Source of the DNA: a virus
Virus record (IMG/VR): IMGVR_UViG_3300032293_001419
Location: 1 to 29,039 of that record
Direction: 5' to 3' (one strand)
Length of the DNA stretch: 29,039 nucleotides
Shown here: piece by piece, positions 1-29,039 of the stretch
Layout of the letters: every line of letters starts with the position of its first letter
Numbering within the stretch: position 1 is the stretch's first letter
Made by a program: the position numbers and the translations under genes
Notes under the pieces: model-generated
What the model was told of the DNA's origin: nothing
Database searches by the model: none
The model's input: the letters and a program-made list of their open reading frames with translations, nothing else

Positions 1-1110
1 ACCAACAACCTGCCGGAGCTGTCGATGCGGGCTACTTCACTGGTGCTAATCTTGGCAATGAATGGCGCAGTAGTTGCAGCAGAAGTAAGCGTAGTTGTAC
101 CTGTTGCATCAATCCTCATCCGCTCCGTCGGGCTGTTTGCTCCGGCGGCGGTGGTAGAAAACACTAAACGGCCCGGCATATTATTAGCGCCGGGGGTGCC
201 GTCTACATGAGCAGAAATTTCTGCTGCTTGCTGTAACTGAGTGCCATCCGCCCCTTGAAATTGAATACGTCCAAGGTCATCATTCTGGAGGACCGCAGTC
301 ATTGATCCTGCAACTGTCCCTCTGCTCTTGCCGTAGCCAATAACAGGGCCGCCGCTGTTAGCTGAATTACGTGCAAGGCTAAACGTAGCCTGTGATACAT
401 CTAGTCCTTCGAGTTGAAGGCGAGGTGTAGTTCCTCCATTGTTGAAGTTACGTGCAGTACTTGTTCCCACCAACAACCTGCCGGAGCTGTCGATGCGGGC
501 TGATTCTGCGCTTACGGTTCTAGTAAAGATTGTTGCGCTAGCGGCGGCGCTTTCGGTTGCGCGGATCTCCAGGTCGTTATCAGCCTTTTTAATGATCGCG
601 GAACGCTTGATTCCATCAGTGTTGGTTTGTTCGTTGCCAATTATTAGCTTGCACTCACCTGTTGAGGCTATATGAAGGCGATCTAGCGGGTCCGCAGTGC
701 CAATCCCTACGCGGCCTGCCGATGTAATTCTCATCCGCTCCGTCGGGCTGCTCGCTCCGTCGGCAGTAGTGGAGAACACCAGCCGCCCTGGCATATCGTT
801 GGCGCCGGGGGTTCCGTCTACCTCGGCTTTGATATTTGCTGCTTGAACAAACTCGGTACCATCAGATCCTTGAAACTCAACTGAGCCCAAGTCGTCGCCA
901 TCTTGAACGACTGTATTTGAGCCGACGGCTGTGCCTCGATTCTTGGCAAGAATCAAGGAACCTTTATCATCAGAGTTTGCGTTGCAAACAATGGCAAAAG
1001 CAGCGGTTTGGTAGTTTGTGCCTTCCAGTTGAATCTGCGCAGTATTGGCGCCGTTATAGAAGTTGGTACGCGCACTAGACGTGCCCACCAACAGCCGCCC
1101 CGAGCTGTCG
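1..1110 (-). repeat. Long direct repeats encoding fibre modules
   Basis: The 33 bases at 1-33 are identical to 469-501. A diverged third copy of the core (GAGCTGTCGATGCGGGC) lies at about 1102-1118. A second shared block, CTCATCCGCTCCGTCGGGCT, occurs at 115 and 730. These mark module boundaries in the fibre (ARIDSSGRLLVG and SPTERMRI in protein). Repeat distances are 468 and 618 nt. They are coding repeats that could recombine. Confidence 0.85.
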
Positions 1111-1808
1111 ATGCGGGCGCGTTCGGTGCCAGCATTTGCAACAGTATTTGTATTGAAGGCTAGCGTTCCGTTTGCCGCATCTCCACGAATGAATACGGAT
1201 CCAACGTTATCTGTTGAGTTCTTCCAGCTTATATTCCTGGCTGCACCGCCTGTATCGGCAAAAGAAAACCCACCACCAGTAACTGAAAGCGAATCTTGCG
1301 GCGAAGCATTGCCAATACCAACCCTTCCACTCGCATCAACAAACAACCTCCCCGTGCCATTAGTCGAGATGGCTACTTGGTCTGCGCCGGGGGAGTACAG
1401 TCCAGAATTTGCGTCCCCGCTGAAAAATAGTCCTGGAGTGGAAGCACTGCCTGCAATAACCCCAAGCGCACCAGTCATGGTGTCGCCAGTCGTGTTTACA
1501 AACTCACCGGCTTCACTACGCCATGCAGCGCCGTCCCAAATCTTAAATACATAAGTACCACCACTGGTATCGAGCCATTGCTCCCCAATAGAATTGCCAG
1601 CAGTACCACCACTTGCGGGCACGGCATTAGGAGCACCGCTCCCCACATGTACAGGCCCCACTTTTACTAAACTTCCATTGCTGTTCTTGAAGAACATGCC
1701 AGGACTGCCACTTGCATAGTTAATAGCCAATTGACCATCAACCATGGAGGCAGGATTAGGACGCTTATTGAGCGTCGATGAACGCAGATGCTGAAGAACA
1801 CCAGCCAT
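1..1808 (-). CDS. Tail fibre protein, modular, C-terminus beyond the window
   Basis: An open frame runs from ATG at 1808 to the left edge without a stop (602 codons and two bases), so the C-terminus is missing. The N-terminus (LQHLRSSTLNKRP, then KVGPVHVG near residue 50) resembles the leader of cyanophage fibres; this is from memory of the family. Next comes a short module SIGEQWLDTSGG..WDGAAWR like the ones in the preceding fibre gene. After that are repeated beta-rich modules starting ARIDSSGRLLVG and containing TERMRI..GRVGIG, a phrase common in phage and adhesin fibres. Two module copies and the start of a third are visible, with period 618 nt and then 468 nt. It follows the 1426-residue fibre gene, separated by a terminator-like hairpin. 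Its Shine-Dalgarno-like GAAAGG (1823-1818) lies in the 3' arm of that hairpin. Likely role: receptor binding or side fibre. Whether it carries a C-terminal chaperone domain cannot be seen. Confidence 0.8.
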   Translation of the reverse strand, partial: MAGVLQHLRSSTLNKRPNPASMVDGQLAINYASGSPGMFFKNSNGSLVKVGPVHVGSGAPNAVPASGGTAGNSIGEQWLDTSGGTYVFKIWDGAAWRSEAGEFVNTTGDTMTGALGVIAGSASTPGLFFSGDANSGLYSPGADQVAISTNGTGRLFVDASGRVGIGNASPQDSLSVTGGGFSFADTGGAARNISWKNSTDNVGSVFIRGDAANGTLAFNTNTVANAGTERARIDSSGRLLVGTSSARTNFYNGANTAQIQLEGTNYQTAAFAIVCNANSDDKGSLILAKNRGTAVGSNTVVQDGDDLGSVEFQGSDGTEFVQAANIKAEVDGTPGANDMPGRLVFSTTADGASSPTERMRITSAGRVGIGTADPLDRLHIASTGECKLIIGNEQTNTDGIKRSAIIKKADNDLEIRATESAAASATIFTRTVSAESARIDSSGRLLVGTSTARNFNNGGTTPRLQLEGLDVSQATFSLARNSANSGGPVIGYGKSRGTVAGSMTAVLQNDDLGRIQFQGADGTQLQQAAEISAHVDGTPGANNMPGRLVFSTTAAGANSPTERMRIDATGTTTLTSAATTAPFIAKISTSEVARIDSSGRLL

Positions 1809-1812
1809 AATT

Positions 1813-1878
1813 AAAAGCCTTTCAGAATTACAGAAGACTAATTAGTCTTTTGCAATTCTAAAAGGCTTTTGTTTTTTT
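1813..1878. terminator. Long imperfect hairpin between the two fibre genes, terminator-like on both strands
   Basis: Bases 1813-1822 pair perfectly with 1861-1870, 1824-1829 with 1854-1859, and 1831-1839 with 1844-1852 (one G-U), leaving an AATT loop. On the plus strand the stem is followed by G and seven T (1872-1878), the form of an intrinsic terminator. On the minus strand, the direction of the fibre genes, it ends in CTTTTAATT and then ATG, a weaker U-tract. It probably limits readthrough into the last fibre gene and stops antisense transcription. Its 3' arm (minus) contains the GAAAGG ribosome-binding candidate of the gene at 1808. Confidence 0.7.
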
Positions 1879-1883
1879 AATGA

Positions 1884-4800
1884 TTAGAACGTTCCTTCGT
1901 CAATGATGGCATCAATAGTACCAGCAGAGAAGTTGCCACTACTGTCACGAGCAACAATTGCGCTAGCAGTGTTGGCGCTAGTCGCAGTGGTGGCGCTATT
2001 GCTAACTTTTCCTGCAGTGGAAATAGTACTAAGCTTAGTATCAGCAATACTGCCAGCAAGCATCGTGTTGGTAACTGTGCCACTATCCCCAGTAGTAATA
2101 ACGGTTCCCGTGGTATTGGGAAGCGTAATTGTCCTGTCTGCTGTGGCATCAGCAGCAGTAAGCTGAATTTCAAAGGTGTTATCAGTGGCACCTTCAAAGA
2201 AAAGAGTGCCCGTCGTCCCAAATGTAACAGCACCAGTAATTGTGCCTCCAGTTTTTGGAAGCGCCGCATTGGCTAAGTCGTAAGCACTCTTCACTGCAGT
2301 GGCAGTAGCAGCAAGCGTAGAACTGGTAGTGCTAACGCTATCAGTGACAATGACAGTGCCACGTACGCTTGTCGTGGCATCAGGAATAGAAATGACTGGC
2401 GTTGTAGTGCCACTTACAACAGTAAGCGGAGCATTTACGCTCACTGAAAGAACCGTACCACTTGCAGGCATCACCCACTTCACGCCAGTGCCAAACGCCG
2501 AATCCGCCGTCAACACTTGCCCGTCGGTGCCAACTGCCTGCTTCAGTAACGTAGTGCCACTACCAACAAGAAGATCGCCTTTGGTATAGGCATTAAAGCT
2601 TGTGCCGCCATAACCAGTAGCAAGAATGCCACTCGCTACATTGTTTACATTTCTACATTCAGTACTAACTTCTTCGATTGCCGCCTGCACATTACTGCTA
2701 CCAATACTGGCCGCAGGCGAGAACGATACTTGTGCAGCGGTTTGAGAAAGATAGGTGGAGCTAACATCCACTTCTGTCCATGTAATGCCATTGCAAAGCA
2801 GGATGTCAGGTGGTTGCAGAACAGTGGTAGGAGCTGGAGACGTGCCAGTGCCGCCACTTGAAACCACTACGTAATAACGATTAAACGTAGACGATGCAGC
2901 GGGCAATGGCTGTCCTATGGTTAAGCCAACTGCTGCTCCGTCAGCGCTAGTGCTGGCAATGGTATTGCCGCTTGCGTTGTAAGTGCCACCAAAAATAATC
3001 TCCCCCACTGAAATGCCAACTGGATTCCAAACGTTGCCATCCCATAGGTAGAGATCTTTCTCCAATGGATTGAAGAAAAATTGCCCAATAAAATCAGCGA
3101 CTGGCGGAGCTTCACCAAACTGGCTCACTGAATAGTTAGCAAGCTTTGATGCAAGAATAGAATCATCTGCAATTAAGCCACTGCCAAACGTACCAGTGGT
3201 AATCTTGGAAGCGGGAAGAGAAGGAATGTCGTCTGCAATTAAGCTTGTATTTCCTGCGCTAATGTGCCCTTGTGTATCTACTGTTACTTTGTAATAGACG
3301 CCAGATGCCACGCTATTTTCATGGTTAAAAATGCCGCTGACCGTAACTAGGCCTGTGCCAGCTTGCGCTACGCCTAGGGCAGCAGTGGTTGCTCGGGGAA
3401 GATCGCTAGCTGCAATAGCCCTGAAAGTAGGGGCAGCGTCGGCACTGCCACTTGCCGGACCAGCAAAGAAGCGCGTTGCAACTTGCGTATTTAAGGAAGG
3501 AACAATGGAAGCGCTAAATTCGTCTGGATAAGAAGTGGTAAAGCTATAAACAGTATCTCCAGAGATGACAGTAGTAGAAAGCCCAGCTTGGCGCTGCCAA
3601 GTGCTTCCATTCCACGTATATTCGTAACCAGTGCCAGTATTAAGCCATTGCTGACCAATAAAATTACCACTGCCAACAGGAGTGGAACCAGCAACAATGG
3701 CAGCAGAATTGTCTGCCATTTTTACGCCAGTAACAGCACCATCCGCGATCTTGGCAGTAATGACAGCGGTATCATTAATCTTTGCCGAAGTGACTGCAGA
3801 ATTGGCGATGGTTGTAGCAAATGCTCCAGTGCCAGTGCCCGTTACGTCTCCAGAAAGCGTGATAGTTTGATCGCCGGTGTTGGTACCTGTTGAAGTGCCA
3901 GAAAAGCTCCCGTTTTGCACCGCTAACGTACCAAGCCCAAGCGTGGTGCGAATGTCAGTAATGCTGGCATCGTCAAGAATGGAGCGTGCCGCAGAAGTGC
4001 AAGGAATTTCTTCTATGGTGCCACCACTTGCAGATGAACGACCAAGAATGACATCACTTGTTGTGGTGAATTGAATCTTTGCATAGGAAACTGCATTATC
4101 AGCAAGCTTGGCAGTAGTTACGCCACTATTGACAATTTTGACAGTGCTTACAGAATCACTAGCAAGCTTTACTTGTGTAACATTTTCATCAACAATCTTG
4201 ACAGTTGTAATGCCACTGTCAGCAATTTTTGCCGTGGTGATTGCAGAATCAACAATATTTGCAGTGACAATGGAGGAAGAATCATAGTCTCCGCTGCCAA
4301 CTGTGTTCTTTATAGCTAAAGAACCAAGGCCAAGCGTAGTGCGTTGAGCGCTTGCATCTGCATCATCAAGGATGGCACGACCAGCAGCCGTAATTGTGGC
4401 GGTTGTGTAAGTGTCGGATGCAGTGGTATAAATAATTTGCCCAGATGCAGTGGTCAGTTCTGCAATTGATGCGAGCGCAGCGTCATATGCTTGCACATCG
4501 GTGCCAATGGCAAGACCAAGATTGGTGCGAGCGCCAGAAGCAGTGGAAGCTCCAGTGCCGCCGTCTTCAATGGAAAGATCAGTGATGCCGCTGATGACAC
4601 CCCCATTGATGGTCGCATAAGAAATGGTGCCACTACTGAGCACGGCTGTGCCGCCAGCAATCGCCACGCCAGAAGCGGCTTGCACTGCCATGGTGCCAAG
4701 GCCAAGCGTTGTGCGCTGAGCACTAGCATCAGCGTCATCCAGAAGCGCTCTACCAGCTTCGGTGAGCGTGATGCTTTCTACGTTGCCGCTACCAGCAGAA

Positions 4801-6164
4801 GCGCGACCAAGAAGCACGCCGCTAGCCACTTGTTGGATTTGGGCAAATGTAACTGCATTATCTGCAATGGCAGCAGTGGCAATCGAGCCACTTGCATAAC
4901 TTCCAGAAGGGATGGAGCTGGCAGTAATAACCGTGCCAGAAAGCTCTCCAGAAGAAAGGCCAAGTTTGCCAATTGTGACGGCCCCAGACGCAAGCTTCGC
5001 AGTCGTAACTCCACTATCAACAAGCTGCGCAGTGTTAACGCTGCCGCTTGCCATCTTGGTAAGAGTGATGGCAGAATCGATAATGTTAATTGTGGCAATA
5101 GAGCCACTTGCAAGCTTTGCTTGAGTGATGCCACTATCGACAATATTGACGGCGGCGACGGCGTTTGCGGCAAGCTTCGCTTGCGTAACTCCGCTGTCAA
5201 GAATATTGACAGTAGCCACTGCATTAGCAGCAAGCTTACTTTGCGTGACGCCGCTATCAACAAATTGCGCAGTGTCGATACTGCCGCTTGCCATTTTTGC
5301 GAGAGTAACAGCACTGTCAACAATATTGACTGTTGCAACACTGTTGCTTGCTAATTTGTCCTGCGTAACTCCACTGTTAATGATATTAATTGTTGCTACG
5401 CTTCCAGAAGCCAGCTTCGCTTGTGTAACTCCGCTATCAATAATATTGACAGTTGCAATGGAAGAAGCAGCAAGTTTTTCTTGCGTGATACCACTATCGA
5501 CTAACTGCGTAGTGCCAACTGAACTCGCTGCCATCTTTGCGAGCGTGACGCCACTAGCAGCAAGATGCACAGTGTTAATGGCGCCAGCACTTACATTGCC
5601 CCCAGTGATGCCACTGGTTTGAATTTTGGCGGCAGTGACGGCGCCATCAAGAATTTTGGCCGTTTCCACTGCATCAGCGGCAAGCTTGCCAGCAGTGATG
5701 GCTAGGTTATTGATCTTGCCAGTGGTAACACTTAAATCTTCAAGGAGGCTTGTGTTAATAGTGTTGCCAGTGGCAACCACTCCCAGCTCCAATGTGGAAC
5801 GAGCAGCAGCGGCATTTGCGTCATCAAGAAGAGTGCGAATATAAACAGTGCAATCAATTTCTTCTACATTGCCAGTAGATATGCTACGACCAAGTAGTTT
5901 ATTGGCACTTACTTGCTGGATCTTGTCGTAAGTGAGAGTATTAGAGTCAATGGAAATGCCGGTGAGTTTTGCTGCACTCGCCTGATTGATCTTTGAAATA
6001 TCTAGCGTCGAAGCATCTGCAAGATTAAAGCCCGCTTGAATCAGGCTCTTCACTTGCACCTTCTTTGTTTGACTGGCAGTAACGTCTGCAATAGGCAGCA
6101 CGTCATTGGAAGCTACGCCTCCCTGGGGAAGTTCAACGAGTTCCGTAATTCTTTGATCGGCCAT
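1884..6164 (-). CDS. Long repetitive tail fibre protein (1426 residues)
   Basis: The N-terminus (ITELVELPQGGV..NDVLPIADV..TKKVQVKSL) looks like the virion-attachment end of cyanophage-type fibres. Residues about 165-400 are built of a 10-residue repeat (pattern VDSGVTQAKL / ASGSVATVNI), arranged as 20-residue doublets. A second block of the same decamers follows near residues 630-695. Between them are four copies of a module ending LDDA....RTTLGLG. Modules FIGQQWLNTG..WNGSTWQ and FIGQFFFNP..WDGNVWN precede a Ser/Thr/Gly/Ala-rich C-terminal third. The protein ends shortly after VARDSSGNFSAGTI, a phrase that in many fibres continues into further repeats, so the C-terminus may be a recombination edge. 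Cysteine is almost absent and composition is typical of beta-rich trimeric fibres. It follows the two tube-like genes and precedes a second fibre. Confidence 0.85.
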   Translation of the reverse strand: MADQRITELVELPQGGVASNDVLPIADVTASQTKKVQVKSLIQAGFNLADASTLDISKINQASAAKLTGISIDSNTLTYDKIQQVSANKLLGRSISTGNVEEIDCTVYIRTLLDDANAAAARSTLELGVVATGNTINTSLLEDLSVTTGKINNLAITAGKLAADAVETAKILDGAVTAAKIQTSGITGGNVSAGAINTVHLAASGVTLAKMAASSVGTTQLVDSGITQEKLAASSIATVNIIDSGVTQAKLASGSVATINIINSGVTQDKLASNSVATVNIVDSAVTLAKMASGSIDTAQFVDSGVTQSKLAANAVATVNILDSGVTQAKLAANAVAAVNIVDSGITQAKLASGSIATINIIDSAITLTKMASGSVNTAQLVDSGVTTAKLASGAVTIGKLGLSSGELSGTVITASSIPSGSYASGSIATAAIADNAVTFAQIQQVASGVLLGRASAGSGNVESITLTEAGRALLDDADASAQRTTLGLGTMAVQAASGVAIAGGTAVLSSGTISYATINGGVISGITDLSIEDGGTGASTASGARTNLGLAIGTDVQAYDAALASIAELTTASGQIIYTTASDTYTTATITAAGRAILDDADASAQRTTLGLGSLAIKNTVGSGDYDSSSIVTANIVDSAITTAKIADSGITTVKIVDENVTQVKLASDSVSTVKIVNSGVTTAKLADNAVSYAKIQFTTTSDVILGRSSASGGTIEEIPCTSAARSILDDASITDIRTTLGLGTLAVQNGSFSGTSTGTNTGDQTITLSGDVTGTGTGAFATTIANSAVTSAKINDTAVITAKIADGAVTGVKMADNSAAIVAGSTPVGSGNFIGQQWLNTGTGYEYTWNGSTWQRQAGLSTTVISGDTVYSFTTSYPDEFSASIVPSLNTQVATRFFAGPASGSADAAPTFRAIAASDLPRATTAALGVAQAGTGLVTVSGIFNHENSVASGVYYKVTVDTQGHISAGNTSLIADDIPSLPASKITTGTFGSGLIADDSILASKLANYSVSQFGEAPPVADFIGQFFFNPLEKDLYLWDGNVWNPVGISVGEIIFGGTYNASGNTIASTSADGAAVGLTIGQPLPAASSTFNRYYVVVSSGGTGTSPAPTTVLQPPDILLCNGITWTEVDVSSTYLSQTAAQVSFSPAASIGSSNVQAAIEEVSTECRNVNNVASGILATGYGGTSFNAYTKGDLLVGSGTTLLKQAVGTDGQVLTADSAFGTGVKWVMPASGTVLSVSVNAPLTVVSGTTTPVISIPDATTSVRGTVIVTDSVSTTSSTLAATATAVKSAYDLANAALPKTGGTITGAVTFGTTGTLFFEGATDNTFEIQLTAADATADRTITLPNTTGTVITTGDSGTVTNTMLAGSIADTKLSTISTAGKVSNSATTATSANTASAIVARDSSGNFSAGTIDAIIDEGTF
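4081..4275 (-). repeat. Second block of 30-bp coding repeats in the fibre
   Basis: Encodes about six consecutive decamers of the form VDSAITTAKI, ADSGITTVKI, VDENVTQVKL, ASDSVSTVKI, VNSGVTTAKL, ADNAVSYAKI. The period is 30 bp. It is the same decamer family as the block at about 4981-5580 but separated from it by about 700 bp of other modules. Confidence 0.75.
4981..5580 (-). repeat. Tandem 60-bp coding repeats (about ten units) in the fibre
   Basis: Each 60-bp unit encodes a 20-residue doublet such as VDSGVTQAKLASGSVATVNI, with strongly conserved GCAAGCTT-type and CCACTATC-type cores. Degenerate units continue to about 5700. The exact 60-bp register, with synonymous and conservative differences between units, indicates expansion by tandem duplication followed by divergence. 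Confidence 0.85.
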
Positions 6165-6205
6165 CTCTCAGAAGGGCAAAGCTAAATACAGTCTAGTCTT
6201 AAACG

Positions 6206-6219
6206 ATAATAGCTATTAT
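6206..6219. repeat. Perfect 14-bp palindrome ATAATAGCTATTAT
   Basis: Lies in the 76-bp gap between the insertion-bearing tube-like gene and the long fibre gene. It is AT-rich and self-complementary, without a T-tract. It could be a protein-binding site or a weak hairpin. I see no convincing -35 element beside its TATTAT. Confidence 0.4.
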
Positions 6220-6240
6220 GCGCAGTTCTCCCTCGTTCCT

Positions 6241-7251
6241 TCAGTCAGTGACTTCCTTCAGCAGATAATCAAGACCCTGCTCAAGATAAATGGCATCATT
6301 GTCCTCTTTCAAGATGTATTCGGGAGGCACGCCAACTCGCAGCTTAAATTCGCCAGTGGTCACGAAATCAATTGAACATGCAACGAGCGCATCGGATGTG
6401 ACAGTAACACCAGCCCTCGTGACTACTGCTTGAATATCGTAATAAACCTCTTGTCTGAATCCTGGCGATTGCTCTGCGGATGATAAAGAAAGAAGCGTAG
6501 AGAATTCACTCCCCACATCCAATCTATTGATCACCTGAAGCAGAAATAACGGCACTTCCTCATTGCTAATTGACTCGTAGCTGAACAAGCATTCAATGCT
6601 ACCATTGCCGCTCAATAACCCAGCAGAATATTGCTGCTTGAATCTATCCGACAGGCTTGTCGTCTCCATCGCAGCCCTGTCTGTATTAATCTCAAATGAA
6701 GTGACAGAACCAAGCGTATTGAACTTTGTATCCCTAACCCCAATTGTCATATCAATGGGCTCTCCGTAGAATTCAGCCAATTCATATTCATTCGCTCTTT
6801 CATTATTAATTGCGTCAGAGAAAGTGGGAAATAGTCGAATACCACCAGCGGCATTGACATTGGCATAGGCTCTTATATTGTCCGCGAAAACATAGTCGCC
6901 AAGTCTGAATTCTGTATAGCCATCAGGAGGCAGGGCGCTGCTAGTCGTAATATCATCATCCAAATAGCCCGATATTGCAGCAGTGCTTCCTGACGACCAT
7001 ACCACTGCGCTATAGCCATCCACGTCTGCCCCTGGAATGTTCCAGAACGTGGTGGGCACAAAGAGAAGCCCTCTAGGATCCTCTGTAGAAATTTCAAGGA
7101 AATCACCAGTGATTAAATTGTCTTCACTTCCTTCAAAACTGAAGCGATTCAATATGGTATTGATATCACTTGGAGAAACGCTGGTCGTAAAAGTGTTTTC
7201 GCCTCCACGCTGAAGCCTAATAGCGCCTGTATGGCCAACAAAAAACGTCAT
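6241..7251 (-). CDS. Tail-tube-like protein with a large N-terminal insertion (336 residues)
   Basis: The first 14 residues (MTFFVGHTGAIRLQR) match the start of the next upstream gene (MPFYTGRTGKLRLGG). From residue 172 the similarity resumes: TSFEINTDRAAMETTSLSD against RNWTLDTSVNMLDTTALGD, then YSAGLLSGNGSIECLF against FTPGLFSATGSATLSY, and a similar C-terminal strand pair (CSIDFVTTGEF against VSFNFTIDGPL). Residues about 15-171 are an extra segment holding a FRLGDYVFADNIRAY motif and an AAGGIRLFPTFSDAINNERAN motif, which look like a cyanophage structural domain, but I cannot name it. Likely a virion tail component located at the tip or acting as a fibre adaptor, given its place between the tip protein and the fibres. 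The function is inferred from the internal homology, not from a named family. Confidence 0.7.
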   Translation of the reverse strand: MTFFVGHTGAIRLQRGGENTFTTSVSPSDINTILNRFSFEGSEDNLITGDFLEISTEDPRGLLFVPTTFWNIPGADVDGYSAVVWSSGSTAAISGYLDDDITTSSALPPDGYTEFRLGDYVFADNIRAYANVNAAGGIRLFPTFSDAINNERANEYELAEFYGEPIDMTIGVRDTKFNTLGSVTSFEINTDRAAMETTSLSDRFKQQYSAGLLSGNGSIECLFSYESISNEEVPLFLLQVINRLDVGSEFSTLLSLSSAEQSPGFRQEVYYDIQAVVTRAGVTVTSDALVACSIDFVTTGEFKLRVGVPPEYILKEDNDAIYLEQGLDYLLKEVTD

Positions 7252-7273
7252 TTCGCTTCAGCGCTTATTCTTC

Positions 7274-7289
7274 CATTGTACAAACAATG
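7274..7289. repeat. Short inverted repeat CATTGT-ACAA-ACAATG
   Basis: A 6-bp perfect inverted repeat with a 4-nt loop in the 61-bp gap (7252-7312) upstream of the 336-residue gene. No U-tract follows on either strand, so it is not a convincing terminator. Its role is unknown. Confidence 0.3.
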
Positions 7290-7312
7290 TAAATAGTAAA
7301 TTGAAACCCCTA

Positions 7313-7732
7313 TCAGGTGGTGCCAGTGAGAACCACTGCGTCAAGAGGGCCATCAATTGTAAAGTTAAACGAAACGGTGGTCAGTTCGTCAGTGGAGGAA
7401 GTAATGCTGGCGCTATTGATATAGGCATCAGCGCTGAATGTTTGACTTGTACCCACTTCGAAAGTAAGGTTTACGCGATCACTTTCAGTGATGGCGCCAG
7501 TTTTTGTAATCTTTTCAAGAAGATTGGTCACATCAGTGGTGTCGCCATTGTAATACGAGAGCGTGGCGCTGCCAGTGGCACTAAACAAACCAGGAGTAAA
7601 AGAATTTGCCGTGTCTCCTAGTGCCGTAGTGTCCAGCATGTTGACGGAAGTATCAAGCGTCCAGTTGCGCACTTTCGACACTTCGCTTCCGCCAAGACGC
7701 AGTTTGCCAGTGCGACCAGTATAAAAAGGCAT
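7313..7732 (-). CDS. Tail tube-like protein (139 residues)
   Basis: The sequence TGRTGKLRLGG, then NWTLDTSVNMLDTTALGD, PGLFSATGSATLSYY and a final VSFNFTIDGPLD strand, is the pattern of phage tail tube proteins, where a W.L..s.D..DtT.lGD segment is typical. The length is short for a complete tube subunit but within the family range. Its position after the tip protein gene is unusual, since the tube gene normally precedes the chaperones and tape measure, where another candidate sits (20281-19703). It may therefore be a paralogue used in the distal tail or in attaching fibres. The next gene repeats this fold with a large insertion. Confidence 0.7.
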   Translation of the reverse strand: MPFYTGRTGKLRLGGSEVSKVRNWTLDTSVNMLDTTALGDTANSFTPGLFSATGSATLSYYNGDTTDVTNLLEKITKTGAITESDRVNLTFEVGTSQTFSADAYINSASITSSTDELTTVSFNFTIDGPLDAVVLTGTT

Positions 7733-7776
7733 TGTCTTACAGCTTTTCGTTCATGATAGCAAAATTCTAAATTACA

Positions 7777-10700
7777 TCATCCGTCAATGGTAAAGAAGGT
7801 TTCATCCTGTTGTGCAATTAATGAGCGCGTGATGCCACCCTCTTCAACGCATGGGTGTTCGTTAGCCCTAATAGTCACTTCCCCTTGTTCGTCCATCTCC
7901 ACCTCTACCACCTTGAACACTCTCTTGTTTGTTAATTGAGTGCCTAGGACAAACAACCAACCCTCGTAAGCGGCAAGACTTGTTGCCACGCTGTTAGATA
8001 CGACTACAGAAGACAAGCTCTTCACTTCATCTGCGCCATCGTAGATGAGCACGCTAAACGTACCATTTACTGGCTCTTCTGATAATGGAAGATTTAACGC
8101 CCCACCTTCTTCTATAACTCCACTTTTAATATTGTCCCATCGGTTTTCATCAGACTGCACATAAATGTATGAGCCAGGTTTTACTGGGGCTTCAGTGGGG
8201 AACGTTTTGAATTCCACAGCCCTGCGAACATGTCGCCTTTGCATGCACATCATCATTCCATAGTGCAATGCTTGAGTGCGAGAAGTGACAAATTGAGACA
8301 AATCAAAGCTTGCTCGCCTTGCGTCGTTTTCGTCGGCATCTGTAAGCTTGACGGTTAAGCTCGTATTTTGCGGAAACACGCCATCACGCTCGGGAGCCCT
8401 GTAGATGATTGTTGCAATGACATCTTGAGTTGAATCGCCATAATCAAGAAACTCTTCTTTATAACTATCTTCCAAGATGTTTCCTTGATTAAATAATGCG
8501 CTAATGGTAATTTGCCTATAAATTCTGCCAGTAGCGTCAACTGGCAATGCAGGAATCAATGTGTCCCGTCCACCAATGCGAGCAAATTCCAGCATGCTAT
8601 AAGGCGCAATTTCAGCCCAAAATTCACGCCATGCACGAGCATCCGCAATCACTCCATCCATAAAATATCCCATCGTCCTACACATTCTTTTGCTTATGCC
8701 AAGCTGATCAATGTCAATGCCCGCTGGATCTGCAAATTGACCAATGCCATTTTGCTTATCAAGCACGGTGTCAAGAAAAATATCAGGAGCATAATTGCTC
8801 TGTCCGTCTGGATTGGCAGGGTAGGAAGACATTCCATTTGCGTCTGGCCCAACAATTCGCCTGAGCCTCTTTCCCTTTGTTACAAACACGCTTAAAGACT
8901 TGAGGTTTCTAATTTCTTTGCCGCTAAAAGAATTAAAACCAGCAAGCGACATCCCAGCATAAATGTCGGGATAATTTGCTGCGTAGCGTGGATCGTCTTG
9001 CTGTTCTGTTACTGCTGTAATCTCAAACTCTGGGCCAGCATCAAAAGAAAATTGAATGTTGCAATCAGAAGAGCAGGCAGCAATACGATCTCTATCGCCA
9101 CTAGCCTTTAGCACCATGGAAGGAGAATAGAGTGCCCATTCATCAAGAGCGAAAGGACTTTTGTTTTTAGGGGGGAGATTATCTCTGCCTGGGGCTCTGT
9201 CCGCTCCAAAGTACAACACTTTTGCTCCTGGTATGCCAGGGATGTCAATACTATTGGGAGAGCTTAAATTTTGCCCTGCGTTCAAATAGGCAAATCTTAA
9301 TGCTCCATATTTAAGCGCCTCTGATGGCACATCAAATACAGGCTCAAATCTGAAGGCCCAACGCTTTGTATTGTCTGGAGCATCAAAATAGACTGGGAAA
9401 AAGAATTCATTATCGGCGGCTCTGCGCAGAACAAACACACGAGGCACTAGTCTCCAGCTCGAATCAGGAGCGCTTGCTTCTTTGGCAAACATCAAGAAAA
9501 ACGCGCTTCTAAATTTCAGCCCGTTATCAGAATTGCGATAGCCGTCTACGTTCACTTCTCCATATGTTTTCTGTCGTCCTTGCACTCGCATAAACGCCTT
9601 TCCCTTGATTGCAAAATTAACCACTTTACAGGCGGAAATTGTTTCATACGATGCCTGAGAAATTTTCACTAAGCATTTAGTCGCAAGATAATCATTCAAT
9701 AATTCGGGACTTGCCAGTTCAGCTTCAATGGCAGCAATTTGACTTTGGATGGAAGAAATTTCGGCAGCAAGGCCTTGATTTCTCCTGTCCATTGCAGGAT
9801 AGTCAATTTGAATGAGGCTGGCAATTCTGCTCTCAATCTGACGCATCCTATTTCTAATTCTTTTAAGAATGCGTCTTTCCTGCACGGCGTTTAACGTGCC
9901 AAGTCTTCTGCGGGCATCTATCAGGTCGGAGAAGTCTGTATTATTTATAACTTGGTAGCCTTGAATTGTTGAAAATTGCCGTTGCACATCATTGACAACA
10001 GTCTCGATGCTTGATAGATAGTTGAATAATTTTTGATCTGCAAAGTTTCTATCCCGAATATAAAATTCAAGCTTTTTCCTGAGGCCCCTAATGGTAACTT
10101 TTGTTTCCGCAATTTTTACCCTTCTTCTTGTGATTTCCTTAGTATCAGGCTTGGCCTTTTTGCGCTCCTCTACAATTTCCTCACGTTCATTTTCCATGTC
10201 ATTTTCAAGCACGTTTATATCATCTGCAAGCCTAATAATATCATTTGGAAATAAATTTCTGTTTTCTAGTACGTATTCGTCCATCTGGGATGGCGTTCTG
10301 ACAATATAAGCAATGTCGTCAAGTAAGTCTTCAATTTCATCAATCTTGCTATTAAATGCCGCATAGGCATTTTGTTGTGCTGCTGTCAAATTGGTAATCG
10401 TGATTGGCATATTAAATGCCAATTCATCTTCTTTCGCCTTGAGATTTGCTTTTAACGTGGGTAACAATTGATTAAGCTCTTGCGCTTGATCCCTTACGCT
10501 TTGAGTGGCATAATCTTCCCATGGTCCGTAGCCGCCATTAATTCCGCCAATATCATCAAAGCATTCCAGCGTGACATTTAGCCTCTTGGAATCCAAATCA
10601 TCATCACCATCAATTCCAACCACCTTGAATTTTGCACTGCCAAGCTTGTAAATGCTCGCTACGTCCATGGCAGAAGCAGCTACAAGGCGATCTTCTTCTG

Positions 10701-11634
10701 CTTGCTTTTCTGCTATATTTCCCTTGCCATCATTCTTTGCAATTTCTAAGACAATTCGATGACCAATGGGAAATGGCAGTCTTGACGTTCCGTAAGTATT
10801 AGGCCAATAAGAGCCTCTTTGCTCAACAGTAATCCTATTATCACTATCAACAGGACGACCATCCGTATCCCTTTCATACACGTCCACATTAATTGGGATG
10901 GGACTTTCAACGCCAAAAGATGCAAATGATGACGGAGAAAATGACTGACTAAATCCGTCAAAAGCATTTGGAGCAACAATATATGGCTTGTAAACCGTGT
11001 CAACTGGTGGTCGTCCAAACCTTGCTGGATCCTGCGAATCTCCTTTCAGAAGATTATCAAATGTTATGGGACCACCAGAACGGAAATAGAACCAATTGCC
11101 AGTGTTAACAAATTGTCGAGCGGGGGTTTGACCGAATGCAATGCGTTCAGCGGCAATTTCCACAATATCAGAAGTGCCAACAGTGGCCAATATTTGCATA
11201 TACTGCCTAGCGCCATAGCTATGCACAGCAGACCACAGCAGCGAAGTGGCGGCCCTTACGCCGCCATTGGGATTGGTGTCAACGTCTGTGTAGACAAGAT
11301 TGACTGGGCTGCCATATTGAGCTAAGTCTTGAGCGCTGTCGAAACCAAAACGAGGATTAAACCTGCGCTCACGGCGGCTAGGCGCATCTGGACCATCAAT
11401 TTGAGGTTTTGGAGCAAGCAATACTGCCAGCATTGATGCTGCCGTACCAACAACTGACAATGCAAGCGAAATATATGCAACAAGAGCGGCTTCTGTCCCC
11501 ATTTTGATGTCCAAAATGGTGCCATCTTTAATGTCTTTATATTGCTCTTGATAGGCAATAAAACGAAAATATTCCTCTTCCGTGATAGCAAGCGTATCGA
11601 TTAGAGCGCGTTCGTAAGGAAGGAGGCGTCTCAT
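7777..11634 (-). CDS. Tail tip / host-specificity protein, J-like (1285 residues)
   Basis: A large gene at the end of a lambda-like M-L-K-J series. It overlaps the NlpC/P60-like gene by ATGA. Residues 49-74 are strongly hydrophobic (AALVAYISLALSVVGTAASM), followed by PKPQIDGPDAP and GSPVNLVYTDV. This recalls the start of J-type tip proteins (and the gpI hydrophobic region), where a G.PIP..YG motif follows a Pro-rich stretch. The C-terminal half has the J pattern: DARAWREFWAEIAPYSMLEF, ITISALFNQGNI, SRTQALHYGMMMCMQRR, KPGSYIYVQSD and a final VTIRANEHP. Residues about 377-660 are highly charged and alpha-helical (coiled-coil-like), an unusual insert. The protein would sit at the tail tip and contact the host surface or form the tip hub. 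Confidence 0.85.
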   Translation of the reverse strand: MRRLLPYERALIDTLAITEEEYFRFIAYQEQYKDIKDGTILDIKMGTEAALVAYISLALSVVGTAASMLAVLLAPKPQIDGPDAPSRRERRFNPRFGFDSAQDLAQYGSPVNLVYTDVDTNPNGGVRAATSLLWSAVHSYGARQYMQILATVGTSDIVEIAAERIAFGQTPARQFVNTGNWFYFRSGGPITFDNLLKGDSQDPARFGRPPVDTVYKPYIVAPNAFDGFSQSFSPSSFASFGVESPIPINVDVYERDTDGRPVDSDNRITVEQRGSYWPNTYGTSRLPFPIGHRIVLEIAKNDGKGNIAEKQAEEDRLVAASAMDVASIYKLGSAKFKVVGIDGDDDLDSKRLNVTLECFDDIGGINGGYGPWEDYATQSVRDQAQELNQLLPTLKANLKAKEDELAFNMPITITNLTAAQQNAYAAFNSKIDEIEDLLDDIAYIVRTPSQMDEYVLENRNLFPNDIIRLADDINVLENDMENEREEIVEERKKAKPDTKEITRRRVKIAETKVTIRGLRKKLEFYIRDRNFADQKLFNYLSSIETVVNDVQRQFSTIQGYQVINNTDFSDLIDARRRLGTLNAVQERRILKRIRNRMRQIESRIASLIQIDYPAMDRRNQGLAAEISSIQSQIAAIEAELASPELLNDYLATKCLVKISQASYETISACKVVNFAIKGKAFMRVQGRQKTYGEVNVDGYRNSDNGLKFRSAFFLMFAKEASAPDSSWRLVPRVFVLRRAADNEFFFPVYFDAPDNTKRWAFRFEPVFDVPSEALKYGALRFAYLNAGQNLSSPNSIDIPGIPGAKVLYFGADRAPGRDNLPPKNKSPFALDEWALYSPSMVLKASGDRDRIAACSSDCNIQFSFDAGPEFEITAVTEQQDDPRYAANYPDIYAGMSLAGFNSFSGKEIRNLKSLSVFVTKGKRLRRIVGPDANGMSSYPANPDGQSNYAPDIFLDTVLDKQNGIGQFADPAGIDIDQLGISKRMCRTMGYFMDGVIADARAWREFWAEIAPYSMLEFARIGGRDTLIPALPVDATGRIYRQITISALFNQGNILEDSYKEEFLDYGDSTQDVIATIIYRAPERDGVFPQNTSLTVKLTDADENDARRASFDLSQFVTSRTQALHYGMMMCMQRRHVRRAVEFKTFPTEAPVKPGSYIYVQSDENRWDNIKSGVIEEGGALNLPLSEEPVNGTFSVLIYDGADEVKSLSSVVVSNSVATSLAAYEGWLFVLGTQLTNKRVFKVVEVEMDEQGEVTIRANEHPCVEEGGITRSLIAQQDETFFTIDG

Positions 11635-12026
11635 TGCTTAATATCGGGCAGCATTTTAAACAGCTTCAACAATGGAAAAGATGGAGACCAATATGATCGT
11701 CCGTTTCTTGAAACTGTAACTATCCCTCCATCATAAGCCACCCCCACTGCTATTTCACCGCCGGGCCTTGGAAGAATAATTGCCACGTTCCCATCTTCCC
11801 TTACCGTAGTCCTTTTTCCATTTTCAAACAACCATCTAATCACTCTCTTCATCGGCAGATTGCCACTGTCATATTCGTCATAAGCCCATTTGAAATGGTC
11901 TTCGTAATCGTGCAGGCCAAGCCTTCTTCTCACTTCGCAAACAAGCATAAAGCAATCGCTTTTGCCTTCCCCGTCTGATGGACGGGCTCGTCGTTCATAT
12001 GAAAGACCAATTAAATCATTAATCAT
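11631..12026 (-). CDS. NlpC/P60-like tail protein (K-like), probably lacking the catalytic His
   Basis: 131 residues between the L-like and J-like genes, the slot of lambda K. The N-terminal part (EGKSDCFMLVCEVRRRLGL) matches the catalytic Cys region of NlpC/P60 cysteine peptidases (C25). The C-terminal part (GGEIAVGVAYDGGIVTVSRNG) aligns with the usual H-V-G-I block, but the position of the His is A93 (codon GCA). If correct, the fold is kept and the peptidoglycan hydrolase activity lost. It overlaps both neighbours by ATGA, implying translational coupling. Likely a structural part of the tail tip. Confidence 0.65.
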   Translation of the reverse strand: MINDLIGLSYERRARPSDGEGKSDCFMLVCEVRRRLGLHDYEDHFKWAYDEYDSGNLPMKRVIRWLFENGKRTTVREDGNVAIILPRPGGEIAVGVAYDGGIVTVSRNGRSYWSPSFPLLKLFKMLPDIKQ

Positions 12027-12529
12027 TGCAAGCGCAAATCTGCGTTAAGCGGAAGGATGCCAACATTGTGCCGATTAAGCTGCTGCGCAGGGAAAGATGC
12101 ACCCACGCTATCCATGGCGCTCCTGAATCGAAGTTCAATGGTGGTGTCACTAAACGCGGCTCCAACGCCAATATAGTATTCCGTATATTGGTTTACCACT
12201 GTATAGCTGGAATAGTCGGAAATATCATTAGATGCCATCCACACAGTCTTTAGCTGCAGTTTGCTGAGGCGATTCCCCTCTCCATCCTCAACCATTGCAA
12301 TGGCAAAGGCAGTATGGGGAAACAAAAGTTGAAGGGCAGGGTTGTCGCCGCCTAACGCGGCAGTGGAGCCCCTGGCTTCAAAAGGTGCATGGCGATACAC
12401 TGGTGATGCAGTGCCAGGAATTGATACTGCCGTAAAGTCTTTACCGAAGAAATAGTTCTGATAGTAATGACTACGTTGATTCGCCGTTTCAATGAAGGCG
12501 AAATGCGCCACGCGGATTGTAGGCATCAT
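12023..12529 (-). CDS. Minor tail protein, L-like candidate
   Basis: About 168 residues from ATG at 12529; an in-frame TTG at 12535 is possible but less likely. It sits in the position of lambda gene L, after the M-like gene and before the NlpC-like gene. Visible features are a TIRVAHFAF start, a KLQLKTVWMASNDISDY segment resembling the L...v.nvs strands of L/DUF1833-type proteins, and a C-terminal IELRFRSAMDSVGASFPAQQ..NVGILP. No cysteines are present, so an iron-sulphur site as described for lambda gpL is not expected. The assignment rests mainly on gene order. Confidence 0.5.
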   Translation of the reverse strand: MMPTIRVAHFAFIETANQRSHYYQNYFFGKDFTAVSIPGTASPVYRHAPFEARGSTAALGGDNPALQLLFPHTAFAIAMVEDGEGNRLSKLQLKTVWMASNDISDYSSYTVVNQYTEYYIGVGAAFSDTTIELRFRSAMDSVGASFPAQQLNRHNVGILPLNADLRLQ

Positions 12530-12531
12530 AA

Positions 12532-12927
12532 TCAAACGCCAGAATAATCCAGCTCGCCAACTAGCCTCACTGTAACAGTGCTTCGTCCATTGAACACACT
12601 TTCCACTTGCGGAGGCTCAGCGTATTCCCAGAGAATATTGGTAGGGGCCTGCACAACGCCTTTTAGCGTTGTGCTCATGCCAGAAAACACATCATCAGGA
12701 AGCGTGAAGCGGGAGTAGTTTCCGAATTGTCCGTAGTAGTGATCCAAAATAGTCTTTGTATTTGCGTCGCTAATATTCTCAAATTGCAAATCAATAAGAT
12801 GACCAAATGAGCGATTACCAAACACTCGCTTGACAGTGGCGCCCGAAAGTCCACGATAAGTTTTAGTGGGAAATTGCCCTGGCGAATAAGAGCGCCCTGT
12901 GGGGCGAATAGAAGGAAAGATTGCCAT
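12532..12927 (-). CDS. Distal/minor tail protein, M- or Dit-like candidate
   Basis: 131 residues directly after the tape measure gene, sharing one base with its stop. The start is FPSIRPTGRSYSPGQFPTKTYRGLSGATVKR, followed by FGHLIDLQFENISDANTKTILDHYYGQ and FSRFTLPDDVF. This is the architecture of small proteins after the tape measure, such as lambda M, that link the tape measure to the tip. It ends in a short beta-rich tail (STVTVRLVGELDYSGV). The family is not certain. Confidence 0.55.
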   Translation of the reverse strand: MAIFPSIRPTGRSYSPGQFPTKTYRGLSGATVKRVFGNRSFGHLIDLQFENISDANTKTILDHYYGQFGNYSRFTLPDDVFSGMSTTLKGVVQAPTNILWEYAEPPQVESVFNGRSTVTVRLVGELDYSGV

Positions 12928-15900
12928 TAGCGCATGCCGATACGGGAACGAGTGGAGGGACTTTGCTTAATTTTATCTAAGGTCATTGACATGCCTTGCT
13001 TAGCGCCACCTGCAATGGAAGCACGGCGAGTTTCTGCCATTGCCTGCTCTAATTGTTCGCGGCTAACGTATTCTACGCCATTGATCTTAGTGGTTTCAAA
13101 GTTCATGCTGAGAGAAGGTGCCTGAGGCATGCCTGGAGCGCCGCCTCCCATGAGATCGCGAGCGGAGCGTCCACCAAGTGACACGGGGATGGAACGCCCA
13201 TCAGGGAGGGGCACAACGGCTTCGTTGTACTTTCCTTCGCCCACAAGGCCGAGAGTGGGGCCACTGACAACGCCACCATTGGCAAAAGCCTTGAATCCCC
13301 CTTTCAGCACATTTCCATTTGCATTTGGAATTACTGGCATTTGGTATTGACGCATAGGAGCGAGTGTACTTTCTGATACGCCTGTTTTGGACATATCAGA
13401 ACTGGCGCCGCCAAGCCCAGCGAACAACTTCGCAAGGCCAATGGCAATGTAAGTGGCAATCATTTGCGAAGCTGCTTGAGACAAGGCTTGACCAACGCTT
13501 TGCAAGAAGCTGGCAAACACTTCCTTGGCAGTGGCAGTGCCAGTAATCATGCTCGTGATGCCCTCTGTGAGCATATTAGCAAAAGCTCCGCTTACTCCAC
13601 TAATTGCACTTTGCAAGCCTTCAAATACGCTTCTAAGTTGCATCGCGGAGGTTTCAATATTGGCGAGTTGAGTGGCGTAATCAGTGTCGCCTTGCGTTTG
13701 TGCCATCGTCTGTTCAAAAACGTTGGCAGCGCTTCCAGTGAAGCCTGCGCGTAATCCTCCGCCAATAATCCCCAGTCCAGCTTCAGCTTCCACCAAAGCC
13801 TGCTGCCTTTTAAGGGCCTCTTCATTTTTGTAATACTCTTCCCTTAGTCTTTGGTATTCATTAACCCTTTCGTGTACAGATTCTTTTTCTGCGTCACCAT
13901 AATCTTTTGTTAAACGTTGCACATCAAGATAAGCTTTTTGATCATAAGTAAGATCAATTAGGCCTTGTTTTAGATTTTCTCTTATCATTGCCTGCTCATC
14001 TAGTTGCTCATTGACGCCACTAATAGCATCCTTTATGGGCTGCTGAAGACCAAGCTCAATTTTTAATACTTCCACTCCATACTTGGCTCCAATATTGGCA
14101 ATCTTTTGCTCTTTTTCAGCTCGCAAATCCGCGAGCTTCAACTGCCTATCTGCGGCGCTTAAGTTATCGTCCGCTAATTTAATTTGAGCAACTCTTAATG
14201 CTTCTGTCACCGCCTTCTCTTCATAAAGTTTTTCAATCAATAATGATTGACGCTTTGCTTCTATTTCAGAGATTTCATCTCTAAGCATCTTATCTTCAAT
14301 TGCCACCAATTGCCTTTCTTTTTCAAGCGCCAAAGCATTGGTCGAATCTTGAATGTATTGATCAAGTTCTTTGCCTTTTTTAGTTTTTCCTGCTCCATCA
14401 CCTTCGCTGGGTGGCATTGGCATAATGGTCTGAGACGGTTTTGTTTGCGCCTCAATGCTTGCGGCAATGCGATTTGCAAGCGGAAGCTTTTCTTGAACTC
14501 CGGCAGCAGCCTTGCGCAGCCCTTGCAAACGAGCCTCGATAATCTTTGAAGCATTGACAAAATCGTTAATTTGCGGCTTACCAAGAATTGTCTTGCTCAC
14601 AAAGCTACCCATCCCCAACTCCTCCATGGTCTTGGCGGCCTCCGGGGTTAATTTCTTAGACGGACCAAGCGCACCTCCTGAAACAAACGGGCGAAGCTTT
14701 TCAAAGGTTTGAATTTGTTTTTGCAAATCATTTGCGGTATTTTTCAATGCTCCAACCGCTCCAGCATTTGCCATGCTCGAAATACCAGCAAGCATTTGCT
14801 TGGTGGACTGACCCACCCCGTCAATTGCCCCCTTGAGCATCATAAATCTTTCGATTAACAATGAAACTCCGACTAAAATTGCGGGCCCAGCAATTGCACG
14901 CAAGCCAACAGTTATAAGATTAAGAGCCGGTGCAACTCCTCTTAAAATTCCGGTTAATTTTGCAGCGGACACGCCTGTCGCGTCCATCAGTATTCGATAA
15001 GTTGTGAAGCGTTGCGATCCAGCAAGAAGACCAACATTTAACGCCGTCATTGAACCAATCACAGAGCGAATAACGCTAGTGAAAGCATTAAAAGCGATAC
15101 TTAAAGGCAGCGCGACAAGATATAATTTTGCCAAATATCCAACTACTGGATTTCCTGCGATTTGCAATAAGAGCTGAGCCACTTGACCCGCAATTGCACC
15201 AAACTGCTGAAAAATAGGAATAAGTCCCGTAACGTTATTTTTGATTCCTTCAATAGCGGGAAGCATATTTTGAAGCTGCAATGCAAACGCACCACCTTCG
15301 GCGGTACTGGCAGTTGCCCCCGTGAAAAACGCATTGAGTCCATCAGTGAGCTGCTTGATGCCATTCGTCATTGGAACAACAACTGTATTCAAGAACCCCA
15401 CTGCAACTGGCTCGAATGCCTCATAGAAAAGAGTCATTGAGTTTTGCATGCGATTCATTACACCTTGGAATGTAAGAGCAGCTCCTTCAGCGCCAGGACC
15501 AAATTCCTTATTCATTACGACAGTTACATTCTTCAGCAATGCAACCATTGCCTGCCCCTTGTAAGCGCCTTCTTCCAATGCAGCAGAGAAATCTTGAATG
15601 GCTTTTGGCCCCTTAAATCCTGCAGCTTCGGCAAATAATGCCATGGCTCCAGGAAGAACGTCACCCAACTGCCCCTTAAGTTCTTCGCTCATCACCTGAC
15701 CTTTGCTCGCCATTTGAGCAAATGCGTAATTCACGCGATCCACTTTGTCGGCGCTCATTCCGAAAGTGGCAGCAGCTTTTGTAATGCCAGTGAACAAATC
15801 TCTGATTTCATCGCCGCTAAAACCAGCAGGAGCCATGGAGGCATATAGTTTGGTAAAACCATCACGTGCCGATTGCAAAGGCACGTTGTATTTTTCCATG

Positions 15901-17561
15901 AGCCCAAGCAGAAGCTCATTAGAGGCTCGCGCTTCTTCTGCCGAAGGCGTCACTGCATTCAAGGTATTTCTAAAGCTTTGTAACTGCCCAACCGCTGCCC
16001 CCACTTGCGCCGGAAGATTTTGAATGAAAGCAAGTAATTTATATGCCTGCCCAAATAAAATCACTTGTTTGGTCGCAAAACCAAACTCCTCACCAAGTTC
16101 GCGGATGACGCCTGTTCCAGGAAGATTAACTCCTCCAATGGCGCGACCAAAAGCTCCAGCGCCGCCAAAGCCTCCAAATCCGCCACCTCCACTGGGAGGC
16201 TGCATGCCGCCGCCTGCTCCTCCAGCCATTGCTGGCTGAGGAACAATGGCACCGCCCGCCGCGTAGGGCACAATCGCACTGGTAGGACGCGCACCGCGAT
16301 AAGCGTAGCTGTAAGGCGATGGAGTGCGTCCTGCGCCACCACCAATTACATCCATGCCGCGCAAGTCCGAACGCATGCGGGCTTCACGTTCTCGACGTGC
16401 CATCATTTCGGCACGGGTTTCGCCGCCAACTGCACCTGCCGAATAAACACTAGGAGTACGACCAACGCCAGCAGGAAGCAAACCAGCGATGCGACTAGCG
16501 CCAAGCAAAGGCTGCTGTGATGCCGCAAGTCCAATGCGAACGCTTCTGATTTGTTGCTTAATAGAATCAACGAAAGCATAGGCAGCGCTTCGCATGATGC
16601 GCTGCATTTCATCGCTCAATCCAGTGGGTAAGTATTTTTGTGCGCCAAAAGCAGTACCAGGCAATGCAGAAGGAATAGTCCCAGGGGGTAGCGCTCTTCC
16701 AGTGGAAGACGGACCAATCGGGATATTGCGAGGCGGTATTGTTGCAGGAAAATTAACTCCAGGCAATGCGCGGCGCTGAGCAGCTTCAGCCCTAAGAGCA
16801 GCAGGATCAATACCTGCCATGCGAAACATGCCGCGAGCAATAGTGTCGAGCACCTTCATGCGTGTCCGCATTAGCCCTTCTACTGCATCAAAGGCTTTGT
16901 CCATTGAGGACATCATGCCCTGCTGGAAACCTTCTCCTACATTTTGTCCAATCTTTTTGAATTCACGAGAAGGCGATGCAATCCCAAGAACACTTTTTAC
17001 CGTCTTAATCAAAGAGTCGCCAAGATATTCAGCGGCTGCTCTCAGTTTTTCATCTTCACTTTTAAGGCCATTGAGAAGCCCTTTCACGCTATCGCTGCCA
17101 ACTGCCTCCAACGCTGCTACAGCAGAAGCTTTCGTCCTCGCCACTTCTTTGCTGTATTCAAGAATACCAGCTCTGGCCGCCGCGCGATAGAGTCTTTCTA
17201 CATCCTTGCTGCCAATGCCTCCCGATTGTGGGCCTTTTAATAATTGACCAAGCCCAAGCTGTTGATTGATTCCTTGCTGAGCCGCACTTCTGGATTTCCC
17301 TAGTTCGTCTAGGGCCTTGGCTAGCTTGGACGCATTCTCAATTTCAGCCTTTAAATTAGTGTTGACATTAAGTGTATAATTTCTGCGTCTGATATTTGCG
17401 CCAAGAGCATTAAGCTCATTTTGCACGCTACGCCTATCAAATCTAATTTGCACTGGCAATGGAGTGCCAGCAGCGGCCTGCCCAAGACCCGCTAATTGCT
17501 GTCTAAAGAAGGCTAGGTCAAGACTTACCTTAAGCTTCAGTTCGGCGTCTTGAGCTGCCAT
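12927..17561 (-). CDS. Tail tape measure protein (1544 residues)
   Basis: The largest gene, downstream of the G/GT chaperones. A segment near residues 520-680 matches the conserved tape measure domain: QSFRNTLNAVTPSAEEAR, then NVPLQSARDGFTKLYASM and GQVMSEELKGQLGDVLPGA. Several hydrophobic stretches (for example YLAKLYLVALPLSIAFNAF, AIAGPAILVGVSLLI and a C-terminal IATYIAIGLAKLFAGLG) are as expected for a protein injected into the host envelope. Long charged helices lie between residues about 1090 and 1300. The C-terminal GGVVSGPTLGLVGE..EAVVPLPDGRSIPV is frequent in phage tape measures. At roughly 0.15 nm per residue the length predicts a tail near 230 nm (inference). A Gly/Ala/Pro-rich linker lies around residues 430-480. 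Confidence 0.95.
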   Translation of the reverse strand: MAAQDAELKLKVSLDLAFFRQQLAGLGQAAAGTPLPVQIRFDRRSVQNELNALGANIRRRNYTLNVNTNLKAEIENASKLAKALDELGKSRSAAQQGINQQLGLGQLLKGPQSGGIGSKDVERLYRAAARAGILEYSKEVARTKASAVAALEAVGSDSVKGLLNGLKSEDEKLRAAAEYLGDSLIKTVKSVLGIASPSREFKKIGQNVGEGFQQGMMSSMDKAFDAVEGLMRTRMKVLDTIARGMFRMAGIDPAALRAEAAQRRALPGVNFPATIPPRNIPIGPSSTGRALPPGTIPSALPGTAFGAQKYLPTGLSDEMQRIMRSAAYAFVDSIKQQIRSVRIGLAASQQPLLGASRIAGLLPAGVGRTPSVYSAGAVGGETRAEMMARREREARMRSDLRGMDVIGGGAGRTPSPYSYAYRGARPTSAIVPYAAGGAIVPQPAMAGGAGGGMQPPSGGGGFGGFGGAGAFGRAIGGVNLPGTGVIRELGEEFGFATKQVILFGQAYKLLAFIQNLPAQVGAAVGQLQSFRNTLNAVTPSAEEARASNELLLGLMEKYNVPLQSARDGFTKLYASMAPAGFSGDEIRDLFTGITKAAATFGMSADKVDRVNYAFAQMASKGQVMSEELKGQLGDVLPGAMALFAEAAGFKGPKAIQDFSAALEEGAYKGQAMVALLKNVTVVMNKEFGPGAEGAALTFQGVMNRMQNSMTLFYEAFEPVAVGFLNTVVVPMTNGIKQLTDGLNAFFTGATASTAEGGAFALQLQNMLPAIEGIKNNVTGLIPIFQQFGAIAGQVAQLLLQIAGNPVVGYLAKLYLVALPLSIAFNAFTSVIRSVIGSMTALNVGLLAGSQRFTTYRILMDATGVSAAKLTGILRGVAPALNLITVGLRAIAGPAILVGVSLLIERFMMLKGAIDGVGQSTKQMLAGISSMANAGAVGALKNTANDLQKQIQTFEKLRPFVSGGALGPSKKLTPEAAKTMEELGMGSFVSKTILGKPQINDFVNASKIIEARLQGLRKAAAGVQEKLPLANRIAASIEAQTKPSQTIMPMPPSEGDGAGKTKKGKELDQYIQDSTNALALEKERQLVAIEDKMLRDEISEIEAKRQSLLIEKLYEEKAVTEALRVAQIKLADDNLSAADRQLKLADLRAEKEQKIANIGAKYGVEVLKIELGLQQPIKDAISGVNEQLDEQAMIRENLKQGLIDLTYDQKAYLDVQRLTKDYGDAEKESVHERVNEYQRLREEYYKNEEALKRQQALVEAEAGLGIIGGGLRAGFTGSAANVFEQTMAQTQGDTDYATQLANIETSAMQLRSVFEGLQSAISGVSGAFANMLTEGITSMITGTATAKEVFASFLQSVGQALSQAASQMIATYIAIGLAKLFAGLGGASSDMSKTGVSESTLAPMRQYQMPVIPNANGNVLKGGFKAFANGGVVSGPTLGLVGEGKYNEAVVPLPDGRSIPVSLGGRSARDLMGGGAPGMPQAPSLSMNFETTKINGVEYVSREQLEQAMAETRRASIAGGAKQGMSMTLDKIKQSPSTRSRIGMR

Positions 17562-17595
17562 CTTAATTTTCGCTTACTTTCCCTTTATTCTATAA

Positions 17596-18569
17596 TCATT
17601 GCTCTTGATTACGTCCAGCAAATCCTTTCATCTCATCAGCAAGCAGTGCAATAACACGTCCGTCCATTCTTCTTGTTTTCATCAAACGCTGAAGTACGAT
17701 CAAGCTTGCATCCGTAACGCCATCTTCTTTCTTGATTTGCTTCGTATCAAACGGCAAGAAATCCTCTGGTTTTACTTTACTCTTCTTGCCCGCCATCATA
17801 CCCGCCGCCATTGTGCCAAGTTTGGCAACGGCTACACTGCTGACATTATATTTTGCAATGTCATGACGATCAAGATATTTCAATGCACGCTTAACGTCAT
17901 CAAGCTTCTGGAGGCCAAAATTGTTGGCACTCCATCGCTCGTCTTTGAAGTCAGAAGCTGAAAGCCTGAAATAGATTTCGTTCCAATCTGTCAGGCTCTT
18001 AAGTTGCTGCCTAGCTCGCGCTTCAAGCTTTTCTGCTACTGAGGAGAATTCCTCTTCGTCGCTTTTTTTGCTTCTACGGCCTCCTGTGTCTCAGCATTCT
18101 GCTCTTCAGCAATGAATTCCACCACTTTCGCAATGGCCTTGCGCGGTAGGTTTTGGGTGTCTTCGATTTCCCAGTCGCCAAGATCTTGCCATTCGCCATC
18201 AATCAGACCTTGACCGCGAGAGCGAATGAAAGCAGTGACCATGCGAGCATTAGTAGCTTCCACCGATGAACCGCTTGTAATCATGCTCAGAGTCTCTTCA
18301 GTGAACTCAGAAAGCAGTTCGGCCTCAGTAATGGAACCACCGCCCTGCAGAAGCGCGAAAGCCTCATCAAGAGGGATCTCACGCGATGCGGCAATGCGCT
18401 TGGCAAGCTGAACGGCACGGATGGTAGCTTGACTTTGCAGCTTGCTGATTTCTTCTTGTTCAATGGATTCAGCAACAAGCCAACTACCATATTTCTTTAG
18501 GCGAATTTCGGGCAGCAGCTCAAAATAACCTTCGGTTTTGGTTTGAATCAGAAAGCTGTATTTGCTCAT
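17596..18569 (-). CDS. Tail assembly chaperone GT, -1 frameshift fusion
   Basis: A product made by slipping -1 on A7 at 18069-18063. The first 169 codons of the G frame are followed by 155 codons of the T frame, which begins SDEEEFSSVAEKLEARARQQ and continues through LTDWNEIYFRLSASDFKDERW to the stop at 17596, giving 324 residues. The T frame has no plausible start of its own: its first internal candidate is a TTG at 17883 without a ribosome-binding site, yet the sequence upstream of it is open and protein-like back to the slippery site. In lambda-type phages the G and GT proteins chaperone the tape measure protein in a fixed ratio. This gene lies directly before the tape measure, as expected. 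Confidence 0.88.
18036..18569 (-). CDS. Tail assembly chaperone G-like
   Basis: 177 residues from ATG at 18569; a TTG two codons earlier is in frame. It starts within the end of the preceding gene (50-nt overlap) and has no strong Shine-Dalgarno sequence, which suggests translational coupling. Acidic and helical, with FLIQTKTEGYFELLPEIRLKKYGSW at the start and a lysine/glutamate-rich end (VEAKKATKRNSPQ) after the slippery site. Its identity as the G protein rests on position before the tape measure and on the frameshift arrangement rather than on a sequence motif. About eight residues after the A7 run are replaced in the fusion product. Confidence 0.8.
   Translation of the reverse strand: MSKYSFLIQTKTEGYFELLPEIRLKKYGSWLVAESIEQEEISKLQSQATIRAVQLAKRIAASREIPLDEAFALLQGGGSITEAELLSEFTEETLSMITSGSSVEATNARMVTAFIRSRGQGLIDGEWQDLGDWEIEDTQNLPRKAIAKVVEFIAEEQNAETQEAVEAKKATKRNSPQ
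18041..18085 (-). promoter_or_regulatory. Programmed -1 ribosomal frameshift signal (G/GT)
   Basis: Read on the minus strand: an internal AGGAGG at 18085-18080, a 10-nt spacer, the slippery run A AAA AAA (18069-18063) followed by G and placed in the zero frame as GCA AAA AAA, an 8-nt spacer, then a GAGGA-ATTC-TCCTC hairpin (18054-18041). The order and distances reproduce the stimulatory layout known from E. coli dnaX. The shift leads into the open T frame. Confidence 0.88.
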
Positions 18570-18795
18570 GATCAAGAATGTTAAGCAATGCGTTGAACAC
18601 CTTCACTCGCTCATGAGAAGAACGAAATTCTGGTGGCACTTCAACCAGCATTGAATGATTGTCGTTGCCAATTCTAATGGTCATTTCTCTGCAGGAAATA
18701 AGGCACAATATGCCCACCTCCAATGCGGTGCCGTCAACAAGACAATTAATTGCATGCACTGTGTTATCCGCGCTCCACAGATAATCAATCTTCAT
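18520..18795 (-). CDS. Small protein of unknown function before the chaperones
   Basis: 91 residues. It overlaps the preceding gene by ATGA and the G gene by about 50 nt. It begins MKIDYLWSADNTVHAINCLV and contains a central EVPPEFRSSHERVKVFNALL helix-like segment. I recognise no family. The position between tail-completion genes and the tail chaperones suggests a tail assembly role, but nothing more can be said. Confidence 0.6.
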   Translation of the reverse strand: MKIDYLWSADNTVHAINCLVDGTALEVGILCLISCREMTIRIGNDNHSMLVEVPPEFRSSHERVKVFNALLNILDHEQIQLSDSNQNRRLF

Positions 18796-19244
18796 TTGTT
18801 CAGCGCTGTGCGTATGCGCATCTTAAGGTCTTTACTCACTTGACTACTGCCAAATAAATCTTTCTGCTGGAATACATCCGTCCATTGACGTGGAGAAAGA
18901 TTAGTACTCAGCCCCTCGTGGACATACCATGCATAGCCGCGTCCACTGCTATTTTTAGCATCCCAGTCCCATGATGCAGTGACATCAACGCCACCTTGCG
19001 AGATGGAAAAACTGTCACGCCCACTTCTATAGAGATCTCCCAAGTCAAAGATGTTACGAGGACTTGTGACTACTTCTCCACTTTTGCGTTCTGTTTCGCC
19101 GTCGTAATTCCATTTGTCTTCTAAGAATTGATTGCGAAAATAATCATTCACGTCAAAACGTGTCCACGTTTCAAACGCTTTGATAAGTTTGTTTTCAATA
19201 TTTCCGGGATTGATAAGCTCGCCCCCAACGACGGTTCCGGTCAT
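18792..19244 (-). CDS. Tail completion / neck protein, HK97 gp10-like candidate
   Basis: 150 residues. The central part PRNIFDLGDLYRSGRDSF..WDWDAKNSSGRGYAWYVHEG..PRQWTD follows the pattern of HK97 gp10-type proteins (R.ivD.G.L..S....W....YA..VheG....R.W), which join head and tail. It overlaps both neighbours by ATGA, and gene order (tail completion genes before the chaperones) agrees. Likely a dodecameric or hexameric neck component (family knowledge). No membrane segment is visible. Confidence 0.6.
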   Translation of the reverse strand: MTGTVVGGELINPGNIENKLIKAFETWTRFDVNDYFRNQFLEDKWNYDGETERKSGEVVTSPRNIFDLGDLYRSGRDSFSISQGGVDVTASWDWDAKNSSGRGYAWYVHEGLSTNLSPRQWTDVFQQKDLFGSSQVSKDLKMRIRTALNK

Positions 19245-19651
19245 GATGAGATTAAATTGCGAAGAATTAAATCAGGGATCAAGAAACGGCAACGTTCGTA
19301 GGCAATATCATCGCCAGGAAAAAATCGTGGCGTAGCATCTGGAAATCTCCGCACCATTCTGTCCATTGCTAAAGCAAGCGTATTGCTATTAGGCGTATAT
19401 TGCACTAATACTACTTCCCAAACCTGCGTCACCTTGACCGTGCCTCCCAATGGAGAACGAGGCGCAAGTTCAGGAAACTCTCTCATCGTCACTTCGAGGT
19501 CTTTTACTTTCCATTCTTTTGGCACGCTTTGCCTTCCCACTACATACACCGCAGGAATCGTTGAATTATTTGGCAATGTGTAGGTGCCGATCAAGTCGGG
19601 CGACGCAGAAAGAAGCGTAGTAATCGTATCGCGAAGCTGAGAAATGTTCAT
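19241..19651 (-). CDS. Tail terminator / tail completion candidate
   Basis: About 136 residues from ATG at 19651. An in-frame ATG at 19669 lies in the loop of the terminator hairpin and lacks a ribosome-binding site, so the later start is preferred. The start MNISQLRDTITTLLSASPDL and the pattern of a Pro-rich middle followed by TQVWEVVLVQYTPN are compatible with tail terminator proteins, which begin with a helix and carry a central beta sheet. The identification is mostly by position, next to the gp10-like gene. Its weak Shine-Dalgarno AGG sits on the 3' arm of the upstream terminator. Confidence 0.45.
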   Translation of the reverse strand: MNISQLRDTITTLLSASPDLIGTYTLPNNSTIPAVYVVGRQSVPKEWKVKDLEVTMREFPELAPRSPLGGTVKVTQVWEVVLVQYTPNSNTLALAMDRMVRRFPDATPRFFPGDDIAYERCRFLIPDLILRNLISS

Positions 19652-19652
19652 T

Positions 19653-19681
19653 AAAAAGCCTGTCCCCATAGGAGACAGGCT
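19653..19681 (-). terminator. Rho-independent terminator after the tail tube candidate
   Basis: On the minus strand AGCCTGTC (19681-19674) pairs with GACAGGCT (19664-19657), giving an 8-bp stem and a 9-nt loop, followed by TTTTT (19657-19653). It sits right after the stop of the 192-residue gene and ends 2 nt before the ATG of the next gene. It would reduce expression of the downstream genes relative to the head and tube genes. Confidence 0.85.
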
Positions 19682-19702
19682 AGCGAAGATTCAATGAAAG
19701 AA

Positions 19703-20281
19703 TCAGGAATTAGGAGCAGTTGGAATGATGCTGCCAGTCTCTGAGGCGTTCTGGTGAATACCAATGCGACCACGACTAATCAGATCGAAAGTAACTTCCA
19801 CAAGATTATCAGCAGGATAGCTCTCGTTGTAGTTCATTACGCGGCCAACATAGGCAACGCGGTCGTAATAGAAAGTAGTACCAGAAGCGCCAAGCTGCTT
19901 GTTGATCTCCACGTACACTTCAGCATTCTTGTCGTAACGCGCAGAGCTAATCGCTTGGAATGCTTCGTCAAAGCTATTGGGCAGGAACACTGTGCCATCC
20001 ACGTCCTTCTGGAAGTAGGAAGTGATGGATGCAGTGGCTTGGCTAGTAACCACCACGCTATCAGCGAAACCACCGCCGCCCAGCAGGTAGAATTCTTGGT
20101 TGCCATCGTTAAAGGCAACAGAAGCAGTGGTAGCTGCTTGTAGAGTGTAGAGAGTGGGAGCGCCGCTAACAGTGAAAGTGGCGCCGCTTTGAGTGATGAC
20201 AGGACGAGAAGTGCCGCCAATAGAGCCAACGCGGACAATCACGTCCTGGCTCTTCACTAGCTCAGTGGGATGGTAGAGCAT
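19703..20281 (-). CDS. Major tail (tube) protein candidate
   Basis: 192 residues, Shine-Dalgarno GAGGA before ATG at 20281. The middle (FADSVVVTSQATASITSYFQK) and the end (YPADNLVEVTFDLISRGRIG) resemble corresponding strands in the tube-like protein at 7732-7313 (NWTLDTSVNMLDTTALGD and DELTTVSFNFTIDGPLD). It lies between the head-closure genes and the tail chaperones, the usual place of the major tail protein. It is followed by a strong terminator, as expected for a highly expressed structural gene. The weak internal similarity and gene order are the whole basis; a head-associated role is not excluded. Confidence 0.6.
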   Translation of the reverse strand: MLYHPTELVKSQDVIVRVGSIGGTSRPVITQSGATFTVSGAPTLYTLQAATTASVAFNDGNQEFYLLGGGGFADSVVVTSQATASITSYFQKDVDGTVFLPNSFDEAFQAISSARYDKNAEVYVEINKQLGASGTTFYYDRVAYVGRVMNYNESYPADNLVEVTFDLISRGRIGIHQNASETGSIIPTAPNS

Positions 20282-20308
20282 GAGAAATTCCTCAATGGAA
20301 GAAGAGAG

Positions 20309-20698
20309 TTAAGCGTTGTCCACGCTTCCTTTGCCAATCAGTCTAAAAATTCCCCTGACTGGCGTGCCTAAGAACTGCCAATAGTGAATAGCAATTTGTT
20401 CGTTCGGCAACAGTTCAAACCTGCCTTCCCTTCCATTGATCGTAGCCTGGGCAGAATCTCCTACAGTTACGCCGGATAAAGTAAGGGGGCTGGTCATTCT
20501 GCCTTCCATGTAGACGGCAGTCATGTCAGCCCCGAGAAGTTGGTCGTAACGAGGGTTATTCTTTTGTTTTAAAGTGGCGTAAAACGTCACTCCAGTGGCA
20601 ACTGGCACATAATTGCCAGTTTCTCCATCAAGCGCATATCCAGACGCCACACTAAATACCAAAGTGGCATTTGCAAGTGGATCTAGATAATTGCTCAC
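20309..20698 (-). CDS. Head closure / head-tail joining candidate
   Basis: 129 residues, ATGA overlap with the DUF4054 gene. Beta-rich: YLDPLANATLVFSVASGYAL, GVTFYATLKQKNN, then a C-terminal LLPNEQIAIHYWQFLGTPVRGIFRLIG. Small beta-barrel head-closure proteins are normally encoded just after the connector, so this is the likely role. I recognise no defined motif. Confidence 0.45.
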   Translation of the reverse strand: MSNYLDPLANATLVFSVASGYALDGETGNYVPVATGVTFYATLKQKNNPRYDQLLGADMTAVYMEGRMTSPLTLSGVTVGDSAQATINGREGRFELLPNEQIAIHYWQFLGTPVRGIFRLIGKGSVDNA

Positions 20699-21006
20699 AC
20701 GACAAACCCAACGGAAGAAAGAGGAAGATTATTGGTCATTCGTTTGAACTCCTGACCGTATTGAGTGGCATCAAGCCCCTCGCCATATACTTTGCCGTCA
20801 GTGGCACCAATTTGAATGCCCATTTGAGCAAGTTGAATGGCAATGATATGAGCAGCAAGGAACTTTACTGCCCTATCAGTTTGCTCCCCAAATACATCAC
20901 TGGAAGCATCGTAAGAAGCTTCTGTAATGGCACCATTGACGATGCCAGACGGATGTGGACTGAATTCAGGAAAGCGCTCAAGAAAACTCGCGTAGGTGAC
21001 TGCCAT
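20695..21006 (-). CDS. Head-tail connector, DUF4054 type
   Basis: 103 residues. FLERFPEFSPHPSGIVNGAITEASYDASSDVFGEQTDRAVKFLAAHIIAIQL is arranged as in DUF4054 proteins: a FR..FPEF start, a helical DxxxFG...D.A..LAAH core and a short C-terminal tail. DUF4054 members are head-tail adaptors that bind under the portal. It overlaps the next gene by ATGA and follows the small gene after the capsid gene. Confidence 0.75.
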   Translation of the reverse strand: MAVTYASFLERFPEFSPHPSGIVNGAITEASYDASSDVFGEQTDRAVKFLAAHIIAIQLAQMGIQIGATDGKVYGEGLDATQYGQEFKRMTNNLPLSSVGFVV

Positions 21007-21008
21007 AA

Positions 21009-21395
21009 TCAGGCCTTCCCAATGCGAATGGCTTCAATACGCTTTGCAATGGCATTCCTCACGCGGACGCGCCCTTCAATCTTCTTCCAATCTGCCAGGC
21101 GATCTGGATCATGGATGAGTTCAATGGCACGAATGGCTTGCGTGAGGGGAAGTTCACTAAGGCTTTGAACATTTTCAGGCAGGTCTTCTACCATCACTTG
21201 TTCTTTCATCTCTTCAATGGCGCCAATAGCAAGAAGCTTTTTGACCGTACCATTTTCCTTCGCTTCCTTCCATTTCTCATCAGGGATTTCCTGATTAAGA
21301 CCAGGCGTCAGTTGAATGAGCCCGCTCTTCGTAATAATGCCAAACCCTGCATCGCGAGGGGGATTTTCAAGTTCGGGACGATAAGCAATCAGCAT
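21009..21395 (-). CDS. Small protein after the capsid gene, unknown
   Basis: 128 residues. The N-terminal half (ELENPPRDAGFGIITKSGLIQLTPGLNQEIPDEKWKEA) suggests a small beta domain of the FluMu-N-like type, and the C-terminal half is helical and ends AIRAIELIHDPDRLADWKKIEGRVRVRNAI. Similar helical endings (few residues before D.R.L..W.k.E.R..vr.aI) occur in proteins found beside capsid genes. The specific function is not known. No capsid-fold or enzymatic motif is visible. Confidence 0.55.
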   Translation of the reverse strand: MLIAYRPELENPPRDAGFGIITKSGLIQLTPGLNQEIPDEKWKEAKENGTVKKLLAIGAIEEMKEQVMVEDLPENVQSLSELPLTQAIRAIELIHDPDRLADWKKIEGRVRVRNAIAKRIEAIRIGKA

Positions 21396-21451
21396 TGTTC
21401 AAGAAAAACAATTGCTAATAGCTTAACGCCCCTCTTCTTGATTAACTATCC

Positions 21452-22360
21452 TCAGGCAGAGGCCTGCACGTAGATCATGCTCTTGGGATAGTACAGAGCA
21501 ACGCCACCCACGCGAGCATGAGCAGGAACGATGAATTCCAGACCACGCTGTTGAGGCGGGAACAGTTCCAGAGGCTGAGGGATGTGCAGTTGCACCTTCT
21601 CAGGGTCACGCTTGTACACAACCATACGGTCAGTGTTCAGCACGCTGTTGTCAGCTTCCAACTGGTTGATGGGTTCAACGTTGCGGATGTAGGGGTTGGT
21701 ACGCAGGAAGTACTCAAGCACGGTCACGTCCGAAGAATCGGAATTGCGAGTGGTGCTGATCTTGTTGTAATCTGCGTAGGACAGCAGGATGGTGTCGGGC
21801 TGTTCCTTCATCTTGGAGCCGTTGATGATGGCAGTCACGCCATAATTCAGCAGCTCAAGCATTTCCTGGGCAGTGGTGCCAGCAGTGGTGAACCACTTGT
21901 CAGCAGCAACCACGTCCACGGTGGAGTTGTTGAAGAAACCAGCGAGACCCACAGAGCTTTCGCCAAAGAAAGCAAGGCTTTCCACTTTCTCTTCATAGGC
22001 ACGACGCACAGCAGCAGCACGACGCTGCTCCAGGGCGATGTTGGCCATTTGAGCAGCACGCAGTTCCTGCACGGTGTAACCGAAGCTACCACCAAAGGAA
22101 CGGATGTTGATGCTCTTCTCCACTTGGCTGATGTCAGCGCGGGGCAGATCATCAGCAGCGTCCGCAATCAGACGGAACTCACCAGTGGAGTCCATGATGC
22201 GATAGGTGAAGGTCTGGGCACCAGGACCAGCTTCAGCAGTGACGGGCAGCACAGTGGGATATTTAATATCCGCATACTGCACTTCAAAAACTTGGGGGCG
22301 AATGTACTCAAGCTGACGCTCAAGGAACAGGCCCGCATCATCCATACGGAATTCAGACAT
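21452..22360 (-). CDS. Major capsid protein, DUF2184 type
   Basis: 302 residues from ATG at 22360, with AGGAGG just upstream; a longer in-frame ATG at 22411 lies inside the previous gene and is rejected. The TAEAGPGAQTFTYRIMDSTGEFRLIADAADDLPRADI region, the SFGYTVQELRAAQMANIALEQRRA helix and GLAGFFNN are as in DUF2184 family major capsid proteins of HK97 fold. The C-terminal domain has IPQPLELFPPQQRGLEF and a final VGGVALYYPKSMIYV. It follows the cement-like protein and the protease-scaffold gene and should be one of the most highly expressed proteins of the window. Confidence 0.9.
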   Translation of the reverse strand: MSEFRMDDAGLFLERQLEYIRPQVFEVQYADIKYPTVLPVTAEAGPGAQTFTYRIMDSTGEFRLIADAADDLPRADISQVEKSINIRSFGGSFGYTVQELRAAQMANIALEQRRAAAVRRAYEEKVESLAFFGESSVGLAGFFNNSTVDVVAADKWFTTAGTTAQEMLELLNYGVTAIINGSKMKEQPDTILLSYADYNKISTTRNSDSSDVTVLEYFLRTNPYIRNVEPINQLEADNSVLNTDRMVVYKRDPEKVQLHIPQPLELFPPQQRGLEFIVPAHARVGGVALYYPKSMIYVQASA

Positions 22361-22376
22361 TGTTAAGAGCCTCCTA

Positions 22377-22937
22377 TCAAGAATCAGCAGAGAGGGTGAA
22401 GCTCGGACCATTCAGCTCCAGAACAGCGAGACCGCTGCCAGTGGTGGAGGTGAGGAATCGAGCGTTAGCGAGGCGCACAGTTTTACCCGATGCAAAAGCA
22501 TGGGAGAACTGACCAGCCTTGCCAGTGCCGCTAGCGGAATACAGCACACGCACGGGCGATGCGGGAGTAACAGCACCAGTCACGTAGACGGCCACTGCAC
22601 CTTCGTTAGCCACGTTCATGGCTTGCTGATTCTTCACGCCAGGACGGTTGTTGCTGTCGAGAGCGGTTTCATCAACGTAGGTGAGGACGTTAACGCCCAG
22701 CACGGTGTCAGAAGCGCCAGAAATGGTGGTAGCAGAGTTGGCAACAGTACCGGCGGTGTTGTACACAGCCAGATTACCGAAAGGAACAACGGCGCCAGTC
22801 TGGTTGACGTAGGTGCCGATGGTGTTGTCGCGAATGTCAGACAGTTGACCTTCCAGCAGTGCAGTTTGCGCCAGAGCGTAGCTCTGTTGCACGCCACCAG
22901 CGGAGGCGGTGCCCGAAGCAGAGAAAGTTACGGCCAT
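22377..22937 (-). CDS. Head decoration / structural cement protein
   Basis: 186 residues, AGGAGG before the start. Typical of small cement proteins found next to the capsid gene: QTGAVVPFGNLAVYNTAGTVANSATTI, then LGVNVLTYVDET, GVKNQQAMNVANEGAVAVYVTGAVTPASPVRVLY and a Gly/Ser-rich end. These proteins bind the outer surface of the capsid and stabilise it (family knowledge). The gene starts 3 bp after the stop of the protease gene and ends 17 bp before the start of the capsid gene. Confidence 0.75.
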   Translation of the reverse strand: MAVTFSASGTASAGGVQQSYALAQTALLEGQLSDIRDNTIGTYVNQTGAVVPFGNLAVYNTAGTVANSATTISGASDTVLGVNVLTYVDETALDSNNRPGVKNQQAMNVANEGAVAVYVTGAVTPASPVRVLYSASGTGKAGQFSHAFASGKTVRLANARFLTSTTGSGLAVLELNGPSFTLSADS

Positions 22938-22939
22938 AA

Positions 22940-23557
22940 TTACTTAGCCTCCTTGGAGATGGAAAGGGGCTTCTTCCAAGCATTCTGCAGCGTGTCCATA
23001 TAGGACGAAGGTGCAGAAACGGGAGAAGCAATGGAAGCTACGGCTTTGCGCAGCTCATCAGTGGTAGCGGAATCTTTGCGACCCTCAGCGAGAGTATCAA
23101 ACATTGCTTGCACGTAGTCGTCGCTCTTCTCAGAAAGATCAAGCTCATCACCACGCACGGCCTTAATGGAATCAACCATCACTTCGCGGGCAGTTTTGCC
23201 AGCGAAGTCATAGGCGGAATCGAGAGCAGGCTTAGCCTTCTCAATGAGAGCAACACGCTCTTCCACCATGGAATCAAGATTGATTTCCTTGGCAGCAGCG
23301 AGTTCAGCGGAAAGCTCTTCCACTTGCTCAGCCAGAGCATCAGCGCGACCCTCGGCGGAATCGCACTTACCCTGCATTTCCTTTTGCATGGCGTCCATTT
23401 CTTCCTTCATTTTGGAAGCTTCGGACATCATGCCATCGTACTTTTTCTTCATGTCCTCGTAGGACATTTTGGCGTCTTCCCGTTCTTTAGTGATCGCCAG
23501 AGCTACGCTCTCGCTCACCTCGAACTCGGCGCCATCAAAATTGACCTTGGCAGTCAT
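22940..23557 (-). CDS. Nested capsid scaffold protein from an internal start
   Basis: In frame with the protease gene, ATG at 23557 begins MTAKVNFDGAEFEVSESVA and is preceded by GAGGA (23569-23565) at a 7-nt spacing, a much better ribosome-binding site than that of the gene's own start. It would give 205 residues, the coiled-coil scaffold without the protease domain. A nested scaffold is known for lambda (Nu3 in C) and many other phages. That it is made in this phage is inferred. Confidence 0.65.
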   Translation of the reverse strand: MTAKVNFDGAEFEVSESVALAITKEREDAKMSYEDMKKKYDGMMSEASKMKEEMDAMQKEMQGKCDSAEGRADALAEQVEELSAELAAAKEINLDSMVEERVALIEKAKPALDSAYDFAGKTAREVMVDSIKAVRGDELDLSEKSDDYVQAMFDTLAEGRKDSATTDELRKAVASIASPVSAPSSYMDTLQNAWKKPLSISKEAK

Positions 23558-24133
23558 AGATGGATCCTCATTATTGGGGATTAAAGATGGATCAGCGGCA
23601 TCTTGGCGATCAAGATGAAGCTTCACTTGCGGGCCAGCGCGGCCACGACGAACAACGGCGATGTGATTACCAAAGATTTCCTTTTGGATGCCATCGTAAT
23701 GCTCACCGCCATCAGTAACGCCAGGCGTAGGATCATAATTAACCCTATAGCCAGCGCTTACCTCACGAGCATCGCCACGCATGATGCGCTCAATGGTGTC
23801 TTGGTCGGTGATTGTCATCACCGCCTTAACAAAACCATTGTCGTACACCACTTCAGTGCCGCTAAATCCTACTTGGTAGTCTTTAGTATTTTCGGCATCA
23901 AGAAGAACGGGAGGATGCTCCGAAGTGATTGCCTTGCCCGCAAAGGAAGCAAGACTATCGGGAGAAGCCACTTCTGTTTCAGGCCTGTATTCACGACGCA
24001 CGGAGCCGTCAGCATCTGTGTAGAGCTGAATGCCAGTGCGAGCAATAGAGGCCCATGCCCGAAGATAACCTTCAGGCGTCACCTCATATTTCTCAATGGG
24101 AGAGAAATCGTAGCGACAAGATGTGGTGCTCAT
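22940..24133 (-). CDS. Prohead protease fused to scaffold (DUF2213 type)
   Basis: 397 residues. The N-terminal domain (about 1-178) has the DUF2213 plan: RAWASIARTGIQ.Y, AGKAITSEHPP with the likely catalytic His73, DAREVSAGYR with the likely catalytic Ser126, and GNHIAVVRRGRAGP. This agrees with a serine protease related to the HK97 prohead protease. The C-terminal part (about 193-397) is a long acidic, Met/Lys-rich coiled coil (MKKKYDGMMSEASKMKEEMD) typical of internal scaffolds. The second part can be made separately from an internal start. It clears the scaffold during maturation (family knowledge). The 5' end adjoins the regulatory region shared with the plus-strand HTH gene. Confidence 0.88.
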   Translation of the reverse strand: MSTTSCRYDFSPIEKYEVTPEGYLRAWASIARTGIQLYTDADGSVRREYRPETEVASPDSLASFAGKAITSEHPPVLLDAENTKDYQVGFSGTEVVYDNGFVKAVMTITDQDTIERIMRGDAREVSAGYRVNYDPTPGVTDGGEHYDGIQKEIFGNHIAVVRRGRAGPQVKLHLDRQDAADPSLIPNNEDPSMTAKVNFDGAEFEVSESVALAITKEREDAKMSYEDMKKKYDGMMSEASKMKEEMDAMQKEMQGKCDSAEGRADALAEQVEELSAELAAAKEINLDSMVEERVALIEKAKPALDSAYDFAGKTAREVMVDSIKAVRGDELDLSEKSDDYVQAMFDTLAEGRKDSATTDELRKAVASIASPVSAPSSYMDTLQNAWKKPLSISKEAK

Positions 24134-24136
24134 GTA

Positions 24137-24166
24137 TTCACTTTATCAACAAAAGCTGCTTATTAT
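24137..24166 (+). promoter_or_regulatory. Promoter-like elements for the HTH gene
   Basis: TTCACT at 24137-24142 and TATTAT at 24161-24166 with an 18-nt spacer lie upstream of the plus-strand HTH gene. They are 4/6 and 5/6 matches to the sigma-70 consensus. The transcription start would fall just before the palindrome at 24176-24191. Confidence 0.4.
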
Positions 24167-24190
24167 AGAAACAGTTATTCAGGACTGAAT
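24162..24190 (-). promoter_or_regulatory. Promoter-like elements for the head operon
   Basis: The minus strand has a perfect TATAAT at 24167-24162, about 28 nt before the protease ATG. With a 17-nt spacer the -35 position falls at 24190-24185 (ATTCAG), a poor match that is covered by the palindrome 24176-24191. A protein bound to the palindrome would therefore affect this promoter. Confidence 0.4.
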
Positions 24191-24191
24191 A
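24176..24191. promoter_or_regulatory. Perfect palindromic operator candidate TATTCAG-GA-CTGAATA
   Basis: A 7-bp inverted repeat around a 2-bp centre, in the divergent gap between the protease gene and the HTH gene. It covers the AGGA that could serve as Shine-Dalgarno for the HTH gene (6 bp before its ATG) and the -35 zone of the opposite TATAAT. Size and symmetry are as for a dimeric XRE/Cro-type site. It is likely bound by the adjacent HTH protein (inference). Confidence 0.6.
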
Positions 24192-24196
24192 GAAAA

Positions 24197-24481
24197 ATGC
24201 TGCTGCTCAAGAAAAGCGACATAGATGTACTTAAGATGCCGCATCAGCAAGCTCGTCTCCTGATTGCTTCTCGCATTAAAGAAGCCCGCCTCAATAGCGG
24301 GCTTTCTCAAAAGGACGTAGCTCAAGCTTTGCATACAAGCCAAAGTTCTTATTCACGAATGGAACGTGCCGAACTAGCTCCAGACTGCGTGCAAATTCGC
24401 ACTCTCAGTGGTCTCTATGGAATAAGCGTGCTATGGCTCATGGGCTATCCTTCGTTTATTCTCAACACGCGAAGAGATTAA
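24197..24481 (+). CDS. Small XRE-family helix-turn-helix regulator
   Basis: 94 residues from ATG at 24197; the frame is open far upstream but that part is antisense to the protease gene. Residues about 21-77 form an XRE/Cro fold: LIASRIKEARLNSGLSQKDVAQALHTSQSSYSRMERA, with helix 2 at LSQKDVAQAL and recognition helix TSQSSYSRMER, then LSGLYGISVLWLMGYP, the usual last helix. It is the only plus-strand gene in the late cluster. Its stop overlaps that of the gene at 24478 by 4 nt (convergent ends). It probably binds the palindrome 24176-24191, controlling itself and perhaps head genes. I see no integrase beside it, so a lysogeny role is not shown. Confidence 0.85.
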   Translation: MLLLKKSDIDVLKMPHQQARLLIASRIKEARLNSGLSQKDVAQALHTSQSSYSRMERAELAPDCVQIRTLSGLYGISVLWLMGYPSFILNTRRD

Positions 24482-24792
24482 TCATCGTCGTCGTCATCTT
24501 CTCCGCGAATGTCACGAAGCTGGTCTTCAATACCTTCCATGATGTACGATTTTGCCATTGCCTCAATTTCAAACGTGAGGAATTTGGTCGGCTCAAAATG
24601 AGGGTCAGGCTTGTCGTAAACGCTCATCACATAGATATGGGTTTCATCAAGGCGACCATTCTTGAAACATTGCTTCTCCACCAATTCCCATCGCGAAGTG
24701 TTCCGATGCTCATTGGAGGAAAGGATGGAAAGCGCCTGCAAAAGACCAATGCCTTCGTCTTCTTGCTCGATTACGCGCACGTATTCGCTCAT
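24478..24792 (-). CDS. Acidic small protein of unknown function
   Basis: 104 residues, ATGA overlap with the upstream frame. It starts MSEYVRVIEQEDEGIGLLQA, contains MSVYDKPDPHFEPTKFLTFEIEAMAKSYIMEG and ends in GEDDDDDD. No family is recognised. It is the last minus-strand gene before the HTH gene, with which it overlaps tail to tail. Confidence 0.55.
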   Translation of the reverse strand: MSEYVRVIEQEDEGIGLLQALSILSSNEHRNTSRWELVEKQCFKNGRLDETHIYVMSVYDKPDPHFEPTKFLTFEIEAMAKSYIMEGIEDQLRDIRGEDDDDDD

Positions 24793-25396
24793 TGATCTGT
24801 GTTGCGACTTTCCACCATTTTAATAATGCGATTTGCCCACGCCCTACCAGCGTCGCCTCCCCATAGAAGCCATGCAATATAGCCCGCGTCATCTTCGCCT
24901 CCGCTCTTGTTCTTCTCATGGCGAGAAAAGAATGCAGACATACGCTTGATCGTGGCATAACTAATCTTGCTGCCACCAGCCAAGTCACCCGCTCTGGCAA
25001 CACCACTCCCAATGCCTTGCTTGCCTGCTTCCTGCGTTGTCAAGCCTCCTTTGCCGTGTTTCTTGCGCAGCTCTAAACCACGTCGAGCGGCGCTTCTCAC
25101 AGCAGCAGGAGGGGCGAAACTTTCAGCGTCGCCCCTCAGCGCTTTTTTCCGCAGCTCCCATCCATTTCTTCCTCCTCTTCCTCTTCTTCTTCGCCAATCA
25201 TCTCTTTAAAGAAGCCCATGTAGTATTCATCGCTCATGTCTTCTTTCGGCTTGCGCGTCATGCCAGCTTCGGACAGCGCAATTGCTAGTGCCTGCTTCGG
25301 GCTCTTTACTGCCTCGCCACTGCTACTCTTCAACTTGCCCCCTTTGAACTCGCGCATTACCTTAGCAATCTTTGCCTGCTTTTCCTTTTTGGTCAT
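24789..25396 (-). CDS. Probable -1 frameshift fusion: DUF6496 domain plus phage domain RRGLELRKKHGKGG
   Basis: Reading the DUF6496 frame for 85 codons and slipping -1 on A AAA AAG (25148-25142) continues into ALRGDAESFAPPAAVRSAAR and on to the stop at 24789 (202 residues). The second domain (RRGLELRKKHGKGGLT, YATIKRMSAFFSRHEKN, AGYIAWLLWGGDAGRAWANRI) is one I know from many phage proteins, usually preceded by F.PP..VR.aA; I cannot give its Pfam name. Here that F.PP..VR part is coded upstream of the only start candidate of the separate frame, a GTG at 25100 without a Shine-Dalgarno sequence. The conserved sequence is thus readable only by entering from the upstream frame. A real or sequencing frameshift is the alternative. 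The position in the late cluster suggests a virion-associated or assembly protein. Confidence 0.6.
25109..25160 (-). promoter_or_regulatory. Putative programmed -1 frameshift signal
   Basis: Minus strand: a GGGAG at 25159-25155, then six bases, then A AAA AAG (25148-25142), the same heptamer as in dnaX and in the correct zero-frame phase (GGA AAA AAG), a 4-nt spacer, then a 9-bp GC-rich stem GAGGGGCGA / TCGCCCCTC (25137-25129 with 25117-25109) with an 11-nt loop. The zero-frame stop TGA (25138-25136) lies at the base of the stem. Confidence 0.6.
25136..25396 (-). CDS. DUF6496 protein, zero-frame product
   Basis: 86 residues. AKVMREFKGGKLKSSSGEAVKSPKQALAIALSEAG is the DUF6496 pattern (K.M.EFK.GkLKsgsG..VKsrkQAiAIAlSEAG), a small basic domain seen in phages and bacteria with no established function. 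After it come a short helix (DEYYMGFFKEMIG), nine glutamates, and MDGSCGKKR just before the stop. The final KKR is coded by the slippery heptamer, so this is the unshifted product of the -1 frameshift cassette. Confidence 0.75.
   Translation of the reverse strand: MTKKEKQAKIAKVMREFKGGKLKSSSGEAVKSPKQALAIALSEAGMTRKPKEDMSDEYYMGFFKEMIGEEEEEEEEEMDGSCGKKR
25166..25192 (-). repeat. Poly-glutamate coding run (GAA/GAG)9
   Basis: Nine consecutive Glu codons in the DUF6496 gene, of the (TTC/CTC)n form on the plus strand. This purine-rich tract (minus) contains AGGAGG-like sequences about 20-30 nt before the A-rich slippery site and may influence ribosome pausing. Length variation between relatives is likely. 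Confidence 0.7.
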
Positions 25397-25423
25397 GGTG
25401 CTAAATACTTTCCTTAAGCATAA

Positions 25424-26140
25424 TCAATGGATGAATCCTATCGGAGCAGTGGCAATATTCATGTCAGGAAAAAGTTTGTCGCGATACAAGACCATGCCGG
25501 TGATGAGACGCTCAGCAATAAAGGCCAACGCCCGCTTGTCGTAGCCTCCAATGCGAAGAAATTGCTCTTCATGCTTATGCCAAATAGGAGCAAGCGCAAC
25601 AAACAATGCGCTCATAAATTGTTTGTATTGAACATTACTCCCTCGCGCCATATTGCAGCCAATGAAGCTATTTTGCTTCCAAATGGCATCAATTTCTCCC
25701 CTTGAAAAGATCCAGCTTCCTGAGTCTGCAATTTCCCTGGTGATAGCAGGGGCATCAAAAGCGGAATGTCCGCCATAAAACTGCTGCTCTAGCGTGCAAT
25801 TAAACAATGCAGGCTCTGGAAAATACAGCGTATTCTCGTCGTACCATTGATCTCCTGGTTCCAGCCAGTTGCGCCTGTATTGCGCATTGCCAATGTTTTT
25901 CTCGTTCGCATTGAGAATCATCCAAGAAATACAAGACAGTTCTCCCCATCGACTATTAAGCCGCGAAAGGGAAGCATTCTCATCATCAAACACATAACCT
26001 TGTGAGCGGAGCGCTTCACGCTCCTCGCCAGATAAAGCATGTGCTCCTCCCATGATGGGAACAATGCGAGAACGGGCCTCATAACGCACTGCCTCGCTAG
26101 GGATGCACACGGCATAAATGGTGCAGTCAGACGGTTGCAT
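25424..26140 (-). CDS. DUF4422-type glycosyltransferase-like protein
   Basis: 238 residues, Shine-Dalgarno GAGGA 6 nt before ATG at 26140. DUF4422 pattern: CTIYAVCIPSEAV near the start, DDENASLSRLNSRWGELSCISW, then NEKNIGNAQYRRNW, the counterpart of the family's iGl.HYRR motif, and a C-terminal GSNVQYKQFMSALFVALAPI followed by YDKRALAFIAERLITGMVL, as in the family end (R.lafi.ERl.t). DUF4422 proteins occur in O-antigen and exopolysaccharide clusters and are thought to be glycosyltransferases. It overlaps the upstream gene by 14 nt. A role in modifying virion or host sugars is inferred. Confidence 0.75.
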   Translation of the reverse strand: MQPSDCTIYAVCIPSEAVRYEARSRIVPIMGGAHALSGEEREALRSQGYVFDDENASLSRLNSRWGELSCISWMILNANEKNIGNAQYRRNWLEPGDQWYDENTLYFPEPALFNCTLEQQFYGGHSAFDAPAITREIADSGSWIFSRGEIDAIWKQNSFIGCNMARGSNVQYKQFMSALFVALAPIWHKHEEQFLRIGGYDKRALAFIAERLITGMVLYRDKLFPDMNIATAPIGFIH

Positions 26141-26843
26141 AAACTTTCCTCGCGGCCCACAGCTCGTTGTAATTGTTTACGCCCTTAGCCCCAAGACCAG
26201 TAAGATCGCCGCCTCCTGCAGGCTTGCTCCAGGCCATGATCGTGCCATCGGGAAGTACGAACGCCCGGTTCTTCTGGTCATGCGTAGGCGTTAGCTCAAG
26301 ATAGTCGCCGTAGACGAAATTAGCTTGGCTTCCATTCGCAGCAAGCGCCTTGCCTAGAAGTGTGGGACCAGTGGGGCACAATGGCGTGATGCCATAGTAT
26401 TGCTCCACGCAATTTGCCACGATCATTTCAATGGCAGTTTGTAGCGCTGCATTGTTTGGTTTGGAATAAAGCACAGTCGTTGCGCAAGCCCAGCTTGTGT
26501 AACTAAAGCGCTGAATATCACGAAAAGCTAAAAATTCAATGCGATCTCCAAGGTCCACTGCATTAAACGCTCTCACGCCAATATCAAAGTACCAGCCCCC
26601 AAGTTTATTCAGCAAACAAAAGCGCCCCAAATCAGCCCTGTAAGAGAATGGAGTGAGCGTGTCATAGGCCCAAACCACTTCTTCCCCATAGTTATCAGCA
26701 ATAAAAGAACGCAATTCTTCATTGCTATAAATCTTGTGTTGTGCTTCAGGAAAACAGGCATCAATAGTGCTGGTGGCGTACTTCAGGAAAGGGCTAAGCT
26801 CTTCTGAAGGATTATTAGAAAGAAAGATTTGTGAGATGTGCAT
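26127..26843 (-). CDS. GT32/DXD-like glycosyltransferase
   Basis: 238 residues. It has the layout of 'glycosyltransferase sugar-binding region containing DXD motif' proteins: a start MHISQIFLSNNPSEELSPF, a middle FSYRADLGRFCLLNKLGGWYFDIGV, where the R.sDl.R..lL...GG.Y.D.D signature is recognisable, and a region with WACATTVLYSKPNN. The DXD position reads D87-I-G89, so the second acidic residue is missing; metal binding may differ or activity may be weak. It sits between the GT4 and DUF4422 genes and would transfer a sugar from a nucleotide donor (family knowledge). Confidence 0.75.
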   Translation of the reverse strand: MHISQIFLSNNPSEELSPFLKYATSTIDACFPEAQHKIYSNEELRSFIADNYGEEVVWAYDTLTPFSYRADLGRFCLLNKLGGWYFDIGVRAFNAVDLGDRIEFLAFRDIQRFSYTSWACATTVLYSKPNNAALQTAIEMIVANCVEQYYGITPLCPTGPTLLGKALAANGSQANFVYGDYLELTPTHDQKNRAFVLPDGTIMAWSKPAGGGDLTGLGAKGVNNYNELWAARKVYATV

Positions 26844-26845
26844 GA

Positions 26846-28069
26846 TCAGACAATTTTTGCGGGAGTACCAAAGCCCTTGAATTCAGGCTCGACAGGTTTT
26901 GCAACAAGCGTTTCGCTCACTGCATCTTTAAGCTGCTGCTGAATATAAGGCCATGTGAAGGGCTCCTCATGGAGACGCTTGTAGCACCATTGCCCATGCT
27001 GCTTCAAAATGTCGCGATTCTCGTAATAGTAAGTGAGGATGTCTGCTGCGCATTCAGGGTCTGGCAACAATCGCTCAAGCCCATAGTTCCTATCAGTCTC
27101 ACTGGCATTGCATTCAATGCGCGGCATCTCATCAAAGATTTCAGCCAGGCTTGTGTGGTCAGGAACCACTTGCGCCACGCCAGTGGAGCCATGCTCCGAG
27201 TTGACCAAGCCCCATCCCTCGCCAATGCAAGTGTTAATGCCAATATCGGCAGCGTTATACACTTGGTTTAATTGTTCGATGGTAAGGCAATTATCTACGG
27301 AGAAATGTGGACTTGTCAAAATAAGCTTACCAGTGGCATCAAAGCCTTCGTCACGTGCCACGCGCTTAAAGAGCGGCACAAGTTCCCATCCCAAATCTTT
27401 GCTCCCCATGTTTAGCCATAGTCGGGCGTCATCTTTGTCTTTGGCAAACTTGATGAACGCCTTAATCGTCAAATCAATGCGCTTGCGTGGTTGGTTCCTA
27501 TTGCCATTAAACACGACAAACACATCTTCTGGCACGCCAAGCTTTTTGCGGCATTCTTTCTTGTCCATGGGAAAGAATTGCGTAAAGTCGGTGCCATGGC
27601 CAATGATGCGCACAGGCTTTGTATAGCCCATCAGCTCCAGCTCTTTCTTGGCAAACTCCGTGTAAGTTGCCAAACCGTCCCATTCCATCATGGGCTTAGC
27701 CAGGTCCGGAAACAAACCGTACGAATCAATGGGCGTATAAACGAACCATTTGAAGCCAAGTTGCTCCTTAAAAGGCTTTGCCTTTTCCCATAGATTCAAG
27801 GCAATCCAGATGTCGTTGGTCACCCATACCAAATCAGGCTTAAAAGATTGAATGACGCTTGCAATGCGATGGGATCCAAAAGGATCGTTCCCGTGTAGCA
27901 TCGCGGGATAAACTGTGTAGCTTTTTGCTTCTGGATGGGGGTCGCCATGGTAGTTAACTGCCAATACTGCCACTTCATGCTCTTCTGCTAATGCAGGGAG
28001 CAAATATTGCGCCACTCGTCCAAAGCCTGTTTCTACAAAAGCATCGCCACAGTAAAGAATGCGAGCCAT
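26846..28069 (-). CDS. Glycosyltransferase family 4 (GT-B fold)
   Basis: 407 residues, AGGAGA before ATG at 28069. Signature features: ILYCGDAFVETGFGRVAQYL (N-terminal acceptor domain), FNGNRNQPRKRIDLTIKAF (residues about 188-205), and ADIGINTCIGEGWGLVNSEHG with the E-x7-E pair E284/E292 of GT4 nucleotide-sugar binding. The length is usual for the family. First gene of the minus-strand cluster, starting 61 bp from a divergent plus-strand gene. With the next two genes it forms a sugar-transfer module; the target (host surface polysaccharide or virion) is unknown. Confidence 0.88.
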   Translation of the reverse strand: MARILYCGDAFVETGFGRVAQYLLPALAEEHEVAVLAVNYHGDPHPEAKSYTVYPAMLHGNDPFGSHRIASVIQSFKPDLVWVTNDIWIALNLWEKAKPFKEQLGFKWFVYTPIDSYGLFPDLAKPMMEWDGLATYTEFAKKELELMGYTKPVRIIGHGTDFTQFFPMDKKECRKKLGVPEDVFVVFNGNRNQPRKRIDLTIKAFIKFAKDKDDARLWLNMGSKDLGWELVPLFKRVARDEGFDATGKLILTSPHFSVDNCLTIEQLNQVYNAADIGINTCIGEGWGLVNSEHGSTGVAQVVPDHTSLAEIFDEMPRIECNASETDRNYGLERLLPDPECAADILTYYYENRDILKQHGQWCYKRLHEEPFTWPYIQQQLKDAVSETLVAKPVEPEFKGFGTPAKIV

Positions 28070-28129
28070 AGTCTCCTCTGAATCTTCGTCATCTTAAGGG
28101 GCTTTTATACTGATGGCAAAAGGAGACGA
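28070..28129. promoter_or_regulatory. Divergent intergenic promoter region
   Basis: The 60 bp between two divergent genes must hold both promoters. TATACT lies at 28106-28111 on the plus strand and TATAAA at 28109-28104 on the minus strand, so -10-like elements overlap. No good -35 element is seen for either. AGGAG sequences precede both starts. Confidence 0.4.
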
Positions 28130-28825
28130 ATGACATTACCACTTGGCTCAGTCCGCTTTTGCATTAGTACGTGCAAGAAGTTTGCTCCGCATACCATTCC
28201 CGTCATTATTCCCAGCTTGCTTGCTGCTGACATCAAGCAAGAAGAAATTTTGATTGTCAATGGTGGTCAAACTGTTCGTGCCAATACAAGCTATAAAGGC
28301 GTGCCAATGCTGTTGACGCAGCAGAATTCCTTTGAATACACGCCACTCATTGAAATTGTGGAGCATTCAATGGAGAGCCAGTATTGGTTTCTCCTTCATG
28401 ACACTTGCATCGCAGGTCCCCTCTTCAAGGCGTTGGCTTACGAGCCTCCCGTGGAGGCCCCAGAAAAAGTGGCAATGAAACAAACGCCTTCAATGAGTAT
28501 TGGCCTTTATCGCCACGACTACCTCATGGCTCACAAGGAGCGCTTGATGGCCATCAAGAATTTAGACAGCTCTCCTGAAGCCTTGCAGCAATGGAAGCAG
28601 TGGGGCGTGCCAAACGAGGACTATATGCTCTGGAAACTCCAGGACGTGCCTTGCCACATTTACCATCCCGACAAGCACGGCCCTGATGAATGGAACTATC
28701 AAGGACACGCCGATCCATATGGCACTGGCATGCAGCGCCGCATTGAATATTTTCCTCAATTGCACCTTGCCAAAGCTAAAAGCAATTGGCAAGGCGTTCA
28801 ACCCCACCTTTGTATTGACATCTGA
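28130..28825 (+). CDS. Glycosyltransferase-like protein of unknown family
   Basis: 231 residues, AGGAG before ATG at 28130. It begins RFCISTCKKFAPHTIPVIIPSLL..EEILIVNGG and later has QYWFLLHDTCIAGPLF, with HDT standing where GT-A enzymes place their acidic DXD site. This recalls GT-A-fold transferases, but I recognise no family. It reads into the next gene with a TGATG overlap, so the two are translationally coupled. Divergent from the GT4 gene and probably part of the same sugar-modification module. Confidence 0.55.
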   Translation: MTLPLGSVRFCISTCKKFAPHTIPVIIPSLLAADIKQEEILIVNGGQTVRANTSYKGVPMLLTQQNSFEYTPLIEIVEHSMESQYWFLLHDTCIAGPLFKALAYEPPVEAPEKVAMKQTPSMSIGLYRHDYLMAHKERLMAIKNLDSSPEALQQWKQWGVPNEDYMLWKLQDVPCHIYHPDKHGPDEWNYQGHADPYGTGMQRRIEYFPQLHLAKAKSNWQGVQPHLCIDI

Positions 28826-29039
28826 TGAAGCGCATTGCAATTATCGGCGGTGGCTGGGTGGGATGCCATCTAGCAATGGCTTTTCGCGATGAGGCGGAAG
28901 TGACGTTGTACGAAAAGAACCACACTCTCATTTCAGAAACGTCTTTTATCAACCAAAACCGGCTGCACTATGGCTATCACTACGCCAGGAATGCCGCCAC
29001 TCGCCGTTTGTGCGCCACCACATTTGTGCGTTTCATGGA
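28825..29039 (+). CDS. FAD/NAD-binding oxidoreductase, N-terminal part (runs off the window)
   Basis: 71 codons from ATG at 28825, sharing one base with the previous stop. The start RIAIIGGGWVGCHLAMAF is a Rossmann dinucleotide-binding motif (GGGxxG), followed by VTLYEK with the expected acidic residue (E) that binds the adenosine ribose. NQNRLHYGYHYARNAATR resembles the segment after the FAD site in DAO-type oxidoreductases of polysaccharide and amino-sugar clusters. The substrate cannot be told from this part. Frame and coupling suggest it belongs to the sugar-modification operon. Confidence 0.75.
   Translation, partial: MKRIAIIGGGWVGCHLAMAFRDEAEVTLYEKNHTLISETSFINQNRLHYGYHYARNAATRRLCATTFVRFM

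Follow-up and report, generated by a model that had tools for sequence, protein, structure and literature searches.

The window analysed here is the whole of virus record IMGVR_UViG_3300032293_001419 (29,039 nt, positions 1 to 29,039), and the frameshift cassette proposed below lies on its minus strand (Table 1). The cassette opens with a short reading frame whose product matches DUF6496 in a Pfam profile search (PF20106, 35.1 bits with a cut-off of 24) and ends in an acidic run followed by ...DGSCGKKR*. The heptamer A AAA AAG, which the original prediction had placed in the phase of this zero frame, is indeed found there. That prediction also put a 9-bp stem immediately behind the heptamer. 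The nine base pairs are present, formed by GAGGGGCGA (25137-25129) and TCGCCCCTC (25117-25109), but "immediately" has to be corrected, as the 4-nt spacer CGCT (25141-25138) intervenes. The zero-frame stop does overlap the base of the stem, as was claimed. From the slip onwards the -1 frame, beginning with ALRGDAESFAPPAAVRSAARRGLEL..., stays open until the TGA ending at 24789, and the conserved phage domain expected in it is recognized by the phrog_2859 profile (E 9.3e-17, profile positions 164-265 of 740). The computed trans-frame product has 202 aa and 21.9 kDa. When the downstream frame is taken as a separate ORF, its sole listed start is GTG at 25100, without a Shine-Dalgarno sequence, just as had been noticed from the sequence alone.

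Table 1. Features of the cassette and of the neighboring head genes in the window
Feature	Position	Strand	Basis or remark
Zero-frame ORF, 86 aa, 9.7 kDa short product	25136..25396	-	DUF6496 core aa 4-44, then acidic tail EEEEEEEEEMDGSCGKKR
Slippery heptamer A AAA AAG, zero-frame phase	25142..25148	-	Last zero-frame codons GGA AAA AAG CGC TGA
Zero-frame stop TGA, overlaps stem base	25136..25138	-	Sequence
Putative stimulatory stem-loop, 9 bp, 11-nt loop, 4 nt 3´ of heptamer	25109..25137	-	Fold and covariation
-1 frame, 117-aa domain (phrog_2859 region)	24789..25142	-	Probably reached only by frameshift
Next gene, 104 aa, no assigned function	24478..24792	-	ATG overlaps -1 frame stop (ATGA)
Head maturation protease (DUF2213 / phrog_530)	22940..24133	-	Profile matches
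Major capsid protein	21452..22411	-	PF09950 E 2e-59, phrog_264

Downstream on the minus strand, the cassette is followed by the 104-aa gene, the DUF2213 head maturation protease, a cement protein and the major capsid protein. A position near the head genes and outside the tail G/GT case, as originally proposed, is thus borne out by the protease and capsid genes downstream and by the DUF6496 and phrog_2859 matches. Upstream of the cassette (25424-28069, minus strand) there are three genes with glycosyltransferase-type matches, namely DUF4422, a sugar-binding DXD region (just under the cut-off) and Glycos_transf_1. A glycosyl transferase is also present in phage S-CBS4, between its portal and DUF6496 genes.

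Eight heptamers of the types A AAA AAG, G GGA AAG or C CCA AAG occur in the 29,039-nt window, and a single one of them, at 25148-25142, lies at the end of a long zero-frame ORF with a stop close behind it and the -1 frame open. Such a layout, with no stem required, arose once per strand in 8 of 300 first-order Markov sequences. The minimum free energy of the 52-nt RNA region is -26.0 kcal/mol, compared with -13.2 +/- 2.6 in shuffled sequences (z = -4.9). What decisively places the cassette beyond chance is its conservation, with a canonical heptamer at the same position in all 128 two-frame relatives described below. A scan for all X XXY YYZ heptamers also returned A AAA AAA at 18069, within 18036-18575 of the minus strand, behind which the -1 frame is open for 157 codons. 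This site lies just upstream of a large ORF (12927-17561) which is probably the tape measure, and it is itself the probable frameshift site of the tail chaperone G/GT. The window would then have two -1 sites, in agreement with the original prediction, which had called the present one the second.

Scans of IMG/VR gave 427 and 528 relatives, other scans followed, and 153 distinct loci were extracted, nearly all from IMG/VR, plus that of phage S-CBS4. The latter, an isolated Synechococcus (cyanobacterial) virus within the cassette's virus family, was matched by tblastn at 81% identity; its gp018 and gp019 (HQ698895.1, 12873-13525) are annotated in GenBank as two hypothetical proteins. The loci comprise 128 with two frames, 23 in-frame fusions and two (L112 and L135) with single-base indels at the slip site, which were set aside as likely errors. 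In three loci altogether one base is extra or missing at the slip site: L055 has gained one A and is in frame, L112 has one A fewer, and L135 is the third. These are likely errors, or else fresh events of fusion or loss.

An X XXY YYZ heptamer is kept in 128 of 128 two-frame loci, at an identical distance from the downstream domain. Only three types are found, A AAA AAG (92 loci), G GGA AAG (29) and C CCA AAG (7). In a published comparison of all 64 heptamers in E. coli, with stimulators present, these three are reported to be the most efficient (PMC4066793). The expected conservation of A AAA AAG together with the stem applies to the heptamer class and to the stem, which covaries, whereas A AAA AAG itself is restricted to the 92 loci. 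Heptamer type tracks the tail of the short peptide: CGKK or C[KR][AG]Y...KK goes with A AAA AAG, GK tails with G GGA AAG and PK tails with C CCA AAG. On a quick tree, about 15 parsimony changes occur among the three types. The zero-frame stop keeps the same offset in 120 of the 128 loci, being 3 nt earlier in seven and later in one. As for an upstream Shine-Dalgarno-like stimulator, GGGAG precedes the heptamer by 6 nt in the window and is not conserved among the relatives compared. Phages of the clade swap heptamer, tail and upstream modules and keep the slip site. For example, an extra N-terminal Cys-rich module (LCSNCGHY...GGWC...CTAHRTC.DW) stands ahead of DUF6496 in L080 (2285-2995), L454 (1860-2501) and L458 (1593-2501), the last of which also has a further stretch inserted after DUF6496; the slip cassette is retained in all three.

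The stem covaries. In the two-frame loci its four G-C core pairs are always formed (100%), compared with 100, 32, 91 and 68% in the in-frame fusions without heptamer. At pair -16/0, C-G, A-U and U-G replace one another; its two bases are the free third position of a Gly codon and position 1 of codon 10 (Ala/Ser). This pair is formed in 93 of 100 distinct sequences, the permutation mean being 50, and none of 5000 permutations reached 93. An independent covariation count on 49 sequences gave 23 double-change cells versus 11 in shuffles, with 0 of 500 as high. The covariation score is 0.176 as opposed to 0.004-0.086 for slid structures, and RNAalifold recovers seven of the stem pairs unaided. Pairing is not strict throughout: about 7% of distinct sequences have a mismatch at the inner stem pair, and conservation is lower for the two outer pairs (58% and 91%). 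All 128 two-frame loci use AGG for the Arg encoded in the 5´ arm, while the 22 fused ones use six different codons. Synonymous diversity over the whole cassette is only mildly reduced (observed/expected 0.69 versus 0.84 downstream), and so our argument rests on the Arg codon and on covariation instead.

The relatives were also checked for natural joining of the two domains, and 23 of the 153 loci carry DUF6496 and the downstream domain in one reading frame, 22 of them without the heptamer and one (L055) by virtue of its extra A. In the 22, stem pairing has decayed too. Eight changes of state between fused and two-frame loci are counted on a quick tree. A stringent phylogenetic sign test leaves four supported independent pairs, with none in the opposite direction; this is too few for significance, and with four strict pairs we do not claim phylogenetically corrected significance for each comparison. 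The 22 fusions appear to make only the long form, and so the short form or the ratio seems dispensable there and two products are not required throughout the family.

We propose that the cassette is very probably a programmed -1 ribosomal frameshift giving the 86-aa and the 202-aa products. Most ribosomes would translate the DUF6496 gene to its TGA and release the 86-aa protein. In the others, the lysyl-tRNAs paired with AAA and AAG of the heptamer would slip back by one base, stimulated by the stem-loop 4 nt downstream, and these shifted ribosomes would read the 117-aa -1 frame into the fusion. The result would be an untagged and a tagged DUF6496 protein in a ratio set by the rate of slipping. 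The locus combines an in-phase X XXY YYZ before the zero-frame stop, an open -1 frame and a covarying downstream RNA structure, and it is conserved, with natural fusions as its alternative. The central claim, that DUF6496 is joined to the downstream domain by frameshift, is strongly supported by a heptamer varying only among efficient types, by the covarying stem and by the existence of fused relatives. Among loci long enough to show it, the ATGA overlap between the stop of the domain and the next start (24789-24792, minus strand) is present in 107 of 126 with two frames and in all 21 fusions. The 104-aa gene may therefore be translationally coupled, and if so, it would be fed by the shifted ribosomes.

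Three other explanations of the layout were weighed. Runs of six to eight A are known sites of transcriptional slippage, and RNA polymerase might add or drop an A in the A6 run so that normal translation yields the fusion. The extra A of L055 and the missing one of L112 would fit such a process. It nevertheless seems very improbable to us, because 36 two-frame relatives have GGGAAAG or CCCAAAG, where identical runs do not exceed 3-4, and they keep both the layout and the stem; further, X XXY YYZ in exact codon phase with a covarying stem fits tandem slippage of tRNAs. Even less probable are two separate genes, as S-CBS4 gp018 and gp019 are annotated in GenBank, with the domain translated from GTG 25100 or through reinitiation behind the TGA. 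The Val codon at this position is GTA in 58 two-frame loci, GTG in 41, GTT in 27 and GTC in two, and no other start is conserved among the 128 before the Met at codon 69 of the domain. The protein sequence between the slip and the GTG is conserved, a separate and well-started downstream gene was sought in relatives and none was found inside the clade, and the heptamer and stem would be left unexplained. In relatives from outside the clade, with 61% identity or less, the domain starts at an ATG of its own or forms an in-frame part of head proteins, without DUF6496 or frameshift. Finally, a broken gene or sequencing error, in which a single fused gene of the kind seen in relatives lost a base, is untenable on the comparative data and its probability practically nil, as 128 distinct loci share the same phase and so exclude one extra or missing A, the natural fusions except L055 differ by whole-codon linkers and not by one base, and both frames keep conserved protein sequence.

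Ribosomal frameshifting thus remains the preferred reading, and it can be set beside several known systems. The dnaX gene of E. coli (tau/gamma) uses A AAA AAG with a 3´ stem, and its frameshift yields the shorter product. The cassette shares with it the heptamer, the stem and the production of zero-frame and -1 proteins from one start; here, however, the frameshift product is the longer one, and the proteins are unrelated. In the G/GT tail chaperone of phage lambda, some of the product gains a further domain through a -1 frameshift (PMC5009743). The likeness lies in a -1 frameshift in a phage morphogenesis gene that adds a domain to part of its product, but the present gene belongs to the head region rather than the tail, its proteins are unrelated, and the probable G/GT equivalent is the separate site at 18069. 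Nor does the gene lie just upstream of the tape-measure gene or show homology to G/T. In T3/T7 gene 10, Lactobacillus A2 and Listeria PSA/A118, a frameshift near the end of a head gene produces an extended minor protein (PMC5009743). The extension at the end of a head-region gene is common to them and our cassette; theirs, though, lengthens the major coat protein, in many cases by an Ig-like domain, whereas the gene lengthened here is small, lies upstream of the protease, does not encode a coat protein and gains a domain predicted to be all-helical. The zero-frame product is the 86-aa DUF6496 protein, and the capsid gene is a different one (21452-22411). The IS3 family, in which the same three heptamers are the most efficient (PMC4066793), resembles the cassette in heptamer class and downstream stem structure. 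It differs in that no transposase is encoded here, and the stimulator of IS911 is a more complex, three-way structure (PMC5009743). Our literature search, with many subscription papers outside it, found no description of frameshifting in S-CBS4-like phages and no paper mentioning DUF6496. Frameshifting in this gene thus appears to be new, although the mechanism is already known.

The downstream domain, which no Pfam model matches, is found in other contexts. According to Pfam matches of its partners, it is fused to XkdF protease and to Peptidase_S78 plus Phage_capsid polyproteins, and it occurs in portal-MuF proteins. Three portal families (PF04860, PF05136 and PF06074) carry it at the C-terminus; on prohead protease and protease-capsid polyproteins it is N-terminal, and it also exists as a small gene of its own. 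Of 92 distant relatives, 41 have it at the N-terminus, 18 at the C-terminus and 10 in the middle, and in the other 23 it stands alone. Fusions to portal families, prohead protease-capsid polyproteins and DUF6582 proteins are seen in L412, L418, L427, L477, L508 and L521. The domain alone is predicted as all-helical (pLDDT 89.9; 83.9 for the fusion model), and its structural neighbors in BFVD include prohead proteases, XkdF and portals. Foldseek against PDB gave no significant match for the fusion or the domain model, and PDB sequence profiles and NCBIfam searches gave no match. VIA-align against PDB reached Z of at most 3.5 (fusion) and 4.4 (domain), values uninformative for helical models, so that a known fold is possible. 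The other half of the long protein also has relatives elsewhere. Stand-alone DUF6496 or DUF6496-like mini-genes lie directly upstream of the portal gene in Vibrio phages (L249 and L251, both at 2492-2644; the portal is annotated in the former and likely in the latter), and an unannotated match is present in a Klebsiella phage (L252, 1793-1918).

What the long form might do is a more tentative matter. Portals point their C-termini, and HK97-type capsid polyproteins their N-termini, into the interior of the prohead. We therefore infer a module of head interior or head assembly, and we hypothesize, giving the idea somewhat less than even weight, that some copies of the DUF6496 protein may receive such a module through the frameshift. 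The grounds for this role are gene fusions and gene position. Another possibility, one we hold in real though lesser regard, is that the frameshift is genuine and the long protein otherwise used, for example in DNA binding or host takeover. Both globular parts of the long protein are strongly basic (pI about 10), the domain is also found on ParB/sulfiredoxin-, HAD- and Dps-named proteins among the BFVD neighbors, and there are weak, non-significant matches resembling lambda repressor. Two things speak against such a use: unrelated phages repeatedly carry the domain on their portal, protease and capsid proteins, and the genes for protease, cement and capsid proteins follow shortly downstream of the cassette. 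Going further with the head-module reading, one could imagine the cassette as a ratio switch that adds a general head-targeting domain to an exchangeable small cargo, with the third gene fed only by frameshifted ribosomes, thereby fixing the stoichiometry of three proteins for head assembly. This last scheme is speculative and we regard it as unlikely.

Taken together, the comparative evidence strongly supports -1 frameshifting in a gene that is neither the tail chaperone nor the major coat protein, and it does so for a clade of phages that numbers several hundred contigs in public data. The clade presents a natural experiment: heptamers change only within the three most efficient classes, and fusions without the heptamer have lost the stem, so that evolution itself provides a clean test of the requirements of a bacterial frameshift site. 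The annotation of these phages is corrected as well; if our reading is right, S-CBS4 gp018/gp019 should be re-annotated as one frameshifted pair, and the metagenome relatives likewise. Beyond this clade, the cassette draws attention to an uncharacterised domain that many unrelated phages carry on their portals, prohead proteases and capsid polyproteins; it is probably a widespread phage head module and merits its own family model.
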